A DNA stretch of 64,000 nt from the NCBI GenBank assembly GCA_946555345.1, contig CAMNSS010000013.1, positions 1 through 64,000 of the forward strand, read 5' to 3'. Numbering within the stretch: position 1 is the first letter of the stretch; the number at the start of each line of letters is the position of its first letter. A program made the position numbers and the translations under genes. A model generated the notes under the pieces. That model was not told the origin of the DNA. It saw only the letters and a program-made list of their open reading frames with translations, and searched no databases. The DNA comes from an uncultured Eubacterium sp. GTDB lineage: Bacteria; Bacillota; Clostridia; Peptostreptococcales; Anaerovoracaceae. Of the stretch, positions 1-64,000 are shown one piece after another.

Positions 1-55
1 CGATCGTCCCGATATTGATATGCGGCTTATTTCTTTCAAATTTCTGTTTTGCCAT
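1..55 (-). CDS. tuf: Elongation factor Tu, N-terminal fragment cut by window edge
   Basis: The minus strand reads 18 codons, MAKQKFERNKPHINIGTI, which is the invariant start of bacterial EF-Tu just before its G1 GTP-binding loop. The start codon at 53-55 is preceded by a strong AGGAGG ribosome binding site at 64-69. The remainder lies outside the window to the left. EF-Tu delivers aminoacyl-tRNA to the ribosome in the cytoplasm. It lies directly downstream of tRNA-Thr, a common arrangement in Clostridia. The identity is secure despite the short fragment because the N-terminal sequence is so conserved. Confidence 0.93.
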   Translation of the reverse strand, partial: MAKQKFERNKPHINIGTI

Positions 56-90
56 TTTTCATTCCTCCTACACAACATAATCAAATAAAA

Positions 91-167
91 TGGAGCTGCT
101 GAGCAGACTTGAACTGCCGAACCTCTTCATTACCAATGAAGTGCTCTACCGACTGAGCTACAGCAGC
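91..167 (-). tRNA. tRNA-Thr (anticodon GGU)
   Basis: The minus strand folds as a full cloverleaf: acceptor GCTGCTG pairs with CAGCAGC, the discriminator is T, and CCA is encoded. The anticodon stem CTTCA/TGAAG holds the loop TTGGTAA, giving anticodon GGT (threonine). The T-arm has the usual GTTCAAGTC-type loop. It lies between sigH and tuf and is probably co-transcribed with tuf. Confidence 0.95.
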
Positions 168-262
168 ACACCAATTATCCCTATGGTACTATATTTTATC
201 CTTGCTGTCAACCAATATTACACAAGGTTTTCCAAGGATTTTCAAGCGTTTCCAGAAATGCC

Positions 263-874
263 TTACCCCCAAAGATAATGAATTATTTTCTTCTTGTTCC
301 GTTGCATTGCGTTATCGATTGATTTCACATTTTTGCCCAATTTCCTGGCGATTTTCTCATAATCATTGCCTTGCAACGCTTCATTTAACACCTGCATCTC
401 AAAGCCACTGAAAATATGGTCCCCATTATGCAGGATATAGGAAACAATGTCCTTGATGATCAAAAGCGTTTCCGGGTTTTCCGCCATATCGGTCACGAGA
501 GTATCCATTAAAGCGATATCCTCGTTTTCGTCCTTTACTGGATTATTGAGGGAAACAGACGTATTCAACGCCTTGTGCTTGTCCCTTCCGGCGGATCTGA
601 TCGCATTGATCATCTGCCTGGTGATGCAAATCCCCGCAAAAGTGCCAAAAGACGCTTCTTTATGAGCATCATACTGCCGAATCGCTTTAAACAATCCGAT
701 CATGCCTTCCTGCACGATATCCTCTTCATCCGCTCCTGCCATATAGTACATCTTGGCCCTGACCTTAACTGCGCTTTTATATTTCCGCATCAAAGCTTCC
801 TCTGCGCCGAGGTTTCCCGCCTGCGCCATAGCCGCCAGCTCGTTATCGGAATACCCGCTATAACCGTTTTCCAT
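263..874 (-). CDS. sigH: Sporulation sigma factor SigH (Spo0H)
   Basis: A 203-residue sigma-70 family protein. Region 2 contains the core-binding and -10 recognition segment (DIVQEGMIGLFKAIRQYD, about residues 50-68), and the C-terminal region 4 helix-turn-helix includes NDYEKIARKLGKNVKSID. Length and sequence match sigma-H, which directs early sporulation and stationary-phase genes such as spoIIA. The start follows an AAAGGG ribosome binding site lying inside the 3' end of rlmB, and only two bases separate the genes, so they are translationally close. The rlmB-sigH-tRNA-Thr-tuf order is typical for Clostridia. A sigma-H target operon, spoIIA, lies at 56.9-58.4 kb of this window. Confidence 0.93.
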   Translation of the reverse strand: MENGYSGYSDNELAAMAQAGNLGAEEALMRKYKSAVKVRAKMYYMAGADEEDIVQEGMIGLFKAIRQYDAHKEASFGTFAGICITRQMINAIRSAGRDKHKALNTSVSLNNPVKDENEDIALMDTLVTDMAENPETLLIIKDIVSYILHNGDHIFSGFEMQVLNEALQGNDYEKIARKLGKNVKSIDNAMQRNKKKIIHYLWG

Positions 875-876
875 TC

Positions 877-1602
877 TTATACCCTTTGCCTCACTACTTC
901 ATACATCAAGATAGATGCCGCATTGGACGCATTCAACGAAGTGATTCTGCCCTTCATCGGTATGGAAACGGCAAAGTCGCAGTTTTGCCGCACCAGGCGG
1001 CTCACGCCCGTCCCCTCCCCTCCTACGACCAAAGCCGTGGCCTGCGTGAAATCCTGTTCGCAATACGGCTGGCCTTCCATGTCACAAGCGCCGACCCAAA
1101 TACCGTTTTTTTTCAACTTCCCAATCTCATTGGAAATGTTTGTCACCTTCGCACAAAGCATATATTCCACAGCTCCCGCCGAGGTTTTCGCCACCGTTTC
1201 CGTTACAGATACAGAACGCCTTTTGGGGATGATAAGGCCATGAACGCCTGCACACTCGGCAGTCCGCATGATCGCGCCCAAATTATGCGGATCTTCGAGA
1301 CCATCCAATATAATGATAAAAGGTTTTTCCTTCCGCTGCGCCGCCCTATCTAAAATATCTTCCACCGTGCAATAACGGTAATCCGAAACCACTGCGATAA
1401 CGCCTTGGTGGACGCCGCCCGCAGACGCCTTGTCCATGCGGTTTTTATCGCTGTAATAAAGCGGAATCTTTTTTTCCTTCGCCTTTGCGGCGATCTGCCT
1501 GACAGAACCTTCCGCACCCTTGGCAATGGTTATTTTTTCAATTTCCCGATCGCTTTTTAACGCTTCCATTACGGCATTCCTGCCTATGATTTTCTCCGGC
1601 AT
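877..1602 (-). CDS. rlmB: 23S rRNA 2'-O-ribose methyltransferase RlmB (SPOUT/TrmH family)
   Basis: A 241-residue protein with an N-terminal substrate-binding domain beginning PEKIIGRNAVMEAL and a C-terminal SPOUT knot. Motif 1 is LEDPHNLGAIMRTAECAG, motif 2 VVGGEGTGVSRL and motif 3 IPMKGRITSLNASNAASI, the TrmH/RlmB signatures. It methylates the 2'-OH of a guanosine in 23S rRNA using SAM. The ribosome binding site GGGAGG stands just before the ATG, 15 bases after the folA stop, so it is in the folA-rlmB-sigH transcription unit. Confidence 0.93.
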   Translation of the reverse strand: MPEKIIGRNAVMEALKSDREIEKITIAKGAEGSVRQIAAKAKEKKIPLYYSDKNRMDKASAGGVHQGVIAVVSDYRYCTVEDILDRAAQRKEKPFIIILDGLEDPHNLGAIMRTAECAGVHGLIIPKRRSVSVTETVAKTSAGAVEYMLCAKVTNISNEIGKLKKNGIWVGACDMEGQPYCEQDFTQATALVVGGEGTGVSRLVRQNCDFAVSIPMKGRITSLNASNAASILMYEVVRQRV

Positions 1603-1617
1603 ATTCCTCCCGCCGCC

Positions 1618-2103
1618 TTACGGCCTTCTGTATTTTAAAAACCTGTATCGAATCCCATTTTCTTCCTGTGCAGGGCTTTCCCACCTCACCTGATATCCCA
1701 GCGCATCGAGATTCGGGAAATATCGGTCCGCAGCAAAACCCGCATCAATTTTCGTCACGTAAAATGCATCGCAATCGTCCAGGAACTGCTGGTAAACCGC
1801 TGCGCCGCCCGCAATGAACACCTCCTGCCCATCAAACGCTTGCAGCTTTGCAAGAACCTCATCCTTGGATCTGCATACGATACACCGCTCCGCCTCAAAA
1901 TGCGGATTTGCAGTTAAAACGATATTCGTCCTGCCAGGAAGCGGTTTTCCGCCTGGAAAGGATTCCAGCGTCTTCCGCCCTACGACGATAACATTGCCCA
2001 AGGTCTTTTCTTTATAGTATTTCAGGTCTCCCGGAAGGTGCGCCAAAAGACCGCCGTCCTTGCCGATCGCCCAATTTTCATCCACCACTGTGATTGCATT
2101 CAT
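1618..2103 (-). CDS. folA: Dihydrofolate reductase
   Basis: A 161-residue protein of normal DHFR length. The N-terminus MNAITVVDENWAIGKDGGLLAHLPGDLKYYKEKT carries the substrate loop, followed by the NADPH-binding VVGRKTLESFPGGKPLPGR segment and the FIAGGAAVYQQFL motif. It reduces dihydrofolate to tetrahydrofolate with NADPH, regenerating the folate oxidised by thymidylate synthase; thyA lies upstream on the same strand, separated by a 493-base spacer. An AGGAA sequence lies about a dozen bases before the ATG, a rather long spacing. Confidence 0.94.
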   Translation of the reverse strand: MNAITVVDENWAIGKDGGLLAHLPGDLKYYKEKTLGNVIVVGRKTLESFPGGKPLPGRTNIVLTANPHFEAERCIVCRSKDEVLAKLQAFDGQEVFIAGGAAVYQQFLDDCDAFYVTKIDAGFAADRYFPNLDALGYQVRWESPAQEENGIRYRFLKYRRP

Positions 2104-2596
2104 CGTTATATCCGTTCCTTTCCTATTTTCTGGCTCGCAAACTCCCAGGCATCACCAAAAGGCATCGACTGCCTTCATCCTTCCTGCTGGATTTCTTTCC
2201 GCAAAGTCCTAATATGGCGCAACTCCAAGAAAAAACAAGTGAAACCGCTGCCTTTCCTGCCAGTTGCACTCCATCACCTATCCCCAACGAAAAAATGCAA
2301 TGCCCGCTGGACGGATACGCCCAGCTCTTCCCTGCCCCGCCTCTTCATGCAGAACGCATATGCGTTCCGGCCAAAACCGCCTTCTATAAAAGTGCCAATA
2401 CGGATGGTTGCCCGCATTCCGCCGCTTTGCCTGCCCGCCGCACCAGCTTTGCTCCGTTCCTGGTCCAAAGGCGCATCCTCATGCAAAAATCTCACGCACC
2501 TGTCTTACGTCCCGCATCCGGCGAGTTCCTTCCTGCTCTCTTCCTGCTGGATTTCTTTCCGCAAAAGCAAATACACCGGCCGCCCGCGCCCTGCCG
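2104..2596. other. folA-thyA spacer with a 26-base direct repeat
   Basis: This 493-base gap interrupts what is otherwise a tight run of minus-strand genes. No ORF in it has a ribosome binding site or recognisable sequence. It contains an identical 26-base segment (CTTCCTGCTGGATTTCTTTC followed by CGCAAA) at 2180-2205 and 2540-2565, 360 bases apart. The material between the copies is pyrimidine-rich on the plus strand and otherwise featureless to me. Confidence 0.6.
2180..2205. repeat. 26-base direct repeat, copy 1 (copy 2 at 2540-2565)
   Basis: Identical to positions 2540-2565. It is not part of a recognised gene. It may mark an insertion or duplication in the folA-thyA spacer. Confidence 0.8.
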
Positions 2597-3427
2597 TTAG
2601 ATCGCAACCGGAATGTTCTTGATCTGCGGATTTTTCTGGTAATCTTCCACCCTGATATCATCGGCCGTGAAATCATAAAAATCCCTGATCTCCGGGTTTA
2701 AGCTGAATTTCGGCGCCGGATACTGCGGCCGTTCCAGCATCTGGCGAACGATGTCCACATGACGGTCATAAATATGCGCATCGGCGATCACATGCACCAG
2801 CTCGCCCGCGCAAAGCCCTGACACCTGCGCCAGCATATAGACCAATACGGCATACTGCACGACATTCCAGTTATTCGCCGTCAGAATATCCTGCGAACGC
2901 TGGTTCAAGATAGCGTTCAGCTTGTTGCCAGTCACGTTGAAGGTCATGCTGTAAGCGCACGGCTCAAGCCCCATTTCCATCAAGTCGCCAAAGTTGTAAA
3001 TATTGGTCATGATCCGCCTGGAATACGGCGTATGCTTTAACTGCCAAAGCACATTATCGACTTGATCCATCTCCCCATGGGGAAATTGATACCTCACACC
3101 CAGCTGATACCCGTACGCCTTCCCGATCGAACCGTCCTCATCCGCCCATTCGTCCCAGATCCTGCTGTTTAGGTCCCGTATATTATTCGACTTTTTCTGC
3201 CAGATCCACAGCATTTCATCCACAGCCGATTTAATCGCAGTCGGCCGCAAGGTCAGTGCTGGAAACTCTTCCTGCAAATCGTAACGGTTTACAACGCCAA
3301 AACGCTTGATCGTATGCGCCGGCGTTCCGTCCTCCCACCTAGGCCTTACATCCTGCCCTTCGCTGGAAAAGCCGCAATCCAAAATTTCCCGACACATATT
3401 TACAAACAACTTGTCCGCTTTGCTCAT
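2597..3427 (-). CDS. thyA: Thymidylate synthase (ThyA, divergent)
   Basis: A 276-residue ThyA-type protein that would convert dUMP and methylene-THF to dTMP and dihydrofolate. The catalytic cysteine lies in EPCAYSMTFNV, followed by the nucleotide-binding LNQRSQDI motif and the region around HVIADAHIYDRHVD. In classical ThyA the catalytic cysteine is followed by histidine (PCH); here it is alanine (PCA), so this belongs to a divergent subgroup. The start ATG follows AAGGAG at good spacing. Neighbours folA, mrnC and cysS are on the same strand. It is not flavin-dependent ThyX: the RHR signature is absent. Confidence 0.88.
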   Translation of the reverse strand: MSKADKLFVNMCREILDCGFSSEGQDVRPRWEDGTPAHTIKRFGVVNRYDLQEEFPALTLRPTAIKSAVDEMLWIWQKKSNNIRDLNSRIWDEWADEDGSIGKAYGYQLGVRYQFPHGEMDQVDNVLWQLKHTPYSRRIMTNIYNFGDLMEMGLEPCAYSMTFNVTGNKLNAILNQRSQDILTANNWNVVQYAVLVYMLAQVSGLCAGELVHVIADAHIYDRHVDIVRQMLERPQYPAPKFSLNPEIRDFYDFTADDIRVEDYQKNPQIKNIPVAI

Positions 3428-3448
3428 CCTGTTCTCCTTACAATCTCC

Positions 3449-3676
3449 TCACAAAATTACATATCTTACAATCAGGCCGATGCCGCCCAGCACGATAACC
3501 GCAACACAGATTTTTTCAGTCGGATTCAGGTTTTCTAGTCCCTTAGGCTGAACGCCCGCTTCCTCCTGCCTGCGCTTGTTTTCCTCGGTGTACTGGCGGT
3601 TCGCATTCGCATAATCCCGCAGCATTTCACCTGTTCTATTTCTAATCTGTTTTTTCTTTTTCACCTTTTTTGACAT
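3449..3676 (-). CDS. Small basic protein with one C-terminal membrane segment, unknown function
   Basis: A 75-residue protein starting MSKKVKKKKQIRNRTGEMLR. The first half is highly charged and lysine-rich; the C-terminal 20 residues (ICVAVIVLGGIGLIVRYVIL) form one hydrophobic helix, so it is probably a tail-anchored membrane protein. An upstream in-frame extension to 3769 exists, but the ATG at 3674-3676 has an AGGTGG site before it and gives the more natural N-terminus. It overlaps the end of mrnC by 35 bases and ends 21 bases before thyA, consistent with operon membership. I do not recognise the family. Confidence 0.6.
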   Translation of the reverse strand: MSKKVKKKKQIRNRTGEMLRDYANANRQYTEENKRRQEEAGVQPKGLENLNPTEKICVAVIVLGGIGLIVRYVIL

Positions 3677-4064
3677 CCCGCCCACCTGCGATTTCCATTG
3701 CCCGCGCAAGCACCCATGCCAGCCGGCCGTTGTCCTCCGCAAGATAAAGATATCCGACCAACGCTTCAAATGCCGTCGCCCATTTGTATGTTACCGGGCC
3801 TGCATTTTTCGCCTTAGTGGTAAACTTTCTGTTCCTGGCCCGTTTCACCAGCTTCTGCTCCTGCCCGGTAAGCTCATCAAACATGGTTTTTAAGATGTGC
3901 GCCTGGGCAGAAGCCTGCACGTAGCCAGTCGCCATACGGTGAAGCTTATTGGTATTATGAATTTCCTGTTTTAAAATATGTTCCCGCACCGCTTGTTCAT
4001 ACACAGCATCACCCATATATGCCAGTACGGCCGTATTAACGTCCTTTAAATTTTCTATTTTCAT
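3642..4064 (-). CDS. mrnC: Mini-ribonuclease III
   Basis: A 140-residue protein matching Mini-III, the RNase III catalytic domain without a double-stranded RNA-binding domain, which matures 23S rRNA in Firmicutes. The domain opens with LAYMGDAVYEQAVREHIL, the RNase III signature region with its catalytic aspartate, and ends with FEALVGYLYL, the second acidic catalytic motif. Its place directly after cysS is the standard Firmicutes order. The C-terminus is lysine-rich and overlaps the next small gene. Confidence 0.93.
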   Translation of the reverse strand: MKIENLKDVNTAVLAYMGDAVYEQAVREHILKQEIHNTNKLHRMATGYVQASAQAHILKTMFDELTGQEQKLVKRARNRKFTTKAKNAGPVTYKWATAFEALVGYLYLAEDNGRLAWVLARAMEIAGGRDVKKGEKEKTD

Positions 4065-4097
4065 GCAATCTATATTTCACCCTGCTCCCTGCGGCGG

Positions 4098-5495
4098 TTA
4101 CTCTTTGATGATCTGGACGCCCTGCGGCGTATCCTTGAGCGTGATGCCGCGCGCTTTCAACAGATCCCTGATTTCATCCGCCCTGGCGAAGTTCTTTGCC
4201 TTCCTGGCTTCCTGCCTTTCGTCTACCAGTGCCTGGATATCATCATCGATTCCCGCCTCGTCTTCCTTCTGCAAAAGCCCTACCACAGATGCAAGTTCCA
4301 TCAAGACATCCAGGCTCTTCTGTGCAAATTCCTTGCTCGCCCCATCCTTCACCGCCGTATTGATCGCCGTAATCAGTTCGAAAATCGCCGAAACCGCATC
4401 CGCCGTATTCAAGTCGTCATCCATGGCGGCGATAAATTCCTGCCTGTACTTATCGTAGCCTGCCAGCGTTTTCCGCTCGGCATCGGTCATTGCTCCGTCC
4501 CCATTGGCGATGAGATGCTTTAAATTATCTTTGGCATTTTCCATCCGCCCAAGGCCAGCCTTCGCCTGCTCCATCAAAGCATCGCTGAAATTAATCGGGT
4601 TTCTGTAATGCCCCGACAGGAGGAAAAACCGCATCACCTCCCCATCGTATTCTTTCAGGATATCCCGCACGGTAAAGAAATTCCCCTTCGATTTTGACAT
4701 CTTTTCATTGTCTATAGTAATATACCCGTTATGCATCCAGTAGTTGGCAAACGGCACGCCATTGCAGCATTCGGACTGCGCGATTTCATTTTCGTGGTGC
4801 GGGAACTGTAAATCCTGTCCGCCAGCATGAATATCAATCGTATCGCCTAAATGCTTCTTCGACATGGCGGAGCATTCGATGTGCCAGCCAGGCCTGCCCT
4901 TTCCCCACGGGCTGTCCCATGCGATTTCATCAGCCTCCTTCTGCGCCTTCCATAATGCAAAATCCAGCGGGTCTTCCTTGATCTCACCGACTGCAATCCG
5001 CGCGCCCGACTCCAGGTCTTCGATATTCTGCCCGGAAAGCTTGCCGTATCCATCGAACTTTCTCGTGGAAAAATACACGTCGCCGTTTGCTTCATAAGCA
5101 TATCCCTTATCGACCAAGGTCTTGACAAATTCTATGATTTCCGGGATGTGTTCCGATACCTTCGGGTGTACGTCCGCCTTCGCCACGTTGAGCGCAGCCG
5201 CATCCTTGTAGTATTCTTCGATGTATTTTTCACTGACCTGCGGCGCCGTCAAGTTTTCCTCCCGCGCCCTGTTGATGATTTTATCGTCTACATCCGTAAA
5301 ATTCTGGACAAACTTTACCTTGTACCCTCTGTACTGCAAATATTTTCGCAACGTGTCAAACACAACGAAAGGCCTAGCGTTCCCGATATGGAAAAAATTA
5401 TAAACCGTCGGGCCGCACACATATATTTTGACAACGCCCGCTTCGATCGGCACCAACGTTTCTTTTTTTCTCGTCAATGTATTATAAACTTTCAT
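4098..5495 (-). CDS. cysS: Cysteinyl-tRNA synthetase
   Basis: A 465-residue class I synthetase. The HIGH motif is HIGNARP, the KMSKS motif KMSKSKGNF, and the zinc-binding cysteine/histidine set appears in YVCGPTVYN and WHIECSAMS with a downstream HHENEIAQSE. Length is normal for the family. It activates cysteine and charges tRNA-Cys. Its start overlaps the end of cysE by 14 bases, so serine acetylation and cysteine charging are transcribed together, as in many Firmicutes. Confidence 0.96.
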   Translation of the reverse strand: MKVYNTLTRKKETLVPIEAGVVKIYVCGPTVYNFFHIGNARPFVVFDTLRKYLQYRGYKVKFVQNFTDVDDKIINRAREENLTAPQVSEKYIEEYYKDAAALNVAKADVHPKVSEHIPEIIEFVKTLVDKGYAYEANGDVYFSTRKFDGYGKLSGQNIEDLESGARIAVGEIKEDPLDFALWKAQKEADEIAWDSPWGKGRPGWHIECSAMSKKHLGDTIDIHAGGQDLQFPHHENEIAQSECCNGVPFANYWMHNGYITIDNEKMSKSKGNFFTVRDILKEYDGEVMRFFLLSGHYRNPINFSDALMEQAKAGLGRMENAKDNLKHLIANGDGAMTDAERKTLAGYDKYRQEFIAAMDDDLNTADAVSAIFELITAINTAVKDGASKEFAQKSLDVLMELASVVGLLQKEDEAGIDDDIQALVDERQEARKAKNFARADEIRDLLKARGITLKDTPQGVQIIKE

Positions 5496-6297
5496 TTTTA
5501 TCCTCCGCTTCCTTTTCTTTCATGAGCTTTGCTTTCTTTTCTTTTATTCTCAATGCCCGCTCGCCGTAAATCGTATTGAGCCGTCCGTTCGCCATTTCCT
5601 CGACGATCGTATCGTACAAGCAGTCTTCCCTGCATTGTATGCAGATTTTATGTTCCGGCGTTGCGAGATTATCGCAGATGAGCTTCTCCAATTCCACCAC
5701 GCGCCGTCTGAGGCACTCCAGCTCAACCGCTACCGGATCTGGCAGATCAATCTGGTCAAGATCCGTGGCTGGCTTGCCATCCCGCCTGACGATCGTCCCC
5801 GGAATCCCCACAACGGTACAGCCATCGGGAACTTCTTTCAGCACCACAGAACCTGCGCCAATCTTCACGTCATTGCCTACTTTAAAAGGACCTAAAACCT
5901 TCGCACCCGTACTGATTGCAACCCTGTTGCCGATCGTCGGATGCCGCTTTCCCGTGTCTTTGCCCGTTCCTCCCAAGGTCACGCCTTGGTATATCGTGAC
6001 ATCATCGCCGATTTCACTCGTCTCCCCGATGATAACCGCCATGCCGTGGTCGATCACGCACCGCCTGCCGATCACGGCGCCCGGATGGATCTCAATGCCT
6101 GTAAACCACCGCGCAAGCTGTGAAACGATTCTAGCCAGCAGCTTCAAATTATGCAGATACAGCCAGTGCGCCGGCCTGTGGAAGATAAGGGACCAAATGC
6201 CCGGATAACACAGCAATACTTCAAGCCCGGTCCGTGCGGCCGGGTCTTGTTCCAATATTGCCCTGATATCTTCCCTGACTTCTTTAAAAAATGCCAT
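5482..6297 (-). CDS. cysE: Serine O-acetyltransferase
   Basis: A 271-residue left-handed beta-helix acetyltransferase that makes O-acetylserine from serine and acetyl-CoA, the committed step of cysteine synthesis. Hexapeptide repeats run from IHPGAVIGRRCVIDHG through VTIYQGVTLGGTG to VKIGAGSVVLKEVPDG. I chose the ATG starting MAFFKEVREDIR; 14 in-frame codons upstream are atypical. After the catalytic domain there is a roughly 70-residue C-terminal tail with three close cysteines (ICIQCREDCLYD) and a lysine-rich end, longer than enterobacterial CysE. A promoter and hairpin lie just upstream (6358-6412). Confidence 0.92.
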   Translation of the reverse strand: MAFFKEVREDIRAILEQDPAARTGLEVLLCYPGIWSLIFHRPAHWLYLHNLKLLARIVSQLARWFTGIEIHPGAVIGRRCVIDHGMAVIIGETSEIGDDVTIYQGVTLGGTGKDTGKRHPTIGNRVAISTGAKVLGPFKVGNDVKIGAGSVVLKEVPDGCTVVGIPGTIVRRDGKPATDLDQIDLPDPVAVELECLRRRVVELEKLICDNLATPEHKICIQCREDCLYDTIVEEMANGRLNTIYGERALRIKEKKAKLMKEKEAEDKNESL

Positions 6298-6357
6298 CCT
6301 TCCAACCTCTGATTCTCGATAAGCTCCTGCGTACGGCATCGCTAAGCGTACACGAAA

Positions 6358-6381
6358 AGAACGGGTAGCGATACCCGTTCT
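6358..6381 (-). terminator. Hairpin at the cysE leader: terminator or 5' stabilising stem
   Basis: A perfect 10-base-pair stem (AGAACGGGTA / TACCCGTTCT) with a four-base loop, followed on the minus strand by TTTT. It could terminate transcription of the M23 peptidase gene. However, the candidate cysE promoter next to it would start transcripts almost exactly at the stem, so it may instead cap the cysE mRNA. I saw no T-box conserved segment. Confidence 0.55.
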
Positions 6382-6383
6382 CT

Positions 6384-6412
6384 ATCTTATCATATCTATT
6401 CAATCTATTCAA
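6384..6412 (-). promoter_or_regulatory. Candidate sigma-A promoter for cysE-cysS operon
   Basis: On the minus strand TTGAAT (6407-6412) is separated by 17 bases from TAAGAT (6384-6389), pointing at cysE about 85 bases downstream. The spacing is ideal and both hexamers are close to consensus. Confidence 0.6.
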
Positions 6413-6442
6413 TTAGTACAATGAGGGTTACAGGAAAAATAA

Positions 6443-7552
6443 TTATTCAAGCGCAAGAAAATCCACCGGATCGACACAGCTCCCGTTTATAATGACCTCA
6501 AAATGAAGGTGCGGCCCGGTAGAATTTCCGGTAGAACCTGTCAAAGCGATTGTTTCGCCGCGGCTTACCTGCTGCCCGCTGGACACCAGAAGCTGGCTGC
6601 AATGCGCATAATAGGTCTGCATCCCATTGCCGTGATCGATTTTAACGAGATTGCCATAGCCGCCGCCATTTCCCGCAAAGTACACAGTTCCCGCATCAGC
6701 CGCATACACAGAGCTGCCCTCCGCCAAAGCGAAATCGACTCCTCTGTGCATCCGCCCCCATCTCGTGCCAAATCCAGAGGAGATGCGGATCGTATCGATC
6801 GGCGTCTTTAAAATATCGTACGTCTGTCCAGAACCGACGGATACGCCTTCATCCCTGTGCGGTGCATCTTCCCCGCCATAGCCGTCGTAGTTCTTCGTTC
6901 CCGTCAGCACGACTTGCTGTACCGGTTCTTCTACGACTTCCTCTTCGATCACCTCTGCTTCGACGGCTTGTCCATTTTCTTTCACGACCTTCCGGGTGAT
7001 TTCTTTCAGTCCCTCCTTGCCTTCTGTTTCAATTTCCGTATTTCCAACATACAGATTCGGTTCAGGTTTTAATTCCTCATCGAAAGCGATCGCTTCCTGC
7101 TCGATCTCTTCCGTGGTCGTCAGTACGGTAAGATAACTTTCGCCATGATTCCCGCTGGTCAGTTTTTCTTCCGCTTCGTCTACCGTCAAGATATCCGGCG
7201 GCGCATCGCCGCACCTGATTTCCATCTGCTCCGCTTTCGTATTTTCTAACACTTCGATATCCAGTATTTCCGTTTGGTTGCCCTGGTACTTCTCGATCAC
7301 CCGTTCAATGGTCTCCGCCGCCGCCTGCTTAGATTCCACAAGGGCAACAGCTTCCCCATCAACGGCAATATACCAAGGCGGCGTAATCACTTCCCCATTC
7401 GCTAAAATAACTGGTATTTCTTTTTCCTTCGGCGCAAAAACTGCTCCTAAAGCGATTGATAACGCCATCAAGAGCACATATGCCAGTACAAAAATAATCC
7501 TTCCCCACCGGGGGACGGGCACCGTTTTTTTCTCTGTAAAATTGGTTTTCAT
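6443..7552 (-). CDS. Membrane-anchored M23 metallopeptidase with G5-like domain
   Basis: A 369-residue protein. It starts MKTNFTEKK after an ideal AGGAGG at seven bases, so the longer ORF back to 7927 is not used. One membrane segment (about residues 17-40) places the rest outside the cell. A middle region up to about residue 250 ends in a G5-like stretch (ending QQVVLTGTKNYDG). The C-terminal M23 domain has the zinc motifs HRGVDFA and HLHFE. Such LytM enzymes cut peptidoglycan cross-bridges or peptides, or act as activators. All zinc ligands are visible, so it is probably active. No spore-specific tag is obvious. Confidence 0.9.
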   Translation of the reverse strand: MKTNFTEKKTVPVPRWGRIIFVLAYVLLMALSIALGAVFAPKEKEIPVILANGEVITPPWYIAVDGEAVALVESKQAAAETIERVIEKYQGNQTEILDIEVLENTKAEQMEIRCGDAPPDILTVDEAEEKLTSGNHGESYLTVLTTTEEIEQEAIAFDEELKPEPNLYVGNTEIETEGKEGLKEITRKVVKENGQAVEAEVIEEEVVEEPVQQVVLTGTKNYDGYGGEDAPHRDEGVSVGSGQTYDILKTPIDTIRISSGFGTRWGRMHRGVDFALAEGSSVYAADAGTVYFAGNGGGYGNLVKIDHGNGMQTYYAHCSQLLVSSGQQVSRGETIALTGSTGNSTGPHLHFEVIINGSCVDPVDFLALE

Positions 7553-7948
7553 TTCATTACCTCCTGGGATTTTTTCCCTTTCGGGAATAGATTCCGTGTC
7601 TATTGTTCCCTGGAAAACCTGAAATGATACCATATGCTTCCTTGCGGCGCATACCGGGGAAGTGCAGAGCGGCACACGGCAGAGAAACGCACAGCAGCGC
7701 AGAGCAAAAAAGGAGGAAAAGAAAGGATACAAAACGGAACGCCTCGAAGCCGCTGCACGGCAAAAAAAACAAATCGACCGCCGCCACGGCGCAGCATAAA
7801 GAAAAGCAAAAGAGAAGCTGCCATAGCAAAAAAACAAAACCATCCACAAAGCGGCGCAGAAAAACCTGCCGCCGCCCAGCAAAAAACAAAACAGAAGCCA
7901 TGCCACGACCGCAATAGCTCCTGTCAATATTTTGTTACATGAAATAAT
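7553..7948. other. Spacer, adenine-rich on the plus strand
   Basis: A 396-base gap between the M23 peptidase and the PHP gene. From about 7690 to 7915 the plus strand is a run of AAAA, AAGAAA and GCCGCC blocks. Overlapping open frames on both strands are a by-product of this composition: they read lysine-rich one way and phenylalanine/cysteine-rich the other. I see no gene. Confidence 0.5.
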
Positions 7949-8770
7949 CTATGCCGTCGGCTTTGCATCCGCTAGATCCTTTCCATGAAAATCCGAACCT
8001 CTCGTGATATGAAGATGGTACTTTTCGGCAATTTCCACAAACCGCATCGTCTGTTCATGATCCTGGTCAGGGTGATAACATTCTAAGCCTTTCAGCCCTT
8101 GCTGCTTGAGTTTTTTGATCATCGCATCCATGCGCTCATAAAAGCTTTTCGTTCCTGGCGTCCCGAGGCCTTTCGCCTGAATCGGGTGCGCCAGGACTGC
8201 GATCCCGCCCGCTTCACGAATCAAGCCGATTGCCTCCAGGGCTTGCAGCTTTTCTTTTTTGACTGCCTTGGCCGCTTCGCTTCCGAGAAACTGTCCCTCC
8301 TGAAAAGCTTCCTTCGTCTCCCTGATATATCCTTTCGCCATAAGCGCCCGCGCAATGACCGGCTTTCCGATAAAGCCGCCTGCCTGCTGCGTTTTCAGAT
8401 CCTCCATCGATAGATCATAGCCCATGGCGCACAGTACATCGATGAGCCTTCTGTTCCGGTCATCCCTGCGCTGCCGCAATGTTGCCAATACTGCTTTTAA
8501 ATGCGGGTTTTCGATATCGATACCATATCCCAGGATATGAAGCTCGATCCCGTCCTCAGTCTCCGTTGCCAGTTCGATCCCAGGGGTTACCTGCAAGCCT
8601 GCGGCGTCCCCCGCAATCATTGCTTCTTTAACGCCATCCACGCCGTCGTGGTCGGTGATCGCGATCCTGTCATAACCCAGTTCTTTCGCCCGTTTCACGA
8701 TTTCCACAGGCGTTGCCTGCCCATCGGAAAACAGGGTATGGATATGAAAATCCACTTTATAATTGTCCAT
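7949..8770 (-). CDS. PHP-domain phosphoesterase (RNase AM / 3',5'-nucleoside bisphosphate phosphatase-like)
   Basis: A 273-residue PHP protein. The N-terminal metal motif is DFHIHTLFSDG, followed by ITDHDG, a mid-protein LAHP and the C-terminal TRGSDFHG, the four metal-binding signatures of the family. These stand-alone PHP proteins (YciV/TrpH type) hydrolyse phosphoesters of nucleotides or the 5' ends of RNA; the exact substrate is not visible. The start MDNYKVDFHIH fits the family. The longer ORF adds an unlikely 14 residues. It begins four bases after the DJ-1 gene stop, so the two are co-transcribed. Confidence 0.88.
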   Translation of the reverse strand: MDNYKVDFHIHTLFSDGQATPVEIVKRAKELGYDRIAITDHDGVDGVKEAMIAGDAAGLQVTPGIELATETEDGIELHILGYGIDIENPHLKAVLATLRQRRDDRNRRLIDVLCAMGYDLSMEDLKTQQAGGFIGKPVIARALMAKGYIRETKEAFQEGQFLGSEAAKAVKKEKLQALEAIGLIREAGGIAVLAHPIQAKGLGTPGTKSFYERMDAMIKKLKQQGLKGLECYHPDQDHEQTMRFVEIAEKYHLHITRGSDFHGKDLADAKPTA

Positions 8771-8774
8771 AACG

Positions 8775-9326
8775 CTACCTTGCACCAAACAACAAGTCCT
8801 CCGCCACTTCATCAGCAGCAGCCTTTCCCTTCAAGGCTTCAACGATAGCAAGGGCAAATTCCATGGCAGCCGCAGGACCTGCCGCCGTGATGACATTGCC
8901 GTCCGCCGTTACGCGCTCCCCTGTCGCCTGTCCACCCTTTAATGCATCCTCCATGCCGGGATATATGGTCGCCTTTTTGCCATGCAAAATCCCACAACTG
9001 CCAAACACCATCGGAGCAGCGCATATTGCCGCCAGTTTTTTGCCTGCATCTTGTGAAAAGCACTTGATGTGCCGGGCAAGCCCTTCATGAGCGTCCAGGT
9101 GATCTGCGCCAGGCAGTCCGCCCGGAAGGACGATCATCTCACAATCCGGATATTCCGCTTCCTCATAAAGAATATCCGCTTCCACCAAAATGCCATGCGT
9201 CCCCGCAACCGCCTTACTTCCCGTAATGGACACGGTTTTCACATCGATTTCCGCCCTGCGCAAAACGTCGACGACGGTAAGCGCCTCGACTTCCTCAAAG
9301 CCTTCTGCCAAATGAACATATACCAT
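8775..9326 (-). CDS. DJ-1/PfpI family protein
   Basis: A 183-residue protein with the DJ-1 fold: N-terminal VYVHLAEGFEEVEALTVVDVLRRA with its conserved glutamate, VLPGGLPGADHL, and the nucleophile elbow AAICAAPMVFGSCG with the reactive cysteine. It resembles the YajL/ThiJ branch, variously described as chaperones, deglycases or oxidative-stress proteins; the activity here cannot be decided. The ATG at 9324-9326 follows AAGGGAG; 15 upstream codons are excluded. It is followed directly by the PHP gene. Confidence 0.9.
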   Translation of the reverse strand: MVYVHLAEGFEEVEALTVVDVLRRAEIDVKTVSITGSKAVAGTHGILVEADILYEEAEYPDCEMIVLPGGLPGADHLDAHEGLARHIKCFSQDAGKKLAAICAAPMVFGSCGILHGKKATIYPGMEDALKGGQATGERVTADGNVITAAGPAAAMEFALAIVEALKGKAAADEVAEDLLFGAR

Positions 9327-9589
9327 ATTTCGCTCTCCCTTCCTAAACAATCTCTTTTTTAAACAGCACAAACCTCACAATTTTCAAGGACAACCCCGAT
9401 TTCAACGGCAACCGCCGAAACAAATTGGCGCCGGCTCTCGAATGCACCCCGAAATATGGTTCACACACGCATAACGCACGCCAAACCCGCCAATGCTTCA
9501 ATCATATGCGCCCCCAGCCTGTGCTTATGCCTGTAGCACGCATAAAGTCCATCATCACTTCATCATGCGCATCCCCCCCGGGCGCATTC

Positions 9590-9757
9590 CAGCACGCCTG
9601 CGCCCGCAGTAAGCTTGCTTGTGCCATTCCGCCCATCTGTTAGCTTCTGACAGCACGTTTACGCCCGCAACAAACCTGCTATCGCCATTCCGTCCAGACG
9701 CTGCAAGCTCTGCCAACACGCCTGCGCCATGCATCAGGCTTGCTAACACCGATCCGT
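9590..9757. repeat. Degenerate tandem repeat, period about 62 bases
   Basis: Units start at 9590, 9651 and 9714 with CAGCACGCCTGCGCCCGC, CAGCACGTTTACGCCCGC and CAACACGCCTGCGCCATGC. Each continues with a diverged copy of AAGCTTGCT...GCCATTCCG. The third unit is partial. Sequence decay between units suggests an old duplication. Confidence 0.7.
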
Positions 9758-9760
9758 TTC

Positions 9761-9797
9761 AAAAAAGATAAAGCCCGTCAATATGCGAACTTTATCT
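9761..9797 (-). terminator. Intrinsic terminator after xpt
   Basis: On the minus strand AGATAAAG and CTTTATCT form an 8-base-pair stem with a 16-base loop, followed by a run of five or six T. It lies about 40 bases past the xpt stop codon. Confidence 0.7.
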
Positions 9798-9836
9798 GTA
9801 TTATGTATGAAAATATTCAAAATATGAGTGTAGGTT

Positions 9837-10409
9837 TTATTCTTGGAAGACAATTCTCCCGTCTTCTATTTTCTCTATAACAGCCAGGGATTCTACCCGG
9901 TATCCCTGCTCGCGCAGCTTGCGGCTTCCGCCCTGAAAGCCCTTTTCGATAACTGCGCCGATCCCTGCGACCTCTGCGCCGGCCTGCTCTGCGATGTCAC
10001 AGAGCGCCATCGACGCTTCGCCATGCGCCATAAAATCATCGATCACCAAAATCCTGTCGCCCTTTGCGAGAAACCGCTCGGAAACCCGGAATTTGGAAAC
10101 CGTTCCCTTGGTAAAGGATTTCGCCTCCGCCTCGTAGACGCCCTCCGTCATCGTGCTTGGCGCAGCCTTTTTGGCAAAGACGACGGGAACGCAGCCGAAA
10201 TGCGGCGCAGTCAAACACGCCACGGCAATCCCGCTGGCTTCCACGGTCAAAATTTTATCGATCGCCTCATCTTGAAACCGCAGCCGAAAAGCTTGTCCGA
10301 CCCGGTCCAAAAATGGAACGTCCAGTTGATGGTTTAAAAACTGGTCTACCTTCACGATCTCCGTTCCGATCGCAACGCCTTCTGTCAAAATTTTTTCTTT
10401 TAGCTCTTG
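9837..10409 (-). CDS. xpt: Xanthine phosphoribosyltransferase
   Basis: A 190-residue protein matching Firmicute Xpt, which salvages xanthine to XMP with PRPP. Visible features are the N-terminal LTEGVAIGTEIVKVDQFLNHQLD, the substrate segment VEASGIAVA, and the PRPP loop ILVIDDFMAHGEASMALCDI. I placed the start at the ATG beginning MQELKEKI because it aligns with the B. subtilis enzyme. However, that ATG has only a weak ribosome binding site, and the frame stays open upstream to 10520 across a repeated CATCAGATGAAGGC motif, so an N-terminal extension of up to 37 residues is possible. No purine riboswitch is evident upstream. Confidence 0.88.
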   Translation of the reverse strand, partial: QELKEKILTEGVAIGTEIVKVDQFLNHQLDVPFLDRVGQAFRLRFQDEAIDKILTVEASGIAVACLTAPHFGCVPVVFAKKAAPSTMTEGVYEAEAKSFTKGTVSKFRVSERFLAKGDRILVIDDFMAHGEASMALCDIAEQAGAEVAGIGAVIEKGFQGGSRKLREQGYRVESLAVIEKIEDGRIVFQE

Positions 10410-10442
10410 CATAACTGATATCCAATCTATTTCTGGCCCGAT

Positions 10443-10541
10443 AGCCTTCATCTGATGGCTGTCGTCGGTGACCTTCATCCGAGGGTTCTCGTTTAATGGC
10501 TTTCGTTTGATTGCCTTCATCTGATGAGTTCCATCTGATGG
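10443..10541 (-). repeat. Short repeats of CATCAGATG upstream of xpt
   Basis: On the minus strand the motif CATCAGATG(AAGGC) occurs near 10536, 10520 and 10450, with a diverged version (CCTCGGATGAAGG) near 10478. Each copy contains an ATG followed by an AAGG purine run, and the 10520 copy is an in-frame start candidate for xpt. Confidence 0.6.
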
Positions 10542-10547
10542 CTTTCC

Positions 10548-11561
10548 CTATTTTTCTTCTTCCTTGAATAAATCTTCCAGCCCTTCAAAGGAAATCTCCG
10601 CCTCAGACGCTTCAGTTTCACTTTCAACTTCCGTCACCTCTTCCGGCAGGTCAGGAAGCTCGATCTCGATATCGTCGAAGCTGATTTCATCCGCCGCCGT
10701 TTCTTCCGGCTTCGTAAGATCCTCCAGTGCAAGCGTCTGCTCTGCTTCTGCCACAGCGATATGCTCTTCGATCACCTCCGGAACAGGCGGTGCGGACGCA
10801 GGCTCTGAATCTGCAGCAGTAGTAATGTCCGGCGTTGAAACAGGCGTTTCTCCGGCAGCCTCTGGCGCGATCGTATCCTCCACTTCGATTTCAGAAACAG
10901 GGAAATCGACCATATCCAGGTCATTCATCATATTCCATTCCGCTTCATTATCGTTTTGCAGCTTGCTCTTCACGCTGTCAAGTTTCCCGGCAGTCCTGAG
11001 AATATTGATTTTAATTTCCTCAAACTCCGCTTCCATCGAATTGAGCTGCTGGCTGTACTTGTTCTTCATCGCTGTCATTCGTTCCCGCTCGGCATCCACG
11101 TCGGCCTTCATCGCAAGCTTTTCCGCCTCTACAGCTTCCCGCGCAGCATTGAGTTCATCTGTCATAGCCTTTTTCTCAGTATCCATGCCGACCCTCATCT
11201 GCGCCATTTCCTTCTCTTGCTTGGCAACCTGCTCCCTGCCTTCGGACAGGATCGTCTCTACTTCCGTCTTGGCCTGCGTGATGATCTCGTTACTGCTCTT
11301 CTTCGCCTCCATGATCAAGCTTACATACAGCTCATTGTTATCATCGTATTTCTGGTATCGCTCCTTTAAAATGTTTATTTCGCTTTCGTAAGCGTTTTCC
11401 AGCTCCTCTATGTTCTGTTCATACAGATCGCAAAGCTGCTGCATGCACTCGTACACATCATCCTTGTCAAAGCCTCCAACAGCACTCTTTTTAATGTTCA
11501 TGCCTTTAAGAAGTCCTATGACCGTTTCACGTCTTTGCTCCGTTAATGCGTTTCTATTCAT
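10548..11561 (-). CDS. DivIVA-like coiled-coil protein with acidic C-terminal tail
   Basis: A 337-residue protein. The N-terminal 45 residues (KKSAVGGFDKDDVYECMQ) resemble the DivIVA/GpsB lipid-binding module. A long coiled coil follows (about residues 40-205), rich in EAKKSS, AREAVEAEKLA and ERMTAMKNKY heptads. The C-terminal 125 residues are acidic, proline-rich and probably disordered. DivIVA-type proteins recruit partners to curved membranes or septa; the partner is unknown here. The start MNRNALTEQR follows AGAGG; eight upstream codons exist but are less likely. It is divergent from the plus-strand membrane-anchored gene at 11784. The DivIVA link is an inference from architecture. Confidence 0.7.
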   Translation of the reverse strand: MNRNALTEQRRETVIGLLKGMNIKKSAVGGFDKDDVYECMQQLCDLYEQNIEELENAYESEINILKERYQKYDDNNELYVSLIMEAKKSSNEIITQAKTEVETILSEGREQVAKQEKEMAQMRVGMDTEKKAMTDELNAAREAVEAEKLAMKADVDAERERMTAMKNKYSQQLNSMEAEFEEIKINILRTAGKLDSVKSKLQNDNEAEWNMMNDLDMVDFPVSEIEVEDTIAPEAAGETPVSTPDITTAADSEPASAPPVPEVIEEHIAVAEAEQTLALEDLTKPEETAADEISFDDIEIELPDLPEEVTEVESETEASEAEISFEGLEDLFKEEEK

Positions 11562-11585
11562 TTCTAAAACCTCTTTTTCTCTCAT

Positions 11586-11783
11586 ATTCGTCTTTTTCGA
11601 TACTATTATAGATATTAGACATTATATCATCAAAAATTTATTTTGTCTTCCTAAATTTGTAATTTTATTACTTTTTTGTTGACTTTTACGTCCCAATAGG
11701 TTTAACATAACTAAGAGTTCTTTCTTAAAAGATTCCGGTTCAGGTAAAATCCGGAGCGATTTACAAAACGAGGTTAATGAAAC
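11586..11783. promoter_or_regulatory. Divergent promoter region
   Basis: Facing left, AAGACA, 17 bases and TATAAT precede the DivIVA-like gene. Facing right, TTGACT (11679-11684), 17 bases and TTAACA (11702-11707) precede the membrane-anchored gene. The region is very AT-rich. The two genes may be regulated together. Confidence 0.55.
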
Positions 11784-12635
11784 ATGAAAACAATTGAAAT
11801 CACATCTGGCAACCAGAAAGCGCTGTTCACGACGAAATCGATGACGTTTCACGGGCGGGAATTCTTGTATGCCAATATGACCGATGTTGTCAACCATACC
11901 GACATACATACTTATACGTTTGTTTATGACGGCGTATCCAAGGCGTTTCCTTATGAAGAAAAGGATGCAAAGGTGCTAAACGCTATTTTTAGCCAGGTTC
12001 AGGGTATGCAGGCTGAGAAAAGCAAGCCTGCTTCCGGCGGGAAAAAACCAGCATCACAGCCAAGCGGTACAGAAGCGCAAAAAGGAAAAGATACGGGAAA
12101 GCCTGCTGCGGCGCCAGGAGAAAATGCCGCCAAAGAGAAAGCACAAACAGAAAGTTTGACAGATGAAAAGGCGGCCGGGCAGGAAATGCCAGCAGATTCT
12201 GGAAAGAGCAAAGCGGATTCACAAGCACAGGAACAAACAACAAAGCCGGAGGGCGGAAAAGCCTTGGAAAGCCAAGGGCAAGCGTCCGGCAATGCAGATG
12301 AAAAAGGCTCTGGGAAAACACCGCAGGCATCGGGCGGGGCAGATGAAAAAAAGACCGGAAAGCCATCTGTAAAAGGGATTTTCTCCGCAGCAAAAAAGAA
12401 AAAGGGTGAACAAAAGGATGCACCTTCCGAAGGCATCGACGTCGATCCGCACAGACAAGCGAAATTAAAGAAATCCTTCACCATATTCGGCATTATCATC
12501 GCCATTTTTATCGTGTTGTCCCTAATTTTATACTTCGTATTCGGAACGAGCAGCGATCCAGCGCCATCTAATCCGAGCTCCACAGAATCCCAGCAATACA
12601 ACGATATCGATGAATTGATCAACGACCTGCAATAA
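11784..12635 (+). CDS. Membrane-anchored protein: N-terminal globular domain, long disordered linker, C-terminal helix
   Basis: A 283-residue protein I do not recognise. Residues 1-75 look like a compact beta-rich domain (FTTKSMTFHGREFLYANMTDV). Residues 76-205 are low-complexity, rich in K, A, G, Q and S, with loose repeats of the type GNADEKGSGK / GGADEKKTGK. Residues 230-252 form one hydrophobic segment (IFGIIIAIFIVLSLILYFVFG), followed by a short acidic tail. The architecture suggests a cytosolic domain tethered to the membrane by its C-terminal end. It is one of few plus-strand genes here, with a GAGGT site and its own promoter. Partnership with the divergent DivIVA-like gene is speculation. 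Confidence 0.75.
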   Translation: MKTIEITSGNQKALFTTKSMTFHGREFLYANMTDVVNHTDIHTYTFVYDGVSKAFPYEEKDAKVLNAIFSQVQGMQAEKSKPASGGKKPASQPSGTEAQKGKDTGKPAAAPGENAAKEKAQTESLTDEKAAGQEMPADSGKSKADSQAQEQTTKPEGGKALESQGQASGNADEKGSGKTPQASGGADEKKTGKPSVKGIFSAAKKKKGEQKDAPSEGIDVDPHRQAKLKKSFTIFGIIIAIFIVLSLILYFVFGTSSDPAPSNPSSTESQQYNDIDELINDLQ

Positions 12636-12646
12636 TGCAGGTCGTT
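12621..12646 (+). terminator. Stem-loop overlapping the stop codon
   Basis: An 11-base-pair stem (AACGACCTGCA / TGCAGGTCGTT) has a four-base loop that contains the rest of the TAA stop codon. Only three T follow, so it may be an RNA-stability element rather than a terminator; a better terminator lies at 12779-12801. Confidence 0.5.
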
Positions 12647-12947
12647 TCAGGCTGTAAACAAATTCCAGCGCCAAACAGGAGCCTGGGATTTGTCTATGCA
12701 TGCCAATTTTCTATTCTGCGCCCCGCCGCCGCACACCCAGCCCATCATATGCCCGCCGCACCCTTGCCGGAAGAATAAAATCGGTTTCACCGATTCTTTT
12801 TCAGCAACAAACTTCGTTACATTCCCCGAATATTGTGTTCCGAACAGCCACTAAGGCGCCGGAACAGACCGCCATATCGCCCAAGGCGAATGCCCAAATT
12901 ATAGAAGAACCGGCTTTACCCTTCCCTTTGCCCCATAAGCACAAAGC
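12636..12947. other. Convergent spacer with bidirectional terminator
   Basis: A 312-base gap between convergent genes. Apart from the terminator at 12779-12801 I see no structured or coding element. Confidence 0.5.
12779..12801 (+). terminator. Bidirectional intrinsic terminator
   Basis: AATCGGT and ACCGATT form a 7-base-pair stem with a three-base loop, followed by CTTTTT on the plus strand and by TTTTATTC on the minus strand. It sits between convergent genes and can serve both. Confidence 0.75.
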
Positions 12948-14234
12948 CTACTGCGGGTTGCAATTCCCGCAAGGCTCGTAACCCGCCTTTTCCGCCGCAT
13001 CCACGCTCATAAAATACACCCGGTTCTCTTCCTTCGGCAAACCGCCGCAAGTCGGCAGGTGATACTTCTTGGAATTGAGGTTTCCGATATATGCGGCTTC
13101 CTCCGGCTCTGCCGTATACGGCTTATCCGCCTTTTTCCCTTCCACATTAAAGGCGATTTCCGCACCATTGCTGACAGCGATAACCGTCCCTTGCGTATCC
13201 GTCCTGAAAACCTCCGCGCCCAAGTCGTTAAACCTGCTCAACGCTTCCTCATGCGGATGGCCATACATATTGCCTTCTCCACACGACACAACAACATACG
13301 CCGGATTCGCACTCCGCAAAAAGTAATAACTGTTCGAAGCACTGCTTCCGTGATGCCCGGCCTGCAAAAGATCCGCCTCCAGGTCAAATCCAGCTTCTAT
13401 CATATCCCGCTCTGCCGCACTTCCCGCATCTCCCGTAAACAAAAGGCTATTCTCACCATGGCGCACCATGAGGCAGATCGAGTCATCATTCGTATCATTG
13501 TAATCGCGGACAGGTCCTAAAAATGCCAAGCTGCATTCCCCCAGCTGCGCTGTATCCTCCGGCATGGGCGCTTGCGCCGGGATGCCTTTCTGTTCTATCG
13601 CCAGCTTCAACTGTCCTCCTATGCCTTCATCGTATTCATCCAGCATGAAAACCTTTTCCACTGCGAAACGTTCAATAATTGCTTGCCCCGATCCGATATG
13701 ATCCTCATGCGGATGCGTGAAAACAATATATTTCAACCGCTCTATCCCCAGCTCATCGAGATAACTTATGATAAAATCGCTGTCATCCCGGTTTCCCGCA
13801 TCCACCAGCATCGCTTCCCCCGCAGACACCAGCAAAGTACAGTCCGCCTGCCCTACATCCAGAAAGTGGACGGATAACCCGCCATCGGCTTGCAAAGATG
13901 CGCCATCGCCATCCACCGCGCTTTGCCCTGCGCACGAAGAAAAAAGCAATGCGCATAATACGATAAAGGTGGATAATATTGTCAGTACCGCAATCCGGCG
14001 GCGTCCCGTTGTCCGGTGGTACTCTATTGTCCAGCGGCGCTCTGTTGTCCGGCCGTTTCCCATAACCTGGCGGTTCCCTGCAATGCGGCCAGCTATCATC
14101 ATCCTGCCGCATTCCCGTACGCATCTGTTTCCCATATTCCGATCGCATCCTGTGCCTCGGCTGCTTTTTATGCTTCGGGCTTCTCCCCTGCCCCAGCTGC
14201 CATTCCAAAAAAATCCCTTGTGTTTCCGTATCAT
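12948..14234 (-). CDS. Secreted metallo-beta-lactamase-fold lipoprotein (ComEC-like MBL domain)
   Basis: A 428-residue protein. The MBL core has VHFLDVGQADC, the zinc motif THPHEDHIGS, LLFTGDAG and a late GHHGSS, as in ComEC C-terminal domains and secreted competence-like hydrolases. A hydrophobic segment ending SSCAGQS (near residue 100) is a lipobox, so the mature enzyme is probably an extracellular lipoprotein. The C-terminal 60 residues contain KKYHLPTCGG and GYEPCGNC, an Ada-like zinc-binding pattern often appended to such proteins. The first ATG has an AAAGGAG site and a promoter 30 bases upstream, which supports an unusually long 80-residue arginine-rich segment before the signal; ATGs at residues 46 or 58 are alternatives. 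Confidence 0.82.
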   Translation of the reverse strand: MIRKHKGFFWNGSWGRGEARSIKSSRGTGCDRNMGNRCVRECGRMMIAGRIAGNRQVMGNGRTTERRWTIEYHRTTGRRRIAVLTILSTFIVLCALLFSSCAGQSAVDGDGASLQADGGLSVHFLDVGQADCTLLVSAGEAMLVDAGNRDDSDFIISYLDELGIERLKYIVFTHPHEDHIGSGQAIIERFAVEKVFMLDEYDEGIGGQLKLAIEQKGIPAQAPMPEDTAQLGECSLAFLGPVRDYNDTNDDSICLMVRHGENSLLFTGDAGSAAERDMIEAGFDLEADLLQAGHHGSSASNSYYFLRSANPAYVVVSCGEGNMYGHPHEEALSRFNDLGAEVFRTDTQGTVIAVSNGAEIAFNVEGKKADKPYTAEPEEAAYIGNLNSKKYHLPTCGGLPKEENRVYFMSVDAAEKAGYEPCGNCNPQ

Positions 14235-14265
14235 AAATGCAAGCTCCTTTTACGCTGTATTTTTC

Positions 14266-14552
14266 TCATTATACCATGAATTACCTTGCTATTTCGATTG
14301 GCATTCATGATTCAATGAACGCTTCCCTGCGCTGGCGCCGTACTACAATGCGTTCATTATACCATGAATCTCCCCTGTTCTTTCGATTGGCATTCATGAT
14401 TCAATGAACGCTTCCTTGCGGCAGCGCCGTACTAATCAATGCGTTCATTATACCATGAATCTCCCCTGCCCTTTCGATTGGCATTCATGATTCAATGAAC
14501 GCTTCCTTGCGGCAGCGCCGTATCAAACTGTGCGTTCATTATACCATACCAC
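14266..14552 (-). repeat. Tandem 88-91 bp repeat carrying TGGTATAAT promoter elements
   Basis: On the minus strand TGGTATAAT recurs with TATAAT at 14538-14543, 14447-14452, 14356-14361 and 14268-14273, spaced 91, 91 and 88 bases. Each full unit also holds the hairpin GCGTTCAT-TGAATC-ATGAATGC and a CGCAAGGAAGCG segment. The element nearest the gene would start transcription about 30 bases before the metallo-beta-lactamase start codon. A further copy stands upstream of mutY (43390-43486). Confidence 0.85.
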
Positions 14553-14621
14553 GCTGTGGTTTTGCGCTCAATCCCCGCACGGAAAAGAAACACGCCGCTT
14601 AGCGTAAATTTTGAAAATAGA

Positions 14622-14666
14622 AATTTCCAATGGACGAAAATAGTCGAAATTTGTCTATTGGAAATT
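14622..14666. repeat. Inverted repeat, 14-base-pair arms
   Basis: Left arm AATTTCCAATGGAC (14622-14635) pairs with GTCTATTGGAAATT (14653-14666), with one G-T wobble, around a 17-base loop. There is no T-run suitable for a terminator and no adjacent gene. Confidence 0.7.
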
Positions 14667-15063
14667 CCTCCCTAACCAAGAGACGCCTAACCGAAACAAA
14701 CGAATCAAAAAACATCTCTTTCAACCAAATTGAATCAATATTTCTTCCCATTCTCTTGAACTGAACCGATGTCCGCTCTAACCGTCCCCAAGCGAAAAGC
14801 CTTTTAAAGCCAATCTAAGATTCTCTTTATAATCCCGAACCTGCTCATCAGTCCCTAAAACCAAACCGGATATCTTATTCAATCACCCTGGTCCGCCCCT
14901 CTTAAAACCCTTCTGAATCAAAGTTCGCTTAAAAACAGAAAAAAACTGGCTTTGAGAGAATCCGGCTGCTAATTGGCTGACAGGAAAGGAACAAATCGCA
15001 TGATTTTGCAAAGATCTCCCTGGCTTTCCAATAAAAAGGGATTTTCAGGGAAAATGACCCGAT

Positions 15064-15105
15064 AATTCTCTTGTTTTTAGAAAAATCACCTTTTTCAAGA
15101 GAATT
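15064..15105. repeat. Inverted repeat AATTCTCTTG / CAAGAGAATT
   Basis: Two perfect 10-base arms (15064-15073 and 15096-15105) are separated by 22 bases. Similar TTCTCTT...AAGAGAA pairs occur at about 53581-53728, and both right arms are followed by GCGCTCC or CGCTCC. Confidence 0.65.
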
Positions 15106-15257
15106 GCGCTCCCCGAAATGGGATAATATAGAAATTTTGCCTTAAAATTCTCTCAAAAGAGCTGCATTTTTATAAATTAAGAGAACGGCAACCCGCCCAT
15201 TTGCCCATAATATGCCCTGATCCTGCAAATTTTTATAAAACTTTTGCATTTGCCTAC

Positions 15258-15286
15258 TTGACGTAGCTTTTCACCCATAGTAAAAT
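15258..15286 (+). promoter_or_regulatory. Promoter of the tRNA-Thr/tRNA-Ala unit
   Basis: TTGACG (15258-15263), a 17-base spacer and TAAAAT (15281-15286) point at tRNA-Thr, which begins 24 bases after the -10 element. Confidence 0.8.
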
Positions 15287-15309
15287 AGCACAGTACACAA
15301 TTAATGCGA

Positions 15310-15385
15310 GCCACTGTAGCTCATCTGGCAGAGCAGCACATTCGTAACGTGCAGGTGGCCGGTTCGATCCCGGCCAGTGGCTCCA
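15310..15385 (+). tRNA. tRNA-Thr (anticodon CGU)
   Basis: The acceptor GCCACTG pairs with CAGTGGC, followed by T and encoded CCA. The anticodon loop TTCGTAA gives CGT, decoding ACG. The innermost anticodon-stem pair is A-C rather than a Watson-Crick pair. Transcribed with the next tRNA, five bases on. Confidence 0.93.
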
Positions 15386-15390
15386 TATAT

Positions 15391-15466
15391 GGGGCATTAG
15401 CGCAGCTGGGAGCGCGTTTGACTGGCAGTCAAGAGGTCACGGGTTCGAGCCCCGTATGCTCCACCA
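15391..15466 (+). tRNA. tRNA-Ala (anticodon GGC)
   Basis: The acceptor GGGGCAT pairs with ATGCTCC and includes the G3-U70 wobble, the alanine identity element. The anticodon loop CTGGCAG gives GGC. CCA is encoded. Confidence 0.94.
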
Positions 15467-15478
15467 GACTGCGTAAAT

Positions 15479-15504
15479 CCGGACTTACTTAGTTCGGTTT
15501 TTTT
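15479..15504 (+). terminator. Terminator of the tRNA unit
   Basis: CCGGACT and AGTTCGG form a 7-base-pair stem (one G-U) with a five-base loop, followed by seven T. Confidence 0.85.
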
Positions 15505-15613
15505 ATGCCCTGAAAAATCCGCAGGCTCTGGTTTGCAGAACGAGCCAAATGGCAGGTTTTGATTGCAGGGAAAAGAAAGAACAAGTTTCGATTGCAGAAC
15601 AAGTGAAAAAATA

Positions 15614-15657
15614 AAAAACACGCGCCGAAAAGCCTGCGCTTCTCTGTGCGTGTTTTT
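15614..15657 (-). terminator. Bidirectional terminator downstream of addB
   Basis: AAAAACACGC (15614-15623) pairs perfectly with GCGTGTTTTT (15648-15657). The A and T runs at the ends make it usable from both sides; it is the first terminator-like structure after the addB stop. Confidence 0.65.
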
Positions 15658-15883
15658 GCCTGCTTCTGGCAAAAAATCGGGGAGGCTGATTCTATTCTCC
15701 GCAAAAATCAGCTTTCCCAATCGCTTCGCGCTCATTTCATTGCTTGCAATCACCCGCAAGCGCAGGGATGCGAAACCACCTCCTGCACACGGCGCACACC
15801 TGTACCAATGAATAACACGCCTTGCGCCAATTCATAGCTGCATCCTGTACCCTTGCACCAATTCATGGCTGCATCCCGCAGAT

Positions 15884-18800
15884 CTATACCAATTCATACC
15901 TGCACCCTGCGAAAGCTAAATCAAACATACAAATGCTCTTATAGCTGCAATATTTACAGGCAGTCTTCTTTTCAGCGGAATCCTTTTCCCGTTTCGGTTT
16001 GATTTCGATACGCCCGTCACAGATTTCCTCACAGATCCGTTTCACCTGTGCATCCACCTCCCCAATCAGCGTATCCATTTCCGCACGGGTAAACCATATG
16101 CCGCCTGCCGCCGCCTCCCACTGCTGCCTTTCCTTGACGAACTTTACGGGGATTACCGTCGATTCCTTAACAGAATCCTTCCCGATATCAGAATCCATCG
16201 CCTGTATCGCACCATCCTCATGGAGCATGATTCCCTGCATCCTATAATTCTTTTCCAACCGTTCTTCCAAATTGTCCGTGCCATCTATCGCAGCGCTGCG
16301 ATCGCCATTGGTCTCCAGTTCTCCTATGTTAAAATAAAATACGCCTGCCGGCGCTGCGGAATGTCCTTCGCCTGCTGATCGTCCATCGACAAGAAAGCCG
16401 TTATCATCATACGTTCCGCCCATCGCCGCCTTGAGGTATACCATCAGTTGGAGCTGGTATCCGCTTTTCATATGATCGATATTGATTTGGCTCAGTCCTG
16501 TTTTATAATCAACGATTCTTACCGCACACGCATCGCCGCGCTGGGAATTGGAAACGCCTATGTCGTTCGAGCCGCCCGCATCGCTGCGCCGGGGAGCGGA
16601 TGCGCATGGATTGCCCAGGCCATGCGCATCATTCAACTGATTCGGGACGCCTGCATCGCCAGCAGCTTCCACCCGCCGTGTACCTAAGCTGTTTTCTCCG
16701 TCCGGACCGTCCGGACCGCCCGCATCGCCCGCCGAAAGCACGTCCAAGCGGTCGATATTTCCCCGGATCAGCACCTCCCTGTCCCCTGCCTGTATCCTGA
16801 CGGAAGGAAGCTCCTGCCCCTTGCCGAATGAGCGTTCAAAGTAAATATTCCGAATCGCGCCCTTCTTTACCTGCTTGACCATCGCCCAGGCAACATCGCC
16901 GCAAATTTCCGCCAATCGTTCCGTCCGGTATGCTTCCGTTCTTCCCGCATCGGTCAAGCCTTCCTTATAGCTGCTCATTTCGTCCCTGATGATGTGTTCC
17001 ACCATATCCCGGCAGTCATCCTCCGTGATGCGCATCCAGGAAGACGCTGGATCTGTCACCATCATTGCTTGGTCTTCCGGCATCAGCCGCTGGGACAGCA
17101 TCATCATCGTCCTATGATAGAGATCCCCGATTTCCCGTCCGCTCATTTCATACAGCTCCGGCTCTTTCGCACGAAGACCGTGCTGCACAAAATATGCAAA
17201 CGGACAACTGCTGTATTTTTCAAGCTTCGACGCACTGACCACGATATCGCCGTCAGCATCCTGGTAAAGCGCCTCCGCAAAGCTGTTTCCCAGCTTTTCC
17301 ACGGTATTATCAAAGAGCATCCCCGCTTTCAGCTTTTCCAGCACACCAGGCTGTTTTCTCTGATAGCGGATCAAGACCTGCTTCCAGCCGTCATGAAGCG
17401 TTCCGCCGTCGCAATACTTGTGGAAAGCCTCCGCCAGATAGAAAAGCGCGCCTTCCCCGCAAAGCATCATGTCCAGGACATCGCCATCCGCTTCCAGGTC
17501 GGAAACGATCCGCAAAAGCCCCTTCCCTGCCAAGTACTGCTCCAGCTTCATGAAAATCTCGGATTTTCGCAGCGGCCCGCCATTCTCATCCATGCTGCTA
17601 CAGCTGACGTAAAGCCGCTCCTGCGGCAAATGAAACGTCCTGTAAATTGCCATCGCTTCTTCTTGCCGCAGTACGCTGTCCCGCTTGGAAATTTCCAGCT
17701 TCATATCGGCAAGCACATCCTGTTCCCGTTCGCTCAAAAGCCCCTCGCTATTCGTTTCCAGCGGGAGAATCCCAGCGTTTGCGCCCGCCACTAAAAGAAC
17801 CTTGACGCGGCTGAGCCTGGTCCGCTGCATCGTACCCATGATCACGCAGTCCGAAGTCACCGGGACAAGCCCGATCTCGACCTTTTCAAACCCCGCGATC
17901 ATCAGCTTCAATAGCTCTTCATTGGAAATGCGCTCGTCGCCCGTAATCTCCACGATCTGGTCAAAAATATTGCAGATGATATTCCAACTCTGCGCCGTCT
18001 GCGCCGCGCCTTCCGTAAGGCCTGCGGCTTCCTGCTGCACGATCAAATCTTCGATCCGCTGCCGCATCCCGAAATCCCCGTCGAGAAAACGATACAAACC
18101 TTCCGTTTTCTCCCCGGCAGTATTGCGGCGTCCGATGCAGTTCCTTGCTCCCTCTATCGTTTCCACGACTGCTTGGCGCAGCTGGTTAAGCCGCTCCAGC
18201 TCCGCCTCGCTGTATCTGTCCCCGGTTTTCGTAAACGGCAGCTTCCAGGAAGCCCCCCTGATTTTAAAGGAAGCCGCATAATTTTCCAGCATTTCGATCT
18301 CGTCAGTTGGAATCCTTAAAATCCCCGTTTTCAGCATCTGCATCACGTTTTCGCTTCTGTAGCCCCCGGAGACGAGCTGCATCACCGCAATCAGAAACCC
18401 GACGGCCGGATGGTGCAGCACTTTCCTCTTTTTATCGACGAACACGGGAATGCCCCACCTGTGGAACGTCCGCCTGAATACCCTGCCACGGTGTTCCATG
18501 TCATTGCAGACCAAAACGATATCGCCAAACTTGTAACCGTGTTCCTTCACCAGCTCCATGATATACGCCGCCGCCCGCTCCGCCTCCGCATAGACATTGG
18601 ACGTCTGCACAAGAGTCACGGCGGCGGGGTTTTCCCACACGGTCTTTCGCTTGTCCCCTTCTATCGCATGAACCTGCGCCTGCTCGTGCAAATCCGCCGC
18701 CAGCGTTTTCAACTGCTCGATTACATACCCGGCCAAACGGAAAATCTCGTTTCCCGCTTCGTAAGTCAGCACGATGTTCACCGCCTTGGCAGTACGCAGC

Positions 18801-19426
18801 AGCTTGCCGATGATTTGCAGGTTTTTCGGCGTAAAGGTATCGTATCCGTAGATCCAAATCTCGGATTCCGCTACCATGGACGCTTGCGTGAGCTTCTCAC
18901 CGTAAAAATCTATGTAGTCGTCCGAATCCAAATATTTCCCTTCGATCAGCCTCTGGTATTCTGTATAAATCGCCTGGATATCCGAAAGCTTGTATTTCAA
19001 ATACCCCGTATCCGAAAGCCCGTCCAGCGCCTCAGCCAAGCGTTCCGGCGTCACTTGGTAAAGCTTCATGTCCGAAATGAGGGAATTGAGCAAATCGATG
19101 AACGAATTTTTCCAATTCAAGTCCTTATAGATTTTGAGGTCTTTCGCAGTTTTCCGCATCACCTTCGTAAGGAGCATATGCCTGCCGTACTGGTCGATCA
19201 TCGCAGGCTTTTTGCCACAAGTCTCGCGCACCGCTTTGTTTCCCAGCATGGAAAAGTCCATCACGCGGAGATCCATCAGTCCTTTTTTCCCCATATAAAA
19301 AAAGGCATCCCGTTCCGCCTGCAACGAAAATTGGTCCGGCACAAGCAGCAAGGTCTTGCCTTTTATCTGTCCAAACATGAATTTTTCTTTATCGGTATCT
19401 TCCCTTCCGCAATAGATGTTAAGCAT
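15884..19426 (-). CDS. addB: ATP-dependent nuclease subunit B (AddB/RexB)
   Basis: A 1180-residue protein with the AddB layout: inactivated helicase-like N-terminal two thirds and a C-terminal RecB-family nuclease. AddB works with AddA to resect double-strand breaks and load RecA. Nuclease residues are visible in RGNIDRLDV and VRIVDYKTG, and the 4Fe-4S cysteines in SSCPFAYFVQHG and CKYCSYKSICMFD. The N-terminus LNIYCGREDTDKEKFMF lacks a classical Walker A, common in clostridial AddB. Between the two nuclease strands sits an unusual low-complexity insertion of about 68 residues (DNA 16531-16738). addA is not adjacent. The gene follows the fab cluster by 15 bases and is probably read through from it. 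Confidence 0.92.
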   Translation of the reverse strand: MLNIYCGREDTDKEKFMFGQIKGKTLLLVPDQFSLQAERDAFFYMGKKGLMDLRVMDFSMLGNKAVRETCGKKPAMIDQYGRHMLLTKVMRKTAKDLKIYKDLNWKNSFIDLLNSLISDMKLYQVTPERLAEALDGLSDTGYLKYKLSDIQAIYTEYQRLIEGKYLDSDDYIDFYGEKLTQASMVAESEIWIYGYDTFTPKNLQIIGKLLRTAKAVNIVLTYEAGNEIFRLAGYVIEQLKTLAADLHEQAQVHAIEGDKRKTVWENPAAVTLVQTSNVYAEAERAAAYIMELVKEHGYKFGDIVLVCNDMEHRGRVFRRTFHRWGIPVFVDKKRKVLHHPAVGFLIAVMQLVSGGYRSENVMQMLKTGILRIPTDEIEMLENYAASFKIRGASWKLPFTKTGDRYSEAELERLNQLRQAVVETIEGARNCIGRRNTAGEKTEGLYRFLDGDFGMRQRIEDLIVQQEAAGLTEGAAQTAQSWNIICNIFDQIVEITGDERISNEELLKLMIAGFEKVEIGLVPVTSDCVIMGTMQRTRLSRVKVLLVAGANAGILPLETNSEGLLSEREQDVLADMKLEISKRDSVLRQEEAMAIYRTFHLPQERLYVSCSSMDENGGPLRKSEIFMKLEQYLAGKGLLRIVSDLEADGDVLDMMLCGEGALFYLAEAFHKYCDGGTLHDGWKQVLIRYQRKQPGVLEKLKAGMLFDNTVEKLGNSFAEALYQDADGDIVVSASKLEKYSSCPFAYFVQHGLRAKEPELYEMSGREIGDLYHRTMMMLSQRLMPEDQAMMVTDPASSWMRITEDDCRDMVEHIIRDEMSSYKEGLTDAGRTEAYRTERLAEICGDVAWAMVKQVKKGAIRNIYFERSFGKGQELPSVRIQAGDREVLIRGNIDRLDVLSAGDAGGPDGPDGENSLGTRRVEAAGDAGVPNQLNDAHGLGNPCASAPRRSDAGGSNDIGVSNSQRGDACAVRIVDYKTGLSQINIDHMKSGYQLQLMVYLKAAMGGTYDDNGFLVDGRSAGEGHSAAPAGVFYFNIGELETNGDRSAAIDGTDNLEERLEKNYRMQGIMLHEDGAIQAMDSDIGKDSVKESTVIPVKFVKERQQWEAAAGGIWFTRAEMDTLIGEVDAQVKRICEEICDGRIEIKPKREKDSAEKKTACKYCSYKSICMFDLAFAGCRYELV

Positions 19427-19441
19427 GAAAACGCCGCCTTC

Positions 19442-20908
19442 CTATGTGGTAAATTCCCTGAATACATCCTTCACGCTGTCAATTTTCCTAATCCGCTCCA
19501 CATTGGCATTGCAGAAAACCAGGCTGTTTTCATAGTCGCCGCCTGCGCCTCTGAGAACAGCTTCGATGATATCGTAGGAATCATTATCCGTGTCCGTGAT
19601 ACGCTGTGTAAAAGCGTTGCGCATGGCCCTGACGGATGTCTTCATAGGGCTTTTTATCATTGTAACATCATTTGCCGTACAGTTCAAATACAGCTTTTTA
19701 TACGAATCGGAAGCGCCGCATTCCTCCGTCGCCACAAAACGCGTCCCCAGCAGAAAACCATCCGCCCCGTACCGGTACAAAGGCTCGGCATCTGCCTTTT
19801 CGATAATGCCGCCGCCTGCGATGAGCGGGCAGTTTTCCAACTTGGAAAGCTCCGCCTTGATATCCGCAATCAGCTTAAGCCATTCCTGCTCTGCCTTTTC
19901 GATCTGCGTTTCCTTAAATCCCAAAAGGCCAGCGGCGAGAGGTCCTTGAAAGATGAAGCCATCCGGCTCCCTGTTGTACTTCTTGGCCCACGACCGGATG
20001 ATCGCCGACGCCGCCCGCTTCGAGGAAATGGTCGGGATCAGCGCTACTTTTTTGTTGCTGCAATACTTGGGCAGATCTGTGGGAATCCCTGCGCTGGTAA
20101 CGATCACCTGTGCGCCGGCTTTGACGGCAGTTTCCGCATATTGATGCGCCCAGGGCTTGTTCCACATGATGCTCACGCCGATGAGGCCTTTGCCGCCTGC
20201 CTTCTGCACCGCCGCAAGAGCCGCCCTCACTTCCTGCTCGATCGCCTTCAAATTCGCCGCTTGCGGGTTGCTTCCGTATTCTTCCATCCTATATCCGATG
20301 GCGGAAGTGCCGATCAAGCCCAATCCGCCTTCGATGGCGACAGCGGACGCCAGCTCGCTGCCTGCAATGCCGATGCTCATGCCTGCCGATACGATCGGTA
20401 CTGGCAGCGTGTGTACACCTAATTTCAACGGACGCAAAGTGAATGCCCCACTTCGCCGGTAACCCATGGAGCTTCTCATCAGCAGGAACTGGTTGATGTT
20501 ATCGAGGGAGGAAATGAACCGCGATAGCTCCGCTTCTGGAACTGGCGCGATGGCTTCGCTCACCATCGCCTCGTGAAAATCCTCATGCGCCATCACCGCT
20601 GAAGCGCCTTTTTCCGTAAGCTGTATCTTGACGATCCGACGATCCTCATCGTCCCGCCGCCGTTTCACGTAGCCCTTTTTCACCAGCTTATTGATGGCCG
20701 CCGTAAGCGTGCTGACACGGATGCCCAGAAGGTTCGCCACATGCGTCATCGTCCGCGCCCGTCCCGTCCCCACCGCTACGAGCGTATGGATTTCGGTAAT
20801 GGAAAGGTCAGCAGAGGTGGATTCCTTCACGGCCTCCTCCTCCAGCTTCAAAACCATTTGAAAAAGATTTCCTAGGATGTCGTTGATCTTCTTGACGTTT
20901 TTATCCAA
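19442..20908 (-). CDS. MarR/FabT-like regulator fused to nitronate monooxygenase/FabK-like flavoprotein
   Basis: A 488-residue two-domain protein in one frame. Residues 1-147 are a MarR winged helix (MTHVANLLGIRVSTLTAAIN, then YVKRRRDDEDRRIVKIQLTEKG), close in type and context to FabT. Residues 148-488 are an FMN-binding TIM barrel of the NMO/FabK family (GGLGLIGTSAIGY, TSAGIPTDLPKYC, LIAGGGIIEKADAEPLY, GADGFLLGTRFVATEE). Translation probably starts at TTG 20906-20908, which overlaps the fabZ stop and has AAGGAG seven bases before it. It lies last in the fab cluster. A redox- or acyl-linked repressor, or a bifunctional enzyme-regulator, is a reasonable inference. No frameshift or stop separates the domains. 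Confidence 0.88.
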   Translation of the reverse strand: MDKNVKKINDILGNLFQMVLKLEEEAVKESTSADLSITEIHTLVAVGTGRARTMTHVANLLGIRVSTLTAAINKLVKKGYVKRRRDDEDRRIVKIQLTEKGASAVMAHEDFHEAMVSEAIAPVPEAELSRFISSLDNINQFLLMRSSMGYRRSGAFTLRPLKLGVHTLPVPIVSAGMSIGIAGSELASAVAIEGGLGLIGTSAIGYRMEEYGSNPQAANLKAIEQEVRAALAAVQKAGGKGLIGVSIMWNKPWAHQYAETAVKAGAQVIVTSAGIPTDLPKYCSNKKVALIPTISSKRAASAIIRSWAKKYNREPDGFIFQGPLAAGLLGFKETQIEKAEQEWLKLIADIKAELSKLENCPLIAGGGIIEKADAEPLYRYGADGFLLGTRFVATEECGASDSYKKLYLNCTANDVTMIKSPMKTSVRAMRNAFTQRITDTDNDSYDIIEAVLRGAGGDYENSLVFCNANVERIRKIDSVKDVFREFTT

Positions 20909-21344
20909 GCTTCTGCTCCTTGCTAAAAGCGAACATGATTTCACATTTGCAAGCGAGTTCATCCCCCACGTAAGCTTCCGCAAGCCCTGTCCCGCTGCTG
21001 TTCCTGAGTCTGTCCAGCGTCACTTTTAGCGTAAGGGTATCCCCCGGAACGACCTGCCGTTTGAACCTTGCGCTCTTAATTGCGCCGAATACGGCCAGCT
21101 TTCCCCTGTGTTCCGGCATACTGAGTACCGCGATTGCGCCTGCCTGTGCCAGCGACTCGACCTGCAATACGCCCGGCATGATCGGATTTCCTGGGAAATG
21201 CCCCTGGAAATAATATTCATCCGCCGTGACAAACTTTGTAGCGACGATGGATTTTCCCGCCTCCATTTCCTCGACCTGATCCACCAGGAGAAACGGCTCT
21301 CGGTGCGGTATGATTTCTTTTATCTGTTCCTTATTCAATAACAT
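20901..21344 (-). CDS. fabZ: (3R)-hydroxyacyl-ACP dehydratase FabZ
   Basis: A 147-residue hot-dog dehydratase. HREPFLLVDQVEE opens the fold, and the catalytic histidine and glutamate are in FQGHFPGNPIMPGVLQVESLAQAG. It removes water from 3-hydroxyacyl-ACP in each elongation cycle. The ATG follows AAGGAA. Its last codons overlap the TTG start of the MarR/flavoprotein fusion, so the two are translationally coupled. Confidence 0.95.
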   Translation of the reverse strand: MLLNKEQIKEIIPHREPFLLVDQVEEMEAGKSIVATKFVTADEYYFQGHFPGNPIMPGVLQVESLAQAGAIAVLSMPEHRGKLAVFGAIKSARFKRQVVPGDTLTLKVTLDRLRNSSGTGLAEAYVGDELACKCEIMFAFSKEQKLG

Positions 21345-21413
21345 TTGGCTATTCCTTTTTTATCTTGCAATGGCTCTCTAACAACGGTCCTCTGACAATG
21401 GCCTTCTTGCAGT

Positions 21414-22646
21414 CTATTCTTCGAATTTCTTTACGACCAGCGTTCCGTTATGCCCGCCAAAGCCCAAAGAGTTTGACATGACATAGCGCAGATCAGCTTT
21501 TCTGCCTGCATTCGGAACATAGTCCAGACCCAGCTCGGGATCTGGCTTTTTTAATCCTACGGTCGGCGGGATGAAGCCTTCCATGATCGCCTTGGTGCAA
21601 ATCACCGCTTCAAGGCCGCCTGCGCCGCCCAAAAGATGCCCCGTCATGCTCTTTGTCGAGCTTACCGGCACTTTCGTATCCTCGCCGAACACCTTCTTCA
21701 CTGCGATCGTCTCAAACGCATCGTTATACGGCGTTCCCGTCCCGTGCGCATTGATGTAATCGATCTCATCCGCTGCAATGCCAGCTTCTTTGAGTGCGAG
21801 CCTGATCGCCTTTGCCGCGCCTTCGCCATCCGGCGCAGGCGATGTGATATGGTAAGCATCGGAAGTTGCGCCGTATCCCACGATTTCACCGTAGATTTTA
21901 GCGCCCCTAGCCTTTGCATGCTCCAGCTCTTCTAACACCAGAAGCCCTGCGCCCTCGCCCAAGATGAAGCCGTCGCGCTCTGCGTCAAACGGCGTTGAGC
22001 ATCTGTCCGGGTCGGTCCTCGTGGACATCGCCGTCATATTGGCAAAGCCCGAAAAGCATACCGGGGAAAAGACGGATTCCGCCGCCCCTGCCAAAATCAC
22101 ATCGTGGTATCCATGCTTTACATTCCGGTAAGCTTCCCCGATATTATGCGTTCCCGCCGCGCACGCCGAGACGATTCCCATGCTCGCACCCTGTGCATGG
22201 AACGCCATCGAAATATTGCCTGAAATTCCGTTTGGCATCACCATCGGAATCATCATCGCAGAGGCCCTCGCCATGTTGTTTCGCTTCACGCACTTCGCCA
22301 CTTCGTTTTCCAGCGTGATCACGCCGCCGATTCCCGTACCGCAATACACGCCAAACCTGTCCGGCTCGATGTTCTCGCCGCTGACAAGCCCTGCATCCTC
22401 CATCGCTTCCTTCGCCGCCGTCAATGCAAACTGCGCCACCCGATCCAGCCGCTTTGCCGCCCGCTTATCACCGTAATCGTAATTTTTCACCTCTGCGCCC
22501 ATCCGCACCTTGTGGTTTTCCAAATCGAACAGGGTGATTTCCGCGATTCCGTGCCTTCCGTTGCTGATGGAATCCCACATTGCTTCCACGTCGTTTCCCA
22601 CTGGAGAAACAACGCCCAAGCCCGTTATCACTACTCTTTTTTCCAT
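21414..22646 (-). CDS. fabF: 3-oxoacyl-ACP synthase II FabF
   Basis: A 410-residue ketosynthase of normal length. The catalytic triad is visible: cysteine in SACAAGTHNIGEAY, histidine in NAHGTGTPYND and histidine in TGHLLGGAGGLEA. It condenses malonyl-ACP with growing acyl-ACP. The start follows AAGGAGATTAAC. It stands 11 bases after fabG. Confidence 0.96.
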   Translation of the reverse strand: MEKRVVITGLGVVSPVGNDVEAMWDSISNGRHGIAEITLFDLENHKVRMGAEVKNYDYGDKRAAKRLDRVAQFALTAAKEAMEDAGLVSGENIEPDRFGVYCGTGIGGVITLENEVAKCVKRNNMARASAMMIPMVMPNGISGNISMAFHAQGASMGIVSACAAGTHNIGEAYRNVKHGYHDVILAGAAESVFSPVCFSGFANMTAMSTRTDPDRCSTPFDAERDGFILGEGAGLLVLEELEHAKARGAKIYGEIVGYGATSDAYHITSPAPDGEGAAKAIRLALKEAGIAADEIDYINAHGTGTPYNDAFETIAVKKVFGEDTKVPVSSTKSMTGHLLGGAGGLEAVICTKAIMEGFIPPTVGLKKPDPELGLDYVPNAGRKADLRYVMSNSLGFGGHNGTLVVKKFEE

Positions 22647-22657
22647 GTTAATCTCCT

Positions 22658-23398
22658 TTACATTATGATGCCGCCGTCAACGCTGAGTACCTGCCCCGTG
22701 ATATACGAGCCTAGGTCCGACGCCAGGAAAAGGGCTGCGTTTGCCACGTCTTCCGGCTTTCCCGTTCGTCCCAAGGCGATATTTTTCGCCGCCTGCTGCT
22801 TCTGCTCGTCGGTCAGCACCGCCGTCATGTCCGTCTCGATGAACCCGGGCGCGATCGCATTGACCCGGATGCCCCTCCTGCCAAGCTCCTTCGCAGCCGA
22901 CAGGCTCATGCCCACAATCCCGGCCTTGGATGCGCTGTAATTGACCTGGGCAGGGTTTCCCTTCAGCCCAGATACGGACGCCATATTGATGATCGCGCCG
23001 CTCCTCTTTTTGATCATCAGGCCAGCGCATTCCTTCATCATGTAAAACGCACCGTTCAGGTTGGCGTTGATGACTTTCGTAAAGTCTTCCGCGCTCATGC
23101 GTACCATGAGCTTGTCGTTGGTCATCCCTGCATTGTTGACGAGGATATCCACCCTGCCGAAAAGCTCCTTCGCCATTGCCGCCGCCTTGACGGCAGTCTC
23201 CGGGTCTGCAACATCGCCTTTCAGAAGATGCACCTGCGTTCCGTATTGTTTCAGTTCTCCTGCCGTCTTTTCCGCTTCTTCGTCATTGCTTCTGTAGCAG
23301 AGGATCACGTCAGCCCCATTTTCGCAAAAACACTTCGCGATGGCCTTGCCGATGCCCCTGACGCCGCCCGTGATCACGGCTTTTTTATCCTTTAACAT
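22658..23398 (-). CDS. fabG: 3-oxoacyl-ACP reductase FabG
   Basis: A 246-residue short-chain dehydrogenase. The NADP-binding motif is TGGVRGIGKAIAKCF, NNAG is present in VNNAGMTNDKL, and the catalytic Ser-Tyr-Lys are in MASVSGLKG and YSASKAG. I chose the ATG starting MLKDKKAVITGG because it has GGAG nine bases upstream and gives the usual 246 residues; five in-frame codons upstream are discarded. It reduces 3-oxoacyl-ACP in the elongation cycle. Confidence 0.95.
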   Translation of the reverse strand: MLKDKKAVITGGVRGIGKAIAKCFCENGADVILCYRSNDEEAEKTAGELKQYGTQVHLLKGDVADPETAVKAAAMAKELFGRVDILVNNAGMTNDKLMVRMSAEDFTKVINANLNGAFYMMKECAGLMIKKRSGAIINMASVSGLKGNPAQVNYSASKAGIVGMSLSAAKELGRRGIRVNAIAPGFIETDMTAVLTDEQKQQAAKNIALGRTGKPEDVANAALFLASDLGSYITGQVLSVDGGIIM

Positions 23399-23461
23399 TT
23401 GATTGTTCTCCATTCGTCTTCGTTATCTGCTCTTATTCGCCTTCGTTTTATGCCGGACGCA

Positions 23462-24442
23462 CTATGCCATTTCCTGCAACGCTGCGACCGTCTCTTCCAG
23501 CGTTTCGACGTTTTCCACGTGATATGCCGCAATCTGCGGGCACGTTTTTTTCACCAGTCCCGAAAGCGTCTTGCCCGGACCAACTTCGATGATGACGCCC
23601 ACGCCGTCCGCTTCAAATTTCCTGATAATTTCTTCCCAGTAAACCGGGCTCATCGCCTGCTTTGCCAGCATATCCGCTAAATAAGCGCACACGTTGCCGC
23701 CGTCAAAATCCTTCATCATATCGTCGGCCGTCACGTTGGCGTAGACTTTTTTCTGCGGCGCTTTCAGCCCCGCTTCCAGCAGGATATCTTTCAGCTTTTC
23801 CGCCGCCGGAATCATCATCGGGCTGTGGAAAGCCGTACTGACACCGAGTGGGATCGCCTTGACCCCGCGCGCCTTTGCCGCTTTGCGAAAGCGTTTCAAT
23901 GCAGCCTTATCGCCTGCCACCACCGTCTGCACTGGAGAATTGAAATTAACGCCTTCCAGGATACCGTCTTCCCGGGCTTCCTCGACTGCCTCCAATACGG
24001 CCGCACGGTCGCCCATTCCTGCCGCCATGCCGCCCTTTGCATTTCCATCCGCATCAAGGCCCGCCTGCTGCATCAGCGTCCCCCGTTTAGAAACGATGTC
24101 GATGCCCTTGCTGATCTCGTCGATCGCGCCTGCCGCCGTAAGCGCAGAATATTCTCCCAAGCTAAAGCCAGCTATGGCCGTGACTTCCAGCTTATCCGCC
24201 AGTCCTTTTTCTTCGATCTGCCCCAGCAGAGCTTGGTATGCCGCCATGGTCGTCGTATAAATCGCCGGCTGGGTCACATGGGTCTGCTTGAGCGTCTCCG
24301 CATCGCCCTCAAAGCACCAGTCCTTTACCTGCTGCCCCGCCATATCAAAGATTTCCTTTGCCTGCGGGTAGTGATCATAGAGATCCTTTCCCATGCCGCT
24401 ATACTGCGCGCCCTGCCCTGCAAATACGATTCCGATCTTCAT
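23462..24442 (-). CDS. fabD: Malonyl-CoA-ACP transacylase FabD
   Basis: A 326-residue acyltransferase starting MKIGIVFAGQGAQYSGMG. The nucleophile elbow is AGFSLGEYSALTAAG, and the second catalytic residue lies in TAFHSPMMIPAAEKL. It loads malonyl groups onto ACP. The ATG lies 12 bases after AAGGAGG and overlaps the end of fabK by 44 bases. About 60 bases separate it from fabG. Confidence 0.94.
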   Translation of the reverse strand: MKIGIVFAGQGAQYSGMGKDLYDHYPQAKEIFDMAGQQVKDWCFEGDAETLKQTHVTQPAIYTTTMAAYQALLGQIEEKGLADKLEVTAIAGFSLGEYSALTAAGAIDEISKGIDIVSKRGTLMQQAGLDADGNAKGGMAAGMGDRAAVLEAVEEAREDGILEGVNFNSPVQTVVAGDKAALKRFRKAAKARGVKAIPLGVSTAFHSPMMIPAAEKLKDILLEAGLKAPQKKVYANVTADDMMKDFDGGNVCAYLADMLAKQAMSPVYWEEIIRKFEADGVGVIIEVGPGKTLSGLVKKTCPQIAAYHVENVETLEETVAALQEMA

Positions 24443-25352
24443 AAACCGCTTCAACCTCCTTAAACATTTCTTCAATGATCTCCGCCGCAGACTGCTCTTT
24501 CTTCACAAGGCCTGCGACCTGCCCCGACATCACCGAGCCGTAATCCATGTCGCCATCCACGACGGCAGCCGTCAGCTTGCCGATGCAAAGCGCGTTGATT
24601 TCTTCTTCATCCGCATTTTGCTTTTCCAGCTTCAGCACCTGCCGTGTCAGCTTATTTTTGATCACCCTGACCGGATGACCCGTCGAGCGTCCCGTCGCCA
24701 CGGTGTCCGTGTCCTTCGCCTTGATGATCGCATCCTTATAGCTCTGCGCCACCGTGCATTCGGAGGCCACCAAAAACCTGGTGCCGACCTGCACGCCTTT
24801 GGCGCCCAGCATATACGCCGCTGCAATGCCCCTGCCGTCTGCGATGCCGCCTGCCGCAATCACGGGAACATCCACCGCATCGGCCATCTGCGGCATCATC
24901 GCCATGGTCGTATTTTCCCCGATATGGCCGCCGGCTTCCGTGCCTTCGGCTACGATCGCATCCGCGCCTGCCCGCGCTACGCGCTTTGCCAGGGCGACCG
25001 ATGCTACGACAGGAATCACCTTGATCCCGTTTTCTTTCAGGCGAGGGATGTATTTTCCCGGATTGCCCGCTCCAGTCGTGATGACCTTGACCTTTTCCTC
25101 GCAGACCACGTCCACCAGCTCATCGACGTTATCGGCCAAAAGCATGATGTTGACGCCAAACGGTTGATCCGTCATTTCCCGCGTCTTTTTTATCTCTTCC
25201 CGCAGCCAGTCTGCGGATTGCCCGCCTGCTGCGATGATGCCCAATCCGCCGCCATTGCTGACCGCCGCCGCCAGGTGGCAATCCGCAATCCGCGCCATAG
25301 CGCCCTGGATGATCGGGTATTTCGTTCCTAAAATTTCACATACGTTTACCAT
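24399..25352 (-). CDS. fabK: Enoyl-ACP reductase II FabK
   Basis: A 317-residue FMN-dependent TIM barrel. Features are YPIIQGAMARIAD at the N-terminus, NGGGLGIIAAGG, the flavin-contacting AEGTEAGGHIGE, AAGGIADGRGIAAAYMLGA and GTRFLVASEC. FabK replaces FabI in many Firmicutes and reduces enoyl-ACP. It stands between fabH and fabD as in the streptococcal cluster. A second, regulator-fused member of this superfamily ends the same cluster (19442-20908). Confidence 0.94.
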   Translation of the reverse strand: MVNVCEILGTKYPIIQGAMARIADCHLAAAVSNGGGLGIIAAGGQSADWLREEIKKTREMTDQPFGVNIMLLADNVDELVDVVCEEKVKVITTGAGNPGKYIPRLKENGIKVIPVVASVALAKRVARAGADAIVAEGTEAGGHIGENTTMAMMPQMADAVDVPVIAAGGIADGRGIAAAYMLGAKGVQVGTRFLVASECTVAQSYKDAIIKAKDTDTVATGRSTGHPVRVIKNKLTRQVLKLEKQNADEEEINALCIGKLTAAVVDGDMDYGSVMSGQVAGLVKKEQSAAEIIEEMFKEVEAVYEDRNRICRAGRAV

Positions 25353-25746
25353 TTTTTTCTGTTCCTCTTGTTTCTGTTTTTTTGGTCTTTGGATTCTCTG
25401 GGCTTAGGATACATACGGTCTGAGCGCATCGGGAGGGCGAAAGCGTGCTTTAAGGCGGCGTGCTTTTTATGATATGTTTGAATATTTATTCTGCCCGCCA
25501 ATTAAACTTGCGCAAAGCATCCCTTCCCCCGCCGAAAGCACATTTAAGATATTTACCCTAACCGTTTATTTGGAAATGCGCATAAAATCCCCCGCCTTTG
25601 ACCTTCGATTGCCAAAAATGCACTTATCCCTTCACGCTTTCAAAAGCCCTTTGCTTTCCTCCGCATCCGATCCCGTTACTACTCCATGGCCGCACCCAAT
25701 ATGTACGGGCGATCCGTCCGGCGCAGGAATGCGCCAAGCTCGCCCA
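25353..25746. other. fabH-fabK spacer; no acyl carrier protein gene
   Basis: In streptococci acpP lies between fabH and fabK. Here the 394 bases contain no frame of ACP length and no DSL phosphopantetheine motif on either strand. AAAGC..GTGCTTT-type short repeats occur near 25440-25475. It may be the remnant of a lost gene or an internal promoter region. Confidence 0.55.
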
Positions 25747-26733
25747 TTACCACTCTATGACTGCGCCTGCCGCGCACAAACCGCCGCCAAATCCCATCGC
25801 AGCAATGATGTCGCCTTTTTTCAGCTTCCCAGTCTGCTGTAAATCGTAAAGCGCCATCGGCACCGTCGCCGAAGATACGTTGCCGCTTTTATCGATGCTG
25901 ATCTGGAATTTTTCCAACGGCTGGCCAAGCTTCTTCGCCGCAGCGCTTATGATCCTGCCGTTCGCCTGATGCGGAACGAACCAATCGACGTCATCCAAGG
26001 TAAGACCGACCTTCGCCAATGCACCCGTCGTCACTTCGTTGATCGAATTTACAGCGAATTTAAATACTTCCCTGCCCCGCAGGTAAAGCGGAATCGGCGT
26101 CAAATCGTCTTCCCAGAACGGCGGATTGATATAGTTCGCCTTGCAATGGATCACATCGTGTACGTCATCGTAATTCTTGATATATGTGCTGAGAATGCCT
26201 CGTTCAGCCGGGTCGTTTTCCAGCACGGCTGCGCCTGCGCCATCGCCGAACAAAATGCAAGTTCCCCGGTCCACCCAGTTTGTGACCCTGGTCAGCCGCT
26301 CCGAGCCTATGACCAGCGCGCGTTTCATCCCATGCTCGCCAGAGCCTGCGCCTGCGCCTGTGTTCATGAGCGATTCCGCAAGCCAAAGGCCATAGATGAA
26401 GCCGCTGCAGGCAGCATTGATATCAAACGCCACGGCATTTGGCAAATCCACAGCCATTTTCACCTCGGCTGCCATAGCCGGTGTCACATGGTCAGGCGTG
26501 ATGGTCGCTACGATCACCAGCCCTACAGACTCCTTGTCGACGCCCTGCAACGCTTCCTCTGCCGCCGCCTTAGCCATATCGAGCGAGCTTTCCGTCGTCG
26601 CCACGTGCCGCTGGGAAATGCCGGTCCGCTCTACGATCCATTCATTGTTTGTATCGATGTATTGCGACAGTTCATCGTTCGTCACGATTCTTTCCGGCAG
26701 GCTCTTGCCCATGCCGATTATTTTGATTCCCAA
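25747..26733 (-). CDS. fabH: 3-oxoacyl-ACP synthase III FabH
   Basis: A 328-residue ketosynthase III that starts fatty acid synthesis from acetyl-CoA or branched acyl-CoA and malonyl-ACP. The catalytic cysteine is in NAACSGFIYGLWL, the histidine in VPHQANGRII and the asparagine in KSGNVSSATVPMAL. The likely start is TTG 26731-26733, with GGAGG nine bases before it, giving LGIKIIGMGKSLPE; an ATG farther upstream or MGKS downstream are alternatives. It is first in the fab cluster, behind a strong promoter with a FabT-like operator. Confidence 0.94.
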   Translation of the reverse strand: MGIKIIGMGKSLPERIVTNDELSQYIDTNNEWIVERTGISQRHVATTESSLDMAKAAAEEALQGVDKESVGLVIVATITPDHVTPAMAAEVKMAVDLPNAVAFDINAACSGFIYGLWLAESLMNTGAGAGSGEHGMKRALVIGSERLTRVTNWVDRGTCILFGDGAGAAVLENDPAERGILSTYIKNYDDVHDVIHCKANYINPPFWEDDLTPIPLYLRGREVFKFAVNSINEVTTGALAKVGLTLDDVDWFVPHQANGRIISAAAKKLGQPLEKFQISIDKSGNVSSATVPMALYDLQQTGKLKKGDIIAAMGFGGGLCAAGAVIEW

Positions 26734-26762
26734 AAGTCCATCCCTCCATTTTCGTTTTATTA

Positions 26763-26786
26763 TCAAATAGTTCGACTATCAAAGTA
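26763..26786 (-). promoter_or_regulatory. Candidate FabT-type operator in the fabH leader
   Basis: An imperfect palindrome centred on ATAGT-TCG-ACTAT (26767-26779) lies within the TCAAATAGT...ACTATCAAAG context between the transcription start and the fabH ribosome binding site. Known FabT sites are TTTGA/TCAAA-containing inverted repeats. The likely ligand is the MarR domain encoded at the end of the operon. Confidence 0.55.
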
Positions 26787-26795
26787 TTTATGTAT

Positions 26796-26824
26796 ATAAT
26801 ACCGCAATCTGGCAAAAAAGTCAA
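26796..26824 (-). promoter_or_regulatory. Promoter of the fab operon
   Basis: TTGACT (26819-26824), a 17-base spacer and TATTAT (26796-26801) face fabH. Nearly ideal sigma-A elements. Confidence 0.8.
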
Positions 26825-27022
26825 GGTGGTGGCGGCGATACTTTGCCCGCAGGATGGCGGCAGCATCCCGATCTGGCAAGATGACCCAGCGCAGGCGGCT
26901 AAATATGCTGGCGCATACATTTAGATCTTCATCGGGCTGCGAGCGCCGACCTACAATCCAGCGCATCGCCTAACCTAACGACTGTACAATCCAGCGGCAA
27001 ACCGCCCTCGTCTTTTACCCCC

Positions 27023-27685
27023 TTATTCCGCCTCGCCTAAAATCGCAAACAACTCCTCCGGCTTGTGAATGATATAATCTGGCGCATCCTTTCCCAGATC
27101 CGCTTTCGTCTTCCCCGCCAGAGCCAGCGACCAGGCCACGAGCACGGAACGCACCCCGGCATTTTTAGCGCACATAATATCAAACAACGTATCGCCGAGC
27201 ATCACGGCCTGATCCGGCCTTGCCCCCAATTTCCGGAGCGCAATATGAACCGGCTCCGGATCCGGCTTATGCTTTGTCGTATCCTCCGGCGTAACAATCG
27301 CATCAAAATACTTCGTCAGCCCGTATTTTTCCAGGCCTTCCATCGAGGTCTGCTTGAGCCTTGACGTCACCAGCCCGATTTTATATCCCCGCTCCTTTAA
27401 TGCGATAATCAATTCCTTCATGCCGGGAAAAAGCGTAATCAGCCCATTGAAATTATCCCGCTGGAACTGCCTGTATATTTCGATGGACTCTTCAAGCGGA
27501 ATGTGCGGAAAAAAACGGTCCATGGTGGTTTCAAGGGGTTCGCCGAATGTAGCCGTAAGGACGTCTTCCTTTTCTTCACGGTTTGCCAGCGTCCGGAACG
27601 TATGCTGCCACGACATCAGGATCACGTCGTTGGTATCCATGAGCGTTCCGTCAAAATCAAATAATACGGCGTTTATTTGCTGCAT
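27023..27685 (-). CDS. HAD-family phosphatase, PpaX-like pyrophosphatase
   Basis: A 220-residue HAD subfamily IA phosphatase. Motif I is LFDFDGTLMDTN, motif II is in VTSRLKQ, the lysine is in HKPDPEP, and motif IV is GDTLFDIMCAKNAG. It resembles PpaX, which hydrolyses the pyrophosphate formed during HPr dephosphorylation, but phosphoglycolate phosphatase-like activity is equally possible. The ATG follows GGGAG. It appears to be a single-gene unit. Confidence 0.85.
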   Translation of the reverse strand: MQQINAVLFDFDGTLMDTNDVILMSWQHTFRTLANREEKEDVLTATFGEPLETTMDRFFPHIPLEESIEIYRQFQRDNFNGLITLFPGMKELIIALKERGYKIGLVTSRLKQTSMEGLEKYGLTKYFDAIVTPEDTTKHKPDPEPVHIALRKLGARPDQAVMLGDTLFDIMCAKNAGVRSVLVAWSLALAGKTKADLGKDAPDYIIHKPEELFAILGEAE

Positions 27686-28046
27686 CGTAATCTCCCTTCG
27701 TCTATCATGTTTATTATATTGATTCCGGGTATCCTTTTCAAGCGCTGACTACAACGAAAACGAACCTGCCCACCCTTTTCAAACGCAACTATGGCAGCAA
27801 AACCAATCTTCCTTTTCCTTTCAGTCGCTAACTTTAACAATAAAACCAACTTTCCTTCCAATCCGACCACTAGCCCCAATGGAAAAGCCCGGTTCTCAAA
27901 GTCCCGGGCTTTTCGCGGTGTATAAAAATGATTTTAGAGATTTTCAAAATATATGCATCTGCGGGCTTTCCAAAATCCACGCATGAACATCCGCGCACTT
28001 GCTGCAAGCCGCCTCCACTATCCGCATATGCACGTCCGCAAGATCT
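27686..28046. other. Spacer with terminator of the decarboxylase subunit gene
   Basis: 361 bases without a supported gene. It holds the stem-loop at 27882-27914 and three AACTTT...AAAACCAA-like diverged segments (27780-27860). Confidence 0.5.
27882..27914 (-). terminator. Bidirectional intrinsic terminator
   Basis: GAAAAGCCCGG pairs with CCGGGCTTTTC (11 base pairs) around an 11-base loop. TTTT follows the stem from either side. It lies downstream of the decarboxylase beta subunit. Confidence 0.8.
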
Positions 28047-29204
28047 TCAATACCCACCGAACATGGACAGCATCACCGCCGCCGCCACGCCAGATCCGAT
28101 CACGCCTGCAACGTTCGGCCCCATCGCATGCATCAACAGGAAATTAGAAGGATTTGCCTTCTGCCCTTCAATCTGCGATACACGAGCCGCCATCGGAACT
28201 GCGGATACTCCTGCCGAACCGATCAACGGATTGATCTTGCCGCCCGTCAGCGCATTCATCAGCTTGGCGATGAGAACGCCGCCAGCGGTGCCGACAGCAA
28301 AGGCGCAAATTCCCAATAAAACGATTTTTAACGTCGATGCCGTAATAAACGTAGAACCCGTCGCAGATGCCCCGACGCAAGTTCCCAGCAAAATAACCAA
28401 AATATTCATCAGCGCATTGGAGGCAGTCTCCGCAAGCCTTGCCGTCCTGCCGCATTCTTTGAACAGGTTGCCGAGCATCAAGCAACCGATCAACGGTGCG
28501 GCGGAAGGAAGAAGCAAGCAAACAACCACCGTAACAGCGATCGGAAACAGGATTTTTTCCCGCTGGGAGACCACGCGCAGCTGCTCCATCTTAATCTGCC
28601 TCTCCTGCTCCGTGGTGAGCGCCCGCATAATCGGCGGCTGGATTACAGGCACGAGCGCCATGTAAGAATACGCCGCCACAGCAATCGGTCCTAGCAGATG
28701 ATCCGCCAGCTTTCCCGTTAGATAGATGGCAGTAGGCCCGTCAGCCCCGCCGATAATCCCGATCGATGCGGCCTCCTGCGCATTGAAACCAAGAATAACC
28801 GCCACAAAGAAGGCGAAAAAAATCCCCAGCTGCGCCGCCGCCCCCATCAGAAGCGATTTCGGGTTGGCGATCAACGGACCGAAATCCGTCATCGCCCCGA
28901 CGCCAAGGAAGATCAGCGACGGCAGTACAGGCTTCAACACATAAAATATGGTGAGCAATCCCGCATCGGTAAGCTGGCTCGAAGCGGTAATATCAAAATG
29001 CTCGATAAACATACCGGTAATCGGCAGGTTTGAAAGCAACATCCCAAATGCGATCGGCACTAAAAGCAACGGTTCAAATCCACGCCTGATCGCCAAATAC
29101 AGGAAGACAAACGACACCAAAATCATGATGCCATTCTGATAATTAAAATTAGCAATTCCCGTGTCGCCCCAAAGCTTCACCAGAGAATCTAAAACAGCCT
29201 CCAT
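28047..29204 (-). CDS. Sodium-translocating decarboxylase beta subunit (OadB/GcdB/MmdB type), orphan
   Basis: A 385-residue, multi-helix membrane protein. The signature GIIGGADGPTAIYLTGKLA includes the conserved aspartate of the sodium channel, and NPKSLLMGAAAQLGIF matches the family. The beta subunit couples decarboxylation of carboxybiotin to outward sodium pumping. The start MEAVLDSLVKLW has AAAGGAG upstream; 11 earlier codons are excluded. No alpha carboxyltransferase, gamma or biotin carrier gene lies nearby, and it has its own promoter and terminator, so partners must be elsewhere or it acts alone. Confidence 0.9.
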   Translation of the reverse strand: MEAVLDSLVKLWGDTGIANFNYQNGIMILVSFVFLYLAIRRGFEPLLLVPIAFGMLLSNLPITGMFIEHFDITASSQLTDAGLLTIFYVLKPVLPSLIFLGVGAMTDFGPLIANPKSLLMGAAAQLGIFFAFFVAVILGFNAQEAASIGIIGGADGPTAIYLTGKLADHLLGPIAVAAYSYMALVPVIQPPIMRALTTEQERQIKMEQLRVVSQREKILFPIAVTVVVCLLLPSAAPLIGCLMLGNLFKECGRTARLAETASNALMNILVILLGTCVGASATGSTFITASTLKIVLLGICAFAVGTAGGVLIAKLMNALTGGKINPLIGSAGVSAVPMAARVSQIEGQKANPSNFLLMHAMGPNVAGVIGSGVAAAVMLSMFGGY

Positions 29205-29261
29205 TGTGTTCTCCTTTATCAGTCTTTTTTCTCCCAAATGACATATGAATGCTGCTTATAT

Positions 29262-29286
29262 TAATGCCACACAAGCAAACATTAAT
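29262..29286. promoter_or_regulatory. Inverted repeat ATTAATG/CATTAAT, possible operator
   Basis: The 7-base arms lie on either side of about 13 bases, just downstream of the candidate -10 element, where a repressor could block transcription of the decarboxylase subunit. Confidence 0.4.
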
Positions 29287-29292
29287 GTCAAA

Positions 29293-29321
29293 ATAATAGC
29301 ACATCCGTTTTTTCATTACAA
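29293..29321 (-). promoter_or_regulatory. Candidate promoter of the decarboxylase subunit gene
   Basis: TTGTAA (29316-29321), 17 bases, TATTAT (29293-29298), about 90 bases before the start codon. Confidence 0.6.
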
Positions 29322-29399
29322 GGGCGGCTCTGCATAAATACTGTATACACAGAAAAAGCGACCCGGCACAGCAGCAGGTTTTCCCGCTTTGCTTCCCGC

Positions 29400-29600
29400 C
29401 ATAGCTCTTGCAAAACCTCACTTTACCTCTCGCAAAATCTTTCAAGCTCTCTTGCAGCCGTCCTCGACCGCCTCGCAAAATTTTTAATTTCCAATAGTTC
29501 CTTTCACAGAATCACTTATCACAGAGCCGCTCGCAAAACCTTTCATGGGATCGCTCGCCAAGCCTTTCTCCCAGCCGGCCTCGCAGAAGCCTCTGCAAGC
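29400..29600. repeat. Degenerate CTCGCAAAACCTTTC repeats
   Basis: Diverged copies near 29405 (CTTGCAAAACCTC), 29430 (CTCGCAAAATCTTTC), 29472 (CTCGCAAAATTTTT), 29531 (CTCGCAAAACCTTTC), 29555 (CTCGCCAAGCCTTTC) and 29580 (CTCGCAGAAGCCT). Period is irregular, 25-60 bases. Confidence 0.6.
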
Positions 29601-29616
29601 CCTCCTACAAAAACCC

Positions 29617-31878
29617 CTATTTCAGCTTCATCGTCAACCCGATCTTTTGCTTCTCGTGATCGATATTGATGATCTTCACCTTGACCGTATCCCCTACGGA
29701 CACGACATCCATCGGATGCTTGATATACTTATTGCTCATCTCGGAAATATGCACGAGCCCATCGTTTTTCACGCCGATATCCACGAATGCGCCGAAATCC
29801 ACCACGTTTCGCACCGTCCCCACAAGCTCCATGTCGAGCTTCAAATCATCAAAGGATTTGACATCGTTGCGGAAAACCACGGCAGGCGCATCCTCGCGGG
29901 GGTCACGCCCCGGCTTTTTCATCTCGGCAATGATATCCGTCAAAGTCGGCACACCGATCGCAAGCTCCGCCGCCATCCGCTCTACCGCCTTTTTCATGTT
30001 CCTGGCAGGCTTTTCTTCCTTCTTGGAAAGCTCCGCCAGCGCCGCAAGCCCTTTCGCCCGCGTTTTCGGGCGTTCCGGCTTTTCTTCTACGCCATACGCA
30101 TCCCAGATACGCTCTTCAATATCGGAAACGCCGCCCTTTTGCAACGCATCCTTGTCAATATTTAACTTGTCCAGCATCGCTTCCGCCGCCGCATAGGATT
30201 CCGGATGCACCGACGTCGCATCCAGCGGATTTTTCCCATCTGAAATGCGGATGAAGCCCGCACACTGGCTGTACGTTTTTTCGCCCAGCTTAGCGACCTT
30301 TTTCAGCTCCTTCCGTTCCGTAAACGCCCCGTTTTCTTCCCGGTAAGAAACGATATTCTTGGCGATTCCCATATTGATGCCCGCCACATGGGCCAAAAGC
30401 GACGGCGACGCCGTATTCAGGTCTACCCCGACCCGGTTCACGCAATCCTCGACCACGTTGTCCAGCGCGTTTTCCAAAAGTGTCTGGTTGATATCGTGCT
30501 GGTACTGGCCCACGCCGATGCTCTTGGTCGGTATTTTCACCAGCTCGGCCAGCGGGTCTTGCAATCGCCTTCCGAGCGACATCGCCCCGCGCACGGTAAC
30601 ATCCAGGTCGGGATATTCCTCCGTCGCCAGCTTCGAAGCCGAGTAAACGGACGCACCCGCTTCGTTGACGATCGTGTAATTGATCTCCGCGCCTGTTTTC
30701 TTGATAAAATCAGCGACCACTTCCTCCGTTTCCCGCGAAGCCGTCCCGTTGCCGATGACGATGGTATTGATCTTGAATTTATCCACCAGCTTTTTCAACA
30801 CCGCTTCCGTCCCTTTAATATCCTTCTTCGGCTCGGTCGGGTAAACGGTCGTATACGCCAGGAGCTTTCCCGTTTCGTTTAAGACTGCCACCTTGCAGCC
30901 GGTCCTGTAGCCCGGGTCGATGCTGATGATCCGCGCACCCTTGACCGGGGGAACCATGAGCAGCTTTTCCGTATTTCTGGAAAAGACCTTCACGGCCTCC
31001 GCTTCCGCCCGCTCCGTCAGCATATTTCGCATTTCACGCTCGGCAGACGGCGCCATCAGCCGCTTATACGCATCGGCGATGGTATCCTGCAAAAGCGGCG
31101 CGAAAATCGATTTTTCATTGGTAATGACCGCATCGGCCAGCAGTTTTTCCATCTGCTCATGATCGGTTGCGACCTTGACCTTCAGCTTCTTTTCCTTTTC
31201 GCCCCTGTTGATGGCCAGCACCCGGTGATTCGGAATCTTGCTGATGCCTTCGCTATGTTCGTAGTACATTTCATAGACGGTCTTTTCCTCCGGGTCTGCC
31301 GCCTCCGTCGTGAGGACGCCAACCGCTTGGGTCTTTTCCCTGATCGCGGCGGTCAGGTCCGGATCGTCCGAAATTTTTTCTGCAATGATGTCGCATGCCC
31401 CTTGCAAAGCCTCCGCCTCCGAAGCGACCTCCTTCTCCGCGTCCACGAACGCCTTTGCATATTCCTCCGGCTGTCCGCTTTCCGCTTCCTGCGCCCAGAG
31501 GATATCCGCAAGCGGCGCAAGGCCTTTTTCCTTCGCCTTGGAGGCCCTGGTCGCTTTCTTTTTCTTATATGGCTTGTAAAGGTCTTCCACCCGCTGCAAA
31601 ACGGCAGCTTCCGTGATCTGAGCGGCAAGCTCGTCCGTCAGCTTTCCTTGTTCGTCAATCAGGCGGATGACCTCCTCTTTTCGTTCTTCGAGGTTTCGAA
31701 GGTATGTCAGGCGTTCATCCAGGTCGCGCAATACGACGTCGCTCAGCCCGCCTGTCATTTCCTTCCTGTACCTGGCAATAAAAGGAATGGTGTTTCCTTC
31801 ATCGATCAGATTTACCGTTTGTTCTACCTGCGCCTGCTTCAGCCCAAACTCTGCGGCAAGCGTCGCGATGATGTTCAT
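29617..31878 (-). CDS. tex: Tex family RNA-binding transcription accessory protein
   Basis: A 753-residue protein of family-typical length. It has the N-terminal YqgF-flanking helical part (NTIPFIARYRKEMTGGL), the YqgF-like domain (ISIDPGYRTGCKVAVL), helix-hairpin-helix motifs (LNTASPSLLAHVAGINMGIAKNIV) and a C-terminal S1 domain (VGTVRNVVDFGAFVDIGVKNDGLVHISEM). Tex binds RNA and the transcription machinery. The start MNIIATLAAEFGL has AAAGGAG upstream; the 52-residue extension is discarded. It begins eight bases after prfB. Confidence 0.95.
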   Translation of the reverse strand: MNIIATLAAEFGLKQAQVEQTVNLIDEGNTIPFIARYRKEMTGGLSDVVLRDLDERLTYLRNLEERKEEVIRLIDEQGKLTDELAAQITEAAVLQRVEDLYKPYKKKKATRASKAKEKGLAPLADILWAQEAESGQPEEYAKAFVDAEKEVASEAEALQGACDIIAEKISDDPDLTAAIREKTQAVGVLTTEAADPEEKTVYEMYYEHSEGISKIPNHRVLAINRGEKEKKLKVKVATDHEQMEKLLADAVITNEKSIFAPLLQDTIADAYKRLMAPSAEREMRNMLTERAEAEAVKVFSRNTEKLLMVPPVKGARIISIDPGYRTGCKVAVLNETGKLLAYTTVYPTEPKKDIKGTEAVLKKLVDKFKINTIVIGNGTASRETEEVVADFIKKTGAEINYTIVNEAGASVYSASKLATEEYPDLDVTVRGAMSLGRRLQDPLAELVKIPTKSIGVGQYQHDINQTLLENALDNVVEDCVNRVGVDLNTASPSLLAHVAGINMGIAKNIVSYREENGAFTERKELKKVAKLGEKTYSQCAGFIRISDGKNPLDATSVHPESYAAAEAMLDKLNIDKDALQKGGVSDIEERIWDAYGVEEKPERPKTRAKGLAALAELSKKEEKPARNMKKAVERMAAELAIGVPTLTDIIAEMKKPGRDPREDAPAVVFRNDVKSFDDLKLDMELVGTVRNVVDFGAFVDIGVKNDGLVHISEMSNKYIKHPMDVVSVGDTVKVKIINIDHEKQKIGLTMKLK

Positions 31879-31886
31879 GTCGCTCG

Positions 31887-32988
31887 TTACTCCTTTTGCT
31901 TTAGTTTCTCGTTGATAAAGTAATCCAGATCGCCGTCCATGACCGCCTGGACGTTGCCCATTTCCGCCCCGGTCCTGTGATCCTTTACCATCGTGTACGG
32001 GTGGAATACGTAGGACCTGATCTGGCTGCCCCACGTGATCTGGCTGTAATCGCCTTTCAGTTCATCGAGGCTTTCTTTCTTTTCCTGCTCCGCAAGCTCG
32101 ATCAGCTTGGACATCAAAAGCTTCATAGCGGTTTCCTTGTTTTGATGCTGCGACCGCTCATTCTGGCAGGTCACGACGATATTCGTCGGAAGGTGCGTGA
32201 TCCTGATCGCCGAATCGGTTTTGTTGACGTGCTGCCCGCCCGCCCCGCTGGACCGGAAGGTATCGATCCGCAAATCGTCGTCGTTTAATTCCACCTGGAT
32301 GTCGTCGTCGATTTCAGGCGTTACATCCAGCGATGCGAAGGACGTATGCCGCCTTCCTGACGAGTCGAACGGGGAAATCCGCACGAGCCGGTGAACGCCC
32401 TTTTCATTTTTCAGGTATCCGTATGCATTCTCGCCTTCCACCAAGAGGGTTGCGCCCTTGATCCCGCCTTCGGTGTCGTCCTGCATATCGATCAGGCGGG
32501 CTTTGTATCCCTTTTTCTCGCACCATCTGGAATACATGCGGAAAAGCATCTCCGCCCAGTCCTGCGCGTCCGTCCCGCCAGAGCCGGCGTGCACGGAAAT
32601 AATGGCGTTGTTTTGATCGTATTTGCCGTCCAAAAGCGTGCGGAGCTTCAAACTTTCCAGTGATTTGGAAAGGCTTGCAAAGGTTTCTTCGGCTTCCTGC
32701 GCCAAGGACTCGTCCTGCGCCTCTTCCGCCATTTCCAGCATCAGTTCCAGCTCTTCCATCTGGCCGTTTAGCTGTTTCAGCTCGCCCAGCTTATCCTCGC
32801 AGGATTTTTTTTCTTTCATGGATTTTTGCGCTGCCTCCGGGTTGTCCCAGAATCCGTCCTGCGCCATTTCCTCTTCTATCGTTTTCAGCCTTTCCTTTAA
32901 CCCATCCGGGTCAAAGGGACTCACCTGCCTCTTTAAGCAGCACCTGCAATGCAGGCAGCTGGCTGTTGATCTGATCTAGCTGAATCAT
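31887..32988 (-). CDS. prfB: Peptide chain release factor 2 with programmed +1 frameshift
   Basis: Translation starts at ATG 32986-32988 (MIQLDQINSQLPAL) and after 25 codons meets CTT-TGA-C, with TGA at 32911-32913. A +1 slip at CTT skips one base (32913) and continues GAC-CCG-GAT (DPDGLKERL), giving 366 residues in total. This is the classic autoregulatory frameshift of prfB: low RF2 makes UGA termination slow and favours the slip. An AGGTG-type internal Shine-Dalgarno lies just before it. The GGQ motif is in SSGAGGQHVNKTDSAIR and the UGA-recognising tripeptide region in RISPFDSSGRRHTSF. Located between secA and tex. Confidence 0.96.
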
Positions 32989-33302
32989 TTTCTCACATCC
33001 TTTGTTTAATCTATCTTTTGAATTTTATACCATTTGGGCGTAATTTACAAGCTGGAAAGAGGAAAAAAGGGGTGGGGATAGGAAAAGCGGTTCGTCCATA
33101 ATTTTTACACGAAGCACCGACGATACACCTCGTTTTGCTTCCGGTTTACCCTGAAAAAAACGCATACATAATTCCATCTTCAAATCTTAGAAAATCCTAT
33201 CAACGCAAGAACGCTTTCAAGCAAAACCATAAAGGCGGCCCCGCCGGGCCGCCTGCCGCTCATCCCCCAATTACGTTCCAATTATTTTCCAAACGTCCCC
33301 CA
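32989..33302. other. secA-prfB spacer
   Basis: 314 bases with the secA terminator (33233-33254) and otherwise no gene or motif that I can support. Confidence 0.5.
33233..33254 (-). terminator. Terminator after secA
   Basis: AGGCGGCCC and GGGCCGCCT form a 9-base-pair GC-rich stem with a four-base loop; the minus strand continues TTATGGTTTT. The T run is interrupted, so strength is uncertain. Confidence 0.65.
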
Positions 33303-36065
33303 CTACTGCGCCTTCCCGCAGCAATGCTTATACTTCTTGCCGCTGCCGCAAGGACAAGGATCGTTGCGGCCCACCTTCGGCGTTTCCCGCCTTACCGTCT
33401 GCGGCTTATTCTGCCGCTGTGGGATCTGCGCCTGCTGCGGAATCTGCTGACCGCCGCCTGATACGGCAGGTTCGTCTGCAAAGTCCGCCTTTTTGCTTTC
33501 GCCGCTGCCCAGGATATTCCGTCTTTCTGCCGAAGTCTGGACCGTTACATTATAGCACGCCTTTACGAAATCCTCCTTGATCGAGCTTACCATAAGCTCA
33601 AACATATCAAAGCCTTCCTGTGCATATGCGCCCGCAGGGTCCTGGCCGCCCAGCCCCCGGAGTCCGATCCCGCTCTTAAGCTGGTCCATGGCGTCGATGT
33701 GATCCATCCACTTGTTGTCCACGACCCTGATCAGGATCATGCGTTCTACCTCACGCAGCTTATCCGCGCCGATTTCCGCTTCCTTCTGCTGGTAAAGCTG
33801 TTCAAAATCACCATAGATTCTGGCTTTCAAGCTATCTTCGTCCATTTCCTGGAGCTGGTCTTCCGTAAAGCGCAGTTCCGCAAATTTCGGCGCAATCTTT
33901 TTCAGCCCTTTATTGATCGTATCAAAATCCCATTCTTCCGGGAATCTGGACGCTACCACGACAGGATCGACAACCTCGTCGATCAACTGCTTCGTCATGG
34001 AAGTGACATCCTCCCGCAAATTTTCCCCGAAGAGAACCCGCTTCCGCTCCCCATATATAATTTCTCGCTGCTTGTTCATCACGTTATCGTATTGCAACAC
34101 GTATTTTCGGATGCCGAAGTTCTTTCCTTCGACTTTCTTCTGCGCATTTTCGATCTGCCGGGTAATCATTCCCGCTTCAATTGGTTCATCCTCGCCTACG
34201 CCCAGCTTCTGCACCAGGTTCTGCATCCGCTCGCCGCCAAACAGCCGCATCAAGTCGTCTTCCATGGACAGGCAAAACAAAGTCTGCCCCGGGTCTCCCT
34301 GCCTGCCGGACCGCCCGCGAAGCTGGTTATCGATTCGCCTGGACTCATGCCGCTCCGTACCCACGATGCAAAGCCCGCCCAGCTCCCTGACCTTTTCCTG
34401 TTCTTCCCTTCGCTCTTCCTTGTACTTTTCATGAAGCGCCTGGAATGTATCCCGCGCCTGCAAAAGATCAGGGTCATCGCTTTGGACAAAACTCGTGGCA
34501 AATGCGATAGCTTCTTCATCATAACCATTCTTCGCCATTTCACGCTTTGCCTCAAATTCAGGATTGCCGCCCAAAATGATATCGGTTCCCCGGCCCGCCA
34601 TGTTCGTCGCAATCGTAATTGCGCCCAGCCGCCCGGCCTCTGCGATAATCTGCGCTTCCTTCTCATGCTGTTTCGCATTCAGGATGTTGAAATTCTTAAT
34701 CCCGCGCTTTTTCAGCGCATTGGCGATTAGCTCGGACTTTTCGATGGAAACCGTGCCGACCAGTACGGGCTGTCCGGTTTCATGGCATTTTGCCACCATA
34801 TCGACGATGGACTTGTACTTGCCCCGCTCCGTCGCATATACGGCGTCCTGCATATCCTCCCTGACGATCGGCTTGTTCGTCGGAATCACCACAACGTCCA
34901 TATTGTAAATATCCCGGAACTCGCCTTCCTCCGTTTTCGCCGTACCCGTCATGCCCGCCAGCTTCTGGTACATCCTGAAATAGTTTTGCAGGGTAATCGT
35001 CGCCAGCGTCTTGGACTCCGAACGGACCAGCACATTTTCCTTGGCCTCGATCGCCTGATGCAAGCCGTCGCTGTAGCGTCTGCCGAACATCAAGCGCCCT
35101 GTAAATTCATCGACAATCACGACCTCGCCGTCCTTGATGATGTAATCGACATCACGCTTCATCATATTCCTGGCTTTCAGCGCCTGCAATACGTGATGGT
35201 TGATTTCCATGTTTTCCGGGTCGGAGAAATTCTCTACGCCGAAGTACTTTTCGCACTTTTCCACGCCCTGGTCAGTCAGCGCAATCTGCTTGTCCTTTTC
35301 TTCAATGGTGAAATCCTCTTCTTCTCCGGGTTTCAGAGTCCTGACAAAGCCATCGGCCCGTTTGTACATATCGGTCGATTTGTCACCCCTGCCCGAAATA
35401 ATCAGCGGCGTCCTCGCTTCGTCGATGAGGATGGAGTCCACCTCGTCGATGATCGCATAGTTCAGCTCCCGCTGCATCATCGCTTCCTTATAAATAACCA
35501 TGTTGTCGCGCAGATAATCAAAGCCGTACTCGTTGTTCGTGCCGTAGGTGATGTCCGCTTGGTAAGCTTCCCGCCGCTGCGCCTCCGTGATGCCGTGGAT
35601 CACGCATCCCACCGTAAGGCCGAGGAACGTATAGAGCTTTCCCATCCACTCCATATCGCGCTTTGCCAGGTAATCGTTGACGGTAACGACGTGGACGCCC
35701 TTTCCTTCCAGCGCATTGAGGTATGCCGGAAGCGTCGCCACGAGCGTCTTTCCTTCACCCGTTTTCATCTCGGATATCCTGCCCTGGTGCAGCACGATGC
35801 CGCCGATTACCTGCACGTAAAAATGTTTCATCCCCAGGCTTCTCCATGCGCCTTCCCTGCATACTGCAAAGGCTTCCGGCAGGATGTCGTCCAGCGTTTC
35901 GCCTTCCTGCAAACGCTTTTTAAATTCCGCTGTCTTATCCCGAAGCTGCTCATCTGTCATATCCTGCATCGCTTCATCGTATGCCATCACGCGATCCGCT
36001 ATTTTAGAGACCTTTTTTACTTCCTTTTCGTTCAGGTCTCCGAATATCTTTTCCATTAAGCCCAT
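33303..36065 (-). CDS. secA: Preprotein translocase ATPase SecA
   Basis: A 920-residue SecA. Walker A lies in [14 protein letters not shown], Walker B in [16 protein letters not shown], with the helicase motifs [11 protein letters not shown] and [11 protein letters not shown]. The C-terminus ends in the zinc-binding [13 protein letters not shown] (SEC-C), which contacts SecB or ribosomes. SecA drives secreted proteins through SecYEG. The ATG has AAGGGG upstream and overlaps the upstream CBS-protein gene by 62 bases. Confidence 0.97.
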
Positions 36066-37350
36066 GGTTTTTTCCCCTTTCTGTTTCCTCCGGTTTTTCT
36101 ATTTCTTGGACGGTCAGGTTGATTTCGATCGCTTTCCGGTCGTCTGCCTTCGTCACTCTCGCCGTCAGCTTTTTATCGTCGATTACCGTTTCAAAGCGGT
36201 CGTTTTTCGCAGGCAGCTTGTCCAACTGCACGACTACCCAGCCGTTGACGGTCATCACGTCTACTTCTTCCTCTATTTGGAAATAATCGAATACCTTGCT
36301 GATATTCGCGCTGCATTTCACGCGGAAGCTGCCGTTTTGAAGCGGCATAATATCCTGCGATATCACGGCGTCGTGTTCGTCAAAGATTTCCCCAACCAGT
36401 TCCTCGATGATATCTTCCATCGTGACGAGGCCTTCCGTGCCGCCATATTCATCGATGATGATCGCCATATGCGTCGTCATCTGCTGCATTTTTTTCAGCA
36501 GGTCGGATAGTTTGATGGCGGTACTGACAAAAACGACGGGCAACACATAATCGGCGACGTTTTTCCCCGTCCCAACGACATCGTTATGAAAATCCTTCTG
36601 ATTGATAATCCCGATGATTTTATCAATGTCCTCTTCATATACGGGAAGCCGTGAATACCCCGTGCGCTTGAAGATGTCCGCCAGTTCCTCCTTCGTGCAG
36701 TTGATGTCGATGGCTTCCATTTCCGGCCTCGGCGTCATCACGTCCTCGGCAGTCAATTCATAAAACCCAATCGCATTCTGGATCAGTTCGCTGTGGTTCT
36801 GCTCGATCCCCCCGGCGCTCTCCGCCTCCTCCACCATGGTCAGGATTTCGTCCCCGGTAATGGTATCGTCGGCATTCAGGTCGAACACCTTCGCCACGAG
36901 CTGTTTCCATTTAGTAAAGATGTAATTCACCGGCGTCATCAGCACCATCAGCGCCCCGATTACGGATGCTGAAAACATCGCAAAGCTTTCCGGCGTCTCC
37001 TTAGCAATATTCTTGGGCGTTATTTCCCCGAAAATGAGGACGATGATGGTGATTGTCACAGTCGCTATCGTAGCTCCATATGCGCCAAACAGGCTGATGA
37101 ACATGACCGTTGCTACCGACGTCATCGTTATATTCACGATATTATTTCCAATTAAAATAGTGGTGAGCAGTTTGTCGTATTTTTCCGACAGCTTTAGTAC
37201 CTTTTCCGCCTTTTTATCACCGTCTCCCGCCATATTTTTCATCCTGATCCGGTTGACGGAGGTAAACGCCGTTTCCGTTGCGGAAAAATATGCGGAAAGA
37301 ATGATAAGGATTATGATCACAACTATATTGCCAACAATATCGCTGCTCAT
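36004..37350 (-). CDS. CNNM/CorC-like hemolysin-family protein with CBS pair
   Basis: A 448-residue protein: an N-terminal DUF21/CNNM membrane domain with four hydrophobic segments ([21 protein letters not shown] first), a CBS pair ([12 protein letters not shown] through [17 protein letters not shown] and [26 protein letters not shown]), and a C-terminal CorC/HlyC transporter-associated domain. Relatives are linked to magnesium or other cation efflux. The start [11 protein letters not shown] has GGGGG ten bases upstream. The lysine/arginine-rich C-terminus overlaps secA in another frame. Confidence 0.9.
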
Positions 37351-37689
37351 GAAATGCAGTCCCCCTTGCAAAATTCATTGATATAGACTAATTAATTAGT
37401 ATACCTTATTTTACCTGAAAAAGAAACAGATTGTGGGTAAAAATGCAGAAAAAGAAGAGATTTAAACCTGAAGGCTGCGATGCAGGGAAAGATGGGCTGG
37501 GCGAAGGCCGATATCAGGGAAAGGCTGATGGGCTGGACAAAGGCTGATGGCAGAAGAGAATGAAGCAGTTTTCCCCTTTCGTCCGGGCAAGAATACGGGG
37601 AAATTCCTAAAATGCAGGGAGGACCGCCCACCCCCGCAAACAGTGCAGCATTCTATCCGCTTTGAAAAAACAAGAACGGACTGCCACCC
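37351..37689. other. Spacer with AAGGCTGATGG-like repeats
   Basis: 339 bases without a gene. At about 37500-37550 short diverged repeats GGGAAAGGCTGATGGGCTGG / GACAAAGGCTGATGG occur. Confidence 0.5.
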
Positions 37690-38103
37690 CTACCGCGCAG
37701 CCCCTCGTCCGTATAAATTAACCTGCTGCACCATATGCCCGATATTGCCCTCTCCTGCAAACCTTTCCAAATCAAAAAAATCCTCATCGAGGGACATCCA
37801 GCACAAAGGGTGAAGCTCCGCCCGCAGAGGCATATCCCTGCGAAGCGTCCCGACATAAATTTCCACATAGCAGCCCTGGTTATAATAGGTGAAATCCATC
37901 ATATGGGACAGCGTGATATCATCTGCCGTAATCCCCGTTTCCTCCTCCAGTTCCCGATACGCCGCGCATATGCCCGGCTCACCCGGCTCGATCTTGCCGC
38001 CAACCAGATTATACATCCCTTTATACGGATCTTTGAGCCGCTTGCAAAAAAGCAGCCTGTCGTTTTGCTGATGGTATACCATGATACAGTTATAGCCCTG
38101 CAT
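37690..38103 (-). CDS. Nudix hydrolase (MutT-like)
   Basis: A 137-residue Nudix protein. The Nudix box GKIEPGEPGICAAYRELEEE is complete, followed by TGI. Start MQGYNCIMVYHQQ has AAAGGAGG six bases upstream; the longer ORF back to 38175 runs over the promoter. Probably a nucleotide-pool sanitiser for 8-oxo-dGTP-like substrates, but specificity cannot be read from the sequence. A single-gene unit with promoter at 38166-38194. Confidence 0.88.
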   Translation of the reverse strand: MQGYNCIMVYHQQNDRLLFCKRLKDPYKGMYNLVGGKIEPGEPGICAAYRELEEETGITADDITLSHMMDFTYYNQGCYVEIYVGTLRRDMPLRAELHPLCWMSLDEDFFDLERFAGEGNIGHMVQQVNLYGRGAAR

Positions 38104-38165
38104 ACTATGCCTCCTTTTACGGCAGCCAGCGCCATCATATTGCGTACGCTGCGCCCTGCATATAT

Positions 38166-38194
38166 AGTATACCACACAAACCCATCGGAAACAA
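38166..38194 (-). promoter_or_regulatory. Promoter of the Nudix gene
   Basis: TTGTTT (38189-38194), 17 bases and TATACT (38166-38171), with an extended -10 TG two bases upstream. Confidence 0.65.
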
Positions 38195-38307
38195 AGCTGT
38201 CAAATCATGGCCTAAATTCCGCCAGCGGCCTTGCGGATATACGGCTGAAAAACTGTTTGCGGGCGGCATCCATCATCATGGACATACGGCAAAACGCCGC
38301 AACAAGC

Positions 38308-38336
38308 AAAACGCGCCAGCCTTCCGCCCTGGCGCG
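38308..38336 (-). terminator. Terminator after the specificity-subunit gene
   Basis: CGCGCCAG and CTGGCGCG pair over eight bases around a nine-base loop, followed on the minus strand by TTTT. It is 17 bases past the stop codon. Confidence 0.75.
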
Positions 38337-38352
38337 CCTTGTCCAGATAGAT

Positions 38353-38976
38353 TCACCGCATCTGCTCCGGAACCGCGCCGATATCCCGCCGCAAGCACAA
38401 ATAATCCCGCAAGATTCCCGCTTCGATCTGCTTCATGTACTGCTCCATAAAAACATAATCCGGCTGTCCGTCCTCCCCGGCTGGAAGCAAAATCTTCTGC
38501 TGCCGCAGGCGCGTTGAATTTACCGTATAACAATAGGAATATTTCGATTTATGCATCCGCAGGCAGCAAGCGATAAATAACAGCACATGCTTTGACAACG
38601 CTTCTTTCGGAATCAGGATATTGACCTTCGTCCCCGTAAAAAAGGGATACCCTTGCACAAAAGGCTCTGCCGTTTCGTTTCCGATCGTAATGACCGGATA
38701 TTCTTCATTGAGCAGGCCTTTGCCGCCCGCAATAAAACCATCCAGCCCGTTATTGCTTTCCCGCCTGGTGACATAAGCGATCCGCCCGCTTTCCTTGTCC
38801 ACTTTATTGCCATCGATGCTTTTTCCTATCTTGATGTCAAATAAACTGGCAACTTGAAACGCGCGCCATTCTGGCTCGTCCAGCCTTTTCCGTTCCATAT
38901 CGTTGTTCAATGCGTCCACCTTTATCTCATCCAATGCTATTTCCTTAAAAGCCTGCATCATGCCGCCTAATGCCAT
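38353..38976 (-). CDS. Restriction-modification specificity subunit, single target-recognition domain
   Basis: A 207-residue protein resembling one half of a type I/IIB S subunit: EWRAFQVASLFDIKIGKSIDG opens a target-recognition domain, with KVNILIPKEALSKHVLLFIACCL and STRLRQQKILLPA near the end, as in BcgI-type S proteins. Normal S subunits have two such domains (over 300 residues), so this is either a half-subunit that dimerises or a 5'-truncated gene. The start is uncertain: ATGs at residues 1, 6 and 7 all lack good ribosome binding sites. The methylase-nuclease gene ends 143 bases upstream. Confidence 0.75.
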   Translation of the reverse strand: MALGGMMQAFKEIALDEIKVDALNNDMERKRLDEPEWRAFQVASLFDIKIGKSIDGNKVDKESGRIAYVTRRESNNGLDGFIAGGKGLLNEEYPVITIGNETAEPFVQGYPFFTGTKVNILIPKEALSKHVLLFIACCLRMHKSKYSYCYTVNSTRLRQQKILLPAGEDGQPDYVFMEQYMKQIEAGILRDYLCLRRDIGAVPEQMR

Positions 38977-39119
38977 TTTTCAGGGCTTTGCTTACCGCCG
39001 CCCGCGCTGTCTTTTCCGCTTCTTGCTTCTTGCGCCATGCTGCGCAATGCCGTTTCTTGAAAGCTTTGCATCCCCGCTTTTCGTGCCGCTTTATGGCGTT
39101 CCTTGCCCGCGCCTTCGCT

Positions 39120-41120
39120 TTACTTCTTGCCGCCCGATCCCGCCGCCTTGCGTTCCTGCAACTGCTCTTCCATCGCCCGGCCTTCGCGCCGCCTTTCCTC
39201 TTTCTCCGCCGGCCGGAACAGGTATCCCCTGCCATGGGCGATCATATTAAATTCAAACGACAGGTAGTCCGCCATGGTCTTCGCAAAGTCTTCCTCCGCC
39301 GGGAGCGCATCGTTAAAATAGTAAAATGCGTGCAGCCATTCATCGCTTGCTTTAACCGGGGTCTTCACCATAAAGCTGTTATCGGCCGGCTTGTCATTGT
39401 GCCAGCAATCGAGCAAATGAATCCTTTTATCCTTTGCCTGCTCCGTTTCTACAAGGCCGACGTGCTTGTTTACCTCAAATCCGTCATCTTCAAAATTGAT
39501 GAACTTGCAATATTTCCCAGCGGGATGCGGCGCATGGGCGCGGAAAACCGCAATGCATGGGTTCGTCCCAACCCGGTAAAAGGTATTCGGGTTTAACGTG
39601 ATGACGCCTTCAAGCGTATGCGCTTTCAAAAGGGCTTCTTTCATCAGCTTGTCATTGCCGGTTTTTCCGATCATGACGGACTGCGGCACAATGACCACAG
39701 CCAGCCCGTCATCCGCCATGCCGTCGAGCAAATGCCGGATAAAATGCAGCTCCGACAAATGCGCCGTGGACTTGCCCTTTGCCTGGGAATATGGCGGATT
39801 CATAAACCCTGCCGTGTATCCGATTTTTCGCAATTCCGCAACGGGCGTCTTCAAGAAATCCTCACACTCGAGGTGATTGACCCCCGTATTCCGCAACAGC
39901 ATATTCGTACAGGCAACGGTATACATATCCTCCCGGATCTCCATGCCGTAAACTTGTTCTTCCCGCACCCGTTTTTTCTGTTCCTCATCTTCTGCCAGCC
40001 CTTGCAGCTCCGTCATCGCCGCAATCAGGAAACTGCCCGTTCCACAGCAAGGGTCAAAAACCACATCGGCGGCATTCAGCGCCGCCAGCCCGCAGAACAG
40101 CTCCGTAATATGGCGCGGCGTCAGCACAACGCCCAGCGACTGCCCATCCCCGCCGCTATAACGGATAAATTCACTGTAAAACCGCCCCAATACGTCCTCT
40201 TGGGAATTAGCAAAAACAGGTTTTAAAATATTCTGCTTCAAATATTCCGCAAAATATTTAATCGGCGTCTTTCCCAAATGCTTCCGCTCCGCATCCATCA
40301 GCCTGTCATCCCTCCGGTTCAAGATCGGGCGGTCTTTAATAATCGTAAACTGGTTTAAAATGCGTTCCCGTTTTGAATCCTCATCGATCCGGCGCCGGTT
40401 CAAATAAGCAGAAAGCGTCGCATATATCTGCGCCCCATCGGTTTGAATTTCATCTCCCATCAGCGAATCCATGCGGAAAACCGGGTCGCTCAAGGCCAGC
40501 AAAATAGCGGAAACCACCAAAGGCTTTTCCGAATCCCGCAACTGCCCGTAATTTCTGAGGCTTTCGTGCAGCGCCGATGCGCTTTTCAAAATTTGTTCCA
40601 ATTCAAGCGCTTCCTGCGGCGTTTCGCCCCGGAGTTTTTCCCGAAAATAACACTTGATGTGTTCTTGTGAAAAATTCCTGAAATTTTCTTCAAGCGGCAT
40701 GAGCTGGTATCCGTTTTCGTCCACATAAATCGGCCTGATCTTATGATGGCGTTCGTTTCCCGTACAGCCAAACGCAAAAACCTTCTTAAATGACGTCTTT
40801 TCTACGATAATCTGTGCATAATGCAAAGCGCCATTTTCCGCATAGCCTGTCACGGCCTTCGTCTCCATGGAAAGAACACGCTGCTCCTCATCTTCATAGA
40901 GCGCCTGCCGATCCAGGTCCGCCTTGTCTTCGATCACGATCGGAAAATCACCGGACATTCCCACAAATTCCGGAAATCCCCGATGGCCCGTTCCCCGCTT
41001 GGACGCCGTTTTTAACGCATCGTCAATTTCTTTGATATTGCTTTCATTGGGCTGATATTGAATTTTAGCAGTTTTTAATAGTTCCGCTATGAAATAGTCG
41101 GTTTTTCTCTCATTTGCCAT
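39120..41120 (-). CDS. BcgI-like type IIB/IIG restriction-modification subunit (nuclease plus N6-adenine methylase)
   Basis: A 666-residue protein. Residues 40-75 contain a PD-(D/E)xK-like nuclease pattern (GFPEFVG ... PIVIEDKADLD). A helical middle region leads to a gamma-class N6-adenine methylase: SAM motif FDPCCGTGSFL and catalytic NPPYSQ. Length and order resemble BcgIA, which joins nuclease and methylase in one chain and needs a separate specificity protein; that protein is the next gene. It would methylate adenine at host sites and cut unmodified DNA on both sides. AGGGG precedes the ATG. No other defence genes are adjacent. Confidence 0.82.
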   Translation of the reverse strand: MANERKTDYFIAELLKTAKIQYQPNESNIKEIDDALKTASKRGTGHRGFPEFVGMSGDFPIVIEDKADLDRQALYEDEEQRVLSMETKAVTGYAENGALHYAQIIVEKTSFKKVFAFGCTGNERHHKIRPIYVDENGYQLMPLEENFRNFSQEHIKCYFREKLRGETPQEALELEQILKSASALHESLRNYGQLRDSEKPLVVSAILLALSDPVFRMDSLMGDEIQTDGAQIYATLSAYLNRRRIDEDSKRERILNQFTIIKDRPILNRRDDRLMDAERKHLGKTPIKYFAEYLKQNILKPVFANSQEDVLGRFYSEFIRYSGGDGQSLGVVLTPRHITELFCGLAALNAADVVFDPCCGTGSFLIAAMTELQGLAEDEEQKKRVREEQVYGMEIREDMYTVACTNMLLRNTGVNHLECEDFLKTPVAELRKIGYTAGFMNPPYSQAKGKSTAHLSELHFIRHLLDGMADDGLAVVIVPQSVMIGKTGNDKLMKEALLKAHTLEGVITLNPNTFYRVGTNPCIAVFRAHAPHPAGKYCKFINFEDDGFEVNKHVGLVETEQAKDKRIHLLDCWHNDKPADNSFMVKTPVKASDEWLHAFYYFNDALPAEEDFAKTMADYLSFEFNMIAHGRGYLFRPAEKEERRREGRAMEEQLQERKAAGSGGKK

Positions 41121-42067
41121 ATGTTTTCCCCTAAAAGTTCTAATTTATTTTACCATATTTCCCCTAAATGTTCAATTACAAACGGTGGCTTCCAAGCGAA
41201 AAGAAAGAAAAATCCAATCGGGGGGGCGGATGCTCCCAGATGAAAAGAAAAAGAAAGGCGGGACAGAAAAACGAAAGTGGCAGGCAAAAAAAAGCGAAAG
41301 AGAAAACGATATTTGTTAAGAAAGGCGGCATACCTCATGGCAAAATTGGAAACTCCCGTAAAGTGCATTTGTTCAAAACGCCAGCCAACGTGCGCTGCCT
41401 GAAAGGCTCGGGTAAAGCACACGCTTTTAAAATTCCAAGCAAGGCGCACGCCCAAAACCGAAATGGCTCAACCCCTGGTATTTTTTACTATTTTTACGCC
41501 GGTAATACAGCGTTTTGAGCCGGTCAGCCGCCGCCCTATATGCTAATTTGTTTTTCAAATTGATTTAATTTGCTTTTCTCGCCGTCTTTACCAAAAAACT
41601 CTTGCGGAAGAACTTTTTGATTGATTTCCGATCAAATTACGGCATCATTAAAAAACGCTGCATAAATGAAAGCAAAATTCTCATTTATGCAGCGTTTCAG
41701 CGATTTCATCATCTCATCCGCCATCAAACCCCAAGGGCAGCCCACGCTTGATTCATTTGCGAAACCGGCCCCGCAAGGCAAGATAGCGCCGTTCGGCCGC
41801 AAAGCCAAATCCACAAAATTACAAACATTCCATTTGACCGGAAAACCAAATTCACAAAACGATAGGCATCCCACTCTCCCACAACCCACCAAAACCATTT
41901 GCCAGGGCAGTTCACCGCATCTTTTATTCTTCAATGCCCAAATAAAACCCCCGCCATCCGCCTGCCTATTTACAGCGGCAAGACGATTCTTTCCCGGTCC
42001 TGCGCTTCTCCATTGCACAAAATTGCGCAAAATGCCTTACCTCAAGAATACAGCCAATAACCCCGAT
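41121..42067. other. 947-base spacer without a supported gene
   Basis: Open frames at 41150-41518 (both strands) and 41632-42030 have no ribosome binding sites, no family signal and biased composition. The region 41200-41330 is lysine-codon-like, A/G-rich on the plus strand. The only clear element is the 17-base-pair terminator hairpin at 41653-41697. Confidence 0.55.
41645..41697 (-). terminator. Strong terminator hairpin downstream of mutY
   Basis: A perfect 17-base-pair stem (AAACGCTGCATAAATGA / TCATTTATGCAGCGTTT) with an 11-base loop, followed on the minus strand by a run of T. It is 370 bases past the mutY stop and unusually long for an ordinary terminator. Confidence 0.75.
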
Positions 42068-43288
42068 CTAACGATCTTTCCGCAAATAACGGAAAAACGG
42101 CTGGAAAGCAGATGGAAGGGAATAGGACTCCTGTAGTTCATCCACCGTGACCCAAGTAAAACGCTCACCTATCACCGGCGGCTGTAACGGAGTTTCCCGT
42201 AATCGCTCCGGCGATTGCGTTAGCATTCCTGATGAGGCGTCCTGCGAATGTACCGGTTGCGTTGTTTGTAACGGATGCGGAAAACGCTGCCCGGGAATCG
42301 GCTTGGAATGTTGCGATAGCCCAGGCGATTTCGGCCTGGCAGCAAGTTCCACTAAATACCCATGCATCTCCCATTCAATATGGGTAAAAATATGTTTCTT
42401 GCTTCCCATATATTCGACGGCATCCACATGATACCCCTGCCCACAGATCCAGCGCATGGCCTCTTCCGCAGAGAGCAAGCTGTCCGCCATAGGAAACTGC
42501 CACAAATCCGCCAGCAGTCCTTTTGATGGCCTTTTCTCAATCGCAATGCGCTGATTCCTGCAAAGCACAAAAACCGTTTTAACCTCTTTTTTTCTGGCTT
42601 TCTTGCCGCTTTTAACCGGAAACCGCATCTGGGATTCATGAATCCGTGCCTGGCAAAGCCTGCGCAACGGACATTGCGCACATAACGGAATCCCATTCGG
42701 CAGACAGACGAGCGCACCCAGTTCCATCAAGCTCTGTGTAAAATCCCCGCTCCTGTCCTGCGGGTAAATGACACGCAGCTCCTCCGCCGCCTGTTTTTTC
42801 CGCTTCGGATCGTTGATGTCCGCGCCATCCTCCCGCAAACGCGCCAACACTCTGAGGACATTTCCATCCACGGCGGGTTCAGGAAGCCCAAAGGAAATCG
42901 AAGCAATCGCGCCCGCTGTATAATCCCCTATGCCCGGCAAGGATAAAATATCCTTATGCCGCTTGGGAAACTGCCCGCCGTATTTTTCACAAATCATCAC
43001 GGCTGCTTTTTTCAGATTCCGCACACGGCTATAATATCCCAAGCCTTCCCACAGCTTCAAAAGCTTTTCTTCCTCAGCGCCAGCAAGCGCGCGGATATCA
43101 GGCACTGCCGCTAGAAATCGTTCATAATACGGCTTCACTGCCTCTACGCGGGTTTGCTGCAACATGATTTCCGAAAGCCAGACATGATACGGCTCTGTGT
43201 TTTCCCGCCAAGGCAAAACACGTGCGTGGGATGCGTACCAGTCCAATAGGGGAATTACAATATCCGATAGATTGAAATTTACTGCCAT
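42068..43288 (-). CDS. mutY: A/G-specific adenine glycosylase MutY with atypical insertion
   Basis: A 406-residue protein that removes adenine mispaired with 8-oxo-guanine. The catalytic glutamate is in SEIMLQQTRVEAVKPYYERF, the helix-hairpin-helix and aspartate in LPGIGDYTAGAIASI and AVDGNVLRVLARL, and the 4Fe-4S cysteines in CLPNGIPLCAQCPLRRLC. The C-terminal Nudix-like 8-oxoG sensor (RPSKGLLADLWQFP, KHIFTHIEW) is interrupted by a proline/serine/glutamine-rich insertion of about 58 residues (DNA 42169-42342) before GERFTWVTVDEL. The family is usually near 350 residues. AAGGAG precedes the ATG, and the 91-bp promoter repeat lies upstream. Confidence 0.93.
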   Translation of the reverse strand: MAVNFNLSDIVIPLLDWYASHARVLPWRENTEPYHVWLSEIMLQQTRVEAVKPYYERFLAAVPDIRALAGAEEEKLLKLWEGLGYYSRVRNLKKAAVMICEKYGGQFPKRHKDILSLPGIGDYTAGAIASISFGLPEPAVDGNVLRVLARLREDGADINDPKRKKQAAEELRVIYPQDRSGDFTQSLMELGALVCLPNGIPLCAQCPLRRLCQARIHESQMRFPVKSGKKARKKEVKTVFVLCRNQRIAIEKRPSKGLLADLWQFPMADSLLSAEEAMRWICGQGYHVDAVEYMGSKKHIFTHIEWEMHGYLVELAARPKSPGLSQHSKPIPGQRFPHPLQTTQPVHSQDASSGMLTQSPERLRETPLQPPVIGERFTWVTVDELQESYSLPSAFQPFFRYLRKDR

Positions 43289-43387
43289 AAACGCTCCTTA
43301 TGTTCTTTTTTCTCTATACGCTCCGGCCACCGTGCGGTCTTCCACAGCTTTGCGCACGATTTGCAACGCCGCTCCATTTGCATCGCT

Positions 43388-43490
43388 CCATTATACCATG
43401 AATTTCCGCTGCTTTTCTGGTTGGCATTCATGATTCAATGAACGCATCCTTGCGGCAACGTCATATCAATCGTTGCGTTCATTATACCAC
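43388..43490 (-). repeat. Copy of the 91-bp promoter repeat upstream of mutY
   Basis: Same elements as at 14266-14552: TATAAT (minus strand) at 43481-43486 and 43390-43395, 91 bases apart, with the GCGTTCAT-TGAATC-ATGAATGC hairpin and CGCAAGGATGCG between them. The inner TATAAT lies about 100 bases before mutY. Confidence 0.85.
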
Positions 43491-43624
43491 AGCTTTCGCC
43501 TTGCCCTGATTAAAATATCCTATGTTCCCTACGCTTCCCCATTCGCTCCAAAAGTTCCCCCTCCCGCTAAAAGACCTCATGTCTTCAAAATCCCCATTCC
43601 CCCAAGATTTCCCCATCCTGCTAC

Positions 43625-43653
43625 TTGAACCGGAAAACAGATTGTTGTATGAT
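43625..43653 (+). promoter_or_regulatory. Promoter of the DUF202 gene
   Basis: TTGAAC (43625-43630), 17 bases, TATGAT (43648-43653), 27 bases before the ATG. Confidence 0.75.
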
Positions 43654-43680
43654 TAAAATACAAACGAACGGAAGGTAGTA

Positions 43681-44013
43681 ATGATGAATCGCGAAGCAGA
43701 ACAAAAATTGGTACTGGAACAGCATCAAATGGCAAAGCAACGCACGGATATGGCAGGAAAACGTACCGGAATGGCACGAAGCCGCACGAATTTAGCATTT
43801 GAACGAACCCTGCTCACCAACTCGCAAACACTATTGGCATATATCCGGACGGCGCTTGCCATATTTACCGCTGGTGTCGGGATGTTTGAATTTATCGACA
43901 ATATGACCATTGTCTACATAGGCGTCATCATGATGGCGGTCTCCCCAGCCATCATGGTTGTGGGAATCATCCATTATTGCAAAGTACGGAAAAAAATTAA
44001 ACTAGAATTATGA
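43681..44013 (+). CDS. DUF202 family small membrane protein
   Basis: A 110-residue protein. The DUF202 core is NLAFERTLLTNSQTLLAYIRTALAIFTAG (residues 37-65), then a second hydrophobic segment (IVYIGVIMMAVSPAIMVVGIIHY). The N-terminal 35 residues contain three diverged copies of a MAxxRT motif (MAKQRTD, MAGKRTG, MARSRTN), which looks like a small internal duplication. Function of the family is unknown. GGAAGG precedes two adjacent ATG codons. Transcribed alone on the plus strand. Confidence 0.8.
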   Translation: MMNREAEQKLVLEQHQMAKQRTDMAGKRTGMARSRTNLAFERTLLTNSQTLLAYIRTALAIFTAGVGMFEFIDNMTIVYIGVIMMAVSPAIMVVGIIHYCKVRKKIKLEL

Positions 44014-44269
44014 TTTTTCACCAGTATGCTGCCGCTAATGAATTTTTGTTCCTTAATGTTCACGAATCTTCACGAATTTTCACGTCTCAATTTCCGCTAA
44101 TGAATTAGATGCCCTATTCTGCCCCAAATTCTCACTTGCGCATGATACAATCCATGCAAAGCGTGCGCTATCTGCGGCTTTTGCAAAGCCCAAATTTGCA
44201 TTCATGCGTGATGCAATCCATTCTACCAGAAGGTTTTTATGAAATTTAAAAAAATCGAACCGCCGACCC

Positions 44270-45481
44270 TTACCTGGCCTCGGCTCTCCGATACACGAAA
44301 TACAGTACAGGCAGCAAGACAAGGCAGGCCGCCGCATAAGCCGGAAAAATGACGGTCACGGCGCTCATCGCTTTCCCGCACAATTCCGCCAGCCCGAACT
44401 CTTTGATCCCAATATATACCTCCAGCAACTGATCCGGGAAAAATGCGCAGATCTGCGGCAGGGTAACGATACGGCTCAAAAAAGGAAAGGCACACAATAT
44501 GATAAACGGAACGATAACGGCTACCGTTGTAGAACGCAACGCCGCCGAGGCCAGCATTGAAACGGTTGCGGCAAATAACGTGCCGATATAGCCGCCGCAG
44601 ACAATGAGAAAATAGCCCTGCAAAAATGTGATATTATAGGAACTTCTCCACAAATCGAGCTGAATCGGACAGCCTGCGCCATCAAATCCCAGTGCGAAAA
44701 GCACAATCATCGTATACAAAAACACAAAGGCAAAATAGAAAACGGTAGTGATCAAAAATCCGGCTTCGATTTTAGCCCTGACCGCTTGATTCCGCCCCAG
44801 CTTCGCCGAAAACAAAATCGCATCTGCCTTCGTCTGAAACTCCTCAGAAAAGATACCGGAAACAAGAAAACCGATTACCAGCGCCAGCATCAAGAGAAAT
44901 GTAGATATATTTTGCAGCAAGGCGCTCCAGCCGTCAATATATTCATAATAAAACGGCGTCTGCAAACTTTCGTACCGTTGCACTAAAAATTCCCGCTGCG
45001 CCTCCGTGAAGCATTCCTCCCCTGAATCCAAATAACCTTTTAATGCGGCGATCCTCTTTTCATATACCATTCCCGCTTCTTCTGCGGAAACGCTGTCGAT
45101 CGCATAGTAATTGTAATCCCGCCACTCGCTAAACGCACTGTTAATTAGGGTTACAATATCCGACATTCCTTGTTTTTGGGCATATGCCCGGTCTTCCTGT
45201 TCGCTGTCCGCAACCAGCGAACCTTGTGAACGATTAATCCGCTCATTTTCCGCAACTACTTCCGCCAGCACGTCTTCCGTAAGATATCCTGCCCACTCGT
45301 TCTTTTCAACTCGAAGGTCCTGCGCCGCCGCAATGCCGCTTGTGCGATTTCCGTCCGCATCGATATATTCTACCCTGCTCATGGTCAAAATGCTCGTGGC
45401 TATCAACATTAACGCCAAAACCAACAGCGCAATTTTATTCCTGGATTTCAAAAAAACCTTCTTTAACTCAAATCGCAGCAT
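44270..45481 (-). CDS. ABC transporter permease (ABC-2 type)
   Basis: A 403-residue membrane protein. An N-terminal helix (KIALLVLALMLIATSILTM) is followed by a roughly 150-residue extracytoplasmic region, then about five membrane segments (STFLLMLALVIGFLVSGIFS onward to YAAACLVLLPVLYFVYR). This is the ABC-2 permease layout. The start MLRFELKKVFLKS has GGGGG at good spacing; ten upstream residues are discarded. It is last in the operon sigma-membrane protein-ATPase-permease and probably forms the channel for the ATPase at 45831-46733. Substrate unknown; small lipid-like or peptide compounds are typical. Confidence 0.85.
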   Translation of the reverse strand: MLRFELKKVFLKSRNKIALLVLALMLIATSILTMSRVEYIDADGNRTSGIAAAQDLRVEKNEWAGYLTEDVLAEVVAENERINRSQGSLVADSEQEDRAYAQKQGMSDIVTLINSAFSEWRDYNYYAIDSVSAEEAGMVYEKRIAALKGYLDSGEECFTEAQREFLVQRYESLQTPFYYEYIDGWSALLQNISTFLLMLALVIGFLVSGIFSEEFQTKADAILFSAKLGRNQAVRAKIEAGFLITTVFYFAFVFLYTMIVLFALGFDGAGCPIQLDLWRSSYNITFLQGYFLIVCGGYIGTLFAATVSMLASAALRSTTVAVIVPFIILCAFPFLSRIVTLPQICAFFPDQLLEVYIGIKEFGLAELCGKAMSAVTVIFPAYAAACLVLLPVLYFVYRRAEAR

Positions 45482-45830
45482 ATTCATCCCCCACATTCCA
45501 AATCGCAACATTTTCAGCTCTTTTCATTCCTATCTATCTTGGCATTCTTGCCGAAGTAACCCAAAACGCATCTGCTTTAGCTCTCTTCGTCTCTCTTCAC
45601 GCCCAACTTTCCCGGCGTTGCCGCCAAAATAATACAAGAATCCATCCTTTTCATTTTCTTTCATTTTTTTCACTCTCCGATTACAAGGATGTCTGTTGTA
45701 ATTTCGAGTAATTTTTATTCCAAGCGGTCTTCGTATTTTACTTTCATTGCTATAAAATCGCCTTTGTTTTCTGATGTATGAAGCCGAAAAACTCATATGC
45801 ATCATACGAGGAAATTTTATTTTGCCAATT
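45482..45830. other. Intra-operon spacer with relics of the ATPase 3' end
   Basis: 349 bases between ATPase and permease. On the minus strand it holds at least two diverged repeats of the ATPase C-terminal coding sequence, described separately. Confidence 0.65.
45530..45650 (-). pseudogene. Degenerate duplicates of the ABC ATPase 3' end
   Basis: The ATPase ends VFLYYFGEQAGKAGSEAAKRRG. About 250 bases downstream the minus strand reads GFLYYFGGNAGKVGREERRRE (45580-45643), and in another frame GYFGKNAKIDR follows (45533-45565). These look like two decayed tandem copies. There is no start codon with a ribosome binding site, so they are probably not translated as genes. Confidence 0.65.
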
Positions 45831-46733
45831 TCATCCTCTTCTTTTTGCCGCTTCACTCCCAGCTTTTCCAGCTTGTTCGCCGAAGTAATACAGGAACACG
45901 TCCTCGAGCGATGCTTCCGCCTGCACGGCATCCGGCGCTGGCTGTTCCCGTGAAATAATGCGCAAAACAACGCCGTTTGCATCTGTCCTTACATTGGAAA
46001 TCTTATGCTTTTCCATCAAACCTGCCGCCGTCTCCTTCGGCACAAGGCATTCCCAGACCGTTTCATCCATCGAGCCTGCGATTTCATCCGCCGTGCCGCG
46101 ATGCATCAATTTGCCATCCTTCATCAGCAAAATTTCCGTGGCGATATAAGCAATATCCGAAACGATATGCGTCGATAACAGCACCAGGCGTTCCGCCGCA
46201 AGCTCGCTGATCAGGTTACGGAAACGGATTCTTTCGTTTGGGTCAAGTCCCGCCGTCGGCTCATCCAGAATCAAGATCTTGGGATCGTTCAGCATCGCCT
46301 GTGCGATTCCCACGCGCCGTTTCATCCCGCCGGACAGCTTTCTCATCTTCTTGCTTGCCGCCTTTGCAAGACCTACCTGCGTGATCAGCTCCCTCACCCT
46401 CTGTTTTGCAAATGCCGGGCGAAGACCCTTCACCGCCGCAATGTAAAGAAGATAATCCTTCACGCTAAACTCCGGATAAAAGCCAAAATCCTGCGGCAGG
46501 TAGCCTAGCAATTTGCGGTACGCCCCGCCCATCCGGAAGATATCCTTTCCATCACAAGAAACACTGCCGCTCGTCGGTTTCAGCAAGGTACACAGCATCC
46601 GCATGAGCGTGGTCTTTCCCGCCCCGTTCACCCCCAAAAGCCCGTAAACTCCATTTTCCATCGTCAAATTGACCTGATCGACAGCCGTAAAATCCCCAAA
46701 TTTTTTCGTCAAATTACAAAGCTCTAATTTCAT
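45831..46733 (-). CDS. ABC transporter ATP-binding protein
   Basis: A 300-residue ATPase. Walker A is GVNGAGKTTLMRML, the Q loop is near GYLPQDFGFYPEF, the signature KLSGGMKRRVGIAQAM, and Walker B ILILDEPTAGLDP with the H-loop LSTHIVSDI. It belongs to the CcmA/drug-export type group that pairs with ABC-2 permeases. The C-terminal region after residue 215 is a small extra domain. Its start overlaps the preceding membrane-protein gene by 20 bases, so it is translationally coupled in the sigma-linked operon. Confidence 0.92.
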   Translation of the reverse strand: MKLELCNLTKKFGDFTAVDQVNLTMENGVYGLLGVNGAGKTTLMRMLCTLLKPTSGSVSCDGKDIFRMGGAYRKLLGYLPQDFGFYPEFSVKDYLLYIAAVKGLRPAFAKQRVRELITQVGLAKAASKKMRKLSGGMKRRVGIAQAMLNDPKILILDEPTAGLDPNERIRFRNLISELAAERLVLLSTHIVSDIAYIATEILLMKDGKLMHRGTADEIAGSMDETVWECLVPKETAAGLMEKHKISNVRTDANGVVLRIISREQPAPDAVQAEASLEDVFLYYFGEQAGKAGSEAAKRRG

Positions 46734-47478
46734 CCAATCCTACCTTCCAATAATCGTTACAATGATTCAATGTACGGAAAACCGCAAATCCCAGAAAGCC
46801 AAGCGAGGCTCCCGCCAAAGCCAGCCATACCGGCAGCGTAATCATCGCATATAATTCTTCGTTCACCGTAACCGCAAACCATGCCGCGCTCCACAGCACG
46901 CATACAATGACCGCCGCCGCCTCGCTCACAATGTATTTGCTGCACAATGCGCCAAAGCAGATGCACGCCGTCACGAGCATCGGCAAAAGGAACTGCACAA
47001 GCAAGCTCGTAAATACCACATCCATCCGCAATGTCACCACTGCACAGAACACAGTAATCAGCGAAACATCCACAATGCCAAACAATACCATGCGCGCCGC
47101 ATAAATCTGCCGCAGCGAATAATACGAAGCCTCCTCTATTTCCATGCAGCCGCAGCTCCTGTTTTTCCAAAGTTCCGGAATCATGAGGATGATAAAGGCC
47201 GCCGCCATGACCCCTGCGCCCCTTTGCACATAGCGCTCCCCGTAGCCAGATGCCATTGCCATGCCCAATACGCACAAGAGCGCAAATTGCAGAACCCACC
47301 ATCGTTTCCGCAGCAGCTTAAACTGTATCCATAGAAATTCATGATACGACAGCATCCCTTTTTGTTCCCAGATGAAAAAGGTTTTCTTCGCAGCACAGAT
47401 CGTTTGCCGGAGCTTTTCCTCCTGCGGCCTTAGCTTGCCCGCCTGCTTATATGCCATGAGATGTTCGTCCAGGTTCAT
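46714..47478 (-). CDS. Membrane protein of the sigma/ABC operon, unknown
   Basis: A 254-residue protein with a cytosolic N-terminus of about 60 residues and six hydrophobic segments (LQFALLCVLGMAMASGYG, AGVMAAAFIILMIPELW, MVLFGIVDVSLITVFCAVV, LLPMLVTACICFGALC, AAVIVCVLWSAAWFAVTV, LPVWLALAGASLGFLGFAVF). It starts within the stop of the ECF sigma gene (ATGA-type overlap, 47475-47478), the position usually taken by an anti-sigma factor, but I see no zinc-binding anti-sigma motif. It could be a second permease half or a membrane sensor holding the sigma factor. Confidence 0.75.
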   Translation of the reverse strand: MNLDEHLMAYKQAGKLRPQEEKLRQTICAAKKTFFIWEQKGMLSYHEFLWIQFKLLRKRWWVLQFALLCVLGMAMASGYGERYVQRGAGVMAAAFIILMIPELWKNRSCGCMEIEEASYYSLRQIYAARMVLFGIVDVSLITVFCAVVTLRMDVVFTSLLVQFLLPMLVTACICFGALCSKYIVSEAAAVIVCVLWSAAWFAVTVNEELYAMITLPVWLALAGASLGFLGFAVFRTLNHCNDYWKVGLDEIRAL

Positions 47479-48044
47479 CGCCTTCCTCCTTTGGAAACTG
47501 TTCTTCCAGATTCATCGTCCCTCTCCTCTCGCAGCGATTGTTCCAGCTCCTGCCTCGCCTGCCGCAGCCTGTATTTTACCAGCGGAAGGCTTATGTCTAA
47601 GAGCTGTGCGATTTCCGCAAGCTTCAAATCCTGAAAATAGTACAGCGTCACGACCTCCCGCAACGCATCCGCAAGCTCCCCCAGCGCCCATTCGAGCGCA
47701 AGCTGATTGGAAACAGCATCCATCGGGCATTCTGCGCTTCCCGCCTGTTCGCCCAGCTTCACGTCATCCATGAGGATTTCCCTTTTCTTTTTGAAATAAT
47801 CCCTGCACAGATTGCCGGCGATCGTATACAAGTAATGCTTCGCTTTTCCCTGGTGGCGGTATTTCGGGAGATGGCTGAAAAAGCGCACAAAGGTTTCCTG
47901 CGTCAAGTCCTCGGCACACGCCCTGTCTGGGCAACGGTATCCCAGGTAAGATAGGATTTCCCCGTAGTATTTGCGGACGAATATATCGAATGCCTCGTTT
48001 TCCCCCCGCTTCATTTTTCTGATCAGCAGAAAATCAGAATCCAC
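47475..48044 (-). CDS. ECF-type RNA polymerase sigma factor
   Basis: A 189-residue sigma-70 family factor. Region 2 is FDIFVRKYYGEILSYLGYR through CAEDLTQETFVRFFSHL, and region 4 ALREVVTLYYFQDLKLAEIAQLLDISLPLVKYRLRQARQEL with its helix-turn-helix. The GTG at 48042-48044 follows AAAGGAGG at five bases and gives an N-terminus (VDSDFLLIRKMKRGE) typical of ECF factors; the upstream 118 residues are spurious. It heads an operon with a membrane protein and an ABC exporter, suggesting control of that exporter in response to envelope stress or an antimicrobial. Confidence 0.9.
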   Translation of the reverse strand: MDSDFLLIRKMKRGENEAFDIFVRKYYGEILSYLGYRCPDRACAEDLTQETFVRFFSHLPKYRHQGKAKHYLYTIAGNLCRDYFKKKREILMDDVKLGEQAGSAECPMDAVSNQLALEWALGELADALREVVTLYYFQDLKLAEIAQLLDISLPLVKYRLRQARQELEQSLREERDDESGRTVSKGGRR

Positions 48045-48575
48045 GGACGCCTCCTTTCCCCTTCTATTGTGTATAACGAACCAGGCTTGCAAAAAGATAG
48101 CCCCCCGCCAAATTTTTTTACCGCATAGGGGCAATATCGTTGATGAGACGGGAGAGCCTGGTTGCCGCCTGGCGGACATCAGGGGGCGGATAATGGGCGG
48201 CGCAAACCGTCTGATGAACGGCAAAAAACCAAATAATGGACTGGCTAGGCCATCCGGGGAACGGCGGAAGGCAGATAACAGATGACAGGAGCTGGCTGAT
48301 AAACGGCAATGGCTGGCTGATTTGGAAAAAGCAGTGCGGAGAGCGGAAGAATCCTTGCGCAAGCAGCAGAAGACCGCTGATCGCAGCAGGAAAAACACCC
48401 ATCACGGCTATCTGTCTAACACGCTGGCAGTATGTGAAAAATCGGCATGCGAAAAACCTGTCCCAAATAGCAGGGCGCACAGTCATGAACGCTCTTACCT
48501 GGGCGATCCGCCTTGTGGCATACAGCACTGGCTGAAACTCCATCCTATTTAACTAACGAGCAGGCGCATACCCTT
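48045..48575. other. Spacer upstream of the sigma operon
   Basis: 531 bases between gatD and the sigma gene. Frames on both strands have no ribosome binding sites or recognisable sequence. GGCTGAT repeats occur at about 48290-48325. Confidence 0.5.
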
Positions 48576-49301
48576 TTATTTCAATTTTTCACAGATGTAC
48601 CGGTTCGCTTGATGCTCCAGTTCATCGCCGAGCGGCTCCAGCGTGATGTCGCCCCGGTATTTGCGCCGCAATGCCTGTTCCAGAAGAAAATCGCAGATCT
48701 CCGGGTTTTTCGGCAAGAGTGGTCCATGAAGATACGTCCCGATGCAGTTTTTATAGATCACGCCTTCCTTGCCCGATTTTTCCGTGTTGCCGAAGCCCCG
48801 CGCCACGCTGCCAAATGCATTGTAATTTCCGATATATGTCCGCCCGCTGTGGTTTTCAAACCCGACGATCGGATTTGTGAAGCGATCGCTTTTTAGGACT
48901 ACGTTTCCCGTCAAGCGTTTTGCCTCCCACTGCGTGTAAATATCCAGGATACCGGTTCCTTCTATCGTCGTCCTGCTCGTTTTATAGTAATTTCCTAAGA
49001 GCTGATACCCGCCGCAAACTGCAAGCGTCACGCCGCCATCCTCCACATATTCCTGAAAGCCGTGTTTCACTTCGCATAAAAAGCGGCAGGCGATTTCCTG
49101 CTCCCGGTCGGAGCCTCCCCCTAGCAGCACAATATCAAGCTTCGTGAAGTCGATCTGATCCCCAGCATAAACAGCCGTTACTTCCGGTTCAATCCCCCGC
49201 CAGGAAAGCCGCTTCTGGAAGCACTGGATATTTCCCCGGTCTCCGTATAGGTTCAATAAGTCTGGATATAAATGCCCAATAGTCAGTTTGATGATCCGCA
49301 C
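48576..49301 (-). CDS. gatD: Lipid II isoglutaminyl synthase, glutaminase subunit GatD
   Basis: A 241-residue class I glutamine amidotransferase. Features are the family N-terminus KLTIGHLYPDLLNLYGDRGN, the nucleophile cysteine in LAVCGGYQLLG, and the histidine in GTYLHGPLLPKNPEICD. GatD frees ammonia from glutamine for MurT, which amidates glutamate of lipid II. I chose GTG 49299-49301, which matches the usual 241-243 residues; an AGGAAA sequence precedes it. MurT lies 139 bases upstream in the same direction. Confidence 0.93.
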   Translation of the reverse strand: MRIIKLTIGHLYPDLLNLYGDRGNIQCFQKRLSWRGIEPEVTAVYAGDQIDFTKLDIVLLGGGSDREQEIACRFLCEVKHGFQEYVEDGGVTLAVCGGYQLLGNYYKTSRTTIEGTGILDIYTQWEAKRLTGNVVLKSDRFTNPIVGFENHSGRTYIGNYNAFGSVARGFGNTEKSGKEGVIYKNCIGTYLHGPLLPKNPEICDFLLEQALRRKYRGDITLEPLGDELEHQANRYICEKLK

Positions 49302-49440
49302 CCCTTTCCTGTTCCCATATGGGAAAACCATCTCCTCTTGCACGGGGGAAACCGAGCGTTTCACCCGCATTGCGCATATGGCAAGAATGTCTTAACATTA
49401 TTCAGGCGCCACGCAGCCAGGCTGCGCTATCCTGGCAAAA

Positions 49441-50799
49441 TTACGCAGTCATCGCCGTGCCGCGCTGTAACCTGTGCAGCATACGGTTTGCAGCCAAAAG
49501 TCCGGAATAATTAACGATCAAATACAGATTGCCCGTTCCATCCTGCGCCAGCCGCCTGATTGCACTTTCCATATTTTCCACCAAATCACAAGCAATATCA
49601 TCATAGAGCAGCCTGAGCGCTAAATCCAGGCGGCGTGTCCCCGCAACGCCAACCGTCGCCGCATGGGCCGCTTTAAAATGTTGAAAATCCACATCCCAGA
49701 GCCATGAGATATCCTTCCCATCCTGCGCCGCATCGTTTATCTGCACAAGGATATCTTTCGAGCCAGCATCCTTGCATACCAGCGAAATTTTCTGCTGAAA
49801 ACCTACCGGGTTTTTCGCCAGGCAGAGGCACACCCTCGCCCCATGTATAAAAAACGTTTCCTCCCGCCGATTGCCATAATCGAAGGATTCCGCCGCCGCC
49901 TGAAAACCAGCAGACGGCGCGCCTGCCGCTTTGATTGCCGCATAAGCGGAAAGCGTGTTATAAACATTATAGGGAGCCTTTGTCTGGGAATGGATCGTCA
50001 TGCCATCTAGCACGAACCGATACCGGCCATCCCGGGTTTCGATCTGTTCCGCTTTGTAATCCGGCAAAGGACGCTTCCAGCCACAGTGCGGACACTGGTA
50101 AATGCCTAATTGCCCATAATGGAAAAATGCATATTCCATTTTCCTCCCGCAAGAAGGGCAAAACGTGCTTTCCCGCACCTCCGGACTGGAAATATCATCA
50201 AAGATCCGCTGGCCGATCCCATAGCCCGCAAGGGGATTCCCGCACCCAGCGGCGATCGCATACGAAATTGGATCATCGCAATTCACCACCAGCCTTGCTT
50301 CCGGCGCTGCCGTAACCGCTTCCCGTATCCGTTCGCGCACGATATCGATCTCGCCATAACGGTCGATCTGATCCCGGAAAAGATTGGTTAAAAGAATACA
50401 GTCAGGGCGCAATGCGGGAAGAACCTGCGCCGCAGCGAACTCATCCACTTCGATGCAAGCATAATCCGCATCCAGCCGTCCTTTGCAATCAGCCGCTAAA
50501 ACGAAGGATGCAATGATTCCATTGCGCATATTTGCCCCGGTGCGGTTGATGAGAACTTTCTTTCCCTCCGCCCGCAATGCATGGCAAATCATGCTGTTTG
50601 TCGTCGTCTTGCCATTTGTCCCCATGACTACAATGATTTTATCTTTTACCAGCCCCGCCATATCAGCCAGGATGCTGGGATCGATCCGCCGGGCGATAGC
50701 TCCTGGCAAAACGCTGCCGCCGCCTCGTCTCAATCTTTGAATCATCACACTCATACCTTTTGCGCATAAAATCGCCATTCGCCTTCGCAAGTTTAACAT
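49441..50799 (-). CDS. murT: Lipid II isoglutaminyl synthase, Mur-ligase subunit MurT
   Basis: A 452-residue Mur-ligase homologue. The ATP loop is VVMGTNGKTTTNSMI, then LLTNLFRDQIDRYGEID. A zinc ribbon (CPSCG ... CPHCG, about residues 218-240) and a C-terminal DUF1727 domain (NYSGLLAANRML) distinguish MurT from MurE. It activates the D-glutamate carboxylate of lipid II and accepts ammonia from GatD. AGGAGG precedes the ATG. The long, poorly coding stretch upstream makes its promoter hard to locate. Confidence 0.94.
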   Translation of the reverse strand: MLNLRRRMAILCAKGMSVMIQRLRRGGGSVLPGAIARRIDPSILADMAGLVKDKIIVVMGTNGKTTTNSMICHALRAEGKKVLINRTGANMRNGIIASFVLAADCKGRLDADYACIEVDEFAAAQVLPALRPDCILLTNLFRDQIDRYGEIDIVRERIREAVTAAPEARLVVNCDDPISYAIAAGCGNPLAGYGIGQRIFDDISSPEVRESTFCPSCGRKMEYAFFHYGQLGIYQCPHCGWKRPLPDYKAEQIETRDGRYRFVLDGMTIHSQTKAPYNVYNTLSAYAAIKAAGAPSAGFQAAAESFDYGNRREETFFIHGARVCLCLAKNPVGFQQKISLVCKDAGSKDILVQINDAAQDGKDISWLWDVDFQHFKAAHAATVGVAGTRRLDLALRLLYDDIACDLVENMESAIRRLAQDGTGNLYLIVNYSGLLAANRMLHRLQRGTAMTA

Positions 50800-51168
50800 C
50801 TGTGATACCTCCTGTTCCTGCCGTCATGATAAGCTAATTTCCAGGGCGGGTTCAATAAACGCCCGCCCCGTATAAAAAGATTTTGAAAGCGTCCAGATAT
50901 GCCTTGTTAACGTGCCTGGCAGACATACCTAGCCGATTTTCGAGAGCGGCTGTTGTTCACCCGTCTTACACGAACCAATGCCCAGGAGCATCCGAAACGC
51001 TCCGCCTATTTTTATGATAGCTTATGCCGTCATGCCATGTATCACCGCTTTCTATGAAAGACCCTGCTAATTTTTTAAAAATTTCTTACTTTTTTCTTAA
51101 CGTGAAACGAGCTGGAAAGCCCAATAAGGGCGGAAGGCGGGAGCAGAATGGGAAGCCAGACAGGGACG

Positions 51169-51247
51169 GGACGGCGGAATCAGTGTTAACGGCGGGAAAC
51201 CCAATAGAAGAACGGCGGAATCGATGCTGGAGGCGGGAAACCCAATC
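51169..51247. repeat. Direct repeat GACGGCGGAATC...GGCGGGAAACCCAAT
   Basis: Two units, about 51170-51207 and 51211-51247, share GGCGGAATC at the start and GGCGGGAAACCCAAT at the end, with the middle diverged. Confidence 0.65.
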
Positions 51248-52082
51248 TCATTAAGCTTCGGAAAAGCGAAAGACCCGGCCGCCGCAGGAATCGGGGCAGA
51301 AACGGGAAAACATCCCATTAAAGCAACTAAAAAATAAACCGGGCATCTCCAGTTTCAGCGAAAACGAAATAATCATAGGCACACGCGCTGGCCGCGCCCG
51401 CCGCAGCCTTGCAAAAGAAAATCCCGGACATGCCCTTCTGAAAAAGAAAACCCCGCCGCCTAAAGCCCCTAAACTTTTAAAAAAGATATATTCATTTCCG
51501 CTAGAAAACCAGGAAAGCAAAACGCTATCAAAAAGCATGGCTGTTCTCCCTGATATAAACTCACAGGAACACGTTCTGGAATCAGGGCCATTCCTATAAT
51601 TTTCTTCCTGCTTTGGCAATCCTGCTTTTTTGAATCATATCGGGCAACGACCCATTGGAAACTTCATATATCAGAAAAACCGCTTCAAGCCGCATCAATC
51701 GACAGTGTCATTGGGTCTTCGGTCTCCCGTCATCCAAGCCATCCGCCTATTTCTGCCGCTGCCGCTATCTATTGAAACCCCTTTTTTACATATCTTTCCC
51801 TGTGCTTGGCGGCTCTGGCTTGACTGCTGATGGTTTCCTGCGTTTGCCGGCTCTGGCTTGTCTGCCCCATCGTCCCCTGCGGTTGCCCCTATTGGCCATT
51901 GCCCCATCGTTTTTGGCAGCTTTCAGTCTAATGCGATGAGGTTCCTTCAAGCCCGCTCGGCGACGCTTTCCCGTTTTTCTTTGGCGATCACTTTCGCTTC
52001 GCCTGATCGGCATCCATTCATTTATGGTTCTTTGCAAGATGATGCAAAACGCACTTTAATTTCCAAAACAGGTATATTGAGT

Positions 52083-52112
52083 GATTATCAAAAAGTGTAC
52101 TTTTTGATAATC
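52083..52112. other. hix-like recombination site 1 (central dinucleotide GT)
   Basis: A perfect palindrome: GATTATCAAAAAGT, centre GT (52097-52098), ACTTTTTGATAATC. The 12-base half-site TTATCAAAAAGT matches 10 of 12 bases of the Hin half-site TTATCAAAAACC. Serine invertases cut at a two-base centre in such 26-base sites. Confidence 0.6.
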
Positions 52113-52152
52113 GCAAAACCTGAAAGGAAACAATAGCTGCGCTATTTAAAAC

Positions 52153-52197
52153 GAAAGCGCGCTTTCAAAACCATCCCCGCATCGAATGCGGGGTTTT
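52153..52197 (+). terminator. Palindrome and terminator inside the candidate invertible segment
   Basis: GAAAGCGCGCTTTC (52153-52166) is followed by CCCCGCA/TGCGGGG with a five-base loop and TTTT (52175-52197), an intrinsic terminator on the plus strand. It lies upstream of, and in the same direction as, the promoter at 52296. Confidence 0.7.
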
Positions 52198-52295
52198 CCC
52201 TATTCAAAACCAGCGGGCTTCCAGCGACGAGGTTTCCTGTCTTTTTTCCAATACCTTTATCCCTTGTTTTTCTGCATCCGCTACCCGAATAATCA

Positions 52296-52324
52296 TTGCT
52301 TACTGGAATATTTTATTGTATAAT
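52296..52324 (+). promoter_or_regulatory. Strong promoter inside the candidate invertible segment
   Basis: TTGCTT (52296-52301), exactly 17 bases, TATAAT (52319-52324). In this orientation it fires rightward into the 3' end of the recombinase gene (antisense) and toward the chemoreceptor; inverted it would fire toward murT-gatD. Confidence 0.75.
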
Positions 52325-52338
52325 CAGAACAGGAAAGA

Positions 52339-52370
52339 CGGCTATCAAAAAGTACACTTTTTGATAGCCG
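52339..52370. other. hix-like recombination site 2 (central dinucleotide AC)
   Basis: A perfect palindrome: CGGCTATCAAAAAGT, centre AC (52354-52355), ACTTTTTGATAGCCG. The core TATCAAAAAGT/ACTTTTTGATA is identical to site 1, but the centre is the complement, so the two sites are in inverted relative orientation. Confidence 0.6.
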
Positions 52371-52535
52371 CCTTTGTTAAAACCACAAAAGAACCTATCC
52401 TCTTGCTTGCGTCCGAATCTTCGCCTACAGACTGGACACGAGTTCCACTATTCATTTTAATCGCAGTTTTGCCCCCGCCGCACAGGCAGATCATACAAAC
52501 CGGCCGGCATCGGCCATCAAACGATCGCGATGGGT

Positions 52536-53174
<639 letters not shown>

Positions 53175-53580
53175 CTATGCCTGATCGATCGCTTGCTTTG
53201 TTGTCCTGCCATGCCATGGCGCTATGCCCGGTTTTCGCCGTGCATCCGCTTTGCGGCATAAAATCACGCCATTTCCCGCATGATTGATTATATCTGATTC
53301 ATCGCTTTCGTTACAACTTCATGGAGAAAAGGCTTTCTTTCTGTTCTGCCATGGGTATATGGGGCGGAAGGACGCCTCGGATTTCTTGCTATGGCTGCAC
53401 AAGATAAATGGCTTTCCCTTAACTCTGCTACGACTGCGCAAGCCAGAAAATTTTCCCTTATTTTTAATTTAAAAACATACTTTTAGAGAAAATCCCCTCA
53501 AAAAAAATTTCCCATGCATTCCATATTTCTATGCCTGCTAAGACAGGGACTCCCTTGTTTCGAGAAAAATGGCTTTTAAT

Positions 53581-53728
53581 AGAGAAAACACATACTGGTT
53601 TTCTCTCAAATTGCAAAAAACTGCCTTGCAAGAGAAAGCGGGCTGGTTTTGCATAAAATTCACATAAACATAGCAAAAAATAAGCAAAAATTCTCTTAAA
53701 ACCCGCATTTAACCAGGAAACAAGAGAA
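53581..53728. repeat. Cluster of AGAGAA/TTCTCT inverted repeats
   Basis: AGAGAAAAC (53581-53589) pairs with GTTTTCTCT (53598-53606). TTCTCT (53601-53606) pairs with AGAGAA (53631-53636). TTCTCTT (53691-53697) pairs with AAGAGAA (53722-53728). The last lies 14 bases before the -35 element of the chemoreceptor promoter. Related to 15064-15105. Confidence 0.6.
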
Positions 53729-53741
53729 TCGCTCCCATCCA

Positions 53742-53769
53742 TTGTATTTTCCGCCGCATCTGCTACAAT
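53742..53769 (+). promoter_or_regulatory. Promoter of the chemoreceptor gene
   Basis: TTGTAT (53742-53747), 16 bases, TACAAT (53764-53769). No sigma-D (motility) consensus is apparent. Confidence 0.6.
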
Positions 53770-53812
53770 TAATATGTTTATACTACAAATTTCACTTTTA
53801 TATATTGAATAC

Positions 53813-53878
53813 ACCCTGGAAAAGAGGCGCCGGCAGGCGTCTTTCGTCAGGCTTCTTTGCTGGTACGCCTGCCAGGGT
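53813..53878 (+). promoter_or_regulatory. Structured 5' leader of the chemoreceptor mRNA
   Basis: ACCCTGG (53813-53819) pairs with CCAGGGT (53872-53878), and CAGGCGT (53834-53840) with ACGCCTG (53865-53871), leaving a 14-base left bulge and a 24-base apical loop. It lies between promoter and ribosome binding site. It does not match the cyclic-di-GMP riboswitch motifs I know. Confidence 0.5.
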
Positions 53879-53911
53879 AATCATCGTAGGAATCGTAGGA
53901 GGAGATAAAAC

Positions 53912-55918
53912 ATGAAACGAACAAAGAACACAGCCTCATATGCTGGATCGTTCCGGCGGGGCTTTGGCATCACCGGAAAACTAGTATCAGCTATCGTCGT
54001 CAGTGTCATCATCGGGATCGCGATTCTGCTCGGAGTCGTCTATTTCCAGATGTCTAACACGCTGCTGGACAGAAGCGAAGAACTGCTCCAGTCCACTACC
54101 GGCAAAACGCTCCAGGAAACGAAAGCGTGGATGAACCGCACGCTGGCTATGCTGGAAACACAACGGGACACCATCCAATATGAGGACATGGATATCCCGG
54201 CGATGCAAGATTATATCAAACACACAGTGGATCAAAACGAGGCCTATCCCGCAGGGCTGTACGTCGCCCTGACGGACGGTTCGCTGCATCACGCTTCCTT
54301 TGTGCCAGGACCGGATTTTGATGCAACGGCAAAAAGCTGGTATCAGGACGGATTGCAGTCGGAGGACTTTATCCTCGGTGATGTCTATTTCGACGAGGAC
54401 AGCCAATCTTACGTGGTCGGAGCCTCGGGAATGCTGAAAAACCGCAATGGTGATGTGCGAGGCGTCGCCGCTGCGGACGTGTACCTGGACTCCATTTCCA
54501 AAATCGTCAGCGGCGTCCAAATTGAAGATACCGGCGGCATCTTTCTGGTGGACACCAGGACGGACACGATTATCGGACACCAGGACAGCGATATCACCGG
54601 GCAAAAGCTGAGCGACCTTAAAGATGGGATGTATTCTTATGCCGCCGAACAGATCCGGAAAGGAAAAACCGGCCTCACCGTCCATGAAGATACATATATC
54701 CAAGTGGCAAATGTCCCAGGCAGCGATTGGACGGCGGTAGCCTATGTCGCCCAAGGAGAAGTGCTCCAGGAGTTAAACCGCCTGACAACCAGCATGCTGA
54801 TCGTGGCAGTAATCGCAGTGCTGGTGCTGATTCTCCTGGTAGTCATCCAGGTTCGGCGCATCATCGGCCGGCCGGTACGCGAACTGAGCCTGGCAGCTAC
54901 CCGCATCGCCCAAGGCGAGCTGGAACAAACGATCCAATATCGTTCCAAGGATGAACTCGGTGTTCTGGCGGATGATTTCAACCAAGTCACCCTCCGGCTC
55001 CGCCAATATGTAATCTACATCAACGAGATTTCTGAAAAGCTGCGGGAGATTGCGGCAGGAAACCTGAACTTTACGTTAGAAAATGAATATACCGGCGAGT
55101 TTGAGAAAATCAAAACCGCCTTGGATACGATTTCAAATTCACTGAATAACGCTATGGGGCAACTGCGTTCTGCTTCCAGGGATGTAGCCGCTGGGGCAGA
55201 ACAGGTATCCAGCGGGGCAGTAACCCTCTCGCAAGGATCTACAGAGCAGGCCGCAGAGGTAGAAGCGCTCGTAGGCCATATCAATGCTGTGTCTGACAGC
55301 GTCCATAACGTTGCACAAGATGCACAGCAGGTCAGCGGCATTTCCCAGGAAGTGAAGAACGGACTCATGGAAAGCAGTGAAAAGATGCAAAACATGACCC
55401 AGGTGATCCAGAAGGTCAGCGACAATTCCGCAGAAATCCACCAGATTGTGAAAACCATTGAGGATATCGCCTTCCAGACCAATATCTTAGCGTTAAACGC
55501 AGCCGTGGAAGCGGCCAGGGCCGGCGCCGCCGGAAAGGGATTTGCCGTGGTAGCAGATGAGGTTCGATCCTTGGCCAGCAGGTCATCTGAAGCCGCCCAG
55601 AAAACAACTATCCTCTTAAATCAAACCGTAGAATCTATGGATGAAGAGGTGCAGGCGGCTCAAGATACGACGGATTCCGTGCTCAAGGTAGTCGCCCATG
55701 CAGAAGAGATGGACAAACTGATCGACGGCATCGCAGGCTACACCAAACAGCAGGATGAAAACACAGTCCAGATCACGCATGGAATCGAGCAGATTTCCAC
55801 CGTAGTACAGAACAACGTCGCCACATCCGAGGCCAGCGCCGCCGCCAGCGAAGAACTTGCCAGCCAAGCTGCTATGCTGGAAGAACTAGTAGCCAAATTC
55901 CAGTTGCGGGAGCAATAA
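53912..55918 (+). CDS. Methyl-accepting chemotaxis protein with dCache-like sensor
   Basis: A 668-residue chemoreceptor. Membrane helix 1 spans about residues 24-46. The extracellular dCache-like sensor covers about 47-285 ([36 protein letters not shown]). Membrane helix 2 is [22 protein letters not shown], followed by HAMP ([22 protein letters not shown]) and the signalling domain with the hairpin tip [22 protein letters not shown]. The ligand cannot be read, but dCache receptors usually bind small organic molecules. AGGAGG lies before the ATG. No flagellar or che genes are in the window. Confidence 0.94.
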
Positions 55919-56188
55919 GCGTTAATCACGTTTTAGCAGGAAAAGCGGAATGAGGCGGGCAGAGCTAAACAATCAAAAAAGCAAGGCTACCTACGCAAAC
56001 AACTAAGCAAGGGGACTCAAATCCAAACAACGAAAAGAGCTAAACCAGTCAAAAAGAGCAAGACGAAAAAGGCGAATCCAGCCGGGCAAAAGAACAGAAA
56101 AAGCCTGCAAATCAAAAAACAAACCAAAAAACAGAAGCAGCCACTCAAAAGAGCCGAGTGAAAAAACAAGCCAAAAGAGCCAGAAAGA

Positions 56189-56223
56189 AAGAGCGCAGAA
56201 AAGTAAAACCTGCGCTCTTTTCT
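56189..56223 (+). terminator. Terminator after the chemoreceptor gene
   Basis: AAGAGCGCAG pairs with CTGCGCTCTT (10 base pairs) around an 11-base loop; TTCTT follows. It lies 270 bases past the stop. Confidence 0.75.
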
Positions 56224-56378
56224 TGCCAAGTGATATTTTCAAAAATACGGACTGCACGGCCTATCTGCATCAAATACCCGGAACCCGTCCAACGCCTATC
56301 GGAAATCATCAGCTAATCTGAAACAAAAGTGTAAAAAAAGTGTAAGACTCCACAAAATCAATAAATCTCAAAAACGTA

Positions 56379-56409
56379 AAAGCCCAGAATCGTTGAAATT
56401 CTGGGCTTT
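56379..56409 (-). terminator. Terminator of tRNA-Arg
   Basis: AAAGCCCAGAAT pairs perfectly with ATTCTGGGCTTT (12 base pairs) around a seven-base loop, directly after the tRNA 3' end. Confidence 0.85.
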
Positions 56410-56410
56410 A

Positions 56411-56487
56411 TGGCGCGCCATGAGGGACTCGAACCCCCAACCTCCGCATTCGTAGTGCGTTACTCTATCCAATTGAGCTAATAGCGC
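56411..56487 (-). tRNA. tRNA-Arg (anticodon ACG)
   Basis: The acceptor GCGCTAT pairs with ATGGCGC (one U-G), then discriminator G and encoded CCA. The anticodon loop CTACGAA gives ACG, normally deaminated to ICG, for arginine CGN codons. Confidence 0.94.
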
Positions 56488-56880
56488 ATATAACCACTGA
56501 TATTTATTATACAACAGGCTGTAGTATCATGTCAAAGGAAAACGATTATATCATGTAAAAAATTCTTAGTTGCCAAGGCATATATTACCGTTTCGGAAAA
56601 TGCCCTGCAACAATTTTCTTAGGGCTTTTGAAAACCGGACAAAACTTTGCCATGTTGCAGCCGCCCCGCAAACGCCCATTCATCCCAAAACGCCATTTAG
56701 CAAAGCATTCATTCCCCTTTACGGAAACCTTGGAGGGAAGAACGGGCATTCCGCTTTTCAAAAGGATTAATGCCTGCCCTTCACCCGATTGCGCTTTGCA
56801 AAACGAAAGATGATAAAAACAGGAGGCGCCGCCCCATCATGCGCCGCATCCTTGCCTTTTGCAAACGCTTTCTTTCCTTC
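56488..56880. other. Spacer between sigF and tRNA-Arg
   Basis: Carries the tRNA-Arg promoter (56506-56535). The remaining 340 bases have no supported gene or terminator. Confidence 0.5.
56506..56535 (-). promoter_or_regulatory. Promoter of tRNA-Arg
   Basis: TTGACA (56530-56535), 18 bases, TATAAT (56506-56511): both hexamers are exact consensus. Confidence 0.85.
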
Positions 56881-57621
56881 TTATTCCGCCTTTCCCATCC
56901 GCTCCCGCATCCTGCCCAAAACCTTCTTCTCGATCCTGGACACCTGCACCTGCGAGATTCCCAGTATCCCAGCAATCTGCTGCTGGGTCATGTCTTTAAA
57001 ATAACGAAGCACGATGATCTGCCGCTCCCGATCCGCCAGATCTTTGATCGCCGCCTTCAAATCGATTAAATTTACATTCTTCTCTTCCTCATCCACATAC
57101 TGCCCGCCATGCATTCCCTCTGGAATCAGCGCATTGTCCAGGCTTTCCACATTGGACAGGGAATCAATGGCCTCCAGCACTTCCATGATGCGCTCGCGGG
57201 AAACGTGCATTTCCTCAGCAATGTAGCTGATTTTAGGGGTCTTTCCGTGTTTATTGTAATATTCCTGCTGGATCGCTTTTAAATTTTTCATGTCGGTTTT
57301 GAGCTGGCGGCTGATTTTAATTTTGCCATCATCCCGCAAAAACCGTTTAATCTCACCTAATATCATGGGGACTGCATAGGTGGAAAACATCACGCCAAAC
57401 TTGGTGTCGAACCTGTCGATCGCTTTTACAAGCCCTACGAACCCCACCTGCATCAAATCCTCAGGCTCATAATAATTTGACGTGTATTTCATGGCTAAGT
57501 TCTTTACGAGTCCGATGTTTTGATTGACGATAAGCTCCCGCGCCTTGCGGTCGCCCTTTTGTGCTGCCTCAATTAGTCTGTATGTATCCTCCTTAGCAAT
57601 CGGCGTATATTTAGATGCCAC
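56881..57621 (-). CDS. sigF: Sporulation sigma factor SigF (SpoIIAC)
   Basis: A 246-residue sigma factor directing early forespore transcription. Region 2 is LIVNQNIGLVKNLAMKY through EPEDLMQVGFVGLVKAIDRFD, region 3 contains ISYIAEEMHVSRERIMEVLEA, and region 4 ILRYF-type LADRERQIIVLRYFKDMTQQQIAGILGISQVQVSRIEKK. The two genes before it encode the anti-anti-sigma and anti-sigma, so it is SigF rather than SigG. It overlaps spoIIAB by 11 bases. Confidence 0.96.
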   Translation of the reverse strand: MASKYTPIAKEDTYRLIEAAQKGDRKARELIVNQNIGLVKNLAMKYTSNYYEPEDLMQVGFVGLVKAIDRFDTKFGVMFSTYAVPMILGEIKRFLRDDGKIKISRQLKTDMKNLKAIQQEYYNKHGKTPKISYIAEEMHVSRERIMEVLEAIDSLSNVESLDNALIPEGMHGGQYVDEEEKNVNLIDLKAAIKDLADRERQIIVLRYFKDMTQQQIAGILGISQVQVSRIEKKVLGRMRERMGKAE

Positions 57622-58057
57622 TGACGATATCCAGATATTTTGTCATCATCACGGTAGTCCCCTTACCCTTTTCCGACATGACATTCAATTTATCCATGAA
57701 GCTTTCCATCACCGTAAATCCCATCCCTGAACGTTCTTCTCCGTCTCCCGTGGTATAAAGTGGTTCCCTGGCTTTCTCCACATCCTCGATCCCGACGCCC
57801 TGATCCGTTATTTTGATGATCAGCTTTCCGCCTTTTTTCATTGCGCATTCCATAAAAACAACCGCTTCCGCTGGTTCTTCCAGCGATCCGTATCCGTGGA
57901 TGATGCTGTTGCTTACCGCTTCGGAAACCGCCGTTTTAATTTCCGTCAATTCCTCGACCGTCGGATCCAGCGGCATGACAAAAGCGGCAGCGGCCGCCCT
58001 GGCAAAGGCCTCATTTTCTGCAAGCGCGCTGAATTCCATCCTCATCACATTTTCCAT
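57611..58057 (-). CDS. spoIIAB: Anti-sigma F factor and protein kinase SpoIIAB
   Basis: A 148-residue GHKL-type kinase. The N box is EIKTAVSEAVSNSIIHGYG, the G1 box DQGVGIEDV and the G2-like segment GMGFTVMESFMD. It holds sigma-F inactive and phosphorylates SpoIIAA until forespore septation. It starts directly after the spoIIAA stop and overlaps sigF, the standard three-gene operon. Confidence 0.96.
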   Translation of the reverse strand: MENVMRMEFSALAENEAFARAAAAAFVMPLDPTVEELTEIKTAVSEAVSNSIIHGYGSLEEPAEAVVFMECAMKKGGKLIIKITDQGVGIEDVEKAREPLYTTGDGEERSGMGFTVMESFMDKLNVMSEKGKGTTVMMTKYLDIVSGI

Positions 58058-58426
58058 TTACAACACCTCCATTTGCAGTTGCTCCCTGCCCTTTATCCGC
58101 TCTATCGCACTATCTGTATCTGCCGCATCCGGGACGATGGAAAACACATCGGCCATTTCAAGCACTTTCTTTATATAGGAAGGACAACCGGAAATGCAAA
58201 CACAGCCGCCGCTTTTCACCAGTTTTTTATACCTGCCTAGGACGACGCCGATTCCCGAGCTATCCATGAACTGCACGCCTGAAAAATCCAAAACGAGATG
58301 CTTGCATCCAAACGCTTTCATCGATCGGTCTATGGTATTTCGCAGCGGCGCAGCGCTGTGGTGGTCCACTTCCCCTTTGATGCCCGCAACCAGGATATCT
58401 TCTGAAACGCTGAAAATTACTTCCAC
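58058..58426 (-). CDS. spoIIAA: Anti-anti-sigma factor SpoIIAA
   Basis: A 122-residue STAS-domain protein. The phosphorylated serine is in FSGVQFMDSSGIGVVLGRYKKL. Unphosphorylated SpoIIAA displaces sigma-F from SpoIIAB. Translation begins at GTG 58424-58426, with AGGGGG seven bases upstream. First gene of the operon. Confidence 0.95.
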   Translation of the reverse strand: MEVIFSVSEDILVAGIKGEVDHHSAAPLRNTIDRSMKAFGCKHLVLDFSGVQFMDSSGIGVVLGRYKKLVKSGGCVCISGCPSYIKKVLEMADVFSIVPDAADTDSAIERIKGREQLQMEVL

Positions 58427-58865
58427 AAAAAAACCCCCTTTTCAAGACTATATCGTAATTATTATAGTCCTGGCAAGCGGGGCTTGTCTTTAAGAGAAAA
58501 AGCCGAAACGCCACTATTTTTGTCGCAGGCGGGCGGCTGTCCTGTAGTCTGCGCCATAAGCAAGCGGGCAAGCGGACAAGCGATCCCAGCAGACGGATGG
58601 AAAAGAATCATTCCGCCTTTGCCTGTTCGCCGCAGGTAAATGTTTTGTAAAGCCTTCGCCGGTTTTCCCGTAAACAGGCAGGTACTCCGCCGCCATTTCC
58701 GTGCGCCAGGCTAGATGCCAGGCAGCCCGCCGCACTACCTTTTCGGCTCGCTATGCCGTGCGGATAGCCTTTAAAACTTCTGCGTGCTATGCCGTGCAGG
58801 CAAACCGCACCGCCAATGCCATTTCCCCGCAAAAGCCCTGGAGTTTCCTCATGCGATTCATGCAC
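58427..58865. other. spoIIA promoter region and spacer to thiI
   Basis: The first 60 bases contain the spoIIA promoter. From 58520 to 58865 the sequence has no supported gene and no clear terminator for thiI. Confidence 0.5.
58447..58476 (-). promoter_or_regulatory. Candidate spoIIA operon promoter
   Basis: Two readings fit. Sigma-A: TTGCCA (58471-58476), 18 bases, TATAGT (58447-58452). Sigma-H: an AGGACT-type -35 (58466-58471) with a loose GATAT -10; sigma-H is the known regulator of spoIIA in Bacillus. The sequence GACTATA...TATAGTC also makes a 7-base inverted repeat. Confidence 0.5.
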
Positions 58866-60170
58866 TTATGCCGGAAAAATATCGATCGTCTCCGCCGCCT
58901 CCACGGCAGCCTGGATCAATGCATCGCAATCGAGCTTTGCTTCCGATGCTAAAATCCGTTCAAGCCTTGGCTTCGTTACAGGATGCTTCGGCAAAAATAC
59001 GGTACAGCAATCCTCGTACGGCTGGATCGATGTTTCATACGTGCCGATTTCCTGCGCCTTGTCCATGATATCCACCTTGTCCATCGCAATCAGCGGCCGC
59101 ATGACCGGCATGGTGACAGACGCATCCGTTACCATCAGGGATTCCGCCGTCTGGCTCGCTACCTGCCCCAGGTTTTCCCCCGTGATGAGCATCCCGCAGC
59201 CCGTATCCTGGGCGATTTTCTGGGCGATCCGCATCATGAACCGCCGCACCAGTATCGTGGTTTCCTCCTCCGGGCAATTTGCAACGATCAGTTCCTGAAT
59301 TGGCAGCAGGTTCACCACGTACATCTTAAACCTGCCGCAATAGGTGGCGACGATCCCCGCCAATTCTTCTACCTTTTCCTGCGCCCGCTGGCTGGTATAT
59401 GGATAGGAATGAAAATGCACAGCCTCGATCATCATCCCCCGTTTCGCCATCATCCAGGTTGCCACAGGCGAATCGATGCCGCCCGAAAGAAGGGATAAGC
59501 CTTTGCCGTTCGTTCCCAGCGGAAGACCGCCAAAGCCTGCGATTTTATCCTGATAAATGTACGACCTGTCGTGCCGTACATCCACGAACAAAAGGCAATC
59601 AGGATGATGCACGTCTACCTTTAACACTTTACAGCCCTTTAATACCGCCGCGCCAACCTGCCTGCCGATATCCGGCGATTTTACAGGAAAATTCTTATCA
59701 GCCCGCTTCGCTTCCACCTTAAAGGTATGGACGCCCCGCTCCTCGATCGTTTCCAGCATATATGCCACCGCCGCCTCGCCGATTGCTTCCATGGTGCTTT
59801 CGCATTCCACGGCGGGACTGATCGATGCAACGCCGAAGACCTTGGAAATTTCTTTGACCACCGCCTGCTTGTCCAGGCTCTTATCCGCCCTGACGAAGAT
59901 AAGGCCCTCCTGCCGTTTCACGCTGATCCCGTCAAATTTCCTGAGCAGTTTGCGAATCCGTTCCACCAGCATCCGCTCAAAATACGGCTTGTTCATTCCC
60001 TTGAGCGCCACTTCGCCGCACCTGACGATAAAAATAAATTCCCGATTCATCTCTCCGTTCATTCCTTCACGCACACTTTCGCGCATTTCCTCACACGCTT
60101 CTTCATGCATTTTGTCACGCATATCTTCATTCATTTCCTTACACATTTCTCCGCCTGTCCCTTCACGCAT
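58866..60170 (-). CDS. thiI: tRNA 4-thiouridine synthetase ThiI with repeat-derived N-terminal extension
   Basis: A 434-residue protein. The NFLD/THUMP region begins FIFIVRCGEVALKGMNKPYFE, and the PP-loop ATP site is LLSGGIDSPVATWMM. Conserved cysteines lie near the C-terminus (YEDCCTVFLPKHP). No rhodanese domain, as usual in Firmicutes. It transfers sulfur to tRNA U8 and may serve thiamine synthesis. The ATG starting MREGTGGEM has an AGGAG site six bases upstream, so the first 40 residues, built from repeats like EMxxxM, EDMRDKM and EEMRES, are probably translated; other ThiI proteins lack them. The desulfurase gene lies just upstream. Confidence 0.92.
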   Translation of the reverse strand: MREGTGGEMCKEMNEDMRDKMHEEACEEMRESVREGMNGEMNREFIFIVRCGEVALKGMNKPYFERMLVERIRKLLRKFDGISVKRQEGLIFVRADKSLDKQAVVKEISKVFGVASISPAVECESTMEAIGEAAVAYMLETIEERGVHTFKVEAKRADKNFPVKSPDIGRQVGAAVLKGCKVLKVDVHHPDCLLFVDVRHDRSYIYQDKIAGFGGLPLGTNGKGLSLLSGGIDSPVATWMMAKRGMMIEAVHFHSYPYTSQRAQEKVEELAGIVATYCGRFKMYVVNLLPIQELIVANCPEEETTILVRRFMMRIAQKIAQDTGCGMLITGENLGQVASQTAESLMVTDASVTMPVMRPLIAMDKVDIMDKAQEIGTYETSIQPYEDCCTVFLPKHPVTKPRLERILASEAKLDCDALIQAAVEAAETIDIFPA

Positions 60171-60286
60171 ATCCTTCTCCTGAAAATTGATTGCCCCGCC
60201 GCCTTGGTCCGCCCATTCAGCCAAATAACGCAAAACCTCCAAGCCGCCCGAGCGCCTCCCATTTAAGCCGGCCAATGGCCTCTCTT

Positions 60287-61450
60287 CTACCGGAAACTGC
60301 CAAGCCTGCGAAACCGTTTCACAGCCGCAGTCACTTTATCTATCACCACATCCATTTCCTCCAGGGAGTTGAAACGGCCAAAGCTAAACCGCAAAGCGCC
60401 TTCAACCGCCTGCTCGGAAAGCCCCATCGCCTTCAATACATGGCTGCCGCCCTTTTTATGGGAAGAGCAAGCAGAACCCGTCGATACGAATATACCATCC
60501 TGCTCAAGCGTATGCAGAAGCACCTCGCCCCTCGTTCCAAGAAAGGAAATATTCAGTACCGAGCCACAGCTGCTTCCTGCCGCCTCCCCTGTTTCCTGCG
60601 GGCTGTTTACGATGATATCATCGAGATTGGCACAAATCCCCGCCAGCAAATAGTTCCGCATTTCCGAGATCCGCTTCATATCCGATGCCCGTTCCGCCGC
60701 CGATTGCTCCGCCGCCAAGCCAAATCCTGCAATCGCTGGGACATTTTCCGTACCGGAACGCTTCCCGTCTTCCTGCCCGCCGCCCGCTAATAATGCGGGG
60801 ATGCTAAGCTTATCCCTGATGTAAAGGCCGCCGCTGCCTTTCGGTCCATGAATTTTATGGCCGCTTACGGAGATCATGTCCGCTTCCATGCAAAGGGGCA
60901 GTTTTCCGAAGCTCTGCACTGCATCGCAATGAAAGATGCCAGGGGCGTTTTTCGCCTTCATAATCGATTTAACCCTGTTGACTGGCATGATCGTACCCGT
61001 CTCATTGTTGACGTGCATCAGGGTGACGAGAATGGTCCGTTCATCGATGGCGTCTTCCATCTGCTCGATATCCAGCCTGCATTTTTGATCCACATCCACA
61101 TAGACGACCTCAAAGCCTTGTTCTTCCAGCCTTTTGCAGCATTCCAAAACAGCGGGATGCTCAGCTTTTGAGGTCACGATACGGTTTCCCCGCCGTTTCA
61201 ATGCCCTGGCTGCGCCGAAGATCGCCATATTGTCCGCTTCCGTTCCGCCCGACGTAAAACACACCCGCCCATTTGCAACGCCCATCGCCTGCTGTAACTG
61301 CTTGCGGGCTTTCTTCACAGATTTCTCGCTGTCCACGCCAAGCTGGTACAGGGAGGACGGGTTACCGAAAGTTTCTTCCATATGCTTTACCATGATTTCC
61401 GTCACCTGCGGATACTGCTTTGTCGTCGCACTGTTATCCAAATAAATCAT
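60287..61450 (-). CDS. Cysteine desulfurase (NifS/IscS-like) paired with ThiI
   Basis: A 387-residue PLP enzyme. Features are YLDNSATTKQYPQV at the start, the PLP histidine near NNETGTIMPVN, the PLP lysine in SVSGHKIHGPKGSGGLY, and the active-site cysteine in VSTGSACSSHKKGG. It takes sulfur from cysteine to a persulfide. The gene directly before thiI (117 bases apart) is the Firmicute NifZ-type donor for 4-thiouridine formation rather than for bulk iron-sulfur synthesis. GGAG precedes the ATG. Confidence 0.93.
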   Translation of the reverse strand: MIYLDNSATTKQYPQVTEIMVKHMEETFGNPSSLYQLGVDSEKSVKKARKQLQQAMGVANGRVCFTSGGTEADNMAIFGAARALKRRGNRIVTSKAEHPAVLECCKRLEEQGFEVVYVDVDQKCRLDIEQMEDAIDERTILVTLMHVNNETGTIMPVNRVKSIMKAKNAPGIFHCDAVQSFGKLPLCMEADMISVSGHKIHGPKGSGGLYIRDKLSIPALLAGGGQEDGKRSGTENVPAIAGFGLAAEQSAAERASDMKRISEMRNYLLAGICANLDDIIVNSPQETGEAAGSSCGSVLNISFLGTRGEVLLHTLEQDGIFVSTGSACSSHKKGGSHVLKAMGLSEQAVEGALRFSFGRFNSLEEMDVVIDKVTAAVKRFRRLGSFR

Positions 61451-62117
61451 TTTTCACTCCAAAATATACCGATGCGCAGTGGCTATCGCCCAAGATCCAA
61501 AGATTCAAACGCCAAAAGGCATTCAGGGCAGATTCCAGATCTCCGCAAAACCACCAAGGAAAATCCCATCGCTTGCGAAACATCCATGGCCGGCCGCCGC
61601 ATCGGGCTGGCCGCTATATCGCTGCATCAGGCTGGCTATCGCCATCATGAGCCTGTTTCCAGCCAAAGGCAAAGCCAGTTTCGCCGATTCTTCCAGCGGC
61701 AGGCTTTGTTACACATTCTGAAATCCAATGGATAACCAATTCCAGCCGCTATCGCCAATAAACCTGTTTCCAATTAGATAAAAAAGGCGGATACAGATCC
61801 GCCTCATCACATTTCTTTCTCGCTCATTGCTTCCGCGCCTCGCTTAACGGGGCTGGCCATTTTCGGCATCGCGCCCCGCCTGGCAGAACCGTCCAGCCAT
61901 ACTTTGCGACCCGCCTGGCATAGCTGGCCGCCCGCATCCGCATCACACCTTACGCCGCAACGCTGGCCGCCATCTTTACGCTCCGCCCGACAGAACGGCA
62001 TAGCCGTCCGCTTGCACTTTCGCAAGTTCGCCTTGCTCAACACAGCCGCACATCCCCGACTTCACGCATTCGCTTCTTTTTTGCATAACTAGCTGCCTGT
62101 GTTTTCAAGCCTTCGCC
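61451..62117. other. Spacer with degenerate GC-rich repeats and rny terminator
   Basis: From 61580 to 61680 the phrase CATCGGGCTGGCCGCTATATCG recurs diverged as CATCAGGCTGGCTATCGCC. From 61840 to 62010 CCGCCTGGCAGAACCGTCC and CCGCCTGGCATAGCTGGCC recur. The rny terminator is at 61785-61804. A minus-strand frame at 61807-62043 runs through the repeats and is not supported. Confidence 0.55.
61785..61804 (-). terminator. Terminator downstream of rny
   Basis: AGGCGGAT and ATCCGCCT form an 8-base-pair stem with a four-base loop; TTTTT follows on the minus strand. It lies 314 bases past the rny stop. Confidence 0.85.
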
Positions 62118-63662
62118 CTATTTGGCATAATCGACGGCCCTCGTCTCTCGCACGACGTTGACCTTGATCTGGCCCGGATATTCCAGCTCGGATTCAATCT
62201 TCTTGGAAATATCCCGCGCCAACAGTGCGATAGCGTCATCACTCACTTCGTCAGGCTTGGCCACAATTCTGATTTCACGCCCCGCCTGAATCGCAAAGGA
62301 TCGTTCAACGCCTTCCGTCGTGTTGGCGATTTCCTCGAGCTTTTGAAGCCGCTTGATGTAAGATTCCAAGGTTTCCCGCCTAGCGCCCGGCCTTGCCGCC
62401 GAAAGGGCGTCGGCTGCGGCGATCAATACCGCTTCAACGGACTTCGGCTCGTAATCCCCGTGATGCGCCGCCATGCCATTGATTACCGCTGCAGATTCCT
62501 TGTATTTTTTCAGCACTTCCATGCCGATATCCACGTGCGTCCCTTCCCGTTCATGGTCGAGCGCCTTACCGATATCGTGAAGCAACCCCGCCCGCTTTGC
62601 AAGCGTCACGTCAAGCCCCAGCTCGCCTGCCATCAAGCCCGCCAGGTGCGCCACCTCCACGGAATGCTTTAATACATTCTGCCCGTAAGAAGTCCTGTAT
62701 TTCAGCCTTCCGAGAAGCTTGATCAGCTCCGGATGGAGATTATGGATACCCACCTCAAAGGTTGCTTGTTCGCCTTCCTCCTTGATGATCGCATTGACCT
62801 CGCGCTCCGCCTTTTCCACGGTTTCTTCGATCCGCGCCGGATGGATTCGCCCGTCCACGATCAGTTTTTCCAAGGACAGCCGGGCGATTTCCCTTCTCAC
62901 TGGGTCAAACCCGGATAAAATAACAGCCTCCGGCGTATCATCAATGATCAGGTCAATGCCTGTCAGCGTTTCGATCGCCCTGATGTTGCGGCCCTCCCTG
63001 CCGATGATACGGCCCTTCATTTCGTCGTTTGGAAGCGGCACCACGGAAACGGTGGATTCCGCCACATGATCCGCCGCGCAACGCTGGATCGCCCCCGTAA
63101 TGATTTCCTTCGCTTTTTTGTCTGCGTCCTCCTTCGCTTTGTTTTCAATATCCTTGTACAAAGCCGCCGCATCGTTTCTGGCTTCTTTCTCAACCTTTTG
63201 CAGGATAATCTCGCGCGCCTGCTCGATGGAATAGCCCGAAATTTTTTCCAGTTCTTCGAGCTGCCTCTTCACCAGCCGCTCCATTTCCTGCTGCTTATTT
63301 GTAATGCTTTTTTCTTTATTTGTAATGCTTTCTTCTTTTCGCTCGATATTGTCGAGCTTCCTGTCTATGGACTCTTCCTTCTGTATCAGTCTCCTCTCGG
63401 ATTTCTGAATCTCATTTCTTCGTTCCCTGATTTCCTTCTCTGCGTCGCTCCGGTGTTTGTGCGCCTCCTCCTTCGCTTCTAAGATCTTTTCCTTTTTCAA
63501 GGTCTCAGCGCGGTTTTCCGCATCGAGTATCAAATTTTTGGCTTTCTGTTCCGCATTTCCTATGGTCTTTTCGCCAATAGACTTCCTAAGTATATATCCA
63601 ACCAGCAGCCCAATCACAAGCGCAACCAGTCCAACTACTATCGGGACAATAATTCCTGCCAT
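62118..63662 (-). CDS. rny: Ribonuclease Y
   Basis: A 514-residue membrane endonuclease that begins mRNA decay. The N-terminal helix is [22 protein letters not shown], then a coiled coil to about residue 200, the KH domain with [15 protein letters not shown], and the HD domain with [12 protein letters not shown] and the metal site near [19 protein letters not shown] precedes the ATG. The promoter is about 200 bases upstream, leaving a long structured leader. Confidence 0.97.
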
Positions 63663-63734
63663 ATAGCCTCCTCCTTTTCTTCAGTTTTCAATTTGCAATT
63701 TTATGATTAACGTCAAGTTCCCTGTAAATAGAAC

Positions 63735-63782
63735 AAAGCCGGCGTTCCCGTTTAACCGGGCGGCAGACTTTGTTGATTCTTC
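63735..63782 (-). promoter_or_regulatory. Hairpin in the rny leader
   Basis: On the minus strand ACAAAG and CTTTGT (outer) and CCCG/CGGG (inner, around TTAAA) can pair. It may regulate rny, which is often autoregulated, but I cannot match it to a known riboswitch. Confidence 0.4.
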
Positions 63783-63865
63783 ATAAATTTCACAAAGTGA
63801 TGTTTCTTACGTATACAAAACATTACACATAAGGTAATAATATTTAATTAAAAGCACACAATATC

Positions 63866-63894
63866 ATTATAGACTTTTTTGGCTAGCTAGTCAA
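63866..63894 (-). promoter_or_regulatory. Promoter of rny
   Basis: TTGACT (63889-63894), 17 bases, TATAAT (63866-63871). The -35 is only 20 bases from the divergent start codon at 63914. Confidence 0.8.
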
Positions 63895-63913
63895 GGAAAT
63901 GGAGGACGCAATC

Positions 63914-64000
63914 GTGAACAAATTTTCGCACCTGCTCAAAAACTGCAATCACTATATCCTTGCGTCCGCAATCGGGCTGTCGCTTCTGGGCATTTTCTGC
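63914..64000 (+). CDS. Start of an unidentified membrane protein, cut by window edge
   Basis: The plus strand reads 29 codons from GTG 63914 (NKFSHLLKNCNHYILASAIG, then a hydrophobic LSLLGIFC), with GGAGG eight bases upstream. An in-frame ATG at 63899 has worse spacing. The hydrophobic stretch suggests a signal or membrane segment. Too short to identify. Confidence 0.5.
   Translation, partial: MNKFSHLLKNCNHYILASAIGLSLLGIFC

Follow-up and report, generated by a model that had tools for sequence, protein, structure and literature searches.

Sin and the resolvases of Tn552 and Tn3 type work at res sites carried by plasmids and transposons, serine recombinases of the small size considered here exchange strands at the central dinucleotide of their sites, and the invertible regions controlled by Mpi of Bacteroides fragilis are promoters. 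Mpi is described as a serine-type recombinase inverting regions (PMC5903667). In the Hin/hix flagellar switch of Salmonella the inverted segment bears a promoter (PMC2784873), and the core base pairs of the Hin sites are the place of cleavage and exchange (PMC4513852). For CwpV of Clostridioides difficile, the proposal is that inversion creates an intrinsic terminator at the inverted-repeat junction, within the OFF transcript (PMC2784873). The DNA analysed here (the window, the whole stretch of 64,000 nucleotides) contains at 52083-53147 what is, on sequence grounds, very probably a self-contained phase-variation module, with an invertible promoter flipped by an adjacent serine recombinase. 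A preliminary description had proposed such a phase-variable promoter, and support for it now comes from conservation of the layout, the centre rule (64/64), promoter position in both directions and the hairpin test. The features are as follows.

48576-49370, minus strand: gatD, downstream of murT.
49441-50799, minus strand: murT, the nearest recognisable collinear gene beyond the distal site, about 1.29 kb off; a possible target.
52086-52109, no strand: predicted distal crossover site, TATCAAAAAGT-GT-ACTTTTTGATA, centre GT at 52097-52098; core of a palindrome with 14-bp arms at 52083-52112.
52097-52355, no strand: predicted invertible segment, placed from the site centres, with cuts at both central dinucleotides.
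52175-52200, plus strand: terminator-like stem-loop with a T-run (stem 52175-52193), inside the segment and behind the promoter; a possible insulator.
52296-52324, plus strand: predicted sigma-70-type promoter, TTGCTT-17-TATAAT, called from sequence and pointing at the 3' end of the recombinase gene (OFF-like state).
52339-52370, plus strand: predicted terminator-like hairpin, 14 pairs with tail CCTTTGTTAA, spanning the proximal site in the present orientation only.
52343-52366, no strand: predicted proximal crossover site, TATCAAAAAGT-AC-ACTTTTTGATA, centre AC at 52354-52355; core of a longer palindrome at 52334-52375.
52536-53147, minus strand: small serine recombinase, 203 aa and intact (PF00239, 105 bits), the proposed invertase of the switch.

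The two 24-bp palindromes have perfect 11-bp arms in common (TATCAAAAAGT/ACTTTTTGATA) around inverted centres (GT and AC), start 257 bp apart with 233 bp between their cores, and both match the family consensus at 24/24 positions. On the minus strand, read from right to left, the order is recombinase (53147-52536), a spacer of 169 bp, palindrome (52366-52343), promoter segment and palindrome (52109-52086). The spacing of 257 is the largest of 58 strict pairs (others 124-190), and the distance from recombinase stop to site (170) is also atypical. The preliminary description had noted the pair, with its common core and inverted GT/AC centres, and we found both members again at 52086-52109 and 52343-52366. 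Its match to 10 of 12 bases of the Hin half-site, for which we take the sequence as quoted there, holds for the left site (10/12); the right site has 9/12. Site-like palindromes with up to three mismatches arose in none of 100 shuffles of the window. Scattering of the palindromes over the genome had been named as evidence against the reading; because both are the sole matches in their own genome (2.85 Mb in 36 contigs, 96% complete) at up to two mismatches, they are not scattered repeats. The non-coding stretches flanking the switch also hold diverged direct-repeat pairs of 32-35 bp, spaced 38-41 bp (51171-51246, 51796-51865 and 53387-53460).

A Hin-sized serine recombinase had been reported next to the sites, and the gene is indeed an intact 203-aa ORF with the palindromes on its 3' side. 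Its product has the PF00239 catalytic domain and the Ser and Arg motifs, ARVSS and SIDRLGRN, aligned with Sin, as expected of the resolvase/invertase type, and a C-terminal helix-turn-helix read by eye. Compared with solved structures, it scores 108.7 bits to Sin, 79.9 to gamma-delta, about 80 to Tn3 resolvases and 60.2 to the DNA-invertase entries (4m6f and 3uj3, which we take to be Gin), and so is not closer in sequence to DNA invertases than to resolvases within that set. Because Sin and Tn3/gamma-delta outscore the DNA-invertase entries, the earlier term 'Hin-family' suits the mechanism better than the ancestry. Against the Mpi model the enzyme reaches 33.9 bits (cut-off 272), a weak match.

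Relatives of the enzyme found in named genomes number 458; the nearest 80 were retained (70-77% identical), mostly from Clostridia, with many named Lachnospiraceae, Oscillospiraceae or Ruminococcaceae. Within the window's own family, 52/349 genomes have one at E ≤ 1e-60 (own included), as do 44/296 of a wider sample at E ≤ 1e-30. A recombinase tree built from 136 of 144 sequences, whose bootstrap had not settled, places the window enzyme in a clade of 85 rows (support 100/98), of which 57 bear the module, 18 lack it and 10 are unassessed. On this tree the module label changes 23 times against a shuffled mean of 40.9, which indicates that the module is clustered but has been repeatedly gained, lost or overlooked by the search. 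The window's own genome also carries a broken second recombinase relative (G000:C1:120638-121201; 47% identity, two in-frame TGA), and no site pair was detected 3' of it.

The layout recurs widely. With a script that placed the recombinase in each locus and scanned its 3' side for site pairs, the module was found in 52/69 assessable loci from named genomes (80 fetched; two duplicates and nine with <250 bp of 3' sequence dropped), a fraction that applies to these nearest 80 of the 458 relatives and not to the whole family. The module was also found in 17/60 assessable loci from the window's relatives (64 fetched, four too short), eight by consensus and nine by de novo search only, whose threshold was reached in 0/262 shuffles. 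Of the motif matches in the recombinase loci fetched, 121/123 lie between -60 and +600 of the recombinase stop codon. The remaining loci (17/69 and 43/60) have no detectable module, from which it follows that many family members act otherwise, have lost it or escape the search. Among viral, phage and plasmid loci, 3/84 distinct ones reach the site-pair threshold (5' control, 0/84), over a scanned range that misses locus L126, whose pair sits further out.

It is the layout and not the exact sequence that is general, since the palindrome pattern is matched in only 5/100 genomes of relatives (own included) and the layout is present in many loci. Half-sites of more distant homologues differ (for example, TTTGCAAAGGT) within the same layout. 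A single genome, G136, has two modules (L016 and L235) with differing half-sites, TGTCAAAAAGT and TTTGCAAAGGT; such differences between homologues, and within G136, mean that several independent switches could coexist in one cell, and the G136 pair could be independent in this sense. The recombinase of locus L250 (G142:C13), 36% identical to that of the window, has the same layout, a nearly identical half-site (TGTCAAAAGGT) and a self-complementary TA centre, with which both inversion and deletion are possible in principle; this locus is counted in the 17/60 and left out of the promoter-direction and outer-arm counts below. Plasmid records with a recombinase relative number 388, all at <60% identity. 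In four that were inspected, the relative adjoins transposase genes in two and is followed by a VanZ-family gene in one, and one is an Enterococcus case, Enterococcus faecalis pGTC3 (L230). There, a 51%-identical recombinase is accompanied by a site pair with AG/CT centres, and genes for an Rrf2 regulator and an LRR protein follow the recombinase.

Because the arms are palindromic, the centre is the sole polarity of a site. In all 58 strict pairs (one duplicate locus included) proximal and distal centres are reverse complements of each other, and a search blind to the centre gave reverse-complementary centres in 64/64 pairs: GT/AC in 43, AC/GT in 11, AG/CT in three, CT/AG in two, TT/AA and AA/TT in one each, and self-complementary in three (AT twice, TA once) that are uninformative on polarity. 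The centres are thus inverted, not direct, in 61/61 non-self-complementary pairs, and the differing half-sites of distant homologues still obey the rule. The window pair itself has the form of Hin/Gin-type sites, two-fold and inverted around a 2-bp core of opposite polarity. Complementary centres are a requirement of inverted crossover sites, not of terminators or binding sites.

Between the sites lies the rightward TTGCTT-17-TATAAT reported earlier, which we also read at 52296-52324 on the plus strand (-35 at 52296-52301, 17-bp spacer, -10 at 52319-52324), 18 bp ahead of the right site; its weak -35 (3/6) explains its absence from the consensus-scan list. A promoter between two inverted sites is the arrangement expected of an inverton. 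A strict rule (TTG at -35, TAnnnT at -10, spacer 16-18, score at least 8/12, 14-20 bp from a site) finds a promoter in 49/68 readable segments and in 15/1360 shuffled ones; the remaining 19/68 yield no promoter under it, and another segment consists entirely of N. Of the 49 promoters, 44 point towards the recombinase and five away, and a looser count over 62 earlier loci gives 50 towards it, seven away and five with none, so that the opposite-direction set is small by either rule (five strict, seven looser; L046 fails the strict hexamer rule). Beyond the distal site, the first ORF is on the recombinase strand in 58/60 loci, at a median distance of 37 bp (ORFs of at least 90 aa, mechanically called; the window, one duplicate and one too-short locus omitted). 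Because the next ORF lies there on that strand, the direction away from the recombinase is taken as ON, and most assemblies, the window included, are by predicted promoter direction in an OFF-like state.

Relatives can be found in both directions. When the 62 segments were aligned all against all without their sites, 18 pairs matched, 15 on the plus strand and three on the minus strand, and each minus-strand pair (L046/L120, L052/L064 and L110/L115) joins an away-pointing with a recombinase-pointing promoter; L110 and L115 are sisters on the recombinase tree (99/99). Across 261 loci, no near-identical loci in opposite orientation were found, and the minus-strand match joining two switches in opposite directions was L046/L120, related at only 79%. 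We infer inversion from homologues for this reason, and the comparison with relatives that the preliminary description had proposed yields opposite promoter directions between relatives but no near-identical flipped pair. Two other sets of candidates were rejected: L024/L263, whose match is the long palindrome of the locus, and L075/L077/L103, whose matches likewise fall at the proximal site (judged by position). Separately, L084 (4190-4600) and L086 (3530-3950) are 95% identical through the recombinase and diverge at the proximal site, beyond which one has a segment and an LRR protein gene and the other a different gene; this pair makes the proximal site look like the edge at which one controlled gene is swapped for another.

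A second predicted element is built around the proximal site. The RNA of 52331-52382 is predicted to fold at -24.2 kcal/mol (z -8.0), with a modest T-tail on the hairpin. The preliminary description had counted the self-matched outer bases of each palindrome against inversion, which would mix them. That symmetry is real (14-bp arms on the left; 20-bp arms with one mismatch on the right), and it turns out to be a family trait, seen widely at the proximal site of OFF-like loci and falling to chance level when the segment is flipped. In 44 OFF-like loci, defined by promoter direction, 219/352 outer-arm pairs match as deposited and 93/352 after in silico inversion, which is close to chance (35 loci in that direction, four opposite, five tied). 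The five ON-like loci run the other way, from 11/40 as deposited to 25/40 after inversion (three in that direction, none opposite, two tied). Looser sets give 226 to 95 of 368 (46 loci) and 17 to 37 of 56 (seven loci).

Hairpin energies follow the same course. For 45 OFF-like loci the mean at the proximal site (sense/antisense) is -17.4/-18.2 as deposited and -9.3/-9.8 inverted, with contrary values in 7/45 (sense) and 4/45 (antisense); for seven ON-like loci it is -11.3/-9.9 as deposited and -18.7/-19.5 inverted, contrary in 2/7 and 0/7. T-runs (at least six T in eight) stand just outside the proximal site in 30/52 loci and outside the distal site in 3/52. Because the hairpin is regained after in silico inversion, ON-like loci look like the flipped OFF ground state, and a flip apparently both reverses the promoter and dismantles the terminator-like hairpin.

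The rightward terminator reported between the palindromes is present as the terminator-like stem at 52175-52193. Terminator-like sites in the switch region number seven (shuffle mean 4.6, s.d. 2.2), not clearly above shuffles. A stretch of 32-41 bp from 52167 occurs once more in the window's own genome and once in genome G047; when the DNA of 50800-52535 was compared with 120 relatives, this single 41-bp terminator-like stretch in G047 was the only match apart from the own genome. The sole Rfam match at E ≤ 0.1 is far below its gathering score. The promoter had been said to face the recombinase and chemoreceptor side; the direction is right, but it should not drive the chemoreceptor in the present orientation, as the transcript would run into the hairpin (52339-52370) almost immediately, and this is the OFF direction in relatives.

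The sites, their centres, the promoter, the predicted hairpin, the conservation and the opposite promoter directions in different relatives are what these sequences present. From them we infer catalysis by the window enzyme, flipping in the source strain and effects on transcription and termination. In the mechanism we propose, the recombinase would bind both palindromic sites, cut them at the central dinucleotides with a 2-bp stagger and invert the approximately 257 bp between them. In the present state the promoter would fire towards the 3' end of the recombinase gene and its transcript would end at once in the hairpin, whose two outer arms flank the proximal crossover, one on each side. Once the segment is inverted, the promoter would face the gene beyond the distal site, and the hairpin would be broken because its arms are parted.

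Which genes would be controlled varies greatly. Thirty first genes, hand-picked from 59 on the recombinase strand, were compared with Pfam: 24 match a family at E ≤ 1e-5 (the one in L046 below Pfam's own cut-off) and six do not. They include surface LRR proteins of the BspA type, SLH/SHIRT, VWA/tip-pilin-like proteins, GH16, C39 peptidase/ABC exporters, radical SAM/SPASM, acyltransferases, AMP-binding, FkbH, SPFH, TIR/TPR, PP2C phosphatase and protein kinase. With such variety among the first genes, the module is bound to no single pathway. One of these genes, in L055 (5612-7045), encodes a protein with a Cas12f1-like TNB domain.

At the window locus, no convincing gene lies in 50800-52085, in agreement with the earlier remark that no target ORF directly adjoins the sites: there is no convincing ORF close to the distal site. 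A search for a decayed target in 50700-52500, using all ORF products of at least 100 aa encoded beyond the recombinase in an earlier set of fetched loci, gave short matches at E 0.005-0.01 and the window's own ORF only. The murT-gatD pair (lipid II isoglutaminyl synthase subunits), which the preliminary description had served by the promoter in its other orientation, is the nearest collinear operon and on the right strand, but is not established as the target. Among 51 genomes searched, murT was found at E ≤ 1e-60 in one, the window's own, which suggests gain of murT-gatD here, or loss or divergence in relatives. There is also a promoter-like sequence belonging to murT itself, at 50855-50826, but it is not above chance.

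These observations give some weight to the idea that the module is real in the family and the window copy stranded, with recombinase and sites intact, the target gene lost and switching without effect. We regard this as a possible, if somewhat doubtful, account: it would fit the result that no known target, as an ORF or as a remnant, was found within about 1.28 kb of the distal site, the distance of murT with its promoter-like sequence (not above chance) and the broken second recombinase copy, whereas the sites match the consensus at 24/24, the promoter position is canonical, the recombinase ORF is intact and murT-gatD is oriented as a target should be. Intact sites, promoter and ORF suggest that the window copy functioned recently.

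It is improbable that the palindromes only terminate transcription in both directions, or bind a regulator, where the recombinase gene ends, without any recombination taking place. The proximal palindrome does fold as a strong hairpin, T-runs are common on the recombinase side (30/52), another genome (L006) has a single, unpaired exact copy of the palindrome, and L263 has a long proximal palindrome for which no distal site was found. Terminators, however, need neither complementary centres in a partner 100-190 bp off (64/64) nor a two-way promoter with a hairpin regained after inversion, and the L006 copy has a 32-aa recombinase-like fragment about 730 bp away. A resolvase whose two sites belong to a res site, serving excision or the resolution of multimers, is less likely still. 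Sin being the closest solved relative and transposase genes adjoining the enzyme's relative in 2/4 inspected plasmid records would suit it; yet Sin/Tn3 systems have directly oriented res sites, together with accessory subsites, and the window sites are inverted, centres are inverted in all 61 informative pairs, and the segment contains a promoter with the next gene just beyond, in one fixed direction. Least credible is that the palindromes are the ends of a small inserted, MITE-like element: two identical inverted cores do bound a short segment, but the own genome has a single such pair, and in other genomes the sites stand at the recombinase gene 3' end (121/123 matches), not scattered in the fetched loci.

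An invertible promoter with its own recombinase thus remains the preferred reading. Whether it extends to a widespread plug-in phase switch of gut Clostridia is, in our judgement, evenly balanced. In that wider proposal a resolvase-derived serine recombinase would have its own promoter segment alongside and the crossover site would be the core of an OFF-only terminator, so that one inversion would reverse the promoter and make or break the terminator, shielding the recombinase gene from antisense transcription when OFF. Sequence alone picks out a large family of likely ON/OFF switches among gut bacteria, in which every switch comes with a candidate enzyme and the gene it should control. Heterogeneity in little-studied Clostridia thereby becomes testable, recombinase/site pairs of differing specificity are potential genetic tools, and the signature of complementary centres with a state-dependent hairpin may reveal a switch's present state from an assembly.

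In the open-licence literature we found no description of such a module, nor the exact 20-base motif. The locus resembles Hin/hix in its small serine recombinase, its two sites with core base pairs for exchange (PMC4513852) and a promoter inside the segment; it differs in its segment of about 100-260 bp, in having the recombinase outside that segment, in an enzyme with a better score to Sin than to the DNA-invertase entries and in site halves that also form a terminator-like hairpin. With CwpV it shares a putative terminator formed in the OFF orientation only, as proposed there (PMC2784873), but the CwpV promoter is described as outside its 195-bp segment and the tyrosine recombinase RecV as distant (PMC2784873), whereas the present segment contains its promoter and has a serine recombinase as its neighbour. 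Mpi is reported as one master enzyme for at least 13 scattered regions (PMC5903667), unlike the present family, where every recombinase is paired with a segment right beside it. Clostridial inverton group 139 (hCom2) is similar in having inverted segments in gut Clostridia that adjoin an invertase (PMC11892184), but is linked to tyrosine-type recombinases, the word 'serine' being absent from the main text of PMC11892184. Sin, Tn552-type and Tn3-type resolvases are the nearest sequence relatives with structures, and 2/4 plasmid relatives sit beside transposase genes; unlike those systems, the module has a simple inverted site pair around a promoter. Invertible promoters are a known kind of switch, and that reading of the locus is well supported by the sequence comparisons; here the switch comes with its own, adjacent resolvase-like serine recombinase, a compact segment and a predicted state-dependent hairpin on the crossover site.
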